NCBI RefSeq assembly: GCF_947495965.1
Contig: NZ_CANMBB010000004.1
Location: forward strand, 186,001-250,000
Reading direction: 5' to 3'
DNA length: 64,000 nt
Source: an uncultured Maribacter sp.
GTDB taxonomy: Bacteria > Bacteroidota > Bacteroidia > Flavobacteriales > Flavobacteriaceae
The translations under genes were made by a program, and so were the position numbers. Below, piece by piece: positions 1 through 64,000 of the stretch. Within the stretch, counting starts at the first letter, position 1. Every line of letters begins with the position of its first letter. The notes below the pieces were generated by a model. That model did not search any database, had not been told where the DNA came from, and was given only the letters and a program-made list of their open reading frames with translations.

Positions 1-378
1 TTTTTAACGTTTTATATATTCAATTTAAATTTTGATCAGGGAGGTTATGCTGCGATGATATTATTGAGTGGACTAACAGTGAACGCCGTTATTTATATCA
101 TTAATGAATGGAAAGTCCTAAAAAATAATACACCTAAAACTTTATTTAATGCATCTAATATTTTTCAAGAAGCATTTAATAGAAAAATAGTGCCAATACT
201 ATTAACAATTGCCTCAACAATTGTTGGACTTATTCCATTTGTTCTAGATGGTCAAAAAGAAGCTTTTTGGTTCTCACTTGCTATTGGTACAGGTAGCGGT
301 CTTATATTTTCTTTATTAGGAATCTTCTTTATACTACCGTTATTTTTTATAAAACCACTAAAGACAAAAGCATGTTAA
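1..378 (+). CDS. RND efflux transporter permease, C-terminal end (partial)
   Basis: The reading frame is open from the first base of the window and stops at 376-378, so only the last 125 residues are present. They contain the end of the transmembrane half of an RND pump: an SGLTVNAVIYIINEW segment resembling the conserved NAI-type helix, a short loop with basic and polar residues, then two more hydrophobic helices and a short cytoplasmic tail. By family the protein would drive proton-coupled export across the inner membrane together with an adaptor and an outer-membrane channel. The next gene (adaptor) begins inside its stop region, and a second complete RND permease follows, so this may be one of two permeases in a paired RND system. 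The substrate cannot be inferred. Confidence 0.82.
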   Translation, partial: FLTFYIFNLNFDQGGYAAMILLSGLTVNAVIYIINEWKVLKNNTPKTLFNASNIFQEAFNRKIVPILLTIASTIVGLIPFVLDGQKEAFWFSLAIGTGSGLIFSLLGIFFILPLFFIKPLKTKAC

Positions 379-1481
379 AATTAAAATACCTAGCAAAATA
401 TATGAAACAATATAATATTCCTTTTTATAATCATCTCATTTTAATTTTATTGTTCCTTTTTGTTCTAAATGGTTGTCAAGAAAGTAAAGAGCAAAAAATA
501 GAGGTAACTAAAATCAAAGAGCAAGAAAAAAAAGAAGAAGTAGAAATTATAATAGCTAAAAATACGGGGTTTAATAAGCAAATTATTAGCAATGGTAAAT
601 TATATGCCAATAAAAAAAACAGCTTACGTTTTAGATCGTATGGTAAGGTGGCTAAAATTTATGCAAAAAATGGAGATGTTGTAAGTAAAGGAGCTAGAAT
701 AGCAAGTTTAGATACGTACGAACTAAATAATGGATTCAAAGTTGCCGAGAATCAATTAAAGAGGGCAGAAATTGATTTTAAAGACGGCCTTATTGGGCTG
801 GGTATAGATCCGAATAAAACAAAAGCAGTACCAGATACCATTCTTAAAAATGTAAAAATTAGAAGCGGTTATTTAAAGGCAAAAACAGATTTATCTAAAG
901 CCAGATACAACTTACAGGGTGCTGTTTTAGTTGCGCCTTTTAATGGGGTTATAGCAAACTTAAATTTATATGAAGGGAATTATATAGACAACTCAAAAAC
1001 GTTTTGTGATATTATTGATGATAAGGAACTTGAGATACGATTTCCAATTATGGAGTCAGAGTTGTCTGTTATAAAGTCAAAACAAAAAATACAGGTAGTA
1101 CCATATGCTAATCCAGAACAAAAGATAGAAGGTACTGTAATAGCCATAAACCCATCTGTAAACGAACATGGTTCCGCACAAGGGTATGCGGTTATAAAAA
1201 ATATAGATAAAACACTTTATGAAGGTATGAATGTGAAATTATATGTTGATGTAAATGTTCCTAATAGAATTACGGTACCTAAAAAAGCGGTTGTGGTAAG
1301 GTCCCAAAGACAAGTTGTTTTTACATATGAAAAAGGTTTGGCAAAATGGAATTATGTAGAAACTGGGTTAGAAAATGCAACAGATGTTGTAATTCTAAAA
1401 GGAATAAAAGAAAAAGACACTGTAATTGTGGTAGGTAATTCGCATTTAGCAGATGACACTCCTGTTAAAATAAAACATTAG
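372..1481 (+). CDS. RND efflux periplasmic adaptor (membrane fusion protein), lipoprotein
   Basis: A 369-residue protein with a hydrophobic N-terminal stretch ending in a lipobox-like LNGC near residue 35, so it is probably anchored to the inner membrane by lipid. The body has the HlyD/AcrA layout: a beta-barrel/lipoyl half (GKVAKIYAKNGDVVSKGARI), a short alpha hairpin, the second lipoyl half (LVAPFNGVIANLNLYEGNYI) and a C-terminal barrel and membrane-proximal region. It should bridge the permease and the outer-membrane channel. The ATG at 372 overlaps the stop of the preceding permease, which suggests translational coupling; an ATG at 402 gives a more usual signal peptide length and is a plausible alternative. 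One base separates it from the next permease. Confidence 0.88.
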   Translation: MLKLKYLAKYMKQYNIPFYNHLILILLFLFVLNGCQESKEQKIEVTKIKEQEKKEEVEIIIAKNTGFNKQIISNGKLYANKKNSLRFRSYGKVAKIYAKNGDVVSKGARIASLDTYELNNGFKVAENQLKRAEIDFKDGLIGLGIDPNKTKAVPDTILKNVKIRSGYLKAKTDLSKARYNLQGAVLVAPFNGVIANLNLYEGNYIDNSKTFCDIIDDKELEIRFPIMESELSVIKSKQKIQVVPYANPEQKIEGTVIAINPSVNEHGSAQGYAVIKNIDKTLYEGMNVKLYVDVNVPNRITVPKKAVVVRSQRQVVFTYEKGLAKWNYVETGLENATDVVILKGIKEKDTVIVVGNSHLADDTPVKIKH

Positions 1482-1482
1482 A

Positions 1483-4400
1483 ATGATAAAATTTCTAATA
1501 CATAGACCAATTGCTGTATGCATGGTATACCTCGCTTTATTTATAGGTGGAATTGTTGCGCTCTATAATTTACCTGTCTCTATGCTACCCAATGTAAAAA
1601 TACCCAAGCTTAGTGTTCAGGTATCTCATCCAGAGTATAAGGCTAGAGAAATGGAAAAATATATAGTATCTAAGCTAAGATATCCCTTTTTACAAAGTAA
1701 TCATCTTGAATCGTTACATTGTACTTCTAGAGATGGGCAATCTTTATTTCAATTAGAGTTTGAACATGGAACAGACATAGATTATTCTGCCATAGAAATT
1801 AGTGAAAAAATTGACCGAGCTATATCCTCACTTCCTGATGATATGGCGAGACCAAACGTAATAAAATCAAATGTTTCAGATATTCCAATTTTATACCTCA
1901 ATATAACGTATAAGTCGCATGACGAAAAAAACAATAATGCAGAGCTAAGTAAATTTGCTAAATCAATTTTAAGAAAAAAGTTAGAACACTTAGAAGAAGT
2001 CGCTATGATTGATATAAGTGGTGCTGGTGATGAAGAAATTACAATAATTCCAAATTATAACAAATTAGTTACTTTAAACATATCTTATAATCAGCTTGAA
2101 CGGGCTATCTCCGAAAACAATATAAATTTCAGAAATATTTCTGTTAAAGATGGGGAATATCAATTCAATGTGAAATTTGCCGATAAACTAAATTCTATAG
2201 AAGACATTAGAAATATTTATGTAAAATCCAATGCGAAACTTATTCAATTAAAAGATATCGCTGAGGTGAAGCTTAAAGAAAAGAAAAGATCCGGATTGTT
2301 TTTATTTTCTAAAGAACAAGCTATATCTATGGCAGTTATTAAACAACCCGCTGCAAAGATAAGTGAACTTAAAAAGGTAGTTTCAGAAACAATTAAAGAA
2401 GTAGAAAAAAATCACTCAAATATTCGTATTAATATTTCGAATGATCAAAGTTTACTTTTAGATGTATCTATAGGCAATTTGAAACAAAGTCTATGGATTG
2501 GTGCTTTACTGGCCTTTGTTGTTATGTACTTTTTTATGGCCAATATTAAGTTTCCAACTATTATTGGTTTAACAATCCCTATATCTGTGATAATATCATT
2601 TTTATTGTTTTATATCATGAATATTTCTTTAAATATCTTATCTATTTCTGGATTGATATTAGGTATAGGAATGATGGTAGATAATGCAATTATAGTCATT
2701 GATAATGTAATCCAAAAAATTAAAGAAGATAAGACTATAGAACTATCATGTATTGAAGGTACGAATGAAGTTATAAGACCTATGATAGGAAGTGTTATTA
2801 CAACTGTTTCTATCTTTTTTCCTTTAATATTTTTAAGTGGTTTAGCAGGGTCTTTATTCTTAGATGAAGCTATTACTGTTGGTATTGGGTTAATTGTTTC
2901 TCTATGTATTGCTATTACACTTTTACCGACACTGTTTTATCTTTTATTTAAAGGTAAAGAAGAACAAATAAGAACAATTGGTATGAAGAATAAAAAAAGC
3001 CTTTTTTTTTATATAGAAACTTTTTATTCAAGAGGACTTCAATTTGTTTTTCAATATAAAATTTTCGTATTGTCTTTCTTTTTTGTGTTTATACTATTTG
3101 CTGTGTTGCTTTATGACAATATTGAAAAGAAAAGATTTCCAACAATTACACAAAATGATATTGAAATAAATATAGATTGGAATACAAATTTAACTCTTGA
3201 GTCGCACAGAAATAAAATTAATACTATTCTAAGTGAGTTAAGTGATTATATGGTTCTATCTACTACTTGGATAGGGGAACAAGATTACGTTTTAAATAAT
3301 ATTAATTTTTCTAAATCTGAATCTAAGGTTTATATAAAAAGTAGAAGCCCTGAAGAAATTGACAAGCTAAAAAAGCATTTTATTACGTTTTTTGAAAAAA
3401 AACACCCATCTGTTCAATATAGTTTTTCTCTTCCTGAAAATGTTTTTGATAAAACATTTGCTTCAAATAAAAAGGATTTTTCAATTAGAATACAACCCAA
3501 TGATAAATTTAATAAGTACACTCAATTTAAAACGTTAAGAAATTCTTTAGACCACAATTTAAAGGAGACATCTTTAGAAAAGGATATAAAAGGAGAATAT
3601 ATATCTATTGTTATTGATTATGAAAAACTCAAATTATATAAGATTTCATTAAACAGTGTATACTCCAGGTTGCAGATAGCTTTTAATGAACGGAGCATAG
3701 GTTCTTTAAAATCATTTAATGATGTATATCCAATAGTTTTAGGAAGCTCACAAAGAAATCTTTTTGAAACTCTTGATAATTTAGAAATAAAAAATACTGC
3801 TGGTATTTCATTTCCTATAAAGTCTTTTATTAAAACTAAAGAATTTACAGATTATAAAACAATAAATTCAGATGAAAGGGGAGAGTATATTCCAATTTCT
3901 TATGCTATAAATAGTACTCAGAAAAGTGATTTTGAAAGTATTTCTAATACTTCAATTCAAAATGAAAATGCAGATTTAAATCACTATTTTTCAGGAGCTA
4001 TATATGATAATGAAGTGCTTTTATCTGAACTATCAATTGTAATGATAATATCAGTTCTATTGCTTTATTTTATTCTTGCTGCTCAATTTGAATCACTTTT
4101 ACAACCTTTAATTATTTTATTAGAATTACCTATAGATATTGCAGGGACATTATTTTTACTTTATTTAACAGGACAATCAATTAATGTGATGTCTGCTATT
4201 GGTATTATAGTTTTAGGTGGTATTGTAATAAATGATTCAATCTTAAAAATAGACACGATAAATAGATTATATAGAGAAGAAAACTATACTCTGTTTAATG
4301 CTATAAAAGAAGGTGGACATAGGAGGCTTCGGTCAATTCTATTAACAAGTGTAACAACCATTTTGGCTCTTGTTCCTACATTATTTGGTACAGGCATTGG

Positions 4401-4527
4401 GGTAGAGCTACAAAAACCTTTTGCTTTCGCCATAATAGGTGGTTTAGCCTTGGGAACAATAGTAAGTTTATATTTTATACCATTACTTTATTGGTTTATT
4501 AATAAAAAAAGCATTGATAATGAATAG
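1483..4527 (+). CDS. RND efflux transporter permease (AcrB/MdtB-like)
   Basis: A complete 1014-residue RND inner-membrane permease, the usual length for the family. It starts with the typical FLIHRPIAVCMVYLALFIGG first helix. The fourth-helix proton-relay segment reads GIGMMVDNAIIVIDN: one Asp and an Asn where AcrB has two consecutive Asp residues, a common variant in HAE-type pumps. The two large periplasmic loops (about residues 35-330 and 550-840) and the two membrane halves with internal similarity are present. Its start lies one base after the adaptor stop, and the TolC-like gene overlaps its end, so adaptor, permease and channel form one operon. Export of a small hydrophobic compound or metal is likely by family, but the sequence does not identify the substrate. 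Confidence 0.92.
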   Translation: MIKFLIHRPIAVCMVYLALFIGGIVALYNLPVSMLPNVKIPKLSVQVSHPEYKAREMEKYIVSKLRYPFLQSNHLESLHCTSRDGQSLFQLEFEHGTDIDYSAIEISEKIDRAISSLPDDMARPNVIKSNVSDIPILYLNITYKSHDEKNNNAELSKFAKSILRKKLEHLEEVAMIDISGAGDEEITIIPNYNKLVTLNISYNQLERAISENNINFRNISVKDGEYQFNVKFADKLNSIEDIRNIYVKSNAKLIQLKDIAEVKLKEKKRSGLFLFSKEQAISMAVIKQPAAKISELKKVVSETIKEVEKNHSNIRINISNDQSLLLDVSIGNLKQSLWIGALLAFVVMYFFMANIKFPTIIGLTIPISVIISFLLFYIMNISLNILSISGLILGIGMMVDNAIIVIDNVIQKIKEDKTIELSCIEGTNEVIRPMIGSVITTVSIFFPLIFLSGLAGSLFLDEAITVGIGLIVSLCIAITLLPTLFYLLFKGKEEQIRTIGMKNKKSLFFYIETFYSRGLQFVFQYKIFVLSFFFVFILFAVLLYDNIEKKRFPTITQNDIEINIDWNTNLTLESHRNKINTILSELSDYMVLSTTWIGEQDYVLNNINFSKSESKVYIKSRSPEEIDKLKKHFITFFEKKHPSVQYSFSLPENVFDKTFASNKKDFSIRIQPNDKFNKYTQFKTLRNSLDHNLKETSLEKDIKGEYISIVIDYEKLKLYKISLNSVYSRLQIAFNERSIGSLKSFNDVYPIVLGSSQRNLFETLDNLEIKNTAGISFPIKSFIKTKEFTDYKTINSDERGEYIPISYAINSTQKSDFESISNTSIQNENADLNHYFSGAIYDNEVLLSELSIVMIISVLLLYFILAAQFESLLQPLIILLELPIDIAGTLFLLYLTGQSINVMSAIGIIVLGGIVINDSILKIDTINRLYREENYTLFNAIKEGGHRRLRSILLTSVTTILALVPTLFGTGIGVELQKPFAFAIIGGLALGTIVSLYFIPLLYWFINKKSIDNE

Positions 4528-5989
4528 GTTATTTATTTTTATTTTTATTTCATTTTGGTTTTCTGGATTTAGTCAAATAAATAAAGAAGTAATTTTAACC
4601 TTAGAAAACGCTATAAACTTAGCCAAAAAACAATCACCATATAGTATTAAAAATAAAGAAGCTTATGAGGTCTCTTTTTGGCAAAATAAATCTTTCATGG
4701 CGGATTTATTACCTCAAGTTTCATTAAGTTTAAAACCCTTTACCTACAATAGGTCTATTGTAAAGCAATTTATTCCAAGTCAATCCTTATTTGGTTATTT
4801 TGAACAAAGTAGTTTAAACTCGGATTTAACTTTAACTGTTCAGCAAAATTTAGCTTTTTCTGGAGGAAGAATCTTTTTTCAATCAGATTTTGCTAGGTTA
4901 GAAAATTTGGGTGATAATAAGAATTTAGCATTTAGTTCTGCTCCAGTTTTGTTAGGCATTAATCAGCCTCTTTTTAGCTTTAATTCGCTTAAATGGAATA
5001 AAATACTTGAGCGCCAAAGGTTTGAGATTTCGAAGCAAGATTACCTTTTTAATATTGAAACTACAGTTCTTGAAACAGTCAATTTATATTTTACTTTATT
5101 AGAAAAACAATTGGATTTATCGTTATATGAAAAAAATTATGAAAATTCAGAAAAGTTATTTCAATTAGGTAAGAAAAGATTTGAATTGACTACTCTAAAT
5201 AAGGCAGAAATGTTAACCTTAAAAATGGAAATGCTTAAAAGTAAAGACAATGCCATTAACGCTAAACTAGCTCATAATGCTGCAAAAGAAAGATTAATTT
5301 CTCATTTAGACTTTTCAGAAAAAATGGAATTAAATCTTGAAATTCCGAATAATATTGTTTTAGAGCATATTGATATAGTAAAGGCATTAGAATTAGTAAG
5401 GTTAAATAATCCTAATTATTTGTCTCAGAAAAGAGAAGAGATAAATGCTGACATGCAAATAGATAGAGCAAAGAAAACAAATGGTTTTCAGGCTAATATT
5501 CAAGCTAGCTTGGGTTTTAACCAGCGTGCAGAAAGTATTAATCAATTTTATAGTGATTTACTTAATCAAGAGCATGTTAATGCTTCAATAACAATTCCTA
5601 TAATTGATTGGAAAAAAAGAAAAAGTGAAGTTAATTTGGCAATGCATCGCAGTAATGTTATTAAAAGTGATAATACAATTAAGCGTTTCAATTTAGAACA
5701 AAACATGATACAAAATATTGAATCTTTTAACTTTCAAAAGAATACATTGTCTATGACAAAAGCTACTTCCGAAATGGCTTTAGAAGTATATGAAATTAAC
5801 AGAAAACGTTTTTTACTAGGTAAATTAGATGTTAATAATTTAATTATTAGTCAAAACCGAAAAGATAGTGCTATACGAGAGAATTATAAAGCTTTAAGGC
5901 AATATTGGGAAAAATACTATTTAATAAGAAAAATGACACTTTATAATTTTGAAACTGATACCCCACTAGCAGTTGATTTTAAAAATTAA
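4514..5989 (+). CDS. TolC-family outer membrane efflux channel
   Basis: A 491-residue protein with an N-terminal signal peptide (FIFIFISFWFSGFSQ) and the OEP layout: TLENAINLAKKQSPYSI at the start of the mature part, long amphipathic helices and two internal repeats, the second beginning about residue 290 (ALELVRLNNPNYLSQKREE). It should form the outer-membrane duct for the RND permease encoded just upstream. The gene overlaps the permease stop by 14 bases; starting from the second ATG at 4520 shortens the overlap to 8. It is the last gene of the efflux operon proper; the following signal peptidase gene is only 12 bases away and probably co-transcribed. Confidence 0.9.
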   Translation: MIMNRLFIFIFISFWFSGFSQINKEVILTLENAINLAKKQSPYSIKNKEAYEVSFWQNKSFMADLLPQVSLSLKPFTYNRSIVKQFIPSQSLFGYFEQSSLNSDLTLTVQQNLAFSGGRIFFQSDFARLENLGDNKNLAFSSAPVLLGINQPLFSFNSLKWNKILERQRFEISKQDYLFNIETTVLETVNLYFTLLEKQLDLSLYEKNYENSEKLFQLGKKRFELTTLNKAEMLTLKMEMLKSKDNAINAKLAHNAAKERLISHLDFSEKMELNLEIPNNIVLEHIDIVKALELVRLNNPNYLSQKREEINADMQIDRAKKTNGFQANIQASLGFNQRAESINQFYSDLLNQEHVNASITIPIIDWKKRKSEVNLAMHRSNVIKSDNTIKRFNLEQNMIQNIESFNFQKNTLSMTKATSEMALEVYEINRKRFLLGKLDVNNLIISQNRKDSAIRENYKALRQYWEKYYLIRKMTLYNFETDTPLAVDFKN

Positions 5990-6001
5990 TAAAAGTAAAA
6001 A

Positions 6002-6859
6002 TTGAAAACACGTAGTAATCTTTTTGTAAATATCATACTAATAGCATCTTTATTGTTATTATGCCTTTCTTTTTTTATTGATTTTTATAAGATTCCTTCG
6101 GGTTCTATGAACAATACGTTAAAGAAAGGTGATGTGGTTACAATTTTAAAATTTAAAAAAAGTCTTTATAGCATAAAAAAGGATGATATAATTGTTTTTT
6201 ATTTTCCAGAAGATGATTCTATTATAATAAAGAAAAATCAAAGGAATAATTATAATACAAAGGAGGTTTATGTTATAGATAGTGCCCATAATAACAAGGA
6301 TAGATTTGATAAATATAAAAGTATTGAAATGATAAAAAGATGTGTTGCTACACCAGGAGATACTCTATTATTACAAAAAGACACCATATTTATAAATGGA
6401 AAAAAATGGAAAACTAATGGGGAAATAGTGGTTAAAAAAAATAAATATGTAAGTAGAAAAAAGGGATTTAAAAATAAAGGAAGGGGGAGTATCCAATTTT
6501 TTCCGCATTCTAAAGATTATAAATGGTATCTTAGAAATTTTGGTCCCTTGGTAATTCCAGGAGTAAATCAAAGCATTTCATTAAATTCAAAAAATATTTA
6601 CATATATAAAAGAATAATTGAAGTTTATGAAAAAAATAAACTTAAAATTTCAGATGATAAAATCTTTATTAATGAAAAATTAGTAAATACATATACATTC
6701 AAGAATAACTATTATTTTGTTTTTGGTGATAACAGATTAAATTCATATGACTCTAGATACTGGGGATTTGTTCCTGAAAATCATATAATTGGCAGAGCTT
6801 TTTTGATTTCGTATTTTGTTGATAAAGCTGAAGAAAAAAGAAAATTAGAAAATTCGTAA
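6002..6859 (+). CDS. lepB: Signal peptidase I family protein
   Basis: A 285-residue S26A peptidase. One membrane helix (about residues 7-27) is followed by the catalytic serine in IPSGSMNNTL (Ser35). The catalytic lysine lies in IKRCVATPGD (Lys112). The box E motif FGDNRLNSYDSRYWGFVP is near the C terminus. It should cut signal peptides on the outer face of the inner membrane. The start is a TTG: no in-frame ATG lies between the upstream gene and the catalytic Ser-Met pair, so TTG is the best available initiator. As a dedicated leader peptidase inside an accessory efflux cluster it may process a cluster product rather than being the housekeeping enzyme; that is inference. Base composition is very AT-rich. 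Confidence 0.88.
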   Translation: MKTRSNLFVNIILIASLLLLCLSFFIDFYKIPSGSMNNTLKKGDVVTILKFKKSLYSIKKDDIIVFYFPEDDSIIIKKNQRNNYNTKEVYVIDSAHNNKDRFDKYKSIEMIKRCVATPGDTLLLQKDTIFINGKKWKTNGEIVVKKNKYVSRKKGFKNKGRGSIQFFPHSKDYKWYLRNFGPLVIPGVNQSISLNSKNIYIYKRIIEVYEKNKLKISDDKIFINEKLVNTYTFKNNYYFVFGDNRLNSYDSRYWGFVPENHIIGRAFLISYFVDKAEEKRKLENS

Positions 6860-6878
6860 TGTAAATTTTTATCATGAA

Positions 6879-8906
6879 ATGAAAAAAAACAAACATGTTA
6901 TATTATCGATAATAATACTTTTTCTTTTAGGTTTTTATGTGTTTTGTAGTAAACAGCCTAGTGACATTAATAAAATGTTAAGCAACGCAGGAGCAAATAA
7001 AAAAGAATTACAACTAGTTTTAGATAATTACAGCCAAGAGAAAGATAGTTTAAAACTAAAAGCCGCAGTTTTCTTAATTAAAAATATGAAAGAATTTATT
7101 AGTAGTAAAACAAACACATCAAGTTTTTATAAGGATTTTTCTTTTCAAGTCGGAAAATTAAGTGATAGTTTATTTACCCTTAGTGCTAGTGAAAGAAAAC
7201 ATGAATTTAGGAATTCTCATTATGATAGAATTAAGTCTATTTGGAATTCTTTAAAAAATGCTTATGGTTTTAATGCGCATAAAGTAAAAAAGCAGTTAGA
7301 TATTAATGTAGTTACATCTGAAATGTTAATAGAAAATATTGAATTATCTTTTAATGTATGGGAAATGCCTTGGGCCAAAAAGCTATCTTTTGAAGAGTTT
7401 TGTGAATATATATTACCATATAGAGGTTTTGGAGAACCAGCTGTTAAATGGCGAAAAGAGTATTACAAAAAAAACATTTGGGTAAAAGATTCTATGATGG
7501 GGTCAAAAGATAGAATTAGGGCTTGTAATTTTATTAATAATGATCTAAAAAAATGGTTTTTTTTTAACAAGTTTTTTATGGATAAATATCCAGGAGGGCA
7601 AAATCCTAAAATGCTACTTGAGAGTAAAGTAGGCAAATGCGTTGATCAAGTCAATTTATCTATTTATTCAATGAGGTCAATTGGCTTACCAGTAACTATG
7701 GATTATACACCTTTATGGGCTAATTCAAATAATGGTCATACTTGGAATGCTTTGTTATTAGAAAATGGTACTAGTTTAAATTTTCAAGGAGCATCACCAT
7801 CAAATATTGGTGTAGGAAAAGAACAACGATTTTATTATAATTTATCTAAAGTATATAGAAAAACTTTTTCTGAAAATATGGAGAGTTTATCTAATAAAAT
7901 TTCAAATTATGAAAATATCCCAATTACTTTAAGAGGGAAACATTTTATTGATGTAACAGGAGATTATAAAAATGTTTTTAAATCTAAAACAATTAGACTT
8001 CCAATAAAAAATGAAAATAGTATAAGTGATAAGTATGCTTACTTATGTACTTTTAATAATTCTAAATGGGTTGCTGTAGCATGGTCAGAAATTAAAAACG
8101 GGTACGCCACTTTTAAAAATATGGGAGTTGGTGTTACATATTTACTAGCTTATTATAAAAAAGGCAATTATACACCAATTAATGCCCCTTTTATATTAAC
8201 AGATAAAGATGAATTACAACATTTAACTCCTGTAGATTCTTTTCAAGATATAAGATTAGAAAGAAAATTTCCTTTAAGAGAAAAAATGAAACGGATGTTA
8301 TGGCCTTTAAAAAATGGAATTTTTCAAGGGGCTAATAAATCAGATTTTAGCGATGCTCAAAATATTTACGAAATTGATGAAAAAGAAGTAATAAAGCCAT
8401 TTTATGTAATAAAGGAGATTGATAGGGAGAAGGCTTATAGATATGTGCGTTTTATTCCTAAAATTAAAACGGAAATAGCTGAACTTTCTTTCTTTTCTTT
8501 TAATAAAATATTGAATAAACACGAGATTCTTCATGGAAATGTTATATCATCAGTAAAGAATAGTGAAACATTAATAGCTAAAATGTTCGATGATAGGATG
8601 GATAACTATTTTTCTTACACTGAAAAGGAAAATACTTGGTATGGTTTAGACTTAAAAGAGCCTCGTATTATATCTCAAGTCGGATATTGTCCAAGAAACG
8701 ATACAAATAATATAGAGCCTGATAATTTGTATGAGTTATTTTACTGGAATGAAGGTTGGAAATCTTTAGGGCAACAAAAAGCAAAATTTTATTATTTAGA
8801 TTATAAAAATGTTCCTAAAAATGCCTTGCTTTGGCTACGGAATTTGACAAAAGGCAAAGAAGAAAGAATATTTACTTATGAAAAAGGGCAGCAGGTTTGG
8901 TGGTAA
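6879..8906 (+). CDS. Transglutaminase-fold domain protein, exported
   Basis: A 675-residue protein with an N-terminal hydrophobic segment that ends in a Cys (FYVFCSK), a weak lipobox, so it is probably exported and perhaps lipid-anchored. A transglutaminase/peptidase-like core lies around residues 230-300: the Cys of VGKCVDQVNLSIYSMRSIG (about residue 254) and the His of NGHTWNALLLENG (about 287) form the recognisable Cys-His pair. The C-terminal half contains beta-rich regions resembling those of other Bacteroidetes proteins annotated as transglutaminase-like. The reaction could be peptide or isopeptide hydrolysis or cross-linking; the substrate is unknown. It follows the signal peptidase by 19 bases and is the last gene of the accessory block, ending 54 bases from the broken HMG-CoA reductase gene. 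Confidence 0.72.
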   Translation: MKKNKHVILSIIILFLLGFYVFCSKQPSDINKMLSNAGANKKELQLVLDNYSQEKDSLKLKAAVFLIKNMKEFISSKTNTSSFYKDFSFQVGKLSDSLFTLSASERKHEFRNSHYDRIKSIWNSLKNAYGFNAHKVKKQLDINVVTSEMLIENIELSFNVWEMPWAKKLSFEEFCEYILPYRGFGEPAVKWRKEYYKKNIWVKDSMMGSKDRIRACNFINNDLKKWFFFNKFFMDKYPGGQNPKMLLESKVGKCVDQVNLSIYSMRSIGLPVTMDYTPLWANSNNGHTWNALLLENGTSLNFQGASPSNIGVGKEQRFYYNLSKVYRKTFSENMESLSNKISNYENIPITLRGKHFIDVTGDYKNVFKSKTIRLPIKNENSISDKYAYLCTFNNSKWVAVAWSEIKNGYATFKNMGVGVTYLLAYYKKGNYTPINAPFILTDKDELQHLTPVDSFQDIRLERKFPLREKMKRMLWPLKNGIFQGANKSDFSDAQNIYEIDEKEVIKPFYVIKEIDREKAYRYVRFIPKIKTEIAELSFFSFNKILNKHEILHGNVISSVKNSETLIAKMFDDRMDNYFSYTEKENTWYGLDLKEPRIISQVGYCPRNDTNNIEPDNLYELFYWNEGWKSLGQQKAKFYYLDYKNVPKNALLWLRNLTKGKEERIFTYEKGQQVWW

Positions 8907-8959
8907 TATTTTATATTAAAAATATGATAGCTAAGATAAATAGAAAAGCTATATAATGC

Positions 8960-9364
8960 TTAGAAACAAAAGTAATAATATTGTAATGCTAATTCAGAAA
9001 ACATAAAATGTACCTGTCCTATTTTTTCAGTACCAATAATAGTAGTTTTAAAACCGCCACGGTCTAACCAGAATTTGGCTGCTTTACTAGCTGCGGCAAC
9101 AACAGAACTTTCCTCTATAACCATTGGTATAGAAAGTAATTTTCCATTTATTAAAAAGTTAGGCGCAATTCCTAGTGGTAAATAAAAGTTAGAAATAGTA
9201 TTTTCTATAAACTCATCATGCAATTTTTGTAGTTGTGCATCTGTGTTCCAGTAGTCAGAAAGTATTTTTTTTGTAGCTTCTGGATGCTTTGTATATTCTT
9301 TTGCAATCCAATCTATTTTTTCTGCTTTCGTAAGTTTAGAAAAACCTGTAATAGGCTTGGTCAT
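8960..9364 (-). pseudogene. HMG-CoA reductase (class II), N-terminal fragment
   Basis: The first ~120 residues are a clear class II hydroxymethylglutaryl-CoA reductase: ENTISNFYLPLGIAPNFLING and MVIEESSVVAAASKAAKFW are family landmarks with the catalytic Glu of the EESSVVAA motif. After IGQVHFMF the sequence diverges into SELALQYYYFCF and stops. Full-length enzymes have about 430 residues, so the active-site Lys, Asp and His and the NADH-binding domain are missing. The next 53 bases toward the left contain nothing recognisable, then the oppositely oriented transglutaminase-fold gene begins. The gene is therefore cut at its 3' side by a rearrangement or insertion. The remainder might exist beyond the left end of the window. 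Confidence 0.85.
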
Positions 9365-9551
9365 AGGTGTATTTGTTTCAATTTACATCTAGATGTAAAA
9401 AACTATTAAAATAGGCGTAAATATAAGGATAAAGGGAATAAATTCTGGAAAATCTATTTAACACATTTCTTTGTTATATTTTTCTTATAAAATGCTCTTT
9501 TTAGTAAAATTATTAGTATTCTTGATGGATTTATTAAAATTTAAAACATTT

Positions 9552-11780
9552 ATGAGAAAAAATTACATTTTTGTTCTTTTTGTGGTAGGTTTTTTACAAA
9601 CAGCATTTTCGCAGGACAAAACAATAACGGTGGAAGAAATTTATCAAGGCGCTTTTAGAACAGAAGGGATGGATGTGCTACGTTCCTTAAAAAATGGAAA
9701 GCAGTATACGGTACTTAATTTTGATAGAAATACGAGAACAACATCTATTGATAAGTATAATTATAGTACTCTAAAAAAAGTAGAGACTATTGTTTCTTCA
9801 TCAGATTTAAAAGACGTAAATTATTTTTCGTCTTATGAATTTAGTAAAGATGAATCTAAGCTAATTTTAGCTACAGATTTAGAATCTATTTACAGACATT
9901 CTGCTTTAGGAATTTATTTTATTTATGACATTGCAAGTAAGCAAAGTACAAAAATTGCGGATTACAAAATTCAAGAACCATCATTATCTCCAGACGGTAA
10001 GCAAGTTGCTTATGTAAAGGATAACAATATATTCTTATTTAATATAGCCTCAAAAGAAACAAAGCAAATTACTACAGATGGTAAGAAAAATGAAGTGATT
10101 AATGGTATTACAGATTGGGTTTATGAAGAAGAGTTTGCATTTGTTAGGGCTTTTGAGTGGAATTCTAACGGTACAAAAATTGCCTTTTTACGTTTTGATG
10201 AGACAAATGTCCCAGAATTTTCTATGGACGTCTATGGTTCTGCTTTGTACCAAACACAAGAGGTATTTAAATATCCTAAAGCTGGAGAAGAAAATGCTAA
10301 AGTGTCTTTACATATGTTTGATGTTGCATCTGGAAAAATAGCAGCCGTAAATCTTAACAATCCTTATTACATACCACGTATTAAGTGGATGCATAATGCT
10401 AATTATTTAAGTGTACAAACCTTAAACCGCCATCAAAATAATTTACAATTACTTGCTGTTAATGCTAAAAATAATAAGGTATCTGTTTTATTAGAAGAAA
10501 AAGATGAAGCGTATGTAGATATTACGGATGACTTAACTTTTTTAGCAGATGATAGCTTTATTTGGACTAGCGAAAAAGATGGCTGGAACCACATATATCT
10601 TTATAATGATTCTGGAAAATTGGTACATCAAATTACAAAAGGAGATTGGGAAGTAACTAGTTATTATGGGTATGACCAAAATGAAGATAAAGTATATTAC
10701 CAATCTACAGAAAATGGATCTATAAATCGTGGTGTTTATAGTATAGAGAGTAACGGTAAAAACAAAAAAGAATTATCTATTGTAGAAGGACATAATTCTG
10801 CAGATTTTAGTGCAGATTTCACCTACTATATTAATACCTATTCTAGTGCAACAACGCCTTCAAAATATACATTACATACTGCTTTGAGTGGTAAAAAAGT
10901 AAAAGATATAAAAGACAACACCGCACTTTTAACTACTTTAAAAGAATATAAATTAAGCAAAAAAGAATTCTCTACTTTATCTGTTAACGGGAATGAACTT
11001 AATATGTACATGATCAAACCACTAGATTTTGATGCATCTAAAGAATACCCAATGATAATGTATCAATATAGCGGCCCTGGTTCTCAAAATGTATCTAATA
11101 GTTGGTTAGGAGCAAATGACTATTGGCACCAAATGTTAGTTTCAGAAGGATATATAGTTGTTTGTGTAGATGGTAGAGGTACAGGTTTTAAAGGTAGAGA
11201 CTTTAAAAAAGTAACACAAAAAGAATTAGGAAAATTTGAAGTTCAAGATCAAATAGCCGCAGCAGAAAAATTAAGCGAATTACCATATATAGATAAAGAT
11301 AGAACAGGAATTTGGGGTTGGAGTTATGGCGGTTTTATGTCTACCAACTGTATTCTAAAGGGTAATGACGTTTTTGAAACTGCAATTGCTGTTGCACCAG
11401 TTACTTCTTGGCGTTTTTATGATACTATTTACACAGAACGCTATATGCAAACACCACAAGAAAACGCAAGTGGTTATGATGAAAACTCACCATTAAATTA
11501 CCCTGAACGTTTAAAAGGAGATTATTTATTGATCCATGGTACAGGAGATGACAATGTGCATGTGCAAAACACCATGCGTATGGCTGAAGCTTTAATACAA
11601 GCAAACAAGCAGTTTGAGTGGTCTATATATCCAGATAAAAACCATGGTATATATGGAGGTAATACAAGAATTCATTTATATAATAAAATGACTAATTTTT
11701 GGAATAAAAATTTAAGAGATAAGCCTAGAAAAGGCAAAAAGGAAAAGTCTATAGAAACTTCGACTAAAGTTAAAGGATAG
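9552..11780 (+). CDS. Dipeptidyl-peptidase IV family serine peptidase (S9B)
   Basis: From the ATG at 9552 this encodes 742 residues with a signal peptide (NYIFVLFVVGFLQTAFSQ). An upstream in-frame extension to 9471 is hydrophobic and unlike the family, so the internal start is preferred. The N-terminal half is the eight-bladed beta-propeller (for example ITDWVYEEEFAFVRAFEW). The C-terminal alpha/beta-hydrolase carries the nucleophile in GWSYGGF (about Ser591), the Asp in HGTGDDNVHVQNT and the His in DKNHGIYGG. It should remove Xaa-Pro dipeptides in the periplasm or at the surface. The following gene is a peptide/H+ symporter, so the pair probably serves uptake of peptide nutrients. Confidence 0.92.
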   Translation: MRKNYIFVLFVVGFLQTAFSQDKTITVEEIYQGAFRTEGMDVLRSLKNGKQYTVLNFDRNTRTTSIDKYNYSTLKKVETIVSSSDLKDVNYFSSYEFSKDESKLILATDLESIYRHSALGIYFIYDIASKQSTKIADYKIQEPSLSPDGKQVAYVKDNNIFLFNIASKETKQITTDGKKNEVINGITDWVYEEEFAFVRAFEWNSNGTKIAFLRFDETNVPEFSMDVYGSALYQTQEVFKYPKAGEENAKVSLHMFDVASGKIAAVNLNNPYYIPRIKWMHNANYLSVQTLNRHQNNLQLLAVNAKNNKVSVLLEEKDEAYVDITDDLTFLADDSFIWTSEKDGWNHIYLYNDSGKLVHQITKGDWEVTSYYGYDQNEDKVYYQSTENGSINRGVYSIESNGKNKKELSIVEGHNSADFSADFTYYINTYSSATTPSKYTLHTALSGKKVKDIKDNTALLTTLKEYKLSKKEFSTLSVNGNELNMYMIKPLDFDASKEYPMIMYQYSGPGSQNVSNSWLGANDYWHQMLVSEGYIVVCVDGRGTGFKGRDFKKVTQKELGKFEVQDQIAAAEKLSELPYIDKDRTGIWGWSYGGFMSTNCILKGNDVFETAIAVAPVTSWRFYDTIYTERYMQTPQENASGYDENSPLNYPERLKGDYLLIHGTGDDNVHVQNTMRMAEALIQANKQFEWSIYPDKNHGIYGGNTRIHLYNKMTNFWNKNLRDKPRKGKKEKSIETSTKVKG

Positions 11781-11827
11781 ACTATAAATAAACTTTAATT
11801 AAAATAAAAAAACTAACAAATTAGAAT

Positions 11828-13393
11828 ATGTCAGATATAAATAAACCAGCGCATCAGAAAGAACTTTTTGGGCACCCAATTGGATTATATGTTTTGTTTT
11901 TTACAGAAATGTGGGAACGTTTTTCTTATTATGGAATGCGAGCTTTATTAGTACTGTATATGACAGCAAAAACAATGCAAGCTAATGGGCAAAGTGGCTT
12001 AGGTTGGTTAGAGGGGGAGGCTTTAGCGCTTTATGGTTGGTATACTATGTTGGTATACTTAATGAGTATTCCAGGAGGGTTTATTGCAGATAGATACATA
12101 GGGCAAAAAAAATCAGTTTTAATTGGAGCAATATTGCTTACTGCAGGTCATGGAGTATTAGCAATTGATGCAATTTGGGCATATTTCACAGGTCTTGGAT
12201 TAGTAATTTTAGGTGTAGGAATGCTAAAGCCTAATATATCAACAATGGTAGGAGGATTGTATAAGCAAAATGATATTAGAAGGGATAAAGGGTTTAGTGT
12301 TTTTTACGTTGGGATTAATTTAGGGTCTTTTTTAGCTTCTTTATCAGTTGGGTTAGTCGCAAAATTTTATGGATGGCATGCTGGTTTTGGTTTGGCAGGA
12401 ATAGGAATGTTACTTGGCTTAATAGTATATATATATGGTCAACGTTATTTGGTGCATGTAGGTAATGAACCAACACTAGAAGATAAATCTAATGATATTA
12501 GTATAGCCACATTAATGAGTCAATTATTAAAATCTCCAATACATTTAGGAATTGTAGGATTAATTATAGCATATGCTATATATGCTGGATTTACTTATGC
12601 GGGAGCAGATAATTGGGGATACACAGCATTATATATTGTTATAGCATTAGTTACTGGTATAATGATGATGATTTACAAAAATTTAAACGGACAAGTAGAA
12701 AAAGATAGGTACGTTGTATTGCTTTTATCCTTGTTAATTGTAATTGTTTTTTGGGGATGTTTTGAACAAATGGGAGGATTAATGAATTTGTATGCGGAAC
12801 AAAAAACTAATAGAGATTTATTTGGTTGGGAAGTACCTTCCGCTTGGTTCCAATCTGCTAATCCTGGGTTTATTATTTTATTTGCGGTATTCGTAGCTAA
12901 TATATGGGCAAAGCGTAAGCTAAAAGGGAAAGAAGCAGGCTCGTTATTTAAAATGGCAACAGGTGTAATAATTATGGGGGTTGGTTTTGTTTATATGGTC
13001 TTTGCTTCTATGGAATATGAAGCTAACGGAAGTTCTGCAATGTATTGGTTGGTTTTAGCTTACCTTTTTCATACGATTGGAGAATTATGTTTATCACCAG
13101 TATCATTATCTTTCTTCACTAAATTAGCGCCAGCACGTTATATGGCATTAATGATGGGGGTTTATTGGGCTGCAACGGGATTAGGAAATAAAGTAGCAGG
13201 TGTTATTGGAGAAAATGCATCAAAAGCAGGAGAACTCAATATTTTTGGAGGACTTTTTATTTTTGCAGTTACTTTTGGAATTTTAGTAATTCTATTAATG
13301 AAGCCATTAAAAAGATTAACTCACGGTGCCGAAGATAAAGAAACCATTATTCATCATGATGAAACAGAGGGGTTTGAACTTTCTAATCACTAA
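11828..13393 (+). CDS. POT-family proton-dependent oligopeptide transporter
   Basis: A 521-residue inner-membrane protein of the PTR2/POT family. The start HPIGLYVLFFTEMWERFSYYGMR contains the conserved E..ERFSYYG signature for proton coupling, followed by about 12-14 helices; VGINLGSF and FEQMGG in the middle are further family landmarks. It imports di- and tripeptides with protons. It lies 47 bases after the dipeptidyl-peptidase gene in the same orientation and so is likely co-transcribed. Its 3' end overlaps the convergent comEC gene by 11 bases, and a terminator hairpin for it sits inside the comEC coding sequence at 13418-13454. Confidence 0.93.
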   Translation: MSDINKPAHQKELFGHPIGLYVLFFTEMWERFSYYGMRALLVLYMTAKTMQANGQSGLGWLEGEALALYGWYTMLVYLMSIPGGFIADRYIGQKKSVLIGAILLTAGHGVLAIDAIWAYFTGLGLVILGVGMLKPNISTMVGGLYKQNDIRRDKGFSVFYVGINLGSFLASLSVGLVAKFYGWHAGFGLAGIGMLLGLIVYIYGQRYLVHVGNEPTLEDKSNDISIATLMSQLLKSPIHLGIVGLIIAYAIYAGFTYAGADNWGYTALYIVIALVTGIMMMIYKNLNGQVEKDRYVVLLLSLLIVIVFWGCFEQMGGLMNLYAEQKTNRDLFGWEVPSAWFQSANPGFIILFAVFVANIWAKRKLKGKEAGSLFKMATGVIIMGVGFVYMVFASMEYEANGSSAMYWLVLAYLFHTIGELCLSPVSLSFFTKLAPARYMALMMGVYWAATGLGNKVAGVIGENASKAGELNIFGGLFIFAVTFGILVILLMKPLKRLTHGAEDKETIIHHDETEGFELSNH

Positions 13394-15419
13394 TATTTTT
13401 TAAATTAAATAGATAAGCTCCCTTTTCACCAGTATAGTGAAAAGGGAGTTTTCTTTTGTCACAAGTGGCTTTCCATCTAGCTATATAACTTTTGTAATTA
13501 CTACCGTCTGCTATAATTTTTGTTGGTTGTACAGTATTTATAAATCTATCTAAATTTATTTTAGGGGAGTTGGATAGTAAATAGATGCCAGATTTTTGTG
13601 TGGGCATGTAAATTCCAGTAGAATCAATTATTCTAAAAACCAAGGTGTCGTATACATAAGAATTTAATAAAGGCTTGTAGGCAACAGAATCTATTCTTTT
13701 TTCAATTTTATACTTATTTAAGGTAGAGGTGTTCCCCTTTTTTTTGGAAGAAATAACAGTTAAACTAGTTCCATTTTGATGGTATATAACCGAATTTCTG
13801 CTTTCATGTAAAACCCATAACTGCTGCTCCTTTTGTAAATTATTATTTTGATAGATAGTTAGTATTTGCCAAAGCAGTAAACTAGCCAAAAAATAGCTTA
13901 CTTTTTTAAAAGTAGTTTTACTTAGTGTAGTAACTAATAAAATTAAAATTCCGTAGCTAAGAAAAAGCTGTAGTTGGTTAAAAGATATGTTGGAAAATAA
14001 AAATGCTTCCTGTTCTGCAACCCAACCAATAATATAGTTCATCCAATAAATTATAGTATTGTACACAAAGACAATGCTATTTGGTAAGCAATTAGTAACT
14101 GCTAGTAAAATTACTAGAATTCCAAGCCCCATAATAACTTCTAAAAAAGGAATAATAAGAAGGTTTGTAATAAAAAATAAACCAGGAAATTGGTGAAAAT
14201 AAAAGAGGGAGATGGGAAGCACGCCAACTTGTGCAGCAATACTAACCGATAAGAGTTGCCAAATTTTATTTAGTACTATGTTTTTAGGGAACCAAAAACG
14301 TTGCAGCATAGGAAATATCCAAACAATAGCAAAAACTGCCGCATAGCTCATTTGGAACCCTACCTGGAAAATTAAGTTGGGGTTAATAACCAATAATATA
14401 AACCCAATAGACAAGGCAAGAATATTAAAAGTGTTACTTGGTCTATTTAAGTATAATGCATAAGCCACAAAAGAGAACATAGTAGTTGCTCTTATTATGG
14501 ATGCGCTAAAACCTGCTAACAAAGCAAAAGACCATAAGAGAAAAACTAAAGCGGCTAATTTTATTTTTCTGCCATACGGTAAATAGGTTAAAAATTGTAA
14601 AATAAATTCCAGAATAAATAATAAGATACCAATATGTAAACCAGAAACTGCTAAAATATGAACCGCTCCCGCCTTTTTATAATTATCATAAGTAGTCTCC
14701 GATAAATCTTGGCGTTGCCCTAATAAAAGAGCCTCTATAACTGCTAATTCTTGCGAGCCAAAAGGGGCTTGTTTTAGTTTTTTAATTATATGGTTTCTTA
14801 TTTTGGAAGAAAAACCATAAAGTGTGCTATTACTATTTTTATTGCGAATTATATCTTCTTGCTTCAGATTTACTTGGTGGTAAACACCTAAGGATTGCAT
14901 GTGCTTTTTATAATTAAACTGGTATGGGTTTAATGGGGCATTAATTTCTTTAATAGAAACCACGGTTTTTATTTCATCATCAATATGTAAAGGAAAATAG
15001 AGCGAATCTTTATTAATGTTTACTAGAATTTTACCAGAAGAATTTTTGTTTTCTATTGTTTTTACTTCGGCAATATATTTTTTGTAGTAGGTATTTGGTT
15101 TTAAAACTTCCGTAATTTTTAATGTGCATGTTTTTGGTGAAGAAGTTTTGTAATGACTGTAGTGCGAGTCGTAATTTAAAGGGGTGTTAAGTGTGGTTGT
15201 TAACACTCCTAAGCTTATGGTGGTGCAAACCATGAAAATCGTAAAGAGAAAGTGCTTTATATCCTTTTTTAAAACAAAAAAACAAACTCCTAATGCGGTT
15301 AAAAAAATACCAGTAAAAAGAAAAGCGTTATGAATAGTAACTTTTGTATATGTCCCAATAAAAATTCCTACAACTAATAATAAGGTAAGTTTAATAGAAG
15401 CAAATTTTAAAAGCTGCAT
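13383..15419 (-). CDS. comEC: ComEC/Rec2-family competence membrane protein
   Basis: A 678-residue polytopic membrane protein. It has the N-terminal soluble DUF4131/OB-like region between the first helices, and the Competence domain with the signature HILAVSGLHIGILL near residue 253, followed by about eight helices. The C-terminal segment after the last helix is short and lacks the metallo-beta-lactamase domain with its HxHxDH motif found in longer ComEC proteins; this short form is usual in Bacteroidetes. It is expected to form the inner-membrane channel for single-stranded DNA uptake. The orientation is shared with the NlpC/P60 and lpxB genes to its right. Confidence 0.9.
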   Translation of the reverse strand: MQLLKFASIKLTLLLVVGIFIGTYTKVTIHNAFLFTGIFLTALGVCFFVLKKDIKHFLFTIFMVCTTISLGVLTTTLNTPLNYDSHYSHYKTSSPKTCTLKITEVLKPNTYYKKYIAEVKTIENKNSSGKILVNINKDSLYFPLHIDDEIKTVVSIKEINAPLNPYQFNYKKHMQSLGVYHQVNLKQEDIIRNKNSNSTLYGFSSKIRNHIIKKLKQAPFGSQELAVIEALLLGQRQDLSETTYDNYKKAGAVHILAVSGLHIGILLFILEFILQFLTYLPYGRKIKLAALVFLLWSFALLAGFSASIIRATTMFSFVAYALYLNRPSNTFNILALSIGFILLVINPNLIFQVGFQMSYAAVFAIVWIFPMLQRFWFPKNIVLNKIWQLLSVSIAAQVGVLPISLFYFHQFPGLFFITNLLIIPFLEVIMGLGILVILLAVTNCLPNSIVFVYNTIIYWMNYIIGWVAEQEAFLFSNISFNQLQLFLSYGILILLVTTLSKTTFKKVSYFLASLLLWQILTIYQNNNLQKEQQLWVLHESRNSVIYHQNGTSLTVISSKKKGNTSTLNKYKIEKRIDSVAYKPLLNSYVYDTLVFRIIDSTGIYMPTQKSGIYLLSNSPKINLDRFINTVQPTKIIADGSNYKSYIARWKATCDKRKLPFHYTGEKGAYLFNLKNISD
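13418..13454 (+). terminator. Intrinsic terminator of the POT gene, inside convergent comEC
   Basis: A perfect inverted repeat with arms CTCCCTTTTCAC and GTGAAAAGGGAG around a short loop is followed by TTTTCTTTT on the plus strand. It lies 25 bases after the POT stop but within the last codons of the oppositely oriented comEC gene. Confidence 0.75.
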
Positions 15420-15507
15420 AAAGGAAAATGTATCCTTCTAAAATACTTTATTTTAAACGTATTTTATAGCATCGCTATTAAAACGAAGGAAAACCCATCA
15501 ACAAAAA

Positions 15508-16065
15508 TTATAATATTCTGGTGGCTTTTACAAAAGCATAATTCCAGAAACCTTCTCTTAAAGAAGAAACAGTAACTCCTCTGGAGCTAGAGGCGTGTAT
15601 AAATTTTATTTCATCGTTATCTATAGAAACCACCATGCCTACATGGTTTATTCTTTTTCCTTTTCTACTGGTTTTAAAAAAAAGTAAATCGCCCTTAACA
15701 ACATCTTTAATTTTAACGCGCTTGCCTTCATTAGCCATAGCATAAGAAACTCTTGGTATAGTAATGTCGTGTTCTGCAAAAGAAACGTAGAGTAAACCAG
15801 AGCAATCCATCCCTTTTTTAGTGGTGCCACCATATTTATAGCGTACACCAGAGAAAGTAAGTGCTGTATTTATTATTGCATCTGCTTTAGAAAGTGTTTT
15901 TTCTGTTATTCTTGTAGTAGTCTTTTTAGGAGTTGGCGCAGTTGGTTCTAGGTCTCCAGCAACTGACACTTTATAGGTCTTACTTTTAGTAGTCGTTTTC
16001 TTTTTAGAAGTACCGCAATTTCCTAGCAAGAGTAATAGAGAAATAAAGTAGACTTTGCGATACAT
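15508..16065 (-). CDS. NlpC/P60 (C40) peptidoglycan endopeptidase, lipoprotein
   Basis: A 185-residue protein with a lipoprotein signal (SLLLLLGNCGTSKK, lipid-attached Cys at about residue 17), a Lys/Thr-rich linker and a C-terminal NlpC/P60 domain. The catalytic Cys lies in GMDCSGLLYVSF, the His in INHVGMVVS, and a third polar residue follows in the HASSSRGV segment. It should cleave the peptide stems of peptidoglycan (D-Glu to diamino acid bond) from the inner face of the outer membrane. It sits between lpxB and comEC in the same direction, 25 bases after lpxB. Confidence 0.9.
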   Translation of the reverse strand: MYRKVYFISLLLLLGNCGTSKKKTTTKSKTYKVSVAGDLEPTAPTPKKTTTRITEKTLSKADAIINTALTFSGVRYKYGGTTKKGMDCSGLLYVSFAEHDITIPRVSYAMANEGKRVKIKDVVKGDLLFFKTSRKGKRINHVGMVVSIDNDEIKFIHASSSRGVTVSSLREGFWNYAFVKATRIL

Positions 16066-16090
16066 GAATTATGGTAATAGGTGTCTAAAG

Positions 16091-17200
16091 TTAGTTATTT
16101 TCTATTAGTAATGTGGCTGCTTTTTCGCTAGCACCACCGCCACCAAGCATTTTTTCTAATTGTTGGTACGCACTAATTTGTTCGTCTCTAGATTTTCCTT
16201 TTAGAATTTTGTGCAATTCTTCTTTTAAATTTTTAGTAGTTAAATTGTCTTGAATAAGCTCTTTAACAACTTCTTTTTTCAGTATTAAATTTACTAAAGA
16301 AATATATTCTAGAGTAATAATTCGTTTTGCAATTTGATAGGATATCCAGTTTGCTTTATAGCAAACTACTTGCGGTACTTTAAATAAAGCGGTTTCTAGA
16401 GTTGCAGTACCACTAGTAACTAATGCAGCAGTTGCATGGGAGAGTAAATCGTAAGTTTTATTGCTTACAAAAGAAATAGTATCATTTAGGTAAGGGGTAT
16501 AAAAATCTAAATCTAGGCTTGGAGCCCCTGCAATTACAAATTGGTAGTCTTTAAAAGAAGACGTTAGCGAAAGCATAACGTTTAGCATTTTTTTTACCTC
16601 TTGTTTTCTACTACCAGGTAATAGTGCAATAATTTCTTTATCTGGGTCTAAATTATTTTCTTTTCTAAATACAGATGCTTCGGTTTTTGGAATATTTTCT
16701 ATAGCATCTAATAATGGGTGGCCAACAAAATGTACTGGAAAATTATGTTTTTCCTCGTAAAATTCTTTCTCAAAAGGAAGTATAACAAACATGTTGTCTA
16801 TATCTCTTTTTATTTTTTCTATACGCCCTTCTCTAGAGGCCCATATTTGTGGAGAAATGTAATAATTGGTCTTAAAATTATTGGTTTTTGCCCATTTAGC
16901 AATTCTTAAGTTAAAACCAGAATAGTCTATAAAAATTAATACATCTGGGTTAAAGTTGGTAATATCCTCTTTACAAAAGGCAATGTTTTTAAAGATTTTA
17001 TTTAGGTTAGTAAGCACCTCTAAGAACCCCATAAAAGCAAGCTCTTTATAGTGCTTTGCTAAACTGCCACCAGCCTGTTGCATTAAATCTCCTCCCCAAC
17101 AACGAATATCTGCATTGGCATCTTTAATACGCAATGCTTTTATTAAGTTAGAGCCATGCAAATCACCAGAAGCTTCACCAGCTATTATGTAGTATTTCAT
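16091..17200 (-). CDS. lpxB: Lipid-A-disaccharide synthase
   Basis: A 369-residue GT19 glycosyltransferase starting with the family motif YYIAGEASGDLHGSNLI. Other landmarks are MGFLEVL, FIDYSGFNLRIA, YISPQIWASREGRI and LLPGSRKQEV, followed by the C-terminal SGTATLE nucleotide-sugar binding segment. It joins UDP-2,3-diacylglucosamine with lipid X to give the lipid A disaccharide at the inner face of the cytoplasmic membrane. Length is normal. It is preceded by a 94-residue membrane protein and surE on the same strand, with 164 non-coding bases before its start. Confidence 0.95.
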   Translation of the reverse strand: MKYYIIAGEASGDLHGSNLIKALRIKDANADIRCWGGDLMQQAGGSLAKHYKELAFMGFLEVLTNLNKIFKNIAFCKEDITNFNPDVLIFIDYSGFNLRIAKWAKTNNFKTNYYISPQIWASREGRIEKIKRDIDNMFVILPFEKEFYEEKHNFPVHFVGHPLLDAIENIPKTEASVFRKENNLDPDKEIIALLPGSRKQEVKKMLNVMLSLTSSFKDYQFVIAGAPSLDLDFYTPYLNDTISFVSNKTYDLLSHATAALVTSGTATLETALFKVPQVVCYKANWISYQIAKRIITLEYISLVNLILKKEVVKELIQDNLTTKNLKEELHKILKGKSRDEQISAYQQLEKMLGGGGASEKAATLLIENN

Positions 17201-17364
17201 TCTTATTTTTATATTTTCTAAAGTCTAAAGTTCAATGTTTTATAGATTTTGTCTTTATACTATTCTCCCTCTTTTTTATTTATGCTTAGCAGTTTGTATT
17301 ATGTTTAAAAAAATATTTTTTTGTTGTGGGTTTTAATTTTGAATATTACCATTAACCAACGAAA

Positions 17365-17649
17365 TTAAAAAAGCTTATAATATAAAATAGCTAAGGCTGT
17401 AATTAAGGTTGCCAACAGTACACCACGTGCTCTTTGGTCTCTCTTAATTTTTAAAAAACCAAAGAATGCTATTAAGTTTAGAATAGCTCCTAAGGCAAGT
17501 AAACTACCAACATGCCCTTGTGTAACAGCTGCATTGTAGGTTTCTACAATTCCAAATTCCGAAAAAATAAGGATATATAAAATAGTACCAATAGTATTTG
17601 CAATAATACCAACAATAAATCCTATTAAAATTTCTTTTTTAGTGTTCAT
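17365..17649 (-). CDS. Small three-helix membrane protein, unknown function
   Basis: A 94-residue protein with three predicted membrane helices (about residues 7-29, 47-67 and 77-92) and short charged loops such as KIKRDQRARG. I do not recognise a named family. The start overlaps the end of surE by 11 bases in the same direction, so the two are translationally linked, which supports it as a real gene. No catalytic motif is visible. Confidence 0.7.
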   Translation of the reverse strand: MNTKKEILIGFIVGIIANTIGTILYILIFSEFGIVETYNAAVTQGHVGSLLALGAILNLIAFFGFLKIKRDQRARGVLLATLITALAILYYKLF

Positions 17650-18421
17650 TTAAATTCCAGTTATTTATATGGTGAATAGCATGGTGGGCAGTTAAATCAA
17701 ATTGTGTAGGAACCACAGATATATATCCTTGTGAAAGTGCCCACTCGTCTGTATCTTCCCCTTTATCTAGTAGCTCAAACTCTCCAGTTAACCAATAATA
17801 GTCTTTGCCCATTGGGTTGGTTCGTTTATCAAATTTTTCTTTCCAATTTGCTCTTGCTTGTCTGCAAATTTTAACCCCTTTTATTTCTTTTTCTTCTAGT
17901 TTAGGAATATTTACATTAAGAACAACACCCTTTGGAATACCGTTGGTAAGTGCTTCGGAAACAATTGTTATAATGTGTTTTTTTGCGGCTTTAAAATTGG
18001 CTTCCCAAGAAAAATCACATAAAGAAAAACCAATTGCAGGAACCCCTTCTATGCCAGCCTCAATAGCAGCGCTCATGGTTCCAGAATAAATAACATTTAT
18101 AGAAGCGTTGGATCCATGGTTTATTCCGCTAACACAAATATCTGGTTTGCGATCTAAAATTTCTTGCAAAGCTAATTTTACACAATCCGCAGGAGTACCA
18201 CTACAGCTATATTCTTGGTGTAAATTACCTAACAAATTTGTATTCATTTGTTTCACATAGAGAGTGTTGTCTATGGTAATGGCATGTCCCATTCCAGATT
18301 GGGGGCTATCTGGAGCAACTACAACAACATCTCCTATTTCTGCCATAAAGCTTACCAAATTGCGTAAACCAGGAGCAGTAATACCATCATCATTAGTAAC
18401 AAGAATAAGAGGTTTTTTCAT
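17639..18421 (-). CDS. surE: 5'/3'-nucleotidase SurE
   Basis: From the ATG at 18421 the protein is 260 residues and begins KKPLILVTNDDGITAPGLR, the metal-binding Asp-Asp of SurE. The extra 28 codons upstream are not SurE-like and are excluded. Other landmarks are VVVVAPDSPQSGMGHAIT and CVSGINHGSNASINVIYSGT (Asn and His near the active site). It dephosphorylates nucleoside monophosphates in the cytoplasm and is a survival factor in many bacteria. It is divergent from the tail-specific protease gene; 192 bases separate the starts. Confidence 0.94.
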   Translation of the reverse strand: MKKPLILVTNDDGITAPGLRNLVSFMAEIGDVVVVAPDSPQSGMGHAITIDNTLYVKQMNTNLLGNLHQEYSCSGTPADCVKLALQEILDRKPDICVSGINHGSNASINVIYSGTMSAAIEAGIEGVPAIGFSLCDFSWEANFKAAKKHIITIVSEALTNGIPKGVVLNVNIPKLEEKEIKGVKICRQARANWKEKFDKRTNPMGKDYYWLTGEFELLDKGEDTDEWALSQGYISVVPTQFDLTAHHAIHHINNWNLNEH

Positions 18422-18613
18422 AGGGTATACTTTATAGAGTAAAAATACGTTTTTAAAAAAGATATGGCACCCACCTCGATTAACAAAAAAATAACTAAGA
18501 AGCATATTGCTGGCATGGTTTTTTCAGTATCTTAGAGAATTGTATGTATTTTGCCACAAAAAGCAGGTAATTTTTATAGCCGTACAAAATGCAAAAATAA
18601 AATTATTGAATTT

Positions 18614-20755
18614 ATGAAAAGGAATTTAGTCTATGTATTAACAGTTTTAATGATAGCTGTAGCTTCCTGTAGTTTTACAAACAGGACTTTTGAGAATGAC
18701 GATAAAGATAAATTGTTATTAGATTTAATCACCTATGTTTTAGAAAAAGGGCATTACGAACCTAAATCTATTGATGATGATTTTTCTGTAGAAGTCTTTG
18801 AAGATTTTATAGATATTTTAGATCCAACAAAACGTTATTTTTTAGCAAGCGATATTGAAGATTTTGAGCAGTACAAGTTTCAGATAGATGATCAAATAAA
18901 AAATACAGACATTACTTTTTTTAATGCAGTATATGAACGTTTAATGGTTCGTATGAATGATGCAAAGGGAATTTATAAAAACATATTAAAAACTCCTTTT
19001 GATTATACCGAGAACGAAACTATAAATATTAAGTACGAAGAAGAGTCTTTTGCAGATTCTAAAAAAGAATTACAAGAAAGGTGGAGAAAGCAATTAAAAT
19101 ATGCAACTTTAGGTACTTATGATGCTAAGTTAAAAAGGCTTACGGAAGATAATGAGAAAGCTGAAAAAGAAGCCTCTAAAGAGAAAAGTGCAATTAGTGT
19201 TGAAGCAGAAATTGCAGCAAGAGAAAGTACAGAAAATACGTTAGATGAATTTTTTGATTTTGTAGATGATTTAGAGCGTAAAGACTGGTTTGTACAGTTT
19301 ATAAATAGTATTGTAGATGAGTTTGATCCGCACACTTTTTATTTTGCTCCAGAAGAAAAAGAAAAGTTTGATACCAGTATGTCTGGTAAGTTTGAAGGTA
19401 TTGGTGCACGTTTACAAAAAAAGCCAGAAGGAGCTAAAATAGTAGAAGTTATTTCTGGAGGCCCAGTATGGAGAGACCAACGTATTGAAGTTGGTGATGA
19501 AATTACAAAAGTAGGGCAAGACGGGGAAGACCCTATAGATATTTCTGGAATGCGTTTAGACGATTCTATAAAACTAATAAAAGGAGCAAAAGGTACTGTA
19601 GTAGATTTAACTGTACGTAAAGTAGATGGATCTATAGAAGTAATTTCTATTACTAGAGATGTGGTAGAGTTAGAAGAGTCTTATGCAAAATCTGCAAATA
19701 TTATAAAAGAAGACCAAAAATTTGGACTTATAAATCTGCCAAAATTTTATGTAGATTTTGAAGATTATAGTAATAGAAATGCAGCATCAGATGTAGCAAA
19801 AGAAGTAGAGCGTTTAAAAGAAGAAGGTGTAGAGGGGTTAATTTTGGATCTTAGAGATAATGGTGGAGGTTCTTTAAAAACAGTGGTAGAAATGGCTGGT
19901 TTGTTTATTAAAGAAGGCCCTATTGTACAAGTACGTTCTAGCGGAAAAGGAAAAGATGTGTATGATGATAAAGATGAAAGAATACAATGGGATGGTCCTT
20001 TAGTAATTTTAGTAAATGAGTTATCTGCATCGGCTTCCGAAATATTGGCAGCAGCAATGCAAGATTATAAAAGAGCTATTGTAATTGGTAGTAAACAAAC
20101 TTTTGGAAAAGGAACGGTACAAAACGTAATACCTTTAGACAATATAGTTCGTAGTAACGAGCACGGAGATTTAGGCGCTATAAAATTAACAACACAAAAA
20201 TTTTATAGAATTAATGGTGGCTCTACACAATTAGAAGGTGTAAAGAGTGATGTGGTTGTGCCAGACAAGTATAGCTATATAGATTTAGGAGAAAGAGACC
20301 AGAGTAATCCATTAAAGTGGGATAAAATTACACCTGCAGACTACCAAATTTGGGATGGGTATATAGATTATGACAAAACGGTAGAAAGTAGTACAAAACG
20401 TATGGCTGCGCACCCTCAAATTAAGTTAATAGAAGAAAATGCAAAGTGGCTTAAAGCGGAACAAGGAGAAACAGAGATTTCTTTAAATTATGAGGTGTAT
20501 AAAGCAGAAGAGTCTAAAGACAAAGAAAAGTCCGATTATTTTAAGAACCTATCAGACTATGATTCGCATTTAACCTTTACCTCTTTAAAATATGAAGAAA
20601 ACTTATTTACAAAAGATTCTTTGTTAAGAGAAAAAAGAAACCGTTGGCATAAAAATCTTGCAAAAGATGTTTACGTAGAAGAAGCGGTTAATGTACTACA
20701 AGACCTTAAATTAAATAATATTAAACATACAAAATTAGCGAGTGTAAAAGATTAA
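18614..20755 (+). CDS. prc: Carboxy-terminal processing (tail-specific) protease, S41A
   Basis: Starting at ATG 18614 the protein has 713 residues and a lipoprotein signal (LTVLMIAVASCSFTN, Cys about residue 19). An upstream TTG extension is not signal-like. The order is: N-terminal helical domain with the FEDFIDILDPTKRYFLASDI motif, a PDZ domain (MSGKFEGIGARLQKK onward), then the S41 core with DLRDNGGGSL, the catalytic Ser in NELSASASEILAAAM and the catalytic Lys in KQTFGKGTVQN, and a C-terminal DUF3340-like helical part. It degrades or trims periplasmic proteins from their C termini. A strong terminator follows directly, isolating it from the CRISPR-Cas locus. Confidence 0.93.
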   Translation: MKRNLVYVLTVLMIAVASCSFTNRTFENDDKDKLLLDLITYVLEKGHYEPKSIDDDFSVEVFEDFIDILDPTKRYFLASDIEDFEQYKFQIDDQIKNTDITFFNAVYERLMVRMNDAKGIYKNILKTPFDYTENETINIKYEEESFADSKKELQERWRKQLKYATLGTYDAKLKRLTEDNEKAEKEASKEKSAISVEAEIAARESTENTLDEFFDFVDDLERKDWFVQFINSIVDEFDPHTFYFAPEEKEKFDTSMSGKFEGIGARLQKKPEGAKIVEVISGGPVWRDQRIEVGDEITKVGQDGEDPIDISGMRLDDSIKLIKGAKGTVVDLTVRKVDGSIEVISITRDVVELEESYAKSANIIKEDQKFGLINLPKFYVDFEDYSNRNAASDVAKEVERLKEEGVEGLILDLRDNGGGSLKTVVEMAGLFIKEGPIVQVRSSGKGKDVYDDKDERIQWDGPLVILVNELSASASEILAAAMQDYKRAIVIGSKQTFGKGTVQNVIPLDNIVRSNEHGDLGAIKLTTQKFYRINGGSTQLEGVKSDVVVPDKYSYIDLGERDQSNPLKWDKITPADYQIWDGYIDYDKTVESSTKRMAAHPQIKLIEENAKWLKAEQGETEISLNYEVYKAEESKDKEKSDYFKNLSDYDSHLTFTSLKYEENLFTKDSLLREKRNRWHKNLAKDVYVEEAVNVLQDLKLNNIKHTKLASVKD

Positions 20756-20773
20756 AAGCTACGTTTTAAAATA

Positions 20774-20812
20774 AAAATCCCGATTAAATTATTAATTTAA
20801 TCGGGATTTTTT
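20774..20812 (+). terminator. Intrinsic terminator after the tail-specific protease gene
   Basis: Arms ATCCCGATTAAAT and ATTTAATCGGGAT form a long stem, flanked by A-runs on the left and a T-run on the right. It can work in both directions and marks the border between the core gene and the CRISPR-Cas locus. Confidence 0.85.
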
Positions 20813-21010
20813 GTGCTTATTTTTCTTAAATTTAGTATAGAATAGTACTACATTTTAGTATATTTATATCCCTTTAAATCTTTACGAGTTTAAATTTCCC
20901 CCTCTACTTTATAAAAACAGAAAGTGACATAAGTATAAACTAATGCCGCTTTAAATGTTTTAGTTCACTTTTTAATAATTTAATAAAAAGGAGTTCATGA
21001 AACATTTAAG

Positions 21011-21093
21011 AAAAAAAATGCCCCGAATTAGAAGTCGAGGCGGCTTAAATGTTTTCACAACGGAATAATCCTTATTGTGAATTGCTTTCAGTG
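21011..21093 (-). ncRNA. tracrRNA of the type II-C CRISPR-Cas system
   Basis: On the minus strand, 18 nt (plus positions 21075-21092) are perfectly complementary to the 5' part of the CRISPR repeat, GTTGTGAATTGCTTTCAGT. They are followed by AATAAGGATTATTCCGTTGTG, which closely resembles the nexus of known tracrRNAs (AAUAAGGCUAGUCCGUU in S. pyogenes). Next comes a linker and a terminator hairpin with arms GCCTCGA and TTCGGGGC (one G-U pair) and an eight-T run at 21011-21018. A TATATTTA box at 21097-21104 on the minus strand is at the right distance for a start near 21092, giving an RNA of about 83 nt. It would pair with crRNAs and load into Cas9. It is transcribed opposite to cas9. Confidence 0.88.
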
Positions 21094-21185
21094 TTGTAAA
21101 TATATGAAAAGAAAATAATATATAGAATACAGATTTCCGTAAATGTAAAAGAAAACTACTAGTTATATTTAGAGCAAGGTATAAC

Positions 21186-21260
21186 TTAAAAAAAGAGAGC
21201 CTATAAAAGGCTCTCACTGAAAACAATTCACAACTAGTCATATACATTAATATATAACTA
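21186..21260 (-). ncRNA. scaRNA-like crRNA mimic with seed matching the cas9 promoter (candidate)
   Basis: On the minus strand 19 nt, GTTGTGAATTGTTTTCAGT (plus 21216-21234), copy the 5' half of the CRISPR repeat with one C-to-T change that still allows G-U pairing to the tracrRNA. An intrinsic terminator (stem GAGAGCC/GGCTCTC at 21195-21215, then seven T at 21188-21194) follows without a gap. Immediately 5' of the repeat copy, where a crRNA spacer would be, the last 12 nt TGTATATGACTA are identical to plus-strand 21433-21444 in the cas9 promoter; the 12 nt before that match poorly. A minus-strand TATCTTTG box at 21408-21415 could start a ~215-nt RNA. This is sequence inference; expression is not shown. 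Confidence 0.68.
21195..21215 (-). terminator. Terminator fused to the solitary repeat copy
   Basis: Stem GAGAGCC/GGCTCTC with a 7-nt loop, followed on the minus strand by TTTTTTT (plus 21188-21194). It begins at the base next to the repeat copy at 21216, so a minus-strand transcript would end with guide, repeat half and terminator. Confidence 0.8.
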
Positions 21261-21275
21261 GAATGGTTAAGGTAA

Positions 21276-21320
21276 TCAAACTATGTTTGACTTAGAGTAA
21301 AATTTGGACAATTACTCTAA
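21276..21320. repeat. Two inverted repeats between the scaRNA-like element and cas9
   Basis: TCAAACTATGTTTGA (21276-21290) has 6-base arms, and TTAGAGTAA (21292-21300) pairs with TTACTCTAA (21312-21320), a perfect 9-base stem with an 11-base loop. In the minus-strand transcript proposed here they would form two hairpins 5' of the guide segment. Their function is unknown. Confidence 0.6.
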
Positions 21321-21380
21321 ACAATAAAATTAAAATAACAAATATGAGGTTGGAATTCATACTTCAATATTATTTTTATT

Positions 21381-21395
21381 TAGGTTGTCAACCTA
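21381..21395. promoter_or_regulatory. 15-bp palindrome upstream of cas9, possible operator
   Basis: TAGGTTGTCAACCTA is palindromic with 7-base arms around one central base. It lies 31 bp upstream of the cas9 -7 box and 12 bp downstream (in minus sense) of the minus-strand -7 box, so it is placed to influence both divergent promoters. It could be a regulator site or an RNA hairpin. Confidence 0.45.
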
Positions 21396-21407
21396 AAATT
21401 GCTAGAG

Positions 21408-21415
21408 CAAAGATA
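21408..21415 (-). promoter_or_regulatory. Minus-strand -7 box for the scaRNA-like transcript (putative)
   Basis: TATCTTTG on the minus strand matches the Bacteroidetes TAnnTTTG consensus exactly. The start would be near 21403, reading away from cas9 toward the repeat copy and terminator. No good -33 element is evident. Confidence 0.5.
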
Positions 21416-21426
21416 ATAATATTTTT

Positions 21427-21434
21427 TATATTTG
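21427..21434 (+). promoter_or_regulatory. cas9 promoter -7 box
   Basis: TATATTTG matches TAnnTTTG and would start transcription about 20 nt before the cas9 ATG at 21461. The 12-nt segment 21433-21444 that is repeated in the scaRNA-like element begins inside this box, so Cas9 bound there would cover the promoter and start site. Confidence 0.6.
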
Positions 21435-21460
21435 TATATGACTATAATACATTTTTTTAA

Positions 21461-24400
21461 ATGAAGAGAATTTTAGGATTGGATTTAGGAACCAATAGTA
21501 TTGGTTGGGCGTTGGTAAGCGAAGCTGAAAGTAAAGATGAGAAATCAGAGATTATCAAATTAGGGGTTAGGGTAAACCCTTTGACTACTGATGAACAAAC
21601 CGATTTTGAGAAAGGAAGACCACTATCTGTTAATGCGGATAGAACATTAAAACGTGGAGCAAGAAGAAATTTACAGCGTTTTAAACTTAGAAGGCAGTAT
21701 TTAATAGAGATATTAGAAAAACACAAAATAATTTCTAATAAAACACCTTTAACTGAAAATGGTAAAGGAACTACTCATGAAACATTAAGGTTAAGAGCTA
21801 CTGCTGCTGTTGAGAAAATTGAATTGGAAAATCTGGCAAAAGTTTTGCTGGCAATTAATAAAAAGAGAGGTTATAAAAGTAGTAGAAAGGCGGTAAACGA
21901 AGATGAGGGTGTAGCAATTGATGGAATGTCAGTTGCCAAAGAATTATATGAGAAGAATCTAACTCCTGGTCAATATGTTTACCAATTACTAAAACAGGAT
22001 AAAAAGTACATCCCAGAGTTTTATCGTTCCGACTTACAAAGTGAATGGGATAAAGTTTGGAACACCCAAAAAACATTTTATTCAGAAATTTTAACGGATG
22101 AATTGTACAAAGAGCTACAAGGTAAAAACAAAGGTGCTACATGGACTATTTGTCAAAAACCTTTCAATATTGTTGGTAAGAAGCTAGATGGGAAAGCTCA
22201 GGAGCAAAAACTAAAAAAGTATCAGCTACGAGCAAAAGCTTTGTCAGAGCAGTTAGGCTTAGAACATTTAGCTATTGTTTTACAGGAAATAAATAATGAT
22301 GCCAATAAATCGAGTGGTTATTTGGGCGCTATAAGCGATAGAAGTAAAGAGCTTTATTTTGATAAAATTACAGTTGGTCAATATTTAAATAAGCAAATAA
22401 AAGAAAATCCGCATACATCACTTAAAAATCAAGTGTTTTACAGACAAGATTATCTAGATGAGTTTGAGCAAATTTGGGAAACTCAAGCTAAACATCATTC
22501 GGTTTTAACTAAAGAGTTAAAAGAAGAAGTAAGAGATGTTATTATATTTTATCAAAGAAGATTAAAATCACAAAAACATTTAATTTCTAATTGCCAATTT
22601 GAAAAATATCATAAGGCGATTCCTAAATCATCACCTTTGTTTCAAGAGTTTAAAATTTGGGAAAATCTGAACAATGTAAAGTTTAAGGCTACTGATGAAA
22701 AGTTTAATAGTTCAAATAATAAAAGTGGAGAAGCAAATCACATTTTAGATGATGAAACTAAAATACTATTATTTGAAGAATTGAATCTAAGAGGAGATTT
22801 AAAAGCCAATGAAGTCCTTAAATTTTTAGGGAAGAAAACAAAAGATTGGAACTGTAATTTTGAAAAAATTGAAGGGAATAGAACTAACCAAGCGCTATAT
22901 GCTATTTATAAAGAAATAGCAGAAATGGAGGGTTATGCTTTTGATTGGTCCAAAAAGACAGCGGCGGAAATAAAAGAGGAATTAAGAGCTGTTTTTCCAG
23001 AAATAGGAATTAAACCCGAAGTTTTAGATTTTGATGCTAATAAAAATGGTGCTGCATTTGATAAACAGTATGGTTATGAATTATGGCATTTGTTATATTC
23101 GGCTGAAGATGACCATAAAATAGCGGAAGAGGATAAGTTAGTCTACGGTAATTCTAATGTTGCCTTAAAAAAGAAATTACATGCTAAGTATGGTTTTAAA
23201 CCTGAATATACAGCATGGTTAGTAAACATAAAACTACAACAAGACTATGGTAGCTTATCGGCAAGAGCTATTCGTAAAATTTTACCTTTTCTACAAGGCA
23301 GCAATGAGTTTTCAAAAGCTTGTTCCATGGCGGGTTACAATCATTCATGGAGTTTAACTCGAGAAGAATTAAACAATAGAGTGCTAAAAGATAAACTTGA
23401 ATTACTTCCTAAAAACAGTTTGCGAAATCCAGTAGTGGAAAAAATATTGAACCAAGTGGTAAATTTGGTAAATCAAGTTATTCAAACTTACGGAAAACCA
23501 GATGAAGTTAGAATAGAATTAGCTAGAGAGCTTAAGAAATCGGCATCAGAACGTAAAGATGCAACCTCTTTTATTACAAAACGTACCAAGGAAAATGAGG
23601 ATATTAGAAAATTAATCTCTAAGGAGTTTGGTATTCCTAATCCAACAAAAAATGATGTTGTTAGATATCGCTTGTATGAAGAATTAAAAGATTTAGGCTA
23701 TAAAACTGTTTTTACTAACAAGTATATTTCTAAAGAGAAACTCTTTTCCAAAGAAATAGATATTGAACACATTATTCCAAAAGCTATGTTGTTTGATGAT
23801 TCTTTTTCTAATAAAACCTTAGCTTACAGAAAAATAAACCTTCAAAAAAGAGAAAGAACAGCAGTAGATTTTATTGAAAACGATTTTAACGATGATTTAG
23901 AAAATTACAAAAATAGAGTTGAGGCACTTTACAACAAAGGTAACGGCATTAGCAAAGGCAAGTATAAAAAACTGCTAATGAGCCAGCAAGATTTACCCGA
24001 TGGTTTTATTGAGCGCGATTTAAGAAACTCGCAATATATAGCTAAAAAAGCAAAAGCTATGCTGTTTGAAGTGTTTAAAAACGTAGTTTCTACAACTGGA
24101 AGTATTACCGATAAGTTGAGGGAAGATTGGGATTTAATTAACGTCATGAAAGAGTTAAACCTTCCAAAATATAAAGCGTTAGGCTTAACAGAAATACAAA
24201 CAAGAAAAGGTAATAAAAAAGTTGAAGTAATAAAGGATTGGACCAAACGTAACGATCACCGCCATCATGCAATGGATGCATTAACGGTTGCATTTACAAC
24301 ACATAATCATATACAATACCTTAATAACTTAAATGCCAGAAAAGATGTTAAACATAAAAAACATTCAAATATTATTGCCATAGAAAAAGTAATAACCCAT

Positions 24401-25582
24401 AAAAATAGTGAGGGTAAGAAAAAGTTTATTGCTCCAATGTCTAATTTTCGTATTCAGGCAAAAAAGGATATTGAATCTATTATAGTTTCTTTTAAGACAA
24501 AGAATAAAGTAGTAACTAAAAATATCAATAAAACTAAATTAAAAGGGAAAGAGAGCTTCAAATCTAAGATACAGCTTACACCAAGAGGTCAATTGCATAA
24601 AGAAACGGTTTATGGTAAATCTAAACAACCAATGGATAAAACCGTAAAAGTTAATAAGCGAATTACCTTAGAACAGATAAATAATATTATACATCCTCGA
24701 ATAAAGGATTATTTATTAGACCATTTAGCAAAATATAATAATGATACTTTAAAAGCTTTTGATACAAAAACACTTAAGAAAGAGCCGTTGATTTTTAACA
24801 ACAAACTTATAAAAGAAGTGTTCTGTTATGAAGATATTTATACCATTAGAAAAGCTGTTAATGCAGATAATTTTAAAAACGAAAAAAGTTTAGATAAAAT
24901 TATAGATAGTAATATAAAGACACTTCTTAAAACACGTTTAAAAGCTAATAATGGAAATGCTAAAGAAGCATTTTCAGATTTAGATAATAACCCCATTTGG
25001 TTAAATAAAGAAAAAGGTATTGCGGTAAAACGAGTTGCCATTTCTGGTGTAAATAATGTAGAAGCACTTCATGAAAAAAGAGACCATAATGGTAATTTAA
25101 TTCTAGATAAAAATGGAAAACCAGTACAAAATGACTTTGTGAGTACAGGAAACAACCATCATGTTGCTATTTATAGAGATAATAAAGGGAAACTACAAGA
25201 TAAAGTAGTATCATTTTATGAAGCAGTTCAACGTGTTAATTCTGGACTTTCAATAATTGATAAAGATTATAACAAACACCTTGCTTGGCAATTTTTGTTT
25301 ACAATGAAACAAAATGAATTGTTTGTTTTTCCTTCTGAAGACTTTAATCCAAGTGAAATTAATTTAATGGATCAAAAGAACTCAAAGATGATAAGTGAGC
25401 ATATATTTAGGGTTCAAAAAATAGCAATTAAAAATTATGTATTTCGCCATCATTTAGAAACTACTGTTACAAATGATTTAGAGTTTACATATCGAAGTGT
25501 ACGTTCTACAGGAGGTCTTGAGGGTTTAGTAAAAGTCAGAACTAATCATTTAGGGAGTATTGTGCAAGTAGGTGAATATTAA
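21461..25582 (+). CDS. cas9: CRISPR-associated endonuclease Cas9, type II-C
   Basis: A 1373-residue Cas9 with an intact active site. RuvC-I is RILGLDLGTNSIGWALV (Asp8), followed by the arginine-rich bridge helix RGARRNLQRFKLRRQYL (about residues 66-83). RuvC-II is VRIELARELK (Glu686). The HNH segment is IDIEHIIPKAMLFDD (Asp767, His770, with Asn784/Asn793 downstream). RuvC-III is DHRHHAMDALTVAF (His936, Asp939). It would cut both DNA strands under guidance of crRNA:tracrRNA. The long form is typical of Bacteroidetes II-C enzymes. The operon order cas9-cas1-cas2 without csn2 or cas4 gives the subtype. The start ATG follows its promoter by about 20 nt. The PAM cannot be read from the sequence. 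Confidence 0.97.
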   Translation: MKRILGLDLGTNSIGWALVSEAESKDEKSEIIKLGVRVNPLTTDEQTDFEKGRPLSVNADRTLKRGARRNLQRFKLRRQYLIEILEKHKIISNKTPLTENGKGTTHETLRLRATAAVEKIELENLAKVLLAINKKRGYKSSRKAVNEDEGVAIDGMSVAKELYEKNLTPGQYVYQLLKQDKKYIPEFYRSDLQSEWDKVWNTQKTFYSEILTDELYKELQGKNKGATWTICQKPFNIVGKKLDGKAQEQKLKKYQLRAKALSEQLGLEHLAIVLQEINNDANKSSGYLGAISDRSKELYFDKITVGQYLNKQIKENPHTSLKNQVFYRQDYLDEFEQIWETQAKHHSVLTKELKEEVRDVIIFYQRRLKSQKHLISNCQFEKYHKAIPKSSPLFQEFKIWENLNNVKFKATDEKFNSSNNKSGEANHILDDETKILLFEELNLRGDLKANEVLKFLGKKTKDWNCNFEKIEGNRTNQALYAIYKEIAEMEGYAFDWSKKTAAEIKEELRAVFPEIGIKPEVLDFDANKNGAAFDKQYGYELWHLLYSAEDDHKIAEEDKLVYGNSNVALKKKLHAKYGFKPEYTAWLVNIKLQQDYGSLSARAIRKILPFLQGSNEFSKACSMAGYNHSWSLTREELNNRVLKDKLELLPKNSLRNPVVEKILNQVVNLVNQVIQTYGKPDEVRIELARELKKSASERKDATSFITKRTKENEDIRKLISKEFGIPNPTKNDVVRYRLYEELKDLGYKTVFTNKYISKEKLFSKEIDIEHIIPKAMLFDDSFSNKTLAYRKINLQKRERTAVDFIENDFNDDLENYKNRVEALYNKGNGISKGKYKKLLMSQQDLPDGFIERDLRNSQYIAKKAKAMLFEVFKNVVSTTGSITDKLREDWDLINVMKELNLPKYKALGLTEIQTRKGNKKVEVIKDWTKRNDHRHHAMDALTVAFTTHNHIQYLNNLNARKDVKHKKHSNIIAIEKVITHKNSEGKKKFIAPMSNFRIQAKKDIESIIVSFKTKNKVVTKNINKTKLKGKESFKSKIQLTPRGQLHKETVYGKSKQPMDKTVKVNKRITLEQINNIIHPRIKDYLLDHLAKYNNDTLKAFDTKTLKKEPLIFNNKLIKEVFCYEDIYTIRKAVNADNFKNEKSLDKIIDSNIKTLLKTRLKANNGNAKEAFSDLDNNPIWLNKEKGIAVKRVAISGVNNVEALHEKRDHNGNLILDKNGKPVQNDFVSTGNNHHVAIYRDNKGKLQDKVVSFYEAVQRVNSGLSIIDKDYNKHLAWQFLFTMKQNELFVFPSEDFNPSEINLMDQKNSKMISEHIFRVQKIAIKNYVFRHHLETTVTNDLEFTYRSVRSTGGLEGLVKVRTNHLGSIVQVGEY

Positions 25583-25592
25583 TTTTTGATTT

Positions 25593-26495
25593 ATGATCAA
25601 ACGCACCCTCTTTTTTGGTAACCCAGTATACTTAAGCACCCGAAATGAGCAATTGGTAGCAACATACCCAGAAGAGGGTAAAGAAGAAAGAACGGCAGCC
25701 ATAGAAGATTTAGGATTTGTAGTTTTAGAAAACTCACAAATAACCATTACTACTGGTTTATTAATGAAATTAGTACAAAATAAAACCGCCGTTTTAACCT
25801 GCGATAAGCAACATTTACCCTGTGGTTTTTTGCAACCCTTGGTAGGGCATACAGAACAGACGGAGCGTATGCGTCACCAATTAAATGCCAGCGTACCTTT
25901 AAAAAAGCAATTATGGCAACAAACCGTACAGGCAAAAATTGAGAACCAAGCACAGCATTTATTAGTACAATCTAAAAACGCCTTAAAGTTAAAACGCTGG
26001 GCAAAAGAAGTAAAAAGCGGTGATGCTCAAAACCATGAAGCTTATGCTGCGGCGTACTATTTTCAGGAGTTATTTACAGGTATAGAAGGCTTTAGTCGTA
26101 ACCAAAAAGGAGTAGCGCCAAACAATCTTTTAAATTATGGCTATGCCATATTACGAGCCGTAACGGCAAGGGCTTTGGTAAGTAGCGGTATGTTACCCAG
26201 TGTAGGTATATTCCATAGAAATAAATACAATGCATTTTGTTTGGCAGATGATATTATGGAGCCGTATAGACCTTTTGTAGATATGCTGGTCTATGATTTA
26301 GTAGCTACGGGTTGCCAAATAGAAGAGCTTAATATCCAACTAAAAAATGAATTATTGCACATACCCGCAATGGATGTGGTAATAGATGGTAAAAAAAGTC
26401 CATTAATGAATGCCATGAGCCGTACCACCAATAGTTTGTACGAGTGTTTTTATGGCAGTAGCCGAAGAATATTATATCCAGCATTAAAGTTGTAA
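25593..26495 (+). CDS. cas1: CRISPR-associated integrase Cas1, type II
   Basis: A 300-residue Cas1 beginning IKRTLFFGNPVYLSTRNEQL, as in type II-C systems. The beta-rich N-terminal domain (about residues 1-75) is followed by the helical catalytic domain. Family metal ligands are expected at the Glu of HEAYAAAYYF (about 150), the His of VGIFHRNKYN (about 207) and the acidic residues of CLADDIMEPYRPFVD (about 219). It integrates spacers as a complex with Cas2. It starts 10 bases after the cas9 stop, so it is in the cas9 operon. Its natural partner cas2 lies 589 bases downstream, separated by a GIY-YIG gene and repeats. Confidence 0.96.
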   Translation: MIKRTLFFGNPVYLSTRNEQLVATYPEEGKEERTAAIEDLGFVVLENSQITITTGLLMKLVQNKTAVLTCDKQHLPCGFLQPLVGHTEQTERMRHQLNASVPLKKQLWQQTVQAKIENQAQHLLVQSKNALKLKRWAKEVKSGDAQNHEAYAAAYYFQELFTGIEGFSRNQKGVAPNNLLNYGYAILRAVTARALVSSGMLPSVGIFHRNKYNAFCLADDIMEPYRPFVDMLVYDLVATGCQIEELNIQLKNELLHIPAMDVVIDGKKSPLMNAMSRTTNSLYECFYGSSRRILYPALKL

Positions 26496-26537
26496 ATATG
26501 TTTACATAAAGTTGTTTAAAATTAATGATTAGAACCA

Positions 26538-26620
26538 ATATCAGTACGAGCGCAGTCGAGTAACCTTGTCAGTTCGAGCGCAGTCGGGCAACCTTGTCAG
26601 TTCGAGCGCAGTCGAGAACA
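26538..26620. repeat. REP-like palindromic tandem repeat, three 28-bp units
   Basis: Three units of about 28 bp (cores starting at 26541, 26569 and 26597) share the core CGAGCGCAGTCGAG with flanks such as TGTCAGTTC. The most regular copy has imperfect palindromic ends GTTC/GAAC. GC content is far higher than in the surrounding DNA. The cluster sits between cas1 and the GIY-YIG gene, in plus orientation. Confidence 0.85.
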
Positions 26621-26644
26621 AATTATGTCAATTAATAACAAATC

Positions 26645-26959
26645 ATGAAAACCTATTTCGTATACATATTAAAATGTAATGACGGTCTTTTATATACAGG
26701 CCTTACTAATAATCTAAGCAGAAGATTAGAAGAACATCAGCTAGGTAAAAATAAAAGCAGTTATACCTATAAGAGAAGACCAGTGCATTTAATATGGCAC
26801 CAAATATTTAATGACATTGCACAAGCTATTTTAGTAGAGAAACAAATTAAAAAATGGAGTAGTAAAAAGAAATGGGCTTTAGCCAATGGCGATGAAAAAA
26901 TGCTAAAAATTTTAGCAGAATGTAGGAATGCTAGTCATTATACCTATAAGCCAGACTGA
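26645..26959 (+). CDS. GIY-YIG endonuclease, short standalone form (COG2827/UPF0213-like)
   Basis: A 104-residue protein made almost only of a GIY-YIG domain. YFVYILKCNDGLLYTGLT carries the two Tyr motifs, LSRRLEEH the catalytic Arg (about residue 27), and AILVEKQIKKW the metal-binding Glu (about residue 67). Such proteins are predicted DNA nickases or endonucleases; their cellular role is unknown. The gene splits cas1 from cas2, where CRISPR systems normally carry none, and is bracketed by REP-like repeats in opposite orientations. That suggests the repeats and nuclease move or are maintained together, in analogy to RAYT transposases with REP elements; this is inference. The C-terminal 20 residues are less conserved-looking. 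Confidence 0.88.
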   Translation: MKTYFVYILKCNDGLLYTGLTNNLSRRLEEHQLGKNKSSYTYKRRPVHLIWHQIFNDIAQAILVEKQIKKWSSKKKWALANGDEKMLKILAECRNASHYTYKPD

Positions 26960-26960
26960 G

Positions 26961-27065
26961 GTCTCGACTGCGCTCGACCTGACAAGACTGCGCTCGATTT
27001 GACACGATTGCGTACGACCTGTGAAGGCTGCAATAAATCTAAAAAGACTGCACTAGACTTGACAC
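26961..27065. repeat. REP-like tandem repeat, five decaying 20-bp units (inverted orientation)
   Basis: Units begin at 26966, 26986, 27006, 27026 and 27046 with a strict 20-bp period: GACTGCGCTCGACCTGACAA, then increasingly diverged versions. They are the reverse complement of the core found upstream of the GIY-YIG gene and end just before cas2. The gradient of decay away from the nuclease gene implies an old array eroding by point mutation. Confidence 0.82.
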
Positions 27066-27084
27066 TGTTGTTTTTAATATATAA

Positions 27085-27435
<351 letters not shown>

Positions 27436-27460
27436 TACAAAAGTTGCGTTTAAAAATGTT

Positions 27461-27503
27461 AGGTCGAGCGCAGTCTTGTCAGGTCGAGCGCAGTCGAGAC
27501 CTC
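27461..27503. repeat. REP-like repeat, two 20-bp units between cas2 and the array
   Basis: AGGTCGAGCGCAGTCTTGTC is followed by AGGTCGAGCGCAGTCGAGAC with a 20-bp period, in the same orientation as the cluster after cas1. Together with 26961-27065 it brackets cas2 with inverted copies of the GGTC...GACC subtype. Confidence 0.82.
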
Positions 27504-27572
27504 GTTACTCTCTTTTTTTTATTTCTAAAAACAAGTTTAAATAACAGTATACCAGCTTTTTATGGCGGGTAT

Positions 27573-28363
27573 ACTGTGAATTATCCTATAAAGATAAGAA
27601 CTGAAAGCAATTCACAACTAGGAGAGCCTTCACAAAAAGCCATAGGTACTGTGAATTATCCTATAAAGATAAGAACTGAAAGCAATTCACAACTCTGTAG
27701 TGTATATCGGTTTATATTTTTCAGACTGTGAATTATCCTATAAAGATAAGAACTGAAAGCAATTCACAACTTGCATAGGTTTTAATAGGTGTTGTCATTC
27801 ACTGTGAATTATCCTATAAAGATAAGAACTGAAAGCAATTCACAACCAAACACTTCTTTAACTCCTCACTTATATGACTGTGAATTATCCTATAAAGATA
27901 AGAACTGAAAGCAATTCACAACTAGACAAATATGACCTTTTGGAACTTGGTTACTGTGAATTATCCTATAAAGATAAGAACTGAAAGCAATTCACAACCA
28001 GAAGAACCTACATATATACAAGTTACAACTGTGAATTATCCTATAAAGATAAGAACTGAAAGCAATTCACAACAACGGTACAGCTTTAAAAGATGAAACG
28101 GCAACTGTGAATTATCCTATAAAGATAAGAACTGAAAGCAATTCACAACGTATAATGAGGTGTACCAGGATGAACTAAAACTGTGAATTATCCTATAAAG
28201 ATAAGAACTGAAAGCAATTCACAACCGGAATGGTCTCTATGTTGGTAGGTAACTAACTGTGAATTATCCTATAAAGATAAGAACTGAAAGCAATTCACAA
28301 CTCTCCTGGGTGGGAAAGAATTTAAGATCGGACTGTGAATTATCCTATAAAGATAAGAACTGA
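27573..28363 (-). CRISPR. CRISPR array, 10 full 46-bp repeats plus one half repeat, 10 spacers
   Basis: Full repeats start at 27573, 27648, 27725, 27801, 27877, 27953, 28028, 28104, 28180 and 28256 and appear identical. Spacers are 29-31 bp. An eleventh repeat at 28332 keeps only its first 32 bp. Because the tracrRNA anti-repeat pairs with GTTGTGAATTGCTTTCAGT, crRNAs must be transcribed from the minus strand, toward cas2. Read that way each repeat has inverted ends (GTTGTGAATT / AATTCACAGT) and carries TTG, 18 bases, then TATCTTTA, a near-match to a Bacteroidetes promoter, so each spacer may have its own start as in other II-C arrays. The half repeat at the upstream end retains that promoter half. 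Confidence 0.97.
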
Positions 28364-28508
28364 CCGAGCGTAGCGACCGATGAATACCTATAAAAAAATA
28401 AAAAATACATGAATAAAGCAATTTTAAACAGCAATCACCTAAAAAGTAAAAGCCCACTTTTTAAAAAGCAGGCTTTTATAGGTAATCTAAAAAGTATAAC
28501 ATCTTTAA
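28364..28508. other. Region right of the array, no gene
   Basis: The truncated repeat joins a short GC-rich segment, CCGAGCGTAGCGACCG, unlike the AT-rich surroundings, then AT-rich sequence with no open frame worth reporting and the terminator at 28448-28477. No extended leader is recognisable. Confidence 0.5.
28448..28477 (-). terminator. Terminator between the CRISPR array and the DoxX-like gene
   Basis: Arms AAAAGCC and GGCTTTT with additional A/T pairing inside form a hairpin lying 31 bases after the stop of the minus-strand DoxX-like gene. Confidence 0.65.
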
Positions 28509-28925
28509 TTATGCTACTTTTATATAAGATTTTGGTTCCTCATTTTCTTTAGTTTTAGGGGTTTCTTTATGGTATTTTAGCTTTTTATTTTGAATGTAGG
28601 TAACCCAAACTAGTACTAAACAAACAACTGCTGCTGCTCCGTTGCCATCCTTTGCTAATAAATGAGCAATAATGCCAAATAAGAAATTCATGAAGAATCC
28701 TGCATAGGCCCATTCTATAAGCCATTTTCCTTTGTTTAATAAAATTATAGTTATGCCTAATAATTGTGCTGCTCCAATAACATATATTAAATAAGTAGGG
28801 TATCCTAGTTGTTGAAATTTAAGTACTATTGCATCATAGTTTATAAAAGAATTTGCTACAGCATATACTATAGCTATAGTGAATAAAGTAAGTGCAATAC
28901 GGTAGTATGTTTTTGTGGTATTCAT
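28509..28925 (-). CDS. DoxX-like family membrane protein
   Basis: A 138-residue protein with four hydrophobic helices (about residues 8-27, 45-63, 70-88 and 95-113) and a Lys/Glu-rich C-terminal tail of about 25 residues. The pattern, including IGAAQLLGITIILLNKG in helix two, matches the DoxX_2 family of small quinone- or stress-related membrane proteins. The precise role is unknown. It is transcribed alone, with terminators on its downstream side and 104 bases to msrA. Confidence 0.75.
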   Translation of the reverse strand: MNTTKTYYRIALTLFTIAIVYAVANSFINYDAIVLKFQQLGYPTYLIYVIGAAQLLGITIILLNKGKWLIEWAYAGFFMNFLFGIIAHLLAKDGNGAAAVVCLVLVWVTYIQNKKLKYHKETPKTKENEEPKSYIKVA

Positions 28926-29029
28926 AGTAATGGGGTTTAAGATTGTTCTGCTAAAGTACTTTCTTAAACCCCATTTTTTAGCGCTTTGTAGCCCAGTTGC
29001 TATTTAGTGTAGACCAGTGGTAAAAATCT

Positions 29030-29569
29030 TTATTTTAACATGTTAGCATGCATTTTTCGCAATTTTGCAAGCTTAGGGGTTATAACAGCACTACAAAAAC
29101 CTTGTTCTGTATTGTTGCTATAGTAATCTTGGTGGTAATCTTCTGCCTCGTAAAAAATAGGCAATTCGCTAATTTCGGTTACTATTGGGTCTTCGTAATA
29201 AGGGCTTACTTCTTTAATAACTTCTTTTGCAATTTTCTCTTGTTCTGGAGTATGGTAGTAAATTACAGAACGGTATTGGGTGCCTACATCACCACCTTGC
29301 CTATTTAGGGTAGTAGGGTCGTGGCTGGTCATAAAAATTACTAATATATCTTTATAAGAGATTATATTGGCATCAAAAGTAACTTGTATTACTTCGGCAT
29401 GGCCAGTAAGTCCAGAACAAACTTCTCTATAGGTTGGTTTACCGGGGGCTGTACCACCACTATAACCAGATACTATTTTTTGTATCCCTTTTATTTGATT
29501 AAAAACAGCCTCTACACACCAAAAGCAGCCGCCACCAATAGTAGCAATTTGTATTTTAGAATTATGCAT
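29030..29569 (-). CDS. msrA: Peptide methionine-S-sulfoxide reductase MsrA
   Basis: A 179-residue MsrA with the catalytic Cys in GGGCFWCVEAVF, and the family landmarks VVSGYSGG-like IVSGYSGGTAPGKPTY, GHAEVIQV, HDPTTLNRQGGDVGTQYRS and AEDYHQDYYSNN. It repairs the S epimer of oxidised methionine. There is no signal peptide, so it acts in the cytoplasm. It overlaps msrB by 8 bases, forming a two-gene operon for repair of both methionine sulfoxide epimers. Confidence 0.96.
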   Translation of the reverse strand: MHNSKIQIATIGGGCFWCVEAVFNQIKGIQKIVSGYSGGTAPGKPTYREVCSGLTGHAEVIQVTFDANIISYKDILVIFMTSHDPTTLNRQGGDVGTQYRSVIYYHTPEQEKIAKEVIKEVSPYYEDPIVTEISELPIFYEAEDYHQDYYSNNTEQGFCSAVITPKLAKLRKMHANMLK

Positions 29570-30017
29570 TTATTTCTTTGTTTAATGTTAATGATTCCGA
29601 GTTTACACAATAGCGTAAACCGCTTGGTTCTGGACCATCTGGGAAAATATGCCCTAAATGGGAATCGCAAGTGTTACACATAACTTCTACTCTAATCATA
29701 CCATAGGTAGTGTCTTTCTCATACTTAATAGCATTTTCTTTTACAGGTTGTGTAAAACTTGGCCAGCCTGTACCAGATTCAAATTTAATAGTAGAATTAA
29801 ATAATGGTGTGTTGCAACAAACACAATTGTATTTGCCAGCTTCATGGGCACTACAAAGCGCTCCAGAATGTGGTGCTTCGGTTCCTTTTTGTCTGGTAAC
29901 TCTATACTGTTCTGGCGTTAATATTTTTTGCCATTCGGCATCCGTTTTTTCTACTCTTTTATCTGGAGTAGGGTTTCCTTTAACGCTAAAATTAATTATA
30001 TCTTTCCATGTTAGCAT
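29562..30017 (-). CDS. msrB: Peptide methionine-R-sulfoxide reductase MsrB
   Basis: A 151-residue MsrB. Zinc-binding Cys pairs occur in YNCVCCNTPLF and VMCNTCDSHLGHIF, and the catalytic Cys is in GLRYCVNSESL. It reduces the R epimer of protein methionine sulfoxide. It lies directly upstream of msrA on the same strand with an 8-base overlap, so the two are coupled. Confidence 0.96.
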   Translation of the reverse strand: MLTWKDIINFSVKGNPTPDKRVEKTDAEWQKILTPEQYRVTRQKGTEAPHSGALCSAHEAGKYNCVCCNTPLFNSTIKFESGTGWPSFTQPVKENAIKYEKDTTYGMIRVEVMCNTCDSHLGHIFPDGPEPSGLRYCVNSESLTLNKEINA

Positions 30018-30121
30018 GGTAATTTTCCTTTCTGTTTTTATGAATACTAAACTAGCATAATAGTCTTACACAAGGTACAAACCTTACGTTATATACCACT
30101 AAATTACGTTAAATTTGAAAC

Positions 30122-30934
30122 ATGAGAAAAAGCTATTCTAATAAGACTATATATTCTATATTAATGCTAATCTGTGTGGTTGGTTTTTGGTTGTTCGAAA
30201 ATTTTTATACTCCAGCTACGTATTCCGATAAAAATTCTGAGGGTTTAAAAAAAGAGGTTTCTGCGTATTTTATGCCAAGTTCTACCACAGGAAGTATTAT
30301 AGAGCATTCGTATTATTCTTTATCGTATAATGAGGCTTATGAGCAAGCAGAGTGGGTGGCTTATAAGTTAGATAAAAAGGATTTAACTTATGAGGATAGA
30401 AAAAGACCTTATTTTATAGAAGATCCAATGGTAAAAACAAAATCTGCAGATTGGCGAAATTACAAAGGTTCTGGTTATGATCGTGGGCATTTATGCCCTG
30501 CAGGGGATCGTAGGTTTTCTAAACAAGCTTATGATGAAACGTTTTATACAAGTAACATTAGCCCGCAAAACCGAGATTTTAATGCTGGTATTTGGAATAG
30601 GCTAGAAATGAAAACAAGATACTGGGCAAAAAAGTACGGGAGTGTATTTGTAATAACTGGAGGGGTTTTAGAAAAAGGTTTAGAAGAAATAGGAGACGAA
30701 GATGTTGCTGTGCCTAATTACTTTTATAAAATTATTGCGAAAGGAGAAAAAGATAATTTAAGTGTAGTTGCTTTTTTAATGGAGAATAAAGAGAGTTCTT
30801 CCCCAATAAAACAATTTTTAGTACCAGTAGATGTTATTGAGAAACGTACTGGAATTGATTTTTTTAAAGAACTTTCTAAAGAAAAACAGGATAAAATAGA
30901 GCGAAAAGTTACAACTAATGGCTGGAAATTTTAA
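30122..30934 (+). CDS. DNA/RNA non-specific endonuclease (NUC1 family), exported
   Basis: A 270-residue protein with one N-terminal hydrophobic segment (signal anchor or signal peptide) and a beta-beta-alpha-metal nuclease domain. The DRGH motif lies in GSGYDRGHLCPAGDRRFS (general-base His about residue 121), and the metal-binding Asn region is SNISPQNRDFNAGIWNRLE. It would degrade nucleic acid outside the cytoplasm, for nutrient use or defence. It is convergent with rodA, overlapping its end by 4 bases. Confidence 0.9.
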   Translation: MRKSYSNKTIYSILMLICVVGFWLFENFYTPATYSDKNSEGLKKEVSAYFMPSSTTGSIIEHSYYSLSYNEAYEQAEWVAYKLDKKDLTYEDRKRPYFIEDPMVKTKSADWRNYKGSGYDRGHLCPAGDRRFSKQAYDETFYTSNISPQNRDFNAGIWNRLEMKTRYWAKKYGSVFVITGGVLEKGLEEIGDEDVAVPNYFYKIIAKGEKDNLSVVAFLMENKESSSPIKQFLVPVDVIEKRTGIDFFKELSKEKQDKIERKVTTNGWKF

Positions 30935-32214
30935 AAACTTTCTTTTAGTCTATTAGCATCTAATCGTAAAAAGATAAAGAGTAATATGGTAAAAAATAGT
31001 AGACCAGACCCCCCATAACTCATAAATGGCAAAGGAATACCAATAGTTGGTAATATGCCTATTACCATACCCACATTAATTAAAAAGTGAATAAAAAGAA
31101 TAGAAACTACGCCATAGCCATACATTCTAGAAAATGGGTTTTTTTGTCGTTCTGCCAAGTGTATTAACCTTAGAAAAAGAAATGTAAATGTGAGTACAAC
31201 TAAAGAAGTTCCTAAAAAGCCCCATTCTTCTCCAATGGTACTAAATATATAATCCGAATGTTGTTCGGGTACAAAATCTCCTTTTGTACGTGTACCTTCT
31301 AAAAATCCTTTTCCTATTAATCCGCCAGATTCTATTGCTTTTTCGGACTGGTAGGTATTGTATCCAATAGTTTTTCGTATTTGCTCTAATTTTTTAGGGT
31401 CTTTTTCTAACCGCAGCCAAAGACTAAAACGGTCTCTGTGTCTTTGTTCAAAAACATGATTAAAAACAAAATTTACCGATAGCGAGAATAGCACAATAGC
31501 AACTAATGCAGATGCAAAAGGTATAATAGGGACTTTAAATGTTTTTCTTTTTATTAAAAAGAAAATGGTAGTTAATAACGCTAAGGAAATTGTAAGCCAT
31601 AAAGTACCAAACTTTAAGGTAGCCACAAATATGAGAATAACTAAAAATAAGATTCCTAAATAGTATAGCGGTAAACCTTCTCTAAATATTACAAATAGTA
31701 GTGCAAAAAATACTAAAGCACTACCTGGGTCTGGTTGCGGTATAATTAAAATAGCAGGTATTAAGAGTATTAAAATGGCGTATAACTGGTCTTTTCTACG
31801 TTTAATATCTGTTTGTATATCACTTAAATATTTTGCCAAGGCTAGTGCTGTGGCTACTTTGGCAAGTTCTGAGGGTTGTAGGTTAAAAAAACCTAAATCG
31901 TACCATGAGGTTGCCCCAGCAATAGTTTTACCAAAGGGGTATAAACCAAGGAGAATTACCATGGCAATTAGGTAAAAAAGACTAGAGAAGCGCTCATAGA
32001 AATTAACTTCTAATGCTAGAACTAGTAAAATAGCTAAGATACTTACTCCTGCAAAAAAAAGCTGTTTGCCATGTAATGCCTTAAAATTAAGTATTTGTGG
32101 TTCTGCTTCTGTAACAGTACTAGAATAAATATTTAACCAACCAATGAATACTAAAATAAGGTAGAATAATACACTTAGCCAGTCTATACGTTTTAGAACA
32201 CTTTTACCAGACAT
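30931..32214 (-). CDS. rodA: Rod-shape-determining protein RodA (SEDS glycosyltransferase)
   Basis: A polytopic SEDS protein with about ten helices. Landmarks are WYDLGFFNLQPSELAKVATAL, IPQPDPGSALVFFALL and the C-terminal PTIGIPLPFMSYGGSGLL. It polymerises glycan strands of peptidoglycan together with PBP2. I chose ATG 32214 (427 residues), which gives an 11-base overlap with mrdA; the longer reading from 32256 would overlap mrdA by 53 bases and adds non-family residues. It is the last gene of mreB-mreC-mreD-mrdA-rodA. Confidence 0.94.
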   Translation of the reverse strand: MSGKSVLKRIDWLSVLFYLILVFIGWLNIYSSTVTEAEPQILNFKALHGKQLFFAGVSILAILLVLALEVNFYERFSSLFYLIAMVILLGLYPFGKTIAGATSWYDLGFFNLQPSELAKVATALALAKYLSDIQTDIKRRKDQLYAILILLIPAILIIPQPDPGSALVFFALLFVIFREGLPLYYLGILFLVILIFVATLKFGTLWLTISLALLTTIFFLIKRKTFKVPIIPFASALVAIVLFSLSVNFVFNHVFEQRHRDRFSLWLRLEKDPKKLEQIRKTIGYNTYQSEKAIESGGLIGKGFLEGTRTKGDFVPEQHSDYIFSTIGEEWGFLGTSLVVLTFTFLFLRLIHLAERQKNPFSRMYGYGVVSILFIHFLINVGMVIGILPTIGIPLPFMSYGGSGLLFFTILLFIFLRLDANRLKESF

Positions 32215-34072
32215 ATTCATTAATCTTAAACTCTTCGCCACTATAGGGTTTAGCATATTCGTGCTCTAGAGTTTTTTCTAACATTCTTTTTTCTAAGTCT
32301 TTTCTAGTTACGTCTCCTTTAATGTATTTTTCTATCATTAAAGATGCTATGTGCCCTGCGTATCTAGATCCATAGTAGCCATTTTCTATATATACAGCAA
32401 TGGCAATTTTAGGCTTATGTACAGGGGCAAAAGCAACAAAAACGGAGTGATCTGTTAGTTGCGTTCTTACACCATCAATTTTGGTAAAATTTTCTGCCGT
32501 TCCTGTTTTTCCTGCAATTTCTATATCTGGTATTTGCACCCATTTTGCGGTACCTTTTCTATATACATCGGCCATGCCTTGTACTACAGGTTCAAAGTAT
32601 TTTCGGTCTATTGTAGTATGTTTAGGTTCTGTAAATTTTGGGTTAGAAATAGCTTCTCCTTCAATTTTCTTTAGAATATGTGGCGTAAAATAATGACCTC
32701 TATTTGCAATTGCTGCGGTCATATTTGCCAATTGTACTGGAGTAGCTAATACTTCTCCTTGGCCAATAGAATTAGATATTATATAAGAAGAACTCCATCT
32801 ATTATCTCCATACCATTTATCATAGTATTCTTTACTAGGAATTCGGCCTTTTTGGCCATAGGGTAAATCGTATCCTAGGTAATTTCCTAAACCAAAACTC
32901 TTCATGTGTTTTTCCCAAACATCCATGCCTTCATCGGTAGTTTCAAATTTTTCGTATATTTTTCTGAACGTGCCAGCAAAATAAGCATTACAAGATTTAT
33001 AGATTCCAGAATTTACATTTCGTAAACCACCACCACAGTGGCATCCTTTTTTAGAGCGCCCAACATAAAAACCATTATAACAACGTATAGTTGTATTTTC
33101 ATCTATTACCCCTTCTTGTAATGCAACAAGAGCATTCAGAGTTTTAAATGGAGATCCAGGTGGTTGCTGTGCTAGAATAGACCTATCCCATGTTGGGTTT
33201 GCAATAGTATCATTATAAAGTTTGGTGTAATTTCTAGAACGCTTTCTGCCAACTAATAAAGAAGGATCATAGGTTGGCCCAGATATCATAGATAATATTT
33301 CGCCAGAGGAAGGTTCTAAAGCAACAATACCGCCACGTTTACCAACCATTAGTTGTTCTCCATATTCTTGGAGAACTTTATCTATAGTAAGGCTAATTTG
33401 TTTTCCTTGTTCCGGAATAGTATCTAAAGAGCCACTTTTATATGGACCTATATCTCTATTAAAACGGTCTTTTTGAATGTATTGTACGCCTTTACGACCT
33501 CTTAAAATTTCTTCGTACTGTTTTTCTACTCCTGTTCGGCCAGTTAATTCTCCCTGAACATAGTATTTGTTTTTGGCTAAATCTCTTTCATTAACCTCAC
33601 TAATATACCCTAATACATTTGCAGCACTATTGGTATCATAATATCGTAGAGAACGTTTTTGAATATAAAATCCTTTGTACTTTCTCATTTTCTCTTGGAG
33701 CCTGCCATAGTCTTCTTTTGAAAGCTGATGTACTAATACCGATGGTAAACGTGGAGAATAAACTCTTGCCTTTCTAAGTTGTTTTATAAATTTTTCTTTC
33801 TCTAAATTTAATAAACTACAAAATTCTAAAGTATCTAGAGGTTTTACTTCTCTAGGGATTACCATTACATCATAAGCGGGGTCATTACCCACTAATAGCT
33901 TGCCATTGCGATCATAAATATAACCCCGTTCAGGGTAATCATAAATTGTTTTTATTGCAGGGTCTTCTGCTATTTGGTCTGGAGAAAAGCTAAATATTTG
34001 CAAATAAGAAAGCCTACCCAAAAAGGTAATTCCTATAAGTATAACTAAAGAGGATAATAATAGTCTTTTCAT
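32204..34072 (-). CDS. mrdA: Penicillin-binding protein 2 (elongasome transpeptidase)
   Basis: A 622-residue class B PBP with one N-terminal membrane anchor, a dimerisation domain with YPERGYIYDRNGKLL, and the transpeptidase domain. The active-site SxxK is in PPGSPFKTLNAL, the SxN equivalent is in YKSCNAYF, and the KTG motif is IAGKTGTAEN. It cross-links peptidoglycan during side-wall growth. It overlaps mreD by 4 bases and rodA by 11, so the order within the operon is tight. Confidence 0.95.
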   Translation of the reverse strand: MKRLLLSSLVILIGITFLGRLSYLQIFSFSPDQIAEDPAIKTIYDYPERGYIYDRNGKLLVGNDPAYDVMVIPREVKPLDTLEFCSLLNLEKEKFIKQLRKARVYSPRLPSVLVHQLSKEDYGRLQEKMRKYKGFYIQKRSLRYYDTNSAANVLGYISEVNERDLAKNKYYVQGELTGRTGVEKQYEEILRGRKGVQYIQKDRFNRDIGPYKSGSLDTIPEQGKQISLTIDKVLQEYGEQLMVGKRGGIVALEPSSGEILSMISGPTYDPSLLVGRKRSRNYTKLYNDTIANPTWDRSILAQQPPGSPFKTLNALVALQEGVIDENTTIRCYNGFYVGRSKKGCHCGGGLRNVNSGIYKSCNAYFAGTFRKIYEKFETTDEGMDVWEKHMKSFGLGNYLGYDLPYGQKGRIPSKEYYDKWYGDNRWSSSYIISNSIGQGEVLATPVQLANMTAAIANRGHYFTPHILKKIEGEAISNPKFTEPKHTTIDRKYFEPVVQGMADVYRKGTAKWVQIPDIEIAGKTGTAENFTKIDGVRTQLTDHSVFVAFAPVHKPKIAIAVYIENGYYGSRYAGHIASLMIEKYIKGDVTRKDLEKRMLEKTLEHEYAKPYSGEEFKINEYVW

Positions 34073-34578
34073 TCTTTTTTAACGCTAAATAAAGTGCTAA
34101 ATAGTAAGCAAAGTATTAAAGTAGCTAGACCTATGGCTAATGTTTTTTTAAGTATTAGCAATAGGTTCGTAATACTAAATATTTCTAATGTAAAAAATAC
34201 GAAATGATGCACTACTATTAATAACGCTAAAAAGGTGATTTGTTGTACTTTAGTTGTGTTTCCAAGTTTAAAACTTTGAAATTCTAAGTTTACTCCAAAT
34301 ACAAAATTCATTATAACAGGTCTTAAGTATGCTATAGTAACTGTTGCTGCTGCATTTATAGCCATAGTGTCTGAAAAAAAGTCTATACATAAACCAAGCA
34401 AAAAACTTAACCCAATAAAGGCTGCTCTGTTTTCTTTTATAGGATACCAGTATAAAAATAATATATATACCATTGGATTAATAAACCCAAAAAAGTGGAG
34501 TCTATTAAACACCAAAACTTGCACTAAGACTAATAGTGTAAAACGTAAAATATTTATAAAAAAATTAGTATTGATCAT
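34069..34578 (-). CDS. mreD: Rod-shape-determining protein MreD
   Basis: A 169-residue membrane protein with about five helices and little else, as usual for MreD. The N-terminal segment HFFGFINPMVYILFLYWYPI resembles Bacteroidetes MreD proteins. It is part of the elongasome and links MreC and RodA/PBP2. The assignment leans on position: it overlaps mreC by 14 bases and mrdA by 4. Confidence 0.88.
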   Translation of the reverse strand: MINTNFFINILRFTLLVLVQVLVFNRLHFFGFINPMVYILFLYWYPIKENRAAFIGLSFLLGLCIDFFSDTMAINAAATVTIAYLRPVIMNFVFGVNLEFQSFKLGNTTKVQQITFLALLIVVHHFVFFTLEIFSITNLLLILKKTLAIGLATLILCLLFSTLFSVKKE

Positions 34579-35389
34579 TGGAAATGGTCTCTTGTTCTAA
34601 TTTTAGTATTTCTTCTCTATTAGGGTTATTAATTATATAAACGTTTTTAATGTTAGTCATGTCATTAAATAACGAAACATTTATATAGTAAAAACTTTTG
34701 GAGTCATCTAGGTCAAACTTTTTTATGGTTCCTATAGGAATATTTTCAGGAAAAATACTACTCATAGCTCCAGTTACTATGGTGTCTCCAATAGTAATAG
34801 GCACTAATCTAGGAATATCTATTAATTGCACCGTGTTATAGTGTTCTGTATTCCATATTAGAGAGCCAAAGTGGTCCGTATTTTTAATTTTTGCATTTAT
34901 ATTGGAGTGTTCATTTAAAACACTTTGCACAGATGCATAATTGTTAGAGGTGTTTTCTATAATACCCAATATACCTTTATCGGTTATAACCCCCATATCT
35001 TGTTTTATACTGTCTTTTTCTCCTTTATTTATAGTAATATAATTGCGCTGATCTGCATAATTATTTTTTATTACTTGTCCGGAAATTACAGTATAGTTTA
35101 TGTTGGAAGAATCTATAAGAACGGTATCTTTTATTTTGCTGTTATATAATATTTGACGTAACCTTTTATTATCGTTTACTAGTTTTTGGTTTTCACTTTT
35201 TAAATCAAAATAAGAAGTAATATTATAGGAAGTTTGAAAAATTCCGCCTGTTACCCAATTAGAAGAATTAAAAAATTTAGATTGATGAAAAGAATGCGAT
35301 TGAATAGTGAAAGACAATGAAATAATCATAAAAAAGATATAAAGCAAAAAGGTTTTATATCGAATTAAAAAATTTATTATCTGCCGCAT
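34565..35389 (-). CDS. mreC: Rod-shape-determining protein MreC
   Basis: A 274-residue bitopic protein: a membrane helix at about residues 10-28, a short coiled coil (DLKSENQKLVNDNKRLRQIL), then the two beta-barrel-like subdomains with DMGVITDKGILGIIENTS and the IGDTIVTGAMSSIFPENIPIG motif typical of MreC. It is the periplasmic scaffold of the elongasome. Eighty-five bases separate it from mreB. Confidence 0.93.
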   Translation of the reverse strand: MRQIINFLIRYKTFLLYIFFMIISLSFTIQSHSFHQSKFFNSSNWVTGGIFQTSYNITSYFDLKSENQKLVNDNKRLRQILYNSKIKDTVLIDSSNINYTVISGQVIKNNYADQRNYITINKGEKDSIKQDMGVITDKGILGIIENTSNNYASVQSVLNEHSNINAKIKNTDHFGSLIWNTEHYNTVQLIDIPRLVPITIGDTIVTGAMSSIFPENIPIGTIKKFDLDDSKSFYYINVSLFNDMTNIKNVYIINNPNREEILKLEQETISNDQY

Positions 35390-35474
35390 TCAGTTCAAAA
35401 TTATATACTACCAAAAATAGTATGTTTCAATTTGGGGAAATTGATAACAAAAAACAAAAGAATATACTTAAAGT

Positions 35475-36503
35475 TTATTTAATTAATATACTCTTATAAC
35501 GCTCTAAGTTTTTAAGTGCAATACCTGTTCCTCTTACAACCGCTCTTAATGGATCTTCTGCAATATATACAGGTAAATCTGTTTTTTGTGATAATCTACG
35601 ATCCAATCCACGTAACATAGAACCACCACCAGCTAAATAAATACCTGTATTATAAATATCGGCAGCAAGTTCTGGAGGTGTTTGGGATAGTGTTTCCATA
35701 ACAGCATCTTCTACACGTAAAATAGATTTGTCTAATGCCTTCGCTATCTCTCTATAAGAAATTTGTACTTGTTTTGGTTTACCGGTAAGTAAATCTCTTC
35801 CTTGTACAGATTTTTCCTCAGGAGGTGTTTGTAAATCTTCTGTGGCAGAGCCAATTTCAATTTTTATTGCTTCGGCAGTTGTTTCTCCAACATATAAATT
35901 ATGTTGTGTACGCATGTAGTAAATAATGTCATTGGTAAAAACATCTCCTGCAATTTTCACAGACTTGTCACAAACAATACCACCTAGGGCAATTACTGCA
36001 ATTTCGGTAGTACCACCACCTATATCTACAATCATGTTTCCTTTAGGCTGCATAATATCTAAACCAATACCAATAGCTGCAGCCATTGGTTCATGAATTA
36101 AGTAAACTTCTTTACCATTTACACGTTCTGCAGATTCTTTTACGGCACGCATCTCTACTTCGGTAATTCCAGAAGGAATACAAATTACCATACGTAATGC
36201 AGGTGGAAACCACTTTTTCTTTAACGCAGGGATGTTCTTTATGAACATATTTATCATCTTTTCAGAGGCGTCAAAATCTGCAATTACGCCGTCTTTTAAA
36301 GGACGAATAGTTTTTATATTTTCATGGGTTTTACCTTGCATCATGTTGGCTTCTTTACCAACGGCAATTATTTTTCCAGAAATTCTATCACGTGCAACAA
36401 TAGATGGACTGTCTACAACCACTTTATCTAAATGTATGATGAGTGTGTTGGCTGTTCCTAAATCTATTGCAATTTCCTCTGTTAAGAAATCAAAAAATCC
36501 CAT
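35475..36503 (-). CDS. mreB: Rod-shape-determining protein MreB (bacterial actin)
   Basis: A 342-residue actin-fold ATPase. Phosphate 1 is EIAIDLGTANTLI, phosphate 2 is NMIVDIGGGTTEIAVI, the connecting motif EPMAAAIGIGLDI and the adenosine motif GIYLAGGGSMLRG are present. It forms membrane-associated filaments that guide side-wall synthesis. A TACCTTTA box on the minus strand at 36544-36551 could give it its own promoter with a leader of about 36 nt, separate from purH, whose stop is 54 bases upstream of its start. Confidence 0.97.
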   Translation of the reverse strand: MGFFDFLTEEIAIDLGTANTLIIHLDKVVVDSPSIVARDRISGKIIAVGKEANMMQGKTHENIKTIRPLKDGVIADFDASEKMINMFIKNIPALKKKWFPPALRMVICIPSGITEVEMRAVKESAERVNGKEVYLIHEPMAAAIGIGLDIMQPKGNMIVDIGGGTTEIAVIALGGIVCDKSVKIAGDVFTNDIIYYMRTQHNLYVGETTAEAIKIEIGSATEDLQTPPEEKSVQGRDLLTGKPKQVQISYREIAKALDKSILRVEDAVMETLSQTPPELAADIYNTGIYLAGGGSMLRGLDRRLSQKTDLPVYIAEDPLRAVVRGTGIALKNLERYKSILIK

Positions 36504-36557
36504 AGTTTAAAGTTTGGTTTCGATTAAAAGTGCATTTCGTCGATAAAGGTACTAAAA

Positions 36558-38087
36558 TTAATGCTTAAAATGACGTGTGCCTGTCATTACCATAGCAATT
36601 TCATTTTCATTACAGTAGTCAATACTCAATTGGTCTTTAATAGAGCCCCCTGGTTGAATTACACTTTTAATACCACTTTTTCCTGCTATTTCTACGCAAT
36701 CCGGGAATGGGAAAAAAGCATCACTTGCCATAACAGCACCTTGTAAATCAAAATTAAAAGATTTTGCTTTATGTATAGCTTGGTTTAAAGCATCTACTCT
36801 GGAGGTTTGCCCTGTACCGCTAGCACACAATTGCTTGTTTTTTGCCAAAACAATAGTATTACTTTTTGTGTGCTTACATAATTTAGAGGCAAATATTAAA
36901 TCGTCTAAATCTTCTTTAGATGGTGTAAGCGTAGTTACTGTTTTTAAATCTTCAAGAGCATCAGTTTTAGCATCTTTTTCTTGTAATAGTATTCCGTTTA
37001 AACAAGTGCGTACATTGTTTTTTGGTAACTCAATATCATTTAATATTAAGATAATACGGTTCTTTTTCCCTTTTAAAATTTCTAAAGCGTCAGGAGCATA
37101 ACTAGGTGCGATTACAACTTCACAGAAAAGTTTATGAATTTCTTCTGCAGTTGCTTTATCTATTTCTTTATTACTAATAAGAACTCCGCCAAAAGCAGAT
37201 ACTGGATCACCAGCTAGAGCATCTACATACGCTTGGTGTAATGTGTCGCGTTGTGCAAGACCACAAGCATTGTTATGTTTTAAAATAGCAAAGGTAGGAG
37301 CATCATTCTTAAACTCATTCATTAAGTTTACTGCAGCATCTACATCTAATAAATTGTTGTATGATAATTCTTTACCGTGAAGTTTATTAAAAATAGCATC
37401 AAAATCGCCAAAGAAAAATCCTTTTTGGTGTGGGTTTTCTCCATAACGTAAAACTTTTCCTTTTGTCTCGCTAATTTTTAAAGCAGCTTCTTCATGATTT
37501 TTATTAAAGTAGTTAAAAATAGCGCTATCGTAATGAGAAGAAACATTAAAAGATTTTGCTGCAAAACGCTTACGGTCTTCTAAAGTTGTTGTACCATTAC
37601 CTTCTGTAATTAGTTCTAAAACCTCGCTGTAGTCTTCCATAGAAGAAACACAAAGAACATCTTTAAAGTTTTTAGCAGCAGCACGTATTAAAGAAATACC
37701 ACCTATGTCTATCTTTTCTATAATATCTTGTTCCGGAGCACCACTTGCAACTGTTTTTTCAAAAGGATAAAGGTCTACAATTACAATATCTATCTGTGGA
37801 ATATTAAATTCTTCTAATTGTGCAACATCACCATCATGATCTTGTCTATTTAAGATACCTCCAAAAACTTTTGGGTGTAGCGTTTTTACTCTACCACCTA
37901 ATATAGATGGGTAGCTAGTAACGTCTTCTACAGGTACAACATCTATTCCTAAGTCCTTAATAAATTTTTCTGTTCCTCCTGTGGAGTATATGGTTATTCC
38001 AAGTTCATTAAACTTTTTTACAATTGGTTCTAATCCGTCTTTATGGAATACAGATATTAAGGCTGATGTTGCTTTTTTGGTACTCAT
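36558..38087 (-). CDS. purH: Bifunctional AICAR formyltransferase / IMP cyclohydrolase
   Basis: A 509-residue PurH, normal length. The N-terminal MGS-like IMP cyclohydrolase domain (residues 1 to about 190) has YSTGGTEKFIKDLGI and GGRVKTLHPKVFGGIL. The C-terminal formyltransferase domain has RYGENPHQKGFFFG, LKHNNACGLA and SDAFFPFPDCVEIAGKSGI. It carries out the last two steps of purine synthesis to IMP. A TACTTTTG box at 38122-38129 (minus) provides a likely promoter. In many flavobacteria purH precedes the mre operon as here. Confidence 0.97.
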   Translation of the reverse strand: MSTKKATSALISVFHKDGLEPIVKKFNELGITIYSTGGTEKFIKDLGIDVVPVEDVTSYPSILGGRVKTLHPKVFGGILNRQDHDGDVAQLEEFNIPQIDIVIVDLYPFEKTVASGAPEQDIIEKIDIGGISLIRAAAKNFKDVLCVSSMEDYSEVLELITEGNGTTTLEDRKRFAAKSFNVSSHYDSAIFNYFNKNHEEAALKISETKGKVLRYGENPHQKGFFFGDFDAIFNKLHGKELSYNNLLDVDAAVNLMNEFKNDAPTFAILKHNNACGLAQRDTLHQAYVDALAGDPVSAFGGVLISNKEIDKATAEEIHKLFCEVVIAPSYAPDALEILKGKKNRIILILNDIELPKNNVRTCLNGILLQEKDAKTDALEDLKTVTTLTPSKEDLDDLIFASKLCKHTKSNTIVLAKNKQLCASGTGQTSRVDALNQAIHKAKSFNFDLQGAVMASDAFFPFPDCVEIAGKSGIKSVIQPGGSIKDQLSIDYCNENEIAMVMTGTRHFKH

Positions 38088-38121
38088 TTTTACTTTGCTT
38101 AAAATTAAAGTTCTAAGCTTG

Positions 38122-38129
38122 CAAAAGTA
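38122..38129 (-). promoter_or_regulatory. purH promoter -7 box
   Basis: TACTTTTG on the minus strand fits TAnnTTTG and lies 35 bases before the purH ATG. Confidence 0.5.
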
Positions 38130-38181
38130 ATTTTTTTGAAACTAAAAAAAGAGGTAGTTTATTAACAATAAACCTAAAGTT

Positions 38182-38634
38182 TTAAAGAATTTGTGATACT
38201 TTTTCATTTACATATTCTAAAAAGCGCTCATCTTCTTCAGAAAATGGGTTTGGTGTGTTAGAATCTATATCTATTTGCCCTATATTTTCTCCGTTTACAA
38301 ATAAAGGGACTACAATCTCTGCCTTAACCGTAATGCTGCAAGCAATATAATTGTCTTGAGCAGCTACGTCTGGAACCACAAAATTCTCATTGCTTTCTGC
38401 TACTTGGCCGCAAATACCTTTACCAAAAGGAATAATAGTATGGTCTGTAGGTGCGCCAGCATAAGGGCCCAGTTTAAGTTCTTTTTTGTCTCCATTTTTA
38501 AAATAAAAACCAACCCAATCATAATAGGAGACAGATTCTTTTAAAAGAACACAAATTTCTTTTAGTTTTTCATCTGTGTTTGTTTTAGAAGAATTAAGAA
38601 TGGTAGAAACTTTAGTTTTTAATATAGCAAACAT
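38182..38634 (-). CDS. GAF domain protein, free methionine-R-sulfoxide reductase-like
   Basis: From ATG 38634 the protein has 150 residues and consists of one GAF domain: YYDWVGFYF, IPFGKGICGQVAES, VPDVAAQDNYIACSITVKAEIVVPL and GQIDIDSNTPNPFSEEDERF. The two Cys residues in GICG and YIAC correspond to the resolving and catalytic positions of fRMsr enzymes; a third Cys seen in some of them is absent. It may reduce free methionine-(R)-sulfoxide. The upstream in-frame extension is not domain-like, and a TAAATTTG box at 38664-38671 (minus) lies inside it, which supports the shorter start. Confidence 0.85.
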   Translation of the reverse strand: MFAILKTKVSTILNSSKTNTDEKLKEICVLLKESVSYYDWVGFYFKNGDKKELKLGPYAGAPTDHTIIPFGKGICGQVAESNENFVVPDVAAQDNYIACSITVKAEIVVPLFVNGENIGQIDIDSNTPNPFSEEDERFLEYVNEKVSQIL

Positions 38635-38748
38635 AATAACAGTAATTATAAAAAAGTAAAGCGCAAATTTACAACCTTCTAAAGTTATCTTTTCTTTCTC
38701 CTTTAATTTATTAACAATTGTTTTACTAAAACGGATAAGCACAAAATA

Positions 38749-38787
38749 AAAAGCGGGTGTCTATATAAATATAGACACCCGCTTTTT
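38749..38787. terminator. Bidirectional-looking terminator hairpin
   Basis: Perfect arms AAAAGCGGGTGTCTATA and TATAGACACCCGCTTTT lie between the GAF gene and the end of the minus-strand lipoprotein gene; it fits termination of the lipoprotein gene's neighbour transcript in either direction. Confidence 0.8.
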
Positions 38788-38808
38788 ATATTTTACAATA
38801 GTCTTTTG

Positions 38809-39873
38809 TTATGGCTGTACTTTAACATCAAACTCTATAAAGTCATTGTTTCCAAACCCTGCTTGTATAGCGGTTACTTTTATAAGACCTTTTTTGCCAT
38901 AATTATCTACAAATTCCACAACATCACCAACTTCTAAGTTTGTTATGTTTTGACTGTTAGTTTTAACAACTACATCTAAATCACCAGAAAGTGTTATGTT
39001 GTCAAATGCAGTTACATCAAAATTAGATAAACCAAAAAACATTTCGTTTAAAGTCTCATCTGCATCTTCAGTGGCGCTAGGTTTAAGACCTTCTACAGGG
39101 AATCCAAAATTAGCATCATAAGTTGCAGTGGAAGAAAAAGAAGCTAATTCTCCACTAGAAGCTCCTGAAACACCGTAATAGTATCCAAAATCCCAAAAAG
39201 CTCTAAATTCTGGGCCTACATTAATTTTGTAAACAGTTTCATTTAATAATGAAAAGAAGGTTTCTGTTCTTCCTTCTACATCTGGAGCGTATAATTTTAC
39301 TCCGGTATAAGAATGTACTTCTGCTTTAGGATTTGTTCCTGTACCAACGGTTACTGTTATTGTGCCAACTCCAAGAGCTTTTCTTTTGTTTGGGTCTCTA
39401 AAATCCCCTTTTCCTGTTGTTGTCCAAAAGCTGTAAACTATAGAACCATTATCTATATTTGGGACAGGTAGGTCAAAAGTAAAATCTATTTCTTTTTTAG
39501 TAGCACCATCTAAATCAATAGAACCATCTGCTTTTAAAGCCTTTTTTAAGTCGCTACTTGTTAAATCAAAATCATTAAAAGGCATATCTCCTGCTCCAGA
39601 AATATTTTGCGTAATATATAATCTGCGTTGTGTAATATCTGTTGAGGTATAAATAACTCTTCCTGGTACTTTAGTGCCAACTTGGCCATTTGCTTTTGCT
39701 GTAAAAATGTCTTTGGAAGGGTCTCCTTGGTTTATTACCAGTGTGGCTACAGTGTCGTCATTGTTTGGGGTTTCAAAAATGGAACCATCGTCACTGCTAC
39801 AACTTACTAGGAATAAGCTAAAAACAATACTAGCTAAACTTACTTTTGAAAATAATTTCATGCTCTTTCTCAT
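38809..39873 (-). CDS. Hypothetical lipoprotein
   Basis: A 354-residue protein with a lipoprotein signal (SIVFSLFLVSCSSDDGS, Cys at about residue 25 or 21 depending on the start) and an acidic N-terminal linker common in Bacteroidetes surface lipoproteins. A second Met at codon 5 (KLFSKVSLAS) is an equally good start. The body is beta-rich with no family that I recognise; features include FDFDLTSSDL-like repeats of aromatic and Asp residues and a C-terminal DVVVKTNSQNITNLEVGDVVEF segment. Function unknown. It is transcribed alone. Confidence 0.75.
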   Translation of the reverse strand: MRKSMKLFSKVSLASIVFSLFLVSCSSDDGSIFETPNNDDTVATLVINQGDPSKDIFTAKANGQVGTKVPGRVIYTSTDITQRRLYITQNISGAGDMPFNDFDLTSSDLKKALKADGSIDLDGATKKEIDFTFDLPVPNIDNGSIVYSFWTTTGKGDFRDPNKRKALGVGTITVTVGTGTNPKAEVHSYTGVKLYAPDVEGRTETFFSLLNETVYKINVGPEFRAFWDFGYYYGVSGASSGELASFSSTATYDANFGFPVEGLKPSATEDADETLNEMFFGLSNFDVTAFDNITLSGDLDVVVKTNSQNITNLEVGDVVEFVDNYGKKGLIKVTAIQAGFGNNDFIEFDVKVQP

Positions 39874-40030
39874 ACTTATGCTTTTATAGTTTTAAAATGC
39901 GGTTATGTGCATATAGCCTTATTAACTTTAATGTTAGGTTTTAAGTATACTAATTCGTGTTTTTTTTTCTTTTTTTTTGCAGAGGTTCGTTAATAGAATG
40001 CTAAAAATTATTTTAAATACGGTTATTTAG

Positions 40031-40038
40031 TACCTTTG
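40031..40038 (+). promoter_or_regulatory. -7 box before the metal-handling operon
   Basis: TACCTTTG lies 5 bases before the ATG at 40044, so the predicted transcript has almost no leader. Confidence 0.45.
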
Positions 40039-40043
40039 TTGTT

Positions 40044-40457
40044 ATGAAAGAAAAGCTACATCGCTATTTTTCTTGCCTTATGGCTATTATAATTTTGTTA
40101 TCTACTACCTCATGGAAAGTAGAGAAGCATTATTGTATGGGGCATTTGGTAGATGTTGCTTTTTTTGTAGATGCTCAAGATTGTGGAATGGATATGTCTT
40201 CTAATTCTAAAGAAATAGCTAAGGTTCAAAAAAAATCTTGTTGCGAGGATGAATTAATAGCTTTTGAAGGTCAAAACAATGTTAAGCCTTCTTTTAATGA
40301 TTTTGATTTAGAGCATCAAATATTTTTAGTTACCTATATTCAATCCTTCATAGGTTTGTTTGTTTCTTCTGTAGAAAAAAACCAATCCTATGCAAAATAC
40401 ATTCCACCAAAAATTATCGAGGATATTCAGTTACTTGATAATGTTTTCTTAATTTGA
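40044..40457 (+). CDS. HYC_CC_PP family protein
   Basis: A 137-residue protein with an N-terminal hydrophobic signal, the HYCMGH motif (about residue 30), a CC pair in KKSCCEDELIAF and a YIPPK motif near the end. These three give the HYC_CC_PP family, found in Bacteroidetes and often next to heavy-metal transport genes. The conserved Cys and His residues suggest metal binding in the periplasm, but the function is not established. It heads an operon with an HMA-MauE protein, a TonB receptor and a second HMA protein. Confidence 0.8.
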   Translation: MKEKLHRYFSCLMAIIILLSTTSWKVEKHYCMGHLVDVAFFVDAQDCGMDMSSNSKEIAKVQKKSCCEDELIAFEGQNNVKPSFNDFDLEHQIFLVTYIQSFIGLFVSSVEKNQSYAKYIPPKIIEDIQLLDNVFLI

Positions 40458-40558
40458 TTTTTAACAAATAACGTTGTTTTCTTATTTGAAAATGGCGTAT
40501 GTGTTATTGTTTTCTGATTTTTTTAGGAAAGCAAATTATAAATCATTAAAAGAAAAAC

Positions 40559-41284
40559 ATGAAAAAAATATATAGTATTAATGGGATGACGTGCGGTGGC
40601 TGTGTGGCTTCCGTTACGAAAAAGCTTCACGAGATAAATGGCGTTGTTTCCGCTAGCGTTTCTTTAGAAAATTCCGAAGCTTTAGTGCAGTTAGAGAGTC
40701 CTTTAGAAATTGAAATTTTTAAATCTGCATTAGGAGACAAGTATACTGTTTCTGAAAAAAATGAAGGTATTAGCGTTGATTTTAACTCCCAAAATTCAAC
40801 CAATGAGAAGTCAAAAATTCAACAATTAAAACCACTGTTGCTTATTTTTCTATATCTATTTGTTGCAGCAATTTTGTTACAGATAAAAGTGTGGAGTACT
40901 ACTAGTTTTATGTTAGACTTTATGGGGCTTTTTTATATAGTATTTAGCTTTTTTAAATTGTTAGATTTAAAAGGGTTTCCTGAAAGTTTTAGAATGTATG
41001 ATCCAATAGCAAAAGTATTTCCATTATATGGTTGGGTATATCCTTTTATTGAAATTGCTTTAGGACTATGCTTTTTAATGAGATTTAAGATACCCATGGC
41101 ACTTGTAGTAACCATTATAATTCTAGGAGTAACTACAATAGGCGTACTTAAATCTTTGTTGGGTAAAAAAAGTATACAATGTGCATGTTTAGGTACGGCA
41201 TTAAAATTACCTATGACGCAAGCTACTTTTATAGAAAATGCTATTATGATTGTAATGGCTCTTGTAATGTTATTAACTTTATAG
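40559..41284 (+). CDS. Heavy-metal-associated domain fused to a MauE-like membrane domain
   Basis: A 241-residue protein. Residues 1-65 are an HMA domain with the metal-binding motif GMTCGGCVAS. After a linker come four to five membrane helices with the MauE/DoxX-like pattern, including a conserved-looking CACLGTALKLPMT loop. The Cys pair before the last helix may take part in metal or thiol chemistry. It is likely an inner-membrane metal-handling protein (copper by analogy). It follows the HYC_CC_PP gene and ends 11 bases before the TonB receptor start. Confidence 0.82.
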   Translation: MKKIYSINGMTCGGCVASVTKKLHEINGVVSASVSLENSEALVQLESPLEIEIFKSALGDKYTVSEKNEGISVDFNSQNSTNEKSKIQQLKPLLLIFLYLFVAAILLQIKVWSTTSFMLDFMGLFYIVFSFFKLLDLKGFPESFRMYDPIAKVFPLYGWVYPFIEIALGLCFLMRFKIPMALVVTIIILGVTTIGVLKSLLGKKSIQCACLGTALKLPMTQATFIENAIMIVMALVMLLTL

Positions 41285-41295
41285 AGCTAGGAATT

Positions 41296-43557
41296 ATGAG
41301 AAATATTTATTTACTACTATTTGTAGCGCTTCCTTTTTTTTGTGTTTCACAAGAGAAAGTAGAAGGAATGGTTATGGAAGCAAATATTGCTAAAAAACAT
41401 ATTCCGTTAGAAGGAGCCAATGTATATTGGTTATACTCGCAAACTGGTGCGGTTACAAATGCTGATGGGTTATTTTCTATTCCATATGTAAAGGATTATA
41501 ATAAACTTGTTATTAGTTACATAGGATATAAGTCGGATACGCTTACAGTTAATGCACCAAGAACTATACATCATAGTTTAAAACCATCAAATGAGTTACA
41601 TGAGGTGGTGGTTAAACAAGAAAGAGAAAATGTGCAAAAAGCATATTTTAGTTCGCAAAATGTAATTACGGTAAATAGTGCAGAATTACTAAAAGCGGCT
41701 TGCTGTAATTTAGCAGAGAGTTTTGAAACTAACCCAGCAATTGATGTAAACTTATCAGACGGATTAACAGGTACAAAGCAGATTGAAATGTTGGGCTTAA
41801 CTAGTCCGTATTTATTAATTACCCAAGAGAATATTCCTATGGTTCGTGGAGCCTCGCAGGCATATGGATTAACCTTTACTCCAGGTACATGGATAGAAAG
41901 TATTCAGATTACCAAAGGGGCGGGTAGCGTGGTTAATGGTTACGAGAGTATATCTGGGCAAATAAATACAGAGTTGGTAAAACCTTTAACGGATAATGCT
42001 GTTTTTGTGAATGGGTATGCAAACCAAAATGGACGTTATGAGCTCAATACCCATTTTAATAAAAAACTTACAGATAAATGGAGTACAGGTTTATATATAC
42101 ATGGTAATAAACGAACCCAAAAGGAAGATGGTAATAAAGACGGATTTTTAGATGCGCCTTTGGCAGACCAGATTAATGTAATGAACCGTTGGCAATACCA
42201 AGATGCAGAAAAAGGGTGGGTGAGTTTCTTTAATATTCGTTTTTTAAATGATGAAAAACAAGTTGGGCAAATCAATTTTAATCCTAGTATACATAGATTA
42301 GATAGTAATAGGTCTTTGCAGAGCGGAGTCGAAGTGTGGGGTAGTGAAATTAACACGCGTCGTTTTGGTACTTCACTGAAATTAGGTTATGTTTTTCCAG
42401 AACTTCCGTTTCAAAGTTTTGGGTTTCAGACTTCCTATAGTTTACATAAGCAAGATTCTTATTTTGGCTATAGAACGTATGCTATTAAACACGAAAGTTT
42501 GTATAGTAATCTCCTATTTAATTCCATTATTGGGGATACTAGAAACAAGTTTAAAACAGGAATTACTTTTGCGTATGATGGATATGATGAAGAGGTGAGT
42601 ACGGCAGATTACTCTAGGGTAGATAATTCTGTGGGAGCCTTTTTGGAATATAGCTATGAGAATTTGGAGAAAGTGAGTCTTACTGCAGGTGTGCGAGTAG
42701 ATAATCATAATAGATTAGGAACCTTTGTAACACCAAGATTTCATATTAGATATACGCCATGGGAAAAAGGAAGCTTACGAGGTTCTTTTGGTAGAGGAAA
42801 AAGGGCTGCCAATATTTTTGCAGAAAATCAGCAGTTATTTGGATCCGCTAGAACCATTAATATTGCAGATACCGGTGGTAGTGTTTATGGTTTAAAGCCT
42901 GAAGATGCATGGAACTATGGACTAAGCTTTTTGCAAGGATTTAATTTCCTAAATAAAAAAGGAGATATTTCGTTAGATTATTACATTACAGATTTTAAAA
43001 ATCAAGTAGTAGTAGATTGGGAAAATCCGCAGGAGGTATCCTTTTATAATTTAGATGGAGAGAGTAGTGCTAAGAGTTTTCAAGTGGAAGTGAATTATGA
43101 GTTGTTTTCTCGTTTAGACCTAAGAACATCGTATAAGTTTTATGATGTTTCTACCGATTATAATATCGGGAATCTTCAAAAACCTTTATTAGCACAACAT
43201 CGCTTCTTTGTTAATTTAGGATATGAAACAGAGGCCAAAGAGAATGGAGCACAATGGAAGTTTGATTATACGCTTAATAGTATGGGGAAAAAAAGGTTGC
43301 CAGATACCAGTAGTAATCCTGAAGAATATCAATTAGGAGCGTATTCATTGCCCTATAATCATATGAATGCACAAATAACAAAAGTGTTCTCCAATACATT
43401 TGAAGTGTATGTGGGCGGAGAAAATCTTTCTAATGTGCAGCAGGTTAGTCCTGTTTTAGGAGTAGATGACCCTTTTGGCTCTAATTTTGATACTACCATT
43501 ATATATGCACCTATAATGGGAAGAATGTTTTATGGCGGATTTAGATTTAAAATTTAA
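41296..43557 (+). CDS. TonB-dependent outer membrane receptor, metal-associated
   Basis: From ATG 41296 the protein is 753 residues with signal peptide NIYLLLFVALPFFCVSQ. A carboxypeptidase-like domain (VEGMVMEANIAKKHIPLEGANVYW) precedes the plug (AACCNLAESFETNPAIDVNL) and the 22-strand barrel ending in an aromatic residue pattern (GGFRFKI). The reading frame also extends upstream to 41179 within the previous gene, but without a signal. The AACCNL plug motif is typical of the receptors found beside HMA proteins. It would import a metal or metal chelate by TonB energy. Context suggests copper handling; specificity is not proven. Confidence 0.9.
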   Translation: MRNIYLLLFVALPFFCVSQEKVEGMVMEANIAKKHIPLEGANVYWLYSQTGAVTNADGLFSIPYVKDYNKLVISYIGYKSDTLTVNAPRTIHHSLKPSNELHEVVVKQERENVQKAYFSSQNVITVNSAELLKAACCNLAESFETNPAIDVNLSDGLTGTKQIEMLGLTSPYLLITQENIPMVRGASQAYGLTFTPGTWIESIQITKGAGSVVNGYESISGQINTELVKPLTDNAVFVNGYANQNGRYELNTHFNKKLTDKWSTGLYIHGNKRTQKEDGNKDGFLDAPLADQINVMNRWQYQDAEKGWVSFFNIRFLNDEKQVGQINFNPSIHRLDSNRSLQSGVEVWGSEINTRRFGTSLKLGYVFPELPFQSFGFQTSYSLHKQDSYFGYRTYAIKHESLYSNLLFNSIIGDTRNKFKTGITFAYDGYDEEVSTADYSRVDNSVGAFLEYSYENLEKVSLTAGVRVDNHNRLGTFVTPRFHIRYTPWEKGSLRGSFGRGKRAANIFAENQQLFGSARTINIADTGGSVYGLKPEDAWNYGLSFLQGFNFLNKKGDISLDYYITDFKNQVVVDWENPQEVSFYNLDGESSAKSFQVEVNYELFSRLDLRTSYKFYDVSTDYNIGNLQKPLLAQHRFFVNLGYETEAKENGAQWKFDYTLNSMGKKRLPDTSSNPEEYQLGAYSLPYNHMNAQITKVFSNTFEVYVGGENLSNVQQVSPVLGVDDPFGSNFDTTIIYAPIMGRMFYGGFRFKI

Positions 43558-43578
43558 TATTAATTAATAATAAGAGAA

Positions 43579-43935
43579 ATGAAAACAACAATTTTAACCT
43601 TAACAATGGCATTGTTTACAGTAATAACCTTTGCTCAGGAAAAGAATAAAAAATTAACTTTTGAGGTAGATGGTAAGTGTGAAATGTGTAAGATGCGAAT
43701 AGAAAAGGCAGCTTTAAATTGTAAAGGAGTAAAATATGCATCTTGGGATATTCCTTCGCATCAACTTTCTTTAATAGTAGATGAGCGTAAAACAGACCCT
43801 ATGAAAATAAAAACTGCCATTATTGCTGTGGGGCATGATACTAAAGAGTTAAAAGCCACGAATGAAGCTTATGATAATGTACATCCTTGTTGTAAATACA
43901 GAGAAGATAATTCGGATGATGGTGCAGCACATTAA
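43579..43935 (+). CDS. Periplasmic heavy-metal-associated (HMA) domain protein
   Basis: A 118-residue protein with signal peptide (LTLTMALFTVITFAQ) and one HMA domain with the CxxC pair in DGKCEMCKMRIEKAAL. A second Cys pair in HPCCKYRED and a His at the C terminus may add ligands. It probably passes a soft metal between the outer-membrane receptor encoded 21 bases upstream and other components. It ends the operon, followed by a terminator. Confidence 0.86.
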   Translation: MKTTILTLTMALFTVITFAQEKNKKLTFEVDGKCEMCKMRIEKAALNCKGVKYASWDIPSHQLSLIVDERKTDPMKIKTAIIAVGHDTKELKATNEAYDNVHPCCKYREDNSDDGAAH

Positions 43936-43950
43936 TTTGTGCCTTTACAT

Positions 43951-43987
43951 AAAAGCCGCTTTCATATACTTATGAAAGCGGCTTTTA
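43951..43987. terminator. Terminator shared by convergent HMA and Usp genes
   Basis: Arms AAAAGCCGCTTTCAT and ATGAAAGCGGCTTTT form a perfect stem between the two convergent genes; runs of A and T on both sides allow use in both directions. Confidence 0.85.
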
Positions 43988-43990
43988 TAT

Positions 43991-44833
43991 TTATTCACTA
44001 TAAATAGCCATTACAGGAATGTCTAAGTGATTTAAAATATCTTCTGCTAAACTAAGAGAAAATAATCGTTGGTAAAAATTGCGTTTATGGTTAATAACAC
44101 AAATCATATCAATAGTATTATTAACACAGTATTCTGATAATGATTTTTTTAGATTAATAGTGTCAATAGATATAAACTTGGTGTTATTTAAATCTTTTAA
44201 TTGCAATGAGTCTTTAAAAGAGCTCATTAAAGGGGATATGGACTCACCATGTGCTAAATCAAAATGTATAACATGTAAATTAGAATTAAATTCTTGGGTT
44301 TTTAAGATTACTTGCTCTAAAGGTTCTCTTTCATCTTCACGATAATCTACTAAAAAAGCTATATTATTTAGGTAACCATCAAAAGTAGCTTTTTCTGGAA
44401 TAGCTATAACAGGTTTGTTTATTTCTTGAAGTATTTTAATTGTATTGGTTTCCATGAAAATATTAAACAAGCTATTTTCTTTGTTTTGGGTACCCATTAT
44501 AATTAAATCTATTTTATCTTCTTTACGAGTAATATAGTTTTTTAGGGAGTCTATGAAATTGCCTTCATCTACAACATATTTTACTTTTAAATCTCCGACT
44601 TTACTATCTTTTATTAATTTTTCAAAGGGAGGGAATTTGTCTTTTTTGTTTCTAAAATTCTGTATATCTACCTTGTCGTAAACTTGCTGTGCTTCTTCCG
44701 GGATGTCATTATTTTCAGAATACGTATGGTAAACAATAAGTTTTGAATTAGATTTTTGAGCGTATTCCATTGCGTATGTAAAAGCATTTAAAGACAGCTC
44801 TGTAAAATCGGTAGGGAATAATATACTTTTCAT
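43991..44833 (-). CDS. Universal stress protein, two-domain
   Basis: A 280-residue protein of two UspA-fold domains. The first begins KSILFPTDFTELSLNAFTYAMEYA and has the LIIMGTQNKENSLFNIFMETNT nucleotide-binding type segment; the second starts about residue 150 (NNIAFLVDYREDE) and ends FYQRLFSLSLAEDILNHLDIPVMAIY. Typical roles are in stress or starvation responses in the cytoplasm. It lies downstream of a PiT-like transporter on the same strand, 36 bases away. Confidence 0.88.
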   Translation of the reverse strand: MKSILFPTDFTELSLNAFTYAMEYAQKSNSKLIVYHTYSENNDIPEEAQQVYDKVDIQNFRNKKDKFPPFEKLIKDSKVGDLKVKYVVDEGNFIDSLKNYITRKEDKIDLIIMGTQNKENSLFNIFMETNTIKILQEINKPVIAIPEKATFDGYLNNIAFLVDYREDEREPLEQVILKTQEFNSNLHVIHFDLAHGESISPLMSSFKDSLQLKDLNNTKFISIDTINLKKSLSEYCVNNTIDMICVINHKRNFYQRLFSLSLAEDILNHLDIPVMAIYSE

Positions 44834-44869
44834 CTCTTCTCTTTTTAATAAAATATAAAGTGCTTCTAA

Positions 44870-45829
44870 TTACAGGGTAGCTAAAAATTTAACTACATAT
44901 ACTAAAACAATACTTACTATTAAACCAATAAACACTTTTAATAAATCCATGCCTAAATTTTTAAACATATTTTTTCGGTTTTCTTTTTTTCTAAGCATAA
45001 AGTTCAATGCTATTTCTCTACCAGCGAGAATACCAATAAAAACCCATGTAGTACTCATAGGAACATTGTTTAATTCTTTAAAATAGAAAAGAATAATACC
45101 GTAGGATAAATCTATTAATGTTGCAGAACGAATATCTACAGTGTTAGTTTTTGATTTTACAATTTTTTGAATTTCGCCACCTTTTTTGGCAATAATAAAA
45201 GCTAACATTCCAAGAATAATAACTAATGAAAATAGTAACTGCCATACTTTTAGTTCTCTTGGTAAATACACATATATGTTAGCAAAATCCTGAATTAACC
45301 ATTGCGACCATAAAAACCCTGTAGAACACCATTGTAATGTTGTCCATATTTTTCTTTGTTTAGGAGTTATTGGGTTTTCTATAAATTTCTTTTCTAATAA
45401 ATTAGCTACAATAGCATACAAAATAATTGCAGCAACAAAAGCAACGGCATAACCAGAAATAGATTTAATGATCATGTCATTTAAATTTTTCTGATTAAAG
45501 AAAGTTAGTACCATAAAAGAGGTGCTAACTGGGATTCCTGTTCTTGTTAAGAGCATTAATATTATAGGAGGGAGTATATAATACCACGCAAATGGGTCTG
45601 GCATTGGGTATTTTTCTAAACGCCCGTACGAGACATCACCAGCATGTGTAATATATCCGTAAATAAGAGTAACGCTTAATATACCGCCGGCAAATAACCA
45701 TAGTACCCACCATTTTTTTCTTTCATTAGAACTTAAGAATGTTCCAAGTGTTTGTATAGTGTCATTTCCAACTACAGAGTAAGCAGCTAGGGTAAATCCT
45801 AAATATATTACAACAAGAGAAAAATCCAT
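44870..45829 (-). CDS. PiT-like inorganic phosphate transporter family membrane protein
   Basis: A 319-residue protein with eight to ten helices. The PiT signature appears in two related copies: AAYSVVGNDTIQTLGTFLS near the N terminus and NVPMSTTWVFIGILAGREIAL near the C terminus. A long charged loop between lies about residues 140-225. By family it would move phosphate or another anion with a cation. It is shorter than classical PiT proteins and the exact substrate is uncertain. It shares direction with the Usp gene downstream. Confidence 0.72.
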   Translation of the reverse strand: MDFSLVVIYLGFTLAAYSVVGNDTIQTLGTFLSSNERKKWWVLWLFAGGILSVTLIYGYITHAGDVSYGRLEKYPMPDPFAWYYILPPIILMLLTRTGIPVSTSFMVLTFFNQKNLNDMIIKSISGYAVAFVAAIILYAIVANLLEKKFIENPITPKQRKIWTTLQWCSTGFLWSQWLIQDFANIYVYLPRELKVWQLLFSLVIILGMLAFIIAKKGGEIQKIVKSKTNTVDIRSATLIDLSYGIILFYFKELNNVPMSTTWVFIGILAGREIALNFMLRKKENRKNMFKNLGMDLLKVFIGLIVSIVLVYVVKFLATL

Positions 45830-46185
45830 TTACTGTATTTTTAGTTTGGTTTTGCAAAAAAAGCACTTTTAGATGGGCTCTAATGTTATCTTTGGGTTAT
45901 ATCTTTAGAAAAATACGCTTTTTTAGTTATTGTTAGGAAATGTATTACATTATTTTAGCTTTTTACTAGTATATATGTAATAAGTATTAGGTTTTCTTTT
46001 AATATTTATTACTATTCTTTTGATCCAAACTTAATGAACATTATGGAATAAAACGTATAATTAATATAGTAGTTTGGGTTTAACCTTAAAACTAGTATTA
46101 AAATGTTAAATTTTTAGAGTTTGTGTTTCTAATATGTAAGGTTTTCTTTTTAATGGAGTACTAAAATGAAGTAATAGATTCATTT
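45830..46185. other. 356-bp AT-rich intergenic region between divergent genes
   Basis: The region separates the divergent PiT-like gene and the outer-membrane protein gene. It holds a plus-strand TATCTTTG box at 45887-45894 and a minus-strand TAAGTTTG at 46026-46033, both fitting the -7 consensus but far from the starts. I see no RNA gene or coding frame. Confidence 0.4.
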
Positions 46186-47163
46186 ATGTATTTTAAAATT
46201 ACTTTTCTTGCTTTTATTTTAGGGATAAGTCAGCAAATTTATTCCCAAACATGTTGTTCTGGTGGTGTACCGTTGTCTAATAATTTAGGATTGTCTAATA
46301 ATGGAAAAGGAGGTTTTCAATTAGGGGTTAATTATGATTATAATAATCTAAATACTTTAAATGCTGGTTCAAGTAAATTAAATGATGATTCTAGACAAAG
46401 GATAACTAATTCTATTCTAGTAAATACAAATTATGCTTTTACAAATCAATTTTCTTTAGAAACACTTTTTACATGGGTTAACCAAACTAGAACTATATCA
46501 CAGTTTGGAAATGAAAATTTCACAGAAACTTCAGGAATAGGAGATGCGGTTGTTCTACTAAAATATAGAATGCTAGATGTTTTAGGGGAAAACACATTTC
46601 TTAATTTAGGTACAGGAGTAAAAGTGCCATTGGGGAAGTCTGATTTTACTTCGGAGGAAGGAATTCAATTAACTTCAGATTTACAACCTGGTAGTGGAGC
46701 TTGGGATGGTTTAGGTTGGCTTTCTTTTTCTAAAAACGGAATTTTAAGACCTTCAGGAACTGTTTCTACCAGTGCTATTTATAGGTTTACGGGAGTTAAT
46801 TCTTCTTATTTAAATAATACTTCTACATATGAATTTGGTAATACCCTTCAAATAAGTGCAGGTTATACAGATCAACTGTTAATTTTTAATACTATAGTTA
46901 ACCCTGGGTTAGTATTTAAGTATAGAAAATCATGGAGTGATAAAATAGATGATTCAGAAATACCTAATACAGGTGGGAATTGGGTTTTTGTTAGACCAGA
47001 ATTAAATATTCAAATTACACCAAACTTCAATGCAATTACTAAAATGGAAGTGCCATTATATAGCTACGTTGAAGGAACACAATTAACACCCACATTTAGA
47101 GTAACAGCAGGATTGCTGTTAAAAATTAATAAAAAAAATAAGAACTCTTTAAATATTAAATGA
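46186..47163 (+). CDS. Outer-membrane beta-barrel protein, transporter-like, unknown function
   Basis: A 325-residue protein with signal peptide (LAFILGISQQIYSQ), a CCSGG motif right after the cleavage site and alternating hydrophobic strands (GFQLGVNYDYNN, SLETLFTWVNQTRT, TFRVTAGLLLKI) typical of an outer-membrane barrel. I cannot assign a definite family; some such proteins are annotated as transporters. The Cys pair at the mature N terminus may bind metal. Its stop overlaps the start of the DUF3179 gene (ATGATG at 47160), so the two are coupled. Confidence 0.7.
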   Translation: MYFKITFLAFILGISQQIYSQTCCSGGVPLSNNLGLSNNGKGGFQLGVNYDYNNLNTLNAGSSKLNDDSRQRITNSILVNTNYAFTNQFSLETLFTWVNQTRTISQFGNENFTETSGIGDAVVLLKYRMLDVLGENTFLNLGTGVKVPLGKSDFTSEEGIQLTSDLQPGSGAWDGLGWLSFSKNGILRPSGTVSTSAIYRFTGVNSSYLNNTSTYEFGNTLQISAGYTDQLLIFNTIVNPGLVFKYRKSWSDKIDDSEIPNTGGNWVFVRPELNIQITPNFNAITKMEVPLYSYVEGTQLTPTFRVTAGLLLKINKKNKNSLNIK

Positions 47164-48209
47164 TGAAAAAAGGATTAAGATTATTGTTTTGTATTAGCAT
47201 GTTAGTATCCTGTAGCTCTTCTAATACAAATAATTCTATGGATGATAATAATTCATCCGAATGGAGTATTCCTATTCAGGATGTATTAGATGGAGGACCT
47301 GGTAGGGATGGAATACCGGCGTTAGAAAATCCAAATCTTATTAATGTATCTGAAGTAACATTTTTAGCAGATTCAGATTTAGTAATTGGCTATAAAAATG
47401 GAGATGATGTTAGAGCATACCCACATGTAATTTTAGATTGGCATGAAATTATTAATGATAATGTAGGAGCTACTTCTGTAGCAATTACATATTGCCCATT
47501 AACAGGAACGGGTATAGGGTGGAATAGAGTAATTAATGGTGCGGAGACTACTTTTGGTGTTTCGGGACTTTTGTATAATACGAACTTAATTCCATTTGAT
47601 AGGGCTACGGGAAGTAATTGGTCACAAATTTTAAATGAATCTGTTAATGGCGATTTAATAGGGAGTAAGGCAGCTATTGTACCCCTATTAGAAACTACTT
47701 GGGGGGTCTGGAAAACTTTATATCCAGATTCAAAAGTTGTTAGTACTAATACAGGTTTTTCTAGAACTTATGGAACATCCCCATATGGAGACTATAACAC
47801 CAATAATACTCGTTTTCTTTTTCCTGTAGAAAAGGATTCTAGATTGCCTTTAAAAGAGAGGGTTTATGCTGTTATTAATGGGAGTAAGGCAAAAGCATAT
47901 AGATTTAGTGATTTTTCGCAAGGAGTAGTTGTTAAAGATAATTTTGAAGGAAATAATTATTTAGTAGTTGGCAATGCTAATTTTATTCTTGCATTTTTAT
48001 TAGATGCAGATACGGAAAATTTAGATTTTACTTATATATATGACGATACTGAATTAATGCTAGAAGATAATGAAGGAAATGTATGGAATGTTTTTGGAGA
48101 GGCTGTGTCTGGATCAAGAATGGGGCAATTACTAAAGCCTGCCGTAGCATTTAAAGGTTTTTGGTTTTCTATTCCTGCATTTTATAGTACAGAGATTTAT
48201 AGTAACTAA
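47160..48209 (+). CDS. DUF3179 domain-containing lipoprotein
   Basis: A 349-residue lipoprotein (signal FCISMLVSCSSSN, Cys about residue 19) with the DUF3179 family pattern: DVLDGGPGRDGIPAL, VIGYKNGDDVRAYPHVILDWHEIIND, AITYCPLTGTGIGWNR and a Trp-rich middle (TTWGVWKTLYPDSKVVSTNTGFSRTYG). The Cys in TYCPLTGT is conserved in this family. Function is unknown. The start overlaps the upstream barrel gene by 4 bases. Confidence 0.88.
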   Translation: MMKKGLRLLFCISMLVSCSSSNTNNSMDDNNSSEWSIPIQDVLDGGPGRDGIPALENPNLINVSEVTFLADSDLVIGYKNGDDVRAYPHVILDWHEIINDNVGATSVAITYCPLTGTGIGWNRVINGAETTFGVSGLLYNTNLIPFDRATGSNWSQILNESVNGDLIGSKAAIVPLLETTWGVWKTLYPDSKVVSTNTGFSRTYGTSPYGDYNTNNTRFLFPVEKDSRLPLKERVYAVINGSKAKAYRFSDFSQGVVVKDNFEGNNYLVVGNANFILAFLLDADTENLDFTYIYDDTELMLEDNEGNVWNVFGEAVSGSRMGQLLKPAVAFKGFWFSIPAFYSTEIYSN

Positions 48210-48224
48210 AAAATGGTATAAAAT

Positions 48225-48261
48225 AAAATCCCGCTTTGAAATTTTTCAAAGCGGGATTTTT
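48225..48261. terminator. Terminator between DUF3179 gene and groEL
   Basis: Arms AAAATCCCGCTTTGAA and TTCAAAGCGGGATTTT form a perfect stem with a short loop and T-runs, between the convergent genes. Confidence 0.85.
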
Positions 48262-48282
48262 ATTGTGATTTCGTAAAGAATA

Positions 48283-50006
<1,724 letters not shown>

Positions 50007-50009
50007 CAA

Positions 50010-50288
50010 TTAAACAATTGCTAGAATATCGCTTTCACGCATCATTAAATAATCGGTTCCTTCTAATTTTAATTCGGTTCCTGCATATTTTCCATAAAGG
50101 ACAGAGTCTCCAACTTTTACAGTTACAGCTTCATCTTTAGTTCCTGGACCAACTGCAACAACTTTTCCTTTTTGAGGTTTTTCTTTTGCAGTATCTGGGA
50201 TATAAATTCCAGAAGCTGTTTTAGTCTCAGCAGCCATTGGCTCTATAAGAACTCTATCTGCTAATGGTTGAATTTTTACTTTTGCCAT
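50010..50288 (-). CDS. groES: Co-chaperonin GroES (Hsp10)
   Basis: A 92-residue GroES with [35 protein letters not shown], the mobile loop included, and [15 protein letters not shown]. It caps the GroEL cavity. It heads the groES-groEL operon; a terminator hairpin at 50375-50410 separates it from secG upstream. Confidence 0.97.
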
Positions 50289-50349
50289 TATATAAATTTT
50301 TAAATTGGTTTATTAAAATCTAGATTTATTTAGGCAGTAATTATGCCAT

Positions 50350-50365
50350 TGCTATTTTTCTGCCA
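50350..50365 (-). promoter_or_regulatory. Sigma-54-like -24/-12 element before groES (putative)
   Basis: On the minus strand TGGCAGAAAAATAGCA resembles TGGCAC-N5-TTGCA with GG and GC twelve positions apart, two mismatches, about 62 bases before the groES ATG. A sigma-54-type activator gene lies nearby (52279-53565). Weak evidence. Confidence 0.3.
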
Positions 50366-50374
50366 TATTTAAAT

Positions 50375-50410
50375 AAAAAATGCCAGCTTGTCATAAAGCT
50401 GGCATTTTTT
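50375..50410 (-). terminator. Terminator after secG
   Basis: Arms AAAAAATGCCAGCTT and AAGCTGGCATTTTTT lie between secG and groES, giving both A- and T-run flanks. Confidence 0.85.
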
Positions 50411-50431
50411 AAAATATATTTTATGTAGTTA

Positions 50432-50794
50432 TTACTCTGCTGGAGCAGTTTCTTGTGTTGCTGGAGCAGGAGTTGTTGTTTCTACAGGTGCTGTTTCTTC
50501 AGGAACAACGGTCTCTATATCATCTCCTTGTAATAATTTAGAATCTGCATCACCAAAGTTTCCTTTTAAAGCAATGTTAGATGCTAGTATTAAAACAACT
50601 AAAAGAGCAGCTAATGTCCATGTACTTTTATCTAAAAAGTCACCGGTTTTTTTAACACCGCCCACTACTTGTGTGCCACCGCCACCAAAAGAAGAAGAAA
50701 GTCCTCCACCTTTAGGGTTTTGTACCATTATTACTAATATTAGTAAGAAACATACGATGATTATAAGAATCAAAAAAATGGAAAAGGTGCTCAT
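50432..50794 (-). CDS. secG: Preprotein translocase subunit SecG
   Basis: A 120-residue membrane protein with two helices (about residues 3-23 and 58-75) joined by VQNPKGGGLSSSFGGGGTQVVGGVKKT, the SecG loop motif. The C-terminal tail is acidic and Pro/Thr-rich. It assists SecYE in protein export. It follows the TPR-like gene by 5 bases. Confidence 0.93.
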   Translation of the reverse strand: MSTFSIFLILIIIVCFLLILVIMVQNPKGGGLSSSFGGGGTQVVGGVKKTGDFLDKSTWTLAALLVVLILASNIALKGNFGDADSKLLQGDDIETVVPEETAPVETTTPAPATQETAPAE

Positions 50795-50799
50795 TGTGC

Positions 50800-51738
50800 T
50801 TAGTTATTATCCTGTTGTAATTTTTCTACCGCTTTAATTCGGTCTGCAAAGAAACTACTTTTTTCTGGATATTTCAAACTTAATATTTTATAGGCCTGTA
50901 TTGCTTTTTTGTACTTTTTTTGCTCTAGGTAAACCTTGGCTAAAGTTTGTGTCATTAATTCATTCTGATTAATGGTTGTAGAGTCTTTTATATCTATTTT
51001 TGGTGTACTGTTTTTTTGCGGTACAATTTTAGGGCTTTTTGCAATAAACTCATCTATACGATCAAATTTTTTGCTTTTCGGAGTCTTTTTTTCGGGTACC
51101 TTATTCGTTACTTCTTTTGTTTCTTTTTGCTTAGGGGTGTCTTCTGTTCTATTAATTTCTTTGAAAGATGCTAATTGAAGCCATTGCGCAAAAGAATGTT
51201 TTTCCTTTTTATCAAAAGGTATTGGAGTTCCAATTTCTAATTTGTCTTTGGAAGATTGTATAGGGTCTATATTTTTCTTTTCAGTATTTGAGGTGTTTGG
51301 CGTTTCTTTACTTTTAAAAAGTTTTGGGTCTAATATTTTGTTAGCGTCCTCTTTGTCTTGCGGTAATGGTTTGTCTTCAGATTTTTCTATAAGAAGTTTT
51401 TCTTCTTTCGTAGGGATGTTTATTTCTTCGACACTAACGTTTAAATCGGCTATTTCTACTTCCTTAACAGGAGTGTTAGATTTTTTTATTTTTTGTAAAA
51501 AGTTTTTACTTGTTATAAAATTAAAAAGAACGTCTCTATCTGCAGTATAAGCAGCAGTAATTTTTAATGCATTATTGTATTTGTAGCTATTTAAATTTTT
51601 TAGTCCTTTTAAGTGTAGTGCTCTTGCAGCTTGAAAATAAGGGTATTCTTCAAGAATTTCTTCTAATTGATTTGTTTGAATAGGGGTAACAACCTTATTC
51701 GGATTTTTTAATAAATATGTGAAATCTTCTACATTCAT
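50800..51738 (-). CDS. Conserved protein with C-terminal TPR-like repeat
   Basis: A 312-residue protein without a signal peptide. The N-terminal part (EEILEEYPYFQAARALHLKGLKNLNSYKYNNALK) and the C-terminal segment (TLAKVYLEQKKYKKAIQAYKILSLKYPEK) look like tetratricopeptide units, separated by a long Lys/Glu/Pro-rich low-complexity region. It may act as an adaptor in protein interactions; function is unknown. It is placed between lptE and secG with short gaps, and so is part of the miaB-to-secG transcription run. Confidence 0.78.
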   Translation of the reverse strand: MNVEDFTYLLKNPNKVVTPIQTNQLEEILEEYPYFQAARALHLKGLKNLNSYKYNNALKITAAYTADRDVLFNFITSKNFLQKIKKSNTPVKEVEIADLNVSVEEINIPTKEEKLLIEKSEDKPLPQDKEDANKILDPKLFKSKETPNTSNTEKKNIDPIQSSKDKLEIGTPIPFDKKEKHSFAQWLQLASFKEINRTEDTPKQKETKEVTNKVPEKKTPKSKKFDRIDEFIAKSPKIVPQKNSTPKIDIKDSTTINQNELMTQTLAKVYLEQKKYKKAIQAYKILSLKYPEKSSFFADRIKAVEKLQQDNN

Positions 51739-51744
51739 AAGAAA

Positions 51745-52275
51745 TTACCAATCTGCTAAAGAGGCGTTAAAAATATCTTGGGTTATACGTTCAAAAATAA
51801 CTTCATGCGCCGTACTTTTTACATTAATTAACTGTAAGTTGGCATCAAAATCATAAAAGAAAGAAAAATTTTGTTCAAAATCTACATCTTCTTTAGTGTT
51901 ATTAAAAAAGCGACATTTAACACGAACAGTTAAGCGGTTTTGTGCTGCTGTTTGTTGTGCTGTAGCAGTCATAGGGGAAATACGATATTCTGTTATTTCG
52001 CCCTCATATAATAAATCTGCGTTGCCATTATTTACTAAATCTAAGTTAGATTGGTTTAAAATACGGTCTTGTAATGCTAACGTAAAATCACGATCCATGC
52101 CTGGTTCAAAAGTAGAGCCTGGGCTTTGCGAAGCATAGTTTTGAAAATAGTTTACTTGAAACGTTTTTGCAGTACCAGGATTACCGCCTGTAAAATTATA
52201 AACACCACAGCCATTTAGGAGCAAGGCAATAAAAATAGGTAATGCACTATTTTTTATTTTAAGTAATACTTTCAT
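51745..52275 (-). CDS. lptE: LptE family LPS assembly lipoprotein
   Basis: A 176-residue lipoprotein (signal FIALLLNGCGVYNFTGG, Cys about residue 23). The mature part resembles Bacteroidetes LptE-like proteins: KTFQVNYFQNYASQSPGSTFEPGMDRDFTLALQDRILNQSNL, followed by a beta-strand region. It is expected to plug the LptD channel for LPS transport at the outer membrane. It starts 3 bases after the activator gene's stop on the same strand. Confidence 0.87.
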   Translation of the reverse strand: MKVLLKIKNSALPIFIALLLNGCGVYNFTGGNPGTAKTFQVNYFQNYASQSPGSTFEPGMDRDFTLALQDRILNQSNLDLVNNGNADLLYEGEITEYRISPMTATAQQTAAQNRLTVRVKCRFFNNTKEDVDFEQNFSFFYDFDANLQLINVKSTAHEVIFERITQDIFNASLADW

Positions 52276-52278
52276 TTT

Positions 52279-53565
52279 TTATAAATCGTATTGTTTAATT
52301 TTTCTATACAATGTTCTTTCAGATATGCCTAATTCAGATGCGGCAGCTTTACGTTTACCTCTATTACGTTCTAAAGATTTTTTAATTAATTCTATTTCTT
52401 TTTCTTGTAAAGATAGGGTTTCTTCTTCTTCAATTTCTTCTGCAAAATGGTATTTGTCATCTATAGTAGATAGCGGTCTTGTTACATTTGCTTTCTCTGT
52501 TGTTGGCTCTGGTAACTGTAAAATAGGTAATATAGAATCTTCTGTTTGCGATTCCTCGTTATCATTAGTGTTAGTGTCCCCGTATATTTTTTGAATAAGG
52601 TGCTCGTTTTCTTCTTGTACTTTTTGGGTGTCGTTGTTTTTTAACAACTCCATGGTTAGTTTTTTAAGGTCATTTAAATCCCCTTTCATATCAAACAAAA
52701 CCTTGTAAAGAATTTCGCGTTCGTTACTAAAGTCACTTTCTTTTTTCTCTTGCCCAATTACAGCAGGCAAATTGTTTTTGCTAGCATTAGGAAGGTATCC
52801 GTTTAACGTTTCTAAAGTGATATTTCTTTTTTCTTCTAATACGGAAACTTGTTCTGCAATGTTTCTTAGCTGGCGGATATTTCCTGGCCATCTATATTTT
52901 AATAATAATTGTATGGCATTATCATCTAGCCTAATAGTTGGCATTTTATACTTTTGACCAAAATCTGAAGCAAATTTTCTAAATAGTAAATGAATGTCAC
53001 CTTCTCTTTCTCTAAGAGGAGGAATATTTAATTCTACAGTGCTTAATCTGTAATATAAATCTTCTCTAAACTTTTCTTTTTTTATGGCTTCAAACATATT
53101 CACGTTTGTTGCTGCAACAATACGAACATCTGTTTTTTGCACTTGAGAGGAGCCTACTTTTAAAAATTCGCCATTTTCTAAAACACGTAATAAACGTACC
53201 TGTGTGGTAAGAGGCAATTCACCAACTTCATCTAAAAAAATGGTTCCACCATCTGCAACTTCAAAATACCCACTTCTAGTAGATGTAGCACCAGTAAAGG
53301 CACCTTTTTCATGTCCAAAAAGTTCACTGTCTATAGTTCCCTCTGGAATAGCTCCACAGTTTACAGCAATATATTTTGCATGTTTTCTATGCGATAAAGA
53401 ATGTATAATTTTTGGAATAGATTCTTTACCAACACCACTTTCTCCTGTAACCAAAACAGAAATATCGGTAGGGGCAACCTGTATTGCTTTTTCTAAGGCA
53501 CGATTTAGTTTTGGATCGTTACCAATAATTTCAAATCGTTGTTTTATGGCCTGAATACTTTCCAT
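52279..53565 (-). CDS. Sigma-54-interacting transcriptional activator (AAA+ and Fis HTH)
   Basis: A 428-residue protein without a receiver domain. The AAA+ core has Walker A GESGVGKES, the sigma-54 contact loop GAFTGA, Walker B TIFLDEVGELP and the arginine region EKFREDLYYRLS. A charged linker (about residues 260-380) leads to a Fis-type helix-turn-helix, KAAASELGISERTLYRKIKQ. It would activate RpoN promoters by ATP-driven remodelling. No input domain is visible, so regulation may be by level or partner. It overlaps no gene but is packed between miaB and lptE. Confidence 0.92.
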   Translation of the reverse strand: MESIQAIKQRFEIIGNDPKLNRALEKAIQVAPTDISVLVTGESGVGKESIPKIIHSLSHRKHAKYIAVNCGAIPEGTIDSELFGHEKGAFTGATSTRSGYFEVADGGTIFLDEVGELPLTTQVRLLRVLENGEFLKVGSSQVQKTDVRIVAATNVNMFEAIKKEKFREDLYYRLSTVELNIPPLREREGDIHLLFRKFASDFGQKYKMPTIRLDDNAIQLLLKYRWPGNIRQLRNIAEQVSVLEEKRNITLETLNGYLPNASKNNLPAVIGQEKKESDFSNEREILYKVLFDMKGDLNDLKKLTMELLKNNDTQKVQEENEHLIQKIYGDTNTNDNEESQTEDSILPILQLPEPTTEKANVTRPLSTIDDKYHFAEEIEEEETLSLQEKEIELIKKSLERNRGKRKAAASELGISERTLYRKIKQYDL

Positions 53566-53573
53566 GGTATACT

Positions 53574-55019
53574 TTAATTATTATCAGAATATCCTACAGC
53601 AGTTCCTTTTAAGGTTGCAGAGGTGCAATCTTCAATTTTTACATTTACAAAATCTCCTACTTTGTAATTTTCTTTAGGAAAAACAACTACGGTACTTTGC
53701 GAGTTGCGTCCCATCCAATGTTTGTCCGATTTTTTAGAAGAACCTTCAATAAGAACTTCTTCTACTTTTCCTAAATGCATTTGCGTTCTATAATGGCAAT
53801 GCTCTCTTTGTAAAGCAATTACTTCTGCAAGTCTTCTTTGTTTTATTTCTTGGGGAATATCGTCTTCTAATTTTCTTGCCGCCATAGTTCCTGGTCTTTC
53901 GGAATAGGCATACATATAACCAAAATTATATTTTACATACTCTAAAGCCTTAAGTGTATCTTGGTGGTCTTCTTCTGTTTCTGTTGGGAAACCAATAATC
54001 ATATCTTGAGAAATAGAGCAGTCTGGAAGAATTTCACGAATGTTATCTATTAAAGTAAAATACTCTTCAATGGTATGTAATCGGTTCATTTCTTTAAGAA
54101 TCCTATTACTTCCACTTTGTAATGGTAAATGAATATGGTTGCATATATTTTTATACTTAGCTACGGTTTTAATGACATCTAAGGTCATGTCTTGCGGATT
54201 AGAAGTAGAAAAACGAATTCGCATTTTTGGTTGTGTCTCAGCAACTTTAGCTAATAAGTTTGCAAAGTTTACAGCCGTTGCCTTTTGCATTTCAGAGGCA
54301 TTTTCAAAATCTTTTCGTAATCCGCCACCATACCATAAGTAGCTGTCTACATTCTGACCAAGAAGGGTGATTTCTTTATATCCTTTATTCCATAAATCGT
54401 TTACTTCTTCTAAAATAGATTGTGGTTCTCTACTACGTTCTCTTCCTCTAGTAAAAGGAACTACGCAAAAGGTACACATATTATCGCAGCCACGGGTAAT
54501 AGATACAAAAGCATTTACGCCATTAGTGTGTAAACGTATTGGAGCAATATCTCCATAGGTTTCTTCTTTAGATAAAATTACGTTTACTGCATTTTTACCA
54601 TCATCAATTTCTTGGATAAGATTAGGAAGGTCTTTATAGGCATCTGGACCAACCACCATATCTACTATTTTTTCTTCTTCAAGAAATTTACTTTTTAGTC
54701 TTTCTGCCATGCAACCTAAAACCCCAACTTTTAAATGCGGTCTGTCTTTTTTTACGGCGTTAAATTTTTGTAAGCGTTTACGAACCGTTTGTTCTGCTTT
54801 ATCCCGAATAGAACAAGTATTTACTAAAACTAAGTCTGCATCTTCTAGTTTTTGAGTAGTGCTAAAACCTTCTTTGGTTAAAATAGAAGCTACAACTTCA
54901 CTATCGGCAAAATTCATAGCACAGCCATAACTTTCTAAATATAATTTACGACTATTAGTGTCATTATTACCTAAAGAAATTGTGGTTCCTTGTATAGATT
55001 CGTCTATAGTTTTTTCCAT
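53574..55019 (-). CDS. miaB: tRNA-2-methylthio-N6-dimethylallyladenosine synthase MiaB
   Basis: A radical-SAM methylthiotransferase of about 481 residues. The N-terminal UPF0004 domain has LESYGCAMNFADSEVVA with cluster-binding Cys, and further Cys in LVNTCSIRDKAEQ and GVLGCMAERLK. The radical SAM CxxxCxxC is TRGCDNMCTFCVVPFTRGRERSR. A TRAM domain lies at the C terminus. It modifies A37 of tRNAs reading codons that start with U. I chose ATG 55019; an ATG at 55037 adds six residues and is also possible. Confidence 0.95.
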   Translation of the reverse strand: MEKTIDESIQGTTISLGNNDTNSRKLYLESYGCAMNFADSEVVASILTKEGFSTTQKLEDADLVLVNTCSIRDKAEQTVRKRLQKFNAVKKDRPHLKVGVLGCMAERLKSKFLEEEKIVDMVVGPDAYKDLPNLIQEIDDGKNAVNVILSKEETYGDIAPIRLHTNGVNAFVSITRGCDNMCTFCVVPFTRGRERSREPQSILEEVNDLWNKGYKEITLLGQNVDSYLWYGGGLRKDFENASEMQKATAVNFANLLAKVAETQPKMRIRFSTSNPQDMTLDVIKTVAKYKNICNHIHLPLQSGSNRILKEMNRLHTIEEYFTLIDNIREILPDCSISQDMIIGFPTETEEDHQDTLKALEYVKYNFGYMYAYSERPGTMAARKLEDDIPQEIKQRRLAEVIALQREHCHYRTQMHLGKVEEVLIEGSSKKSDKHWMGRNSQSTVVVFPKENYKVGDFVNVKIEDCTSATLKGTAVGYSDNN

Positions 55020-55155
55020 GTAATTACTTGACTTCATTTTGGATTAAAAGAATTGCAAAGATAACGCTAAAATCAAAATTATGACAAATTGACAGTTGTA
55101 AAGTTTTTATAAAATTTAAAGTACACCAGTTAAAATATCTATAGTTTAAAATTTA

Positions 55156-55173
55156 TTACCAATCGTTCGGTAA
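55156..55173. promoter_or_regulatory. TetR operator 1
   Basis: TTACCAATCGTTCGGTAA is an imperfect palindrome that shares its right half, TTCGGTAA, with a second site at 55784-55801. It lies where a -33 element of the TetR promoter would be; a TACTTTTG box follows at 55189-55196, only 4 bases from the ATG. Confidence 0.7.
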
Positions 55174-55188
55174 TTCAATAAATTTTAT

Positions 55189-55196
55189 TACTTTTG
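55189..55196 (+). promoter_or_regulatory. TetR gene -7 box
   Basis: TACTTTTG fits TAnnTTTG and ends 4 bases before the start codon at 55201, so the transcript may be leaderless. Operator 1 lies just upstream. Confidence 0.5.
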
Positions 55197-55200
55197 TCTT

Positions 55201-55764
55201 ATGAGACCGCAAAAAGTATTAGATATAGAAATTTTAACAGGCTTAGCTAAAGTTTTTCGTTCTAAAGGATACGAAGGAGCAAGTTTAAAAGATTTGTCTG
55301 AGGCTGCAGGTCTAAAAAAGGCTAGTTTGTATCATAGATTCCCTAATGGAAAACAAGAAATGGCCGATGCAGTTTTAAATCATATATCTGATTGGGTTGA
55401 TGAGAATATTTTTAGCAATTTATTAGATAACGATTTAACGCCTGAAAATAGACTAAAAAAAGGACTAGCAGGAGTTAGAATGTTATATGATGGCGGAAAG
55501 GAAATTTGCATATTTAGAGCATTATCAATGCAAGCGGGTATAGAACTATTTGAAGAACAAGTGAAAAATGGTATGAATGTATGGATAACAAACTTTAAAA
55601 AACTTGGATTGGCTTTTAATTTATCTCATGACGAAGCTGAAAATAGAGCCATACAAGTTTTAATTGAATTGCAAGGAAGTTTAATTGTTGCAAAAGGTTT
55701 AGGAGAACTAACTGTTTTTGAAAATACATTGCAAAAAATTGAAAATAAATATTTAAGGGATTAA
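55201..55764 (+). CDS. TetR/AcrR family transcriptional repressor
   Basis: A 187-residue protein with an N-terminal TetR helix-turn-helix: [45 protein letters not shown]. The C-terminal ligand-binding domain is helical and undefined. Matching palindromes before this gene and before the DUF1348 gene fit autoregulation and control of the downstream DUF1348 and hydrolase genes. The inducer is unknown. Confidence 0.92.
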
Positions 55765-55783
55765 AAAAAATTATTATTGTAAT

Positions 55784-55801
55784 TTACCGAATGTTCGGTA
55801 A
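55784..55801. promoter_or_regulatory. TetR operator 2
   Basis: TTACCGAATGTTCGGTAA has perfect 8-base arms around TG. It lies between the TetR gene and the DUF1348 gene and overlaps the apparent upstream ATG at 55791, which argues for the DUF1348 start at 55815. Confidence 0.78.
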
Positions 55802-55814
55802 TAAATTTAAAACT

Positions 55815-56222
55815 ATGAAGAAATTACCAGTACCACCTTTTAATGAAGAAACTGCTAAGCAAAAAGTGCAAATGGCAGAAAATGCATGGAATAGTAAAGA
55901 CCCTGTTGTGGTTTCTATGGCTTATACTATAGATACAGAATGGCGAAATAGAGTCAGTTTTATCAATGGTAGAAAAGAAGTGCAAAATTTTTTGAAAAAC
56001 AAGTGGAGTAATGAGCTAAACTATAAGCTAAAAAAAGAGCTTTGGGGTTTTAGGAATAATAGAATTGCAGTACGTTTTGAATATGAATATATGAATGTAA
56101 AAGGGCAATGGTTTAGAGCTTACGGAAATGAAAATTGGGAATTTGACGAAAACGGATTAATGCAAAAACGCTTTGCAAGTATTAATGATATAGAAATTAA
56201 AGAATCTGAAAGAAAATTGTAA
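55815..56222 (+). CDS. DUF1348 / SnoaL-like (NTF2-fold) protein
   Basis: From ATG 55815 the protein is 135 residues: [29 protein letters not shown], then ALAYT-like [22 protein letters not shown] and [23 protein letters not shown], the DUF1348 pattern of an NTF2-like cone fold. The role is unknown; members may bind small hydrophobic ligands. A start at 55791 would lie within the operator and is rejected. It precedes a lipoprotein hydrolase gene by 12 bases. Confidence 0.87.
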
Positions 56223-56234
56223 ATAATTTATCCT

Positions 56235-57209
56235 ATGAAAAAAATACTGACTTTATACGTAATAATACTGGCAACGATGATTTCGTGTCAAGAAAAAAAT
56301 AATACAACAATACATAAAGATAACGTAACTACAACTGAAACAAAAATGACACAAATAAAATATAAAAAAATAGATATTAATGGCGTAAACATTGCATACA
56401 GAGAATCTGGAAATAAAGAGAGGCCAACTATTGTACTTTTACATGGTTTTCCTTCCTCATCCCATCAATATAGGAAAGTATTAAATCAGCTTTCTAATGA
56501 CTTTCATTTAATTGCACCAGATTATCCTGGGTTTGGAAATAGCGATTTTCCATCAGCAAACGATTACGAATATACTTTTGATAATATTGCATTAACTATT
56601 GACGCTTTTCTAGTTAAAAAAGGAATCTCATCTTATGCATTAATGCTACAAGATTATGGCGCTCCTATTGGTTTTAGAATAGCTACTGCACACCCAGAAA
56701 AAGTTACTGCTATTATTAATCAAAACGGAAATGCTTACGAAGAAGGCTTAGGGGAATCATGGGCAGGAATAAGAGAACTTTGGGCTAACAGAAATAAAAA
56801 TACTGAAAACGCTCTTTTACCAGCGTTCTCATTGGAAGGGTTGGAGTGGCAATATACACATGGAACCAGAAACCCTGAGAATGTGAATCCAGATACGTGG
56901 CATTTAGATTTTTTAAGATTATCAAGACCAAATGCGCATGCAGTTAATATTGATTTGTTTTATGATTATCAAAACAATTTAAAATTATATCCTAAATGGC
57001 AGCAATATTTAAGAGATAATCAACCGCCATTATTAATAGTTTGGGGTAAAAATGATGCATTCTTTCCTGAAAGTGGTGCAGAAGCTTTTAAGAAAGATGT
57101 AAAAAATATTGATTACAACATTTACGATACTGGACATTTTGCTTTGGAAGAAGATGGAGATAAAATAATTGCAAAAATGAAAGTATTCATGCAAAAAGCA
57201 CTAAAATAG
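56235..57209 (+). CDS. Alpha/beta-hydrolase, haloalkane dehalogenase / epoxide hydrolase-like, lipoprotein
   Basis: A 324-residue protein with a lipoprotein signal (VIILATMISCQEKNN, Cys about residue 18). The fold has the oxyanion motif LLHGFPSSSHQYRK, APDYPGFGNSDFP, and the nucleophile elbow LQDYGAPIGFRIA with Asp as nucleophile, which favours dehalogenase or epoxide hydrolase over esterase. The acid is in WGKNDAFFPES and the His in DTGHFALEE. Substrate unknown. With DUF1348 and TetR genes upstream it forms a regulated detoxification-like cluster; that function is inferred. Confidence 0.85.
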   Translation: MKKILTLYVIILATMISCQEKNNTTIHKDNVTTTETKMTQIKYKKIDINGVNIAYRESGNKERPTIVLLHGFPSSSHQYRKVLNQLSNDFHLIAPDYPGFGNSDFPSANDYEYTFDNIALTIDAFLVKKGISSYALMLQDYGAPIGFRIATAHPEKVTAIINQNGNAYEEGLGESWAGIRELWANRNKNTENALLPAFSLEGLEWQYTHGTRNPENVNPDTWHLDFLRLSRPNAHAVNIDLFYDYQNNLKLYPKWQQYLRDNQPPLLIVWGKNDAFFPESGAEAFKKDVKNIDYNIYDTGHFALEEDGDKIIAKMKVFMQKALK

Positions 57210-57228
57210 CGTCATAATAATTAGGTAT

Positions 57229-57277
57229 AAAAACAATAGCGGTTTTGGGGGGGCAACTTTAAACCGTTATTGTTTTT
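57229..57277 (+). terminator. Terminator after the hydrolase gene
   Basis: Long arms AAAACAATAGCGGTTT and AAACCGTTATTGTTTT with a G-rich loop, then a T-run. It ends the TetR-regulated operon. Confidence 0.8.
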
Positions 57278-57381
57278 ATTTAAGTATATTGTTAATTAAA
57301 AAGCAGTTATTATTTTACCTATCAATTGCTTTTATATTAGCCAACACTTTTGCTTTAAAAAAGTTAAGATTAAATCTGTTT

Positions 57382-58038
57382 ATGACAATAAAACGCAAAA
57401 AAGAACCATGGCCTACAAAGGCAGTAATGCACCAGATTTACGAAAAAAAGATGTGGGGCGGAGATGTTGATTTTTATTCTGGTTTGGGTTCTCATTCTTC
57501 AAAATTTGTTGCCCCTTATGTAAAAGAAGTTTCTCTTTTTTTTAATTCTTTTAATACGCGCTTGGAGGTTTGTGATTTGGGTTGTGGAGATTTTAATGTT
57601 GGGATACAATTAGTGAATTTAACTAAAAAATATATTGCGGTAGATATTGTTCCTAACCTTATTGAACGGAATAAACACCTTTTTAAAGAAGACAATTTAG
57701 AGTTTTTGTGTTTAGATATTAGCAAAGATAAATTGCCAAATGCAGATTGTGCAATTGTTAGGCAGGTAATGCAACACATAAGTAATACAGAAATTATAAG
57801 CCTTCTTAAAAAACTAAGAAAGTATAAATATCTTATAATTACAGAGCACTTGCCTGTACATAGTTTTGTTCCAAATAAAGATATTATATCTGGTCAAGGA
57901 ATACGATTAAAAAAGAACAGCGGAGTAGATATTTTACAACCGCCTTTTTTAGCAAAAACCAAATTAATTAAAAATTTAACAATCTCTTCTTACGATAGTA
58001 AAAGCGCAATTTTCACCAATTTGTATCAAAATTTTTAA
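57382..58038 (+). CDS. Class I SAM-dependent methyltransferase-like protein
   Basis: From ATG 57382 the protein has 218 residues. Motif I is EVCDLGCGDFNVGIQL, followed by KKYIAVDIVPNLIERN and the post-motif IVRQVMQHISNTEIISLLKKL, as in Rossmann methyltransferases. A longer reading from a TTG at 57289 would add 31 mostly hydrophobic residues, so a membrane-anchored form is possible. Substrate unknown. It stands between two terminators-separated units. Confidence 0.72.
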   Translation: MTIKRKKEPWPTKAVMHQIYEKKMWGGDVDFYSGLGSHSSKFVAPYVKEVSLFFNSFNTRLEVCDLGCGDFNVGIQLVNLTKKYIAVDIVPNLIERNKHLFKEDNLEFLCLDISKDKLPNADCAIVRQVMQHISNTEIISLLKKLRKYKYLIITEHLPVHSFVPNKDIISGQGIRLKKNSGVDILQPPFLAKTKLIKNLTISSYDSKSAIFTNLYQNF

Positions 58039-58111
58039 AGGCAAATAAAAAAATATTGCAACCAACTTCTAAGTAATGCATCTAAATTATAACCACTTAA
58101 AATAAATAGTT

Positions 58112-59350
58112 ATGAAAATTAGATTTGCTTTAATTATAGTTGCTCTAACCTTTAGTTTTTTTTCTTGTGAAAAAGAGGAGGATGGTAAGTATGCAGATTA
58201 TTTAGTAGCAAGACCTTTAAAAATATCCAAAACAGAATTTAATAATGGAGTAGATATTATTGCTCCTATGCCTATAAAGGAGTCTGGAAAAATATATGCT
58301 TATAAGAATTATATTTTTATAAATGACAAGTACAAAGGAGTGCATGTAATAGATAATACAAATTCGGCTTCTCCAAAGAAAATAGCTTTTATTAAAATAG
58401 CTGGCAATGTAGATATATCTATAAAAGATGATTATTTATATGCAGATAGTATTACAGATTTAATGGTATTAGATATATCGGATATTAATACTATTAAAAT
58501 TGTAAATCGTTTAAAGAATGTTTTAAAAGATAATGTGGTGTGGCCAGTGGCAGATTTTTATGAATATGATGAGGTAGATTATGAAAATGAAGTTGTTGTT
58601 GGTTGGGAAACTGTAACAGAAAGGCGATTAATAGAAGAGTATGAGGAGCGTTTTGGAGGGCCAGACATTGCTCTTTTTGAAGATACAAATGCACGTTCCG
58701 TTGGGCAAGGAGGGTCTTTAGCACGTTTTAAGATTGTGGAAGATTATTTATATGCGGTAGATAGCCATACTATAAATGTTTTTAATATTGAAGATTTAGG
58801 TAATCCAAAAGATTTAGAAGATGTATTCGCAGGTTTTGATATTGAAACTATTTTTAATAAAGGAAATCATCTTTTTTTAGGAAGTATGCGCGGTATGTAT
58901 ATCTATGATATTACTACACCAGCTACTCCTACTTTTGTTTCAGAATTTCAACACGGTACCGCATGTGATCCTGTTGTAGTAGATGGCGATTATGCGTATG
59001 TTACTTTAAGAGGGGGCAATGCTTGTGGTGCAACGGAGAGCGGTTTGTTTATTGTAGATATTTCTGTAATATCTAATCCTGTTTTAGCAGAAAATTACCC
59101 TCTAGAGGGGCCTTATGGTTTGGGAATAAAAGATGAGAAACTATTTATTTGCGATGGTGAAGCAGGATTAAAAGTATACGATAAAACAAATATTGAAGAT
59201 TTAAAAGAGCTAAATCATTTTAAAGATATAGATACTTTTGATGTAATTCCGTTAGAAAACCAGTTATTAATGGTAGGCGATGAAATTTTATATCAATACG
59301 AGTATTTAAATAATAACATAAAGTTAATAAGCACTTTAGAACTAAATTAG
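58112..59350 (+). CDS. LVIVD repeat-containing lipoprotein
   Basis: A 412-residue lipoprotein (signal LTFSFFSCEKEED, Cys about residue 20). The body consists of repeated strands of the LVIVD type, such as YKGVHVIDNTNSASPKKIAFI, LMVLDISDINTIKIVNRL, GMYIYDITTPATPTFVSEF and GLFIVDISVISNPVLAENY, which suggests a beta-propeller. Probably surface or periplasmic; binding partner unknown. A terminator follows at 59369-59398. Confidence 0.87.
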   Translation: MKIRFALIIVALTFSFFSCEKEEDGKYADYLVARPLKISKTEFNNGVDIIAPMPIKESGKIYAYKNYIFINDKYKGVHVIDNTNSASPKKIAFIKIAGNVDISIKDDYLYADSITDLMVLDISDINTIKIVNRLKNVLKDNVVWPVADFYEYDEVDYENEVVVGWETVTERRLIEEYEERFGGPDIALFEDTNARSVGQGGSLARFKIVEDYLYAVDSHTINVFNIEDLGNPKDLEDVFAGFDIETIFNKGNHLFLGSMRGMYIYDITTPATPTFVSEFQHGTACDPVVVDGDYAYVTLRGGNACGATESGLFIVDISVISNPVLAENYPLEGPYGLGIKDEKLFICDGEAGLKVYDKTNIEDLKELNHFKDIDTFDVIPLENQLLMVGDEILYQYEYLNNNIKLISTLELN

Positions 59351-59368
59351 AATACTCTAATACTTAGT

Positions 59369-59398
59369 AAAAAGCTCTTTAAAAAGGAGCTTTTTTTT
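59369..59398 (+). terminator. Terminator after the LVIVD lipoprotein gene
   Basis: Stem AAAAGCTC / GAGCTTTT followed by a run of eight or more T. Confidence 0.8.
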
Positions 59399-59440
59399 AT
59401 ACATATATATTAGGTATAACATTTAATTAAAAATTTCGAC

Positions 59441-59448
59441 TACTTTTG
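59441..59448 (+). promoter_or_regulatory. topA promoter -7 box
   Basis: TACTTTTG fits TAnnTTTG; the topA ATG at 59468 lies 19 bases downstream. Confidence 0.5.
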
Positions 59449-59467
59449 TTGCTTCAAAAAGGAATGA

Positions 59468-61975
59468 ATGGCTAAGAATTTAGTAATAGTAGAGTCGCCA
59501 GCAAAGGCAAAAACCATAGAGAAGTTTTTAGGTAAAGATTTTAAAGTAGAGTCCAGTTTTGGGCATATTGCAGATTTACCTTCTAAAGAATTAGGTGTAG
59601 ATGTCGACAAAGATTTTGAACCTAAATACATAGTAGATAAGGATAAGAAAGCCTTAGTCAAAAAACTAAAAGATTTAGCAAAGAAGGCAGATACTATATG
59701 GCTAGCGAGTGATGAGGATCGTGAGGGAGAGGCTATTTCTTGGCATTTAGCAGAGGAGCTAAAATTGGATAAAGACAAAACAAAAAGAATTGTTTTTAAC
59801 TCTATTACTAAATCGGCAATTCAGAAAGCAATTGAAAATCCAAGAGAAATAAATTATAATTTGGTAAATGCCCAACAAGCCAGAAGGGTGTTAGACCGTT
59901 TGGTAGGGTACCAATTATCCCCAGTACTTTGGAAAAAAATTAAGCCAGGACTTTCTGCGGGTAGAGTACAATCTGTAGCAGTGCGTCTAATTGTAGAACG
60001 AGAGCGTAGTATAGAAGCCTTTACACCAGTAGCTTCCTATAGAATATCAGCACAATTTGTTACTAAAGAAGGTAGCGTGTTTACTGCAAAACTTAATAAA
60101 ACATTTGCTTTTAAAGAAGAAGCACAAGCGTTTTTAGATAAGAATATAGATGCTAATTTTTCAGTTGGTAATTTAGACAAAAAACCAGCTAAAAAATCAC
60201 CATCTGCACCATTTACAACATCAACCTTACAACAAGAAGCCGCAAGAAAATTATATTTTTCGGTTGGTAGAACCATGCAAGTAGCACAGCGCTTATATGA
60301 AGCAGGACTTATTACTTACATGAGAACAGATAGTGTAAACCTTTCTTCCGAGGCGGTTAATGCAGCAAAGGACGCTATTATTCAAAACTACGGAGAATCC
60401 TATAGTACTGTACGTAATTTTACAGGAAAAACAAAAGGAGCGCAAGAGGCACATGAAGCCGTTAGACCTACAGAAATGTCGCGTTCATCGGTTTCTTTAG
60501 AGCGTGATCAATCTAAGTTATATGAGCTTATTTGGAAACGTACTATAGCATCCCAAATGAGTGATGCGCAATTAGAAAGAACAAACGTTAAAATAAAAAC
60601 CAACACCCATTCTGAAGAATTTACAGCAAATGGAGAGGTTATAAAATTTGATGGTTTCTTAAAAGTATATTTAGAAAGTTCTGATGATGAGGATCAAGCA
60701 GAAGAGCAGGAAGGCATGTTACCTGCAATGCAAGTTGGAGAAGCTTTAAGCAATAAATATATAACAGCTACAGAGCGTTTTTCTAGAGCACCATATAGAT
60801 TTACAGAAGCTTCTTTAGTTAAGAAATTAGAAGAATTAGGAATTGGAAGACCATCTACCTATGCGCCAACAATATCTACAATTCTTAATAGAGGATATGT
60901 AGAAAAAGGAACTATAGAAGGTGTAGAAAGAAAATATACGCAATTAGTTTTAGAATCTAATGCGGTATCAGAAAAGAACCTTACAGAAACAGTAGGCTCT
61001 GATAAAGGTAAAATGGTTCCTACAGATATAGGGATGATTGTTACCGATTTCTTAGTAAGTAATTTTGCTAACATTTTAGATTACAATTTCACAGCAAAAG
61101 TGGAAGAAGATTTTGATGAAATAGCAACAGGCGAAGAAGACTGGAAAAAAGTAATGAAAACTTTTTATAAAGATTTTCATCCAACAGTTCTAGATGTAGA
61201 AGCAAATGCAGAGCGTGCAAGCGGGGAACGTATTTTAGGTAAAGACCCAAAATCTGGCAGACAAGTATCTGTACGTTTAGGAAGATTTGGACCTATGGTA
61301 CAAATTGGTACTGCAGAAGAAGAAGAGAAGCCATTATTTGCTAGTTTACTACCAGAACAAAATTTAGGGAGTATAACCTATGAAGAAGCAATGGAACTTT
61401 TTAAATTACCTAGAGATTTAGGAGTTTATGAAGGAGAAGAAGTTGCAGCAAATGTTGGTAGGTTTGGGCCTTATGTTCGTTTTGGTAAGAAATTTATTTC
61501 TCTTCCAAAGGATGAAAGTGCTATGAACATTACCATGGAAAGAGCCATAGAACTTATTATAGAAAAACAAAAAGCAGATGCACCAATTGCTACCTACGAA
61601 GATAAAGATGTAGTTAAAGGCGTAGGGCGTTTTGGGCCATTCATAAAATGGAATGGTATGTTTATTAATGTTAACAAAAAGTACGATTTTGATAATCTAT
61701 CACAAGCAGATATCGAAGAATTGATAGAAGCTAAAAAACAGAAAGAGATAGATAAGGTTGTTCATAACTGGGAGGAAGAAGGTATTCGTATAGAAAAAGC
61801 AAGATGGGGAAGGCATAATGTTCTAAAAGGTAAAATTAAAGTAGAGCTTGCTAAAACAGTGGATGCTGCCGCTATGACTTTAGAAGAAGCAAAAGCATTA
61901 ATAGAGGCAAAAACGCCAAAGAAAAAAGCAAAGGCTAAACCAAAAGCGAAAGCAAAACCAAAAGCTAAGAAATAA
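59468..61975 (+). CDS. topA: DNA topoisomerase I
   Basis: An 835-residue type IA topoisomerase. The Toprim domain has LVIVESPAKAKTIEKFLG and SDEDREGEAISWHL (acidic metal triad). The catalytic Tyr is in LITYMRTDSVNLS (about residue 281). GRPSTYAPTISTI follows in domain 1, and Zn-finger-poor C-terminal topo repeats (VGRFGPYVRFG, VGRFGPFIKWN) lead to a Lys/Ala-rich tail. It relaxes negative supercoils. It starts 118 bases after the LVIVD gene and is 2 bases upstream of the formimidoylglutamase gene. Confidence 0.96.
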   Translation: MAKNLVIVESPAKAKTIEKFLGKDFKVESSFGHIADLPSKELGVDVDKDFEPKYIVDKDKKALVKKLKDLAKKADTIWLASDEDREGEAISWHLAEELKLDKDKTKRIVFNSITKSAIQKAIENPREINYNLVNAQQARRVLDRLVGYQLSPVLWKKIKPGLSAGRVQSVAVRLIVERERSIEAFTPVASYRISAQFVTKEGSVFTAKLNKTFAFKEEAQAFLDKNIDANFSVGNLDKKPAKKSPSAPFTTSTLQQEAARKLYFSVGRTMQVAQRLYEAGLITYMRTDSVNLSSEAVNAAKDAIIQNYGESYSTVRNFTGKTKGAQEAHEAVRPTEMSRSSVSLERDQSKLYELIWKRTIASQMSDAQLERTNVKIKTNTHSEEFTANGEVIKFDGFLKVYLESSDDEDQAEEQEGMLPAMQVGEALSNKYITATERFSRAPYRFTEASLVKKLEELGIGRPSTYAPTISTILNRGYVEKGTIEGVERKYTQLVLESNAVSEKNLTETVGSDKGKMVPTDIGMIVTDFLVSNFANILDYNFTAKVEEDFDEIATGEEDWKKVMKTFYKDFHPTVLDVEANAERASGERILGKDPKSGRQVSVRLGRFGPMVQIGTAEEEEKPLFASLLPEQNLGSITYEEAMELFKLPRDLGVYEGEEVAANVGRFGPYVRFGKKFISLPKDESAMNITMERAIELIIEKQKADAPIATYEDKDVVKGVGRFGPFIKWNGMFINVNKKYDFDNLSQADIEELIEAKKQKEIDKVVHNWEEEGIRIEKARWGRHNVLKGKIKVELAKTVDAAAMTLEEAKALIEAKTPKKKAKAKPKAKAKPKAKK

Positions 61976-61977
61976 AT

Positions 61978-63132
61978 ATGGCGTATGATTTTTTAGTGCC
62001 TGTGGAAGATAAAGTAATGGCACATTGTGAGTTATTACCAGAGCAAGCTTTAGGGAAAAATATTTATGCGCATACAGAAAGAGATGGTTTGCCAGTACTG
62101 GCAAATGCATCTATAGCCCTTTTAGGAGTAAAAGAGTCTAGGAATGCATTTGAAAAGAAAACAGAAAAATTAGATGTTTCTGCTATAAGGATACAGTTTT
62201 ATAAATTAATGTCTGGCAATTGGAATTCTACCATTGTAGATATGGGGGACATTGAAGAAGGAGAATCTGTTGAAGATACCTATTTTGTAGTAAAAGAAAT
62301 TGTTGCAGGATTATTAGAAGAAAATATTGTTCCTATTATTTTAGGAGCAACACAAGATATTACCTATGCGGCTTATAGAGCTTTTGATGGGATAAAAGAC
62401 ATGATTAATTTAGTGGCTGTAGATAGCCGCTTTGATTTTGGAATGGAAGACGAACTTATTTCTTCGCATTCCTATATGAGCAAAATTATTACAGATAAGC
62501 CTAATAACTTATTTAACTTTTCTAACATAGGATACCAAAGTTATTTTAATGCGCAAGAAGAATTAGACCTTATGGAGCGTCTTTTTTTTGATTCTTATAG
62601 GTTAGGAGAAATGGTTAATGACATTACCTTGTCAGAACCAGTGTTAAGAAATGCACATATGGTAAGCTTAGATGCAAGAGCAATTAGAGCTAGTGAAATA
62701 TGCCTATCTGCAAATTTTTCTCCAAACGGGTTTAGTGGACCAGAAATTTGTGCTATTGCAAGATATGCGGGCATTAGTGATAAAGTTAGCGTGTTTGGTA
62801 TTTATGAAATGGAAAATACCGTACAATCCAGCCAATTAATTGCACAAATGATGTGGTATTTTGTAGAAGGTTATAACTTTAGAATAGAAGAATCTCCATA
62901 CTCAAATACAGACTTTAATAAGTATATAGTACCTAATGAGACCGAAGAACTTATTTTTCATAAAAGCTTATTAACAGAAAGATGGTGGGTAGAAGTACCA
63001 TCAATAATATCTTCACATACTAAAACAAATTCACCTGCGTTATTACCATGCACAGAAAAGGACTATTTAGATGCATGTAATCAAAATATTCCGGAAAGGT
63101 GGTTTAAAGCTTATAAGAAAGGCTTTAATTAA
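61978..63132 (+). CDS. Arginase/formimidoylglutamase family protein
   Basis: A 384-residue ureohydrolase-fold protein. The order of motifs (ILGATQDITYAAYRAFDG, LVAVDSRFDFGM, MVSLDARAIRASE, FSGPEICAIARYAG) corresponds to the metal-binding segments of the arginase family, but several positions differ from the canonical GGDHS and DAHxD motifs, so catalysis may be altered. In Flavobacteria this gene is usually annotated as formimidoylglutamase and sits between topA and gldK, as here. Whether it acts on histidine breakdown products is uncertain. Confidence 0.8.
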   Translation: MAYDFLVPVEDKVMAHCELLPEQALGKNIYAHTERDGLPVLANASIALLGVKESRNAFEKKTEKLDVSAIRIQFYKLMSGNWNSTIVDMGDIEEGESVEDTYFVVKEIVAGLLEENIVPIILGATQDITYAAYRAFDGIKDMINLVAVDSRFDFGMEDELISSHSYMSKIITDKPNNLFNFSNIGYQSYFNAQEELDLMERLFFDSYRLGEMVNDITLSEPVLRNAHMVSLDARAIRASEICLSANFSPNGFSGPEICAIARYAGISDKVSVFGIYEMENTVQSSQLIAQMMWYFVEGYNFRIEESPYSNTDFNKYIVPNETEELIFHKSLLTERWWVEVPSIISSHTKTNSPALLPCTEKDYLDACNQNIPERWFKAYKKGFN

Positions 63133-63256
63133 CATAAAATTTTTTTAAAAGGATTACAAGTACAATACAATAATTTGCTCAAAACGTAGTTTTAGAGAGT
63201 AGAATAAACAATTGTGTTTGCAATTTTTAACCATAATCGAAATTTAACCTAAAGTA

Positions 63257-64000
63257 TGAAGAAGCTATTGTTATCATCTATAGCGTTTGTTTTTTTACTC
63301 ACGAGTTGTGGGTCTAAAACTAAAGGAGAGCTAGTCGGAGTCCAAGGAAAGAAGTGGTATCCGGAAAAACCCTATGGAATGGAATTAATCCCAAGAGGAT
63401 CTTTCATTATGGGTAAGAGTGAGGAAGACCAAGCTAAAGTTCTTAACGCACCAACAAAAACAGTAACCGTTCGTTCTTTTTATATGGATGATACTGAAAT
63501 TACAAATAGCGAGTATCGCCAGTTTGTAGAGTGGGTAAAAGATTCTATTACTAGAACAAAATTAGCTATCCTTGCTGATGAGTTAGGTATAGGTCCAGAA
63601 GAAGGAGGAATTGGAGATTTTGTATTTAAAGATGCAGATACCACCAAAGCCTCAGTTTATGACAAGTATATGTTAGATAACTATTCTGGTATGGGCGAAA
63701 CTGGTTTTGAAGGAAGAGCGCTTAATAAAGATGAAAATCTTATTTGGGACGTTTCAGAATATCCAGATGAATATTATACCGAAGTAATGGACTCTCTTTA
63801 TATTCCTGAAGAAGAATCATACAATGGGCAAAGAACAATAGACGTTACTAAACTTAAATATAAGTATAGTTGGATGGATATTGAAGCTGCAGCGCGTGCA
63901 TCTAGAAAAGGAAATAAGAGTAGAAAAGACTTTATTCGTCATGAAGAGTTAGAAATTTATCCAGATACAACGGTATGGATTCGTGATTTTGAGTATTCTT
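63257..64000 (+). CDS. gldK: Gliding motility / T9SS lipoprotein GldK, N-terminal part (partial)
   Basis: The frame runs from ATG 63257 to the window end, 248 codons, without a stop. It starts with a lipoprotein signal (LSSIAFVFLLTSCGSKT, Cys about residue 19) and continues GELVGVQGKKWYPEKPYGMELIPRGSFIMGKSEEDQ, then RSFYMDDTEITNSEYRQFVEWV, the formylglycine-generating-enzyme-like domain of GldK. It forms the periplasmic ring of the type IX secretion system with GldN. topA and formimidoylglutamase upstream are its usual neighbours; gldL, gldM and gldN would be expected beyond the window. Confidence 0.93.

Follow-up and report, generated by a model that had tools for sequence, protein, structure and literature searches.

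The window, as we call the whole stretch of 64,000 nucleotides of uncultured Maribacter DNA that was analysed, contains a CRISPR–Cas locus in which cas9 (21461–25582, plus strand; 1,373 amino acids; TIGR01865, 477 bits) is followed by a type II cas1 (25593–26495, plus strand; TIGR03639), a GIY-YIG open reading frame (26645–26959) and a type II cas2-like open reading frame of 85 amino acids (27085–27342, plus strand; Cas2_II models). A CRISPR array of 11 repeat copies, the last of them degenerate, lies at 27574–28391 on the minus strand, as judged from repeat orientation, and on the other side of cas9 the minus strand carries a tracrRNA (21012–21092, ends inferred) made up of an antirepeat (21092–21072), a nexus and a terminator. 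Cas9, Cas1 and Cas2 fit type II, and no extra cas-like open reading frame was noticed near their genes among those inspected; from this gene content, and from what is known of the subtypes, we take the locus to be II-C and term it II-C-like. Its nearest named Cas9 loci are those of uncultured Maribacter isolates. Rfam at gathering threshold gave no match within the window.

The cas2-like open reading frame stops where the product of a related locus (L006) continues, and is possibly shortened; it is flanked by 47-bp inverted repeats, 94% complementary (26958–27004 and 27457–27503), which belong to a family of short GTCGAGCGCAGTC-type repeats. At about 21130–21142, between tracrRNA and cas9, lies an imperfect palindrome of the TTACGGAAATCCGTAA type, a possible operator, which was seen (uncounted) at the same place in many relatives, guide-less loci included.

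A half-repeat element between tracrRNA and cas9

Between the tracrRNA and cas9, the minus strand holds half a CRISPR repeat, GTTGTGAATTGTTTTCAGT (21216–21234), identical to the 5′ half of the array repeat (GTTGTGAATTGCTTTCAGT) save for one C-to-T change. It runs directly into a hairpin, GAGAGCC..GGCTCTC (21195–21215), and a T run, which together form a putative intrinsic terminator with an 8-bp stem (21188–21215, minus strand). This arrangement had been described in a sequence-only reading of the same DNA, and we confirm it at the coordinates given there. Abutting the half repeat on its 5′ side is a 12-nt stretch, TGTATATGACTA (minus strand, 21246–21235), which that reading took to be a guide seed equal to a site at the cas9 promoter. 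The match is indeed exact: the 12 nt are identical to plus-strand 21433–21444, a target that overlaps the cas9 −7 box TATATTTG (21427–21434, plus strand), covers the likely start site and has TAATACATT (21445–21453) on its PAM side. Beyond the seed the next 12 guide nucleotides match the target at 6 of 12 positions, as poorly as had been noted. The seed is predicted to be paired within a 5′ hairpin of the guide RNA (21234–21261, minus strand; −12.2 kcal/mol, z −4.4). A weak −7-like box read by eye, ATAGTTTG (21277–21284, minus strand), is a candidate guide promoter; it ends 42 nt before the half repeat and has two mismatches to TAnnTTTG, the −7 consensus.

The first 17 nt of the half repeat can all pair with the local antirepeat (17/17, −21.2 kcal/mol), and a strong terminator stands between the guide gene and the tracrRNA gene, so that by sequence the two are not one RNA of the tracr-L kind. 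It had been suggested that readthrough of the terminator might join them into a natural single guide; this finds no support in the window, given its terminator and separate tracrRNA, and a fused form was found in one relative only (L018, below). Because of the complete antirepeat pairing and the intervening terminator, a dual-RNA route is the better reading here.

The seed match is more than chance. Pseudo-guide ends placed at 256 other positions of 21144–21400 matched at best 11 nt (one of 11, two of 10 and four of 9 nt), and since the 11-nt value, one of the 10-nt and one of the 9-nt values represent a single match in shifted register, the best independent value is 10 nt; a match of 12 nt arose in none of 5,000 first-order Markov samples of the region. 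When 1,246 array spacers were each matched to the 300-nt region preceding the cas9 of their own locus, none exceeded 8 nt on the cas9-sense strand and 14 reached it, the best value on the other strand being 9 nt, in five arrays. Searched as the exact full-length seed followed by NR, the 12-mer occurs once in the 3.9-Mb genome, at the cas9 promoter; in the guide's own gene it is followed by GTT and therefore lacks the PAM-side purines.

Candidate guide elements and their matches in related loci

Cas9 loci were gathered from the window's genus, family and order, together with those of five other genera and of 80 named contigs. After removal of known duplicates there were 170; in 7 of them no cas9 start and in 12 no tracrRNA was found, leaving 151 assessable Bacteroidota loci that include three pairs with identical Cas9 (the fragments L026 and L028 were excluded). 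The scan for half repeats allowed up to 3 mismatches in 12; accepted elements have at most 2, stand beside a guide and lie in a long tracrRNA–cas9 interval, the median interval in loci without a half-repeat match being 99 nt. A cas9-side element, on the same strand as the tracrRNA, was found in 11 of the 151 loci: L003 (the window), L006, L008, L015, L018, L029, L030, L070 (Niabella drilacis), L121, L123 and L175. It is absent from the other 140, three of which carry the tRNA-like class described below.

Each of the 11 guide ends has a match of 7–13 nt in the region upstream of its own cas9, always on the cas9-sense strand: 13 nt in L175, 12 in L003, L008 and L018, 11 in L015 and L121, 10 in L070, 8 in L006, L029 and L123 and 7 in L030. 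On the opposite strand, ten guides compared with the region from guide to ATG gave only 3–5 nt. Against the cas9 regions of loci without an element (n=104), 2 of 1,040 comparisons came up to the guide's own value, and when the ten guides were compared mutually it was reached elsewhere only by L003 and L008, which share one seed. Guide and target sequences differ between lineages. The four short matches are weak alone, Markov samples reaching the own value 120 (L006), 319 (L029), 118 (L030) and 161 (L123) times in 5,000, and that of L030 has no further support of the looped-pairing type described below. Whether the bases beside the repeat copy follow the local cas9 promoter in relatives had been set beforehand as a test by the sequence-only reading, and they do so in 11/11 cas9-side elements; its guide interpretation is thus supported by the comparative evidence.

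Several candidates fell outside this set. The half repeats of L110, L140, L142, L151, L152 and L156 had 3 mismatches and promoter matches of only 1–6 nt and were dropped, as was a second half-repeat place in L175 (3 mismatches, 4-nt match). L123 has, besides its guide element, a solo repeat-like copy just upstream of cas9, which was rejected as a guide (2 mismatches, only a T-rich 8-nt match). In L029 the guide also matches 10 nt of the other strand next to the tracrRNA, where the PAM side lacks a purine pair. In L099 and L140 the tracrRNA–cas9 interval is long, and no matching element was found in it.

Presence and absence could be compared between close relatives. The window is identical to L033, whose Cas9 is 93% identical, across 21056–21142 and then diverges: a 318-bp stretch comprising terminator, half repeat, guide and cas9 promoter (21143–21460) stands where L033 has 43 bp before cas9, guide and target promoter being present as one piece. 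The same interval difference separates L006 from L034, whose Cas9 proteins are nearly identical (branch lengths 0.008 and 0.015). Beside the tracrRNA of L029 there is an apparent remnant of a cas9 start, read by eye, which looks like the mark of an insertion. Element-bearing loci are scattered on the Cas9 tree, of which the sister relations alone were read. In L018 the guide with the 12-nt match to the cas9 upstream region and its half repeat run straight into a second copy of the tracrRNA; in the predicted fold of the fused RNA the half repeat and the antirepeat form a single hairpin, with nexus and terminator after it (z −5.4), and by its sequence this II-C-like locus encodes a natural single guide RNA.

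Nine of the 11 cas9 loci have a TAnnTTTG box that either overlaps the target or starts no more than about 26 nt downstream of it (overlapping in L003, L008 and L175; downstream in L006, L029, L030, L070, L121 and L123); none was found at the target in L015 and L018. On the guide side, scanned in all but L175, L015 and L018 each have a perfect box ending 42 nt before the half repeat and L070 one ending 50 nt before it, and L008, L029 and L030 have a box with one mismatch 40–45 nt before it; L006, L121 and L123 have no good box at the expected place.

The 11 half repeats pair with their local antirepeats at −13.5 to −21.2 kcal/mol. In L015 and L029 pairing with the local antirepeat is clearly stronger than with every foreign one, in L018 slightly stronger, and in 9 of the 11 guides own pairing is equal to, slightly above or just below the best foreign value. 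Hairpins that pair the seed are a frequent feature, with a mean z of −2.2 for the 11 guides versus −0.02 for 150 ordinary spacers, stretches of 38 nt being compared with stretches of 32 nt. At least five of ten seed nucleotides are paired in 10 of the 11 guides, the seed of L175 being unpaired, and the guides of L018, L029, L030 and L123 fold no better than shuffles. A stable hairpin holding the seed could hinder loading.

Half-repeat elements beside tRNA-like genes

Five loci, L066 (Flavobacterium sp. xlx-214), L174, L178, L196 and L197, have a tRNA-like gene together with a half-repeat guide upstream of cas9, in the order, on the cas9 strand, of tRNA-like gene, guide, half repeat, terminator and cas9. 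ARAGORN, run on L066, L174 and L178, called each a tRNA, with anticodon GAA in L066 and L174 and TAT in L178. The tRNA-like gene of L174 has no full-length copy other than each genome's cassette copy in the three genomes searched. The guides match the region upstream of the tRNA-like gene in all four loci that have this region in view (that of L196 is cut off by the contig end, hence four of five were scored), over 8–11 nt and about 11–22 nt upstream of the gene's own −7 box. In L174, L178 and L066 the guide matches the opposite arm of its own hairpin as well, over 10 nt and with a PAM side that begins TT; this match was not counted as a target, because scoring was confined to the 250 nt preceding the tRNA-like gene. 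These five loci pair a guide with a tRNA-like gene instead of cas9, so not every half-repeat element serves cas9.

Guides of both classes share one design. In L006, L029 and L123, and in L174 and L178 of the tRNA-like class, 8 paired nucleotides are followed by a 2:1 loop (two guide nucleotides opposite one target nucleotide) and then by exactly 12 paired nucleotides, an arrangement reached in none of 2,000 shuffles for each of the five; it was not seen in the guides of L066 and L197. Such short or interrupted pairing is of the sort that, by known type II biology, binding without cutting would require.

Interpretation and relation to known systems

The DNA itself shows the element, the exact match of its seed, the way this match varies together with the cas9 upstream region of each locus and the capacity to pair with the antirepeat, as well as the shared PAM-side purines and the presence or absence among close relatives. 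From these we infer transcription, loading, binding, lack of cutting and repression, as follows. Transcription of a crRNA-like guide RNA would run leftwards from a promoter some 40 nt upstream of the half repeat and stop at the RNA's own terminator; the half repeat would pair with the ordinary tracrRNA, and the duplex would be loaded by Cas9. The 12-nt seed would then direct Cas9 to the promoter of its own gene, onto the −7 box and the probable start site. With contiguous complementarity ending at 12 nt, Cas9 would bind there without cutting and block transcription, so that cas9 would be under negative feedback. Guide and repressed promoter would together make up one replaceable cassette between tracrRNA and cas9. 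We consider it very probable that the element is such a dedicated guide, in a portable promoter-plus-guide cassette through which Cas9 represses cas9 by binding without cutting.

The 12 nt and their inverted copy in the guide hairpin could instead be sites at which one transcription factor regulates the small RNA as well as cas9, with no guide function, and in several loci the guide DNA is indeed an inverted repeat, which would place half-sites at both places. We think such a shared operator very unlikely. The site always abuts the half repeat and, at cas9, lies on one strand, its sequence varies between lineages, and the looped 8 + 12 pairing of five guides is something an operator does not need. 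Moreover, PAM positions 2 and 3 are both purines in 15/15 targets (11 of cas9 and 4 of tRNA-like genes, three related pairs included) against a background of 0.30. These purines support guide targeting but do not prove it. Searches for phage protospacers gave no usable spacer match from the arrays of the window, L046, L033 and L034, and the PAM of a characterised Flavobacterium Cas9 is given, in the part of the source cited, as NNAAAG (PMC10309648), so that a common NRR PAM is not established. The array of L040 (Riemerella) matches Riemerella phages, apparently through its repeats, with up to 12 pieces on one 135-nt stretch. Two of these phages, CRP34 (L198) and CRP19 (L199), have mini-arrays with II-C-type repeats, which adjoin a gene annotated as DNA-damage-inducible protein D; that the mini-arrays are aimed at the host cas9 promoter was rejected, as the spacers of both phages gave matches of 4–5 nt against the cas9 upstream region of L040.

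It also seems very improbable that the element is the remnant of a decayed array, a leftover repeat and spacer whose promoter match is a relic of self-spacer acquisition or local duplication. Its degenerate half repeat and its patchy distribution on the Cas9 tree would be expected of a remnant, but terminator hairpins are kept among the elements despite wholly different sequences, and L003 and L008 have the identical 12 nt in both guide and target while the flanks have diverged. Paired changes tell against decay as well: L006 and L029 differ by GTGA/GTTA, and L174 and L178 by TATATATTT/TATATGTTT, in guide and target alike.

A guide RNA with another main target, to which the cas9 match would be secondary, has precedent in the Francisella scaRNA, which in the passage cited directs Cas9 to a lipoprotein operon (PMC9458426), and in the sister class with its matches upstream of tRNA-like genes. 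We hold it to be highly unlikely, with the seed followed by NR found in the window genome only at the cas9 promoter (in the search for full-length sites) and with cas9 matched by 11/11 elements of the cas9 class. Antisense action or attenuation by small-RNA base pairing without Cas9, which the overlap of the L003 seed with the likely cas9 start site might suggest, seems extremely unlikely, since the guide reads in the sense of the cas9 mRNA strand and would therefore pair with the template strand and not with the mRNA, and several targets lie upstream of the promoter box.

Dedicated guiding of Cas9 to its own promoter, the reading we prefer, has relatives among known systems. As far as the cited passages go, Cas autorepression is known in II-A (tracr-L) and in I-B, I-E and V-A (CreR), and scaRNA in II-B. 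Two general marks of it are found here: a crRNA-like guide outside the array with a partial match to a cas promoter, and a guide and promoter that vary together (11/11 loci, and the paired change of L006 and L029). The tracr-L of Streptococcus pyogenes is described as a natural single guide whose 11-nt partial match takes Cas9 to the cas promoter without cutting (PMC8616872, PMC11417352), and a 2021 review, in the part consulted, has it absent from other subtypes. The partial-match guide to a cas promoter is common to both; the window locus, however, is II-C-like and from Bacteroidota, with a separate crRNA-like RNA that has its own terminator, and here only L018 has a guide fused to a tracrRNA, and then to a second copy. 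The cited passages describe CreR as a crRNA-like RNA whose complementarity to the cas promoter is limited (PMC13131331, PMC12737573), and the window likewise has a crRNA-like guide with a limited cas-promoter match and a degenerate repeat, one half only, beside the cas genes. A 2025 review treats CreR for type I and V-A in the section cited (PMC12737573); the effector here would be Cas9, and a single half repeat, pairing with tracrRNA, a seed in a hairpin and the looped 8 + 12 class set the present elements apart.

The scaRNA of Francisella novicida (II-B) is reported, in the same partial account as above, to combine a degenerate repeat with a 15-bp match through which Cas9 represses transcription (PMC9458426); the degenerate repeat of the window can similarly pair with tracrRNA, whereas its target is cas9 in place of a lipoprotein operon. 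A meningococcal scaRNA is, as here, a small RNA of a II-C locus; the parts cited of the 2026 paper, which concern efeUOB mRNA, have it act on translation of the efeO mRNA and describe no cas9-promoter guide, and a section title gives scaRNA and Cas9 opposite expression patterns (PMC13431127). Among the literature matches listed, a scope outside which subscription papers and preprints fall, none describes a II-C cas9-promoter guide. In CreTA, an RNA toxin–antitoxin of type I systems, the guide matches the promoter region of the RNA gene according to the passages cited (PMC9458426, PMC12737573). The tRNA-like cassette resembles it in having an upstream region, an RNA gene and a half-repeat guide that matches the upstream region of the first gene; it differs in its RNA gene, which is tRNA-like, and in its effector, which would be Cas9, the CreTA literature cited being on type I. 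The cassette is thus a possible CreTA-like module of a Cas9 system, its toxicity being a guess.

A wider picture can be offered tentatively, as one we find possible if rather doubtful. Bacteroidota II-C loci would carry portable half-repeat cassettes between tracrRNA and cas9, each with a guide and the promoter it represses and with two kinds of client, cas9 (autorepression) and a tRNA-like gene (a Cas9-dependent, CreTA-like addiction). Binding without cutting would be achieved either by a seed of 10–13 nt or by an 8-nt seed, a 2:1 loop and 12 distal pairs, and the seed would often be held in a hairpin that ordinary crRNAs lack, so that the guide may load only onto Cas9 left free by crRNAs.

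If the autorepression reading is true, RNA-guided Cas autorepression extends to the type II-C Cas9 of Bacteroidota. The loci would offer natural examples of guides that seem to have evolved to bind and not to cut, the looped 8 + 12 design among them, with both dual-RNA and single-guide solutions represented. Because Maribacter Cas9 loci that are nearly identical occur both with and without the cassette, the effects of autorepression on immunity and self-damage are testable, and the tRNA-like sister cassette, if toxic, would be a CreTA-like guard of the Cas9 system.
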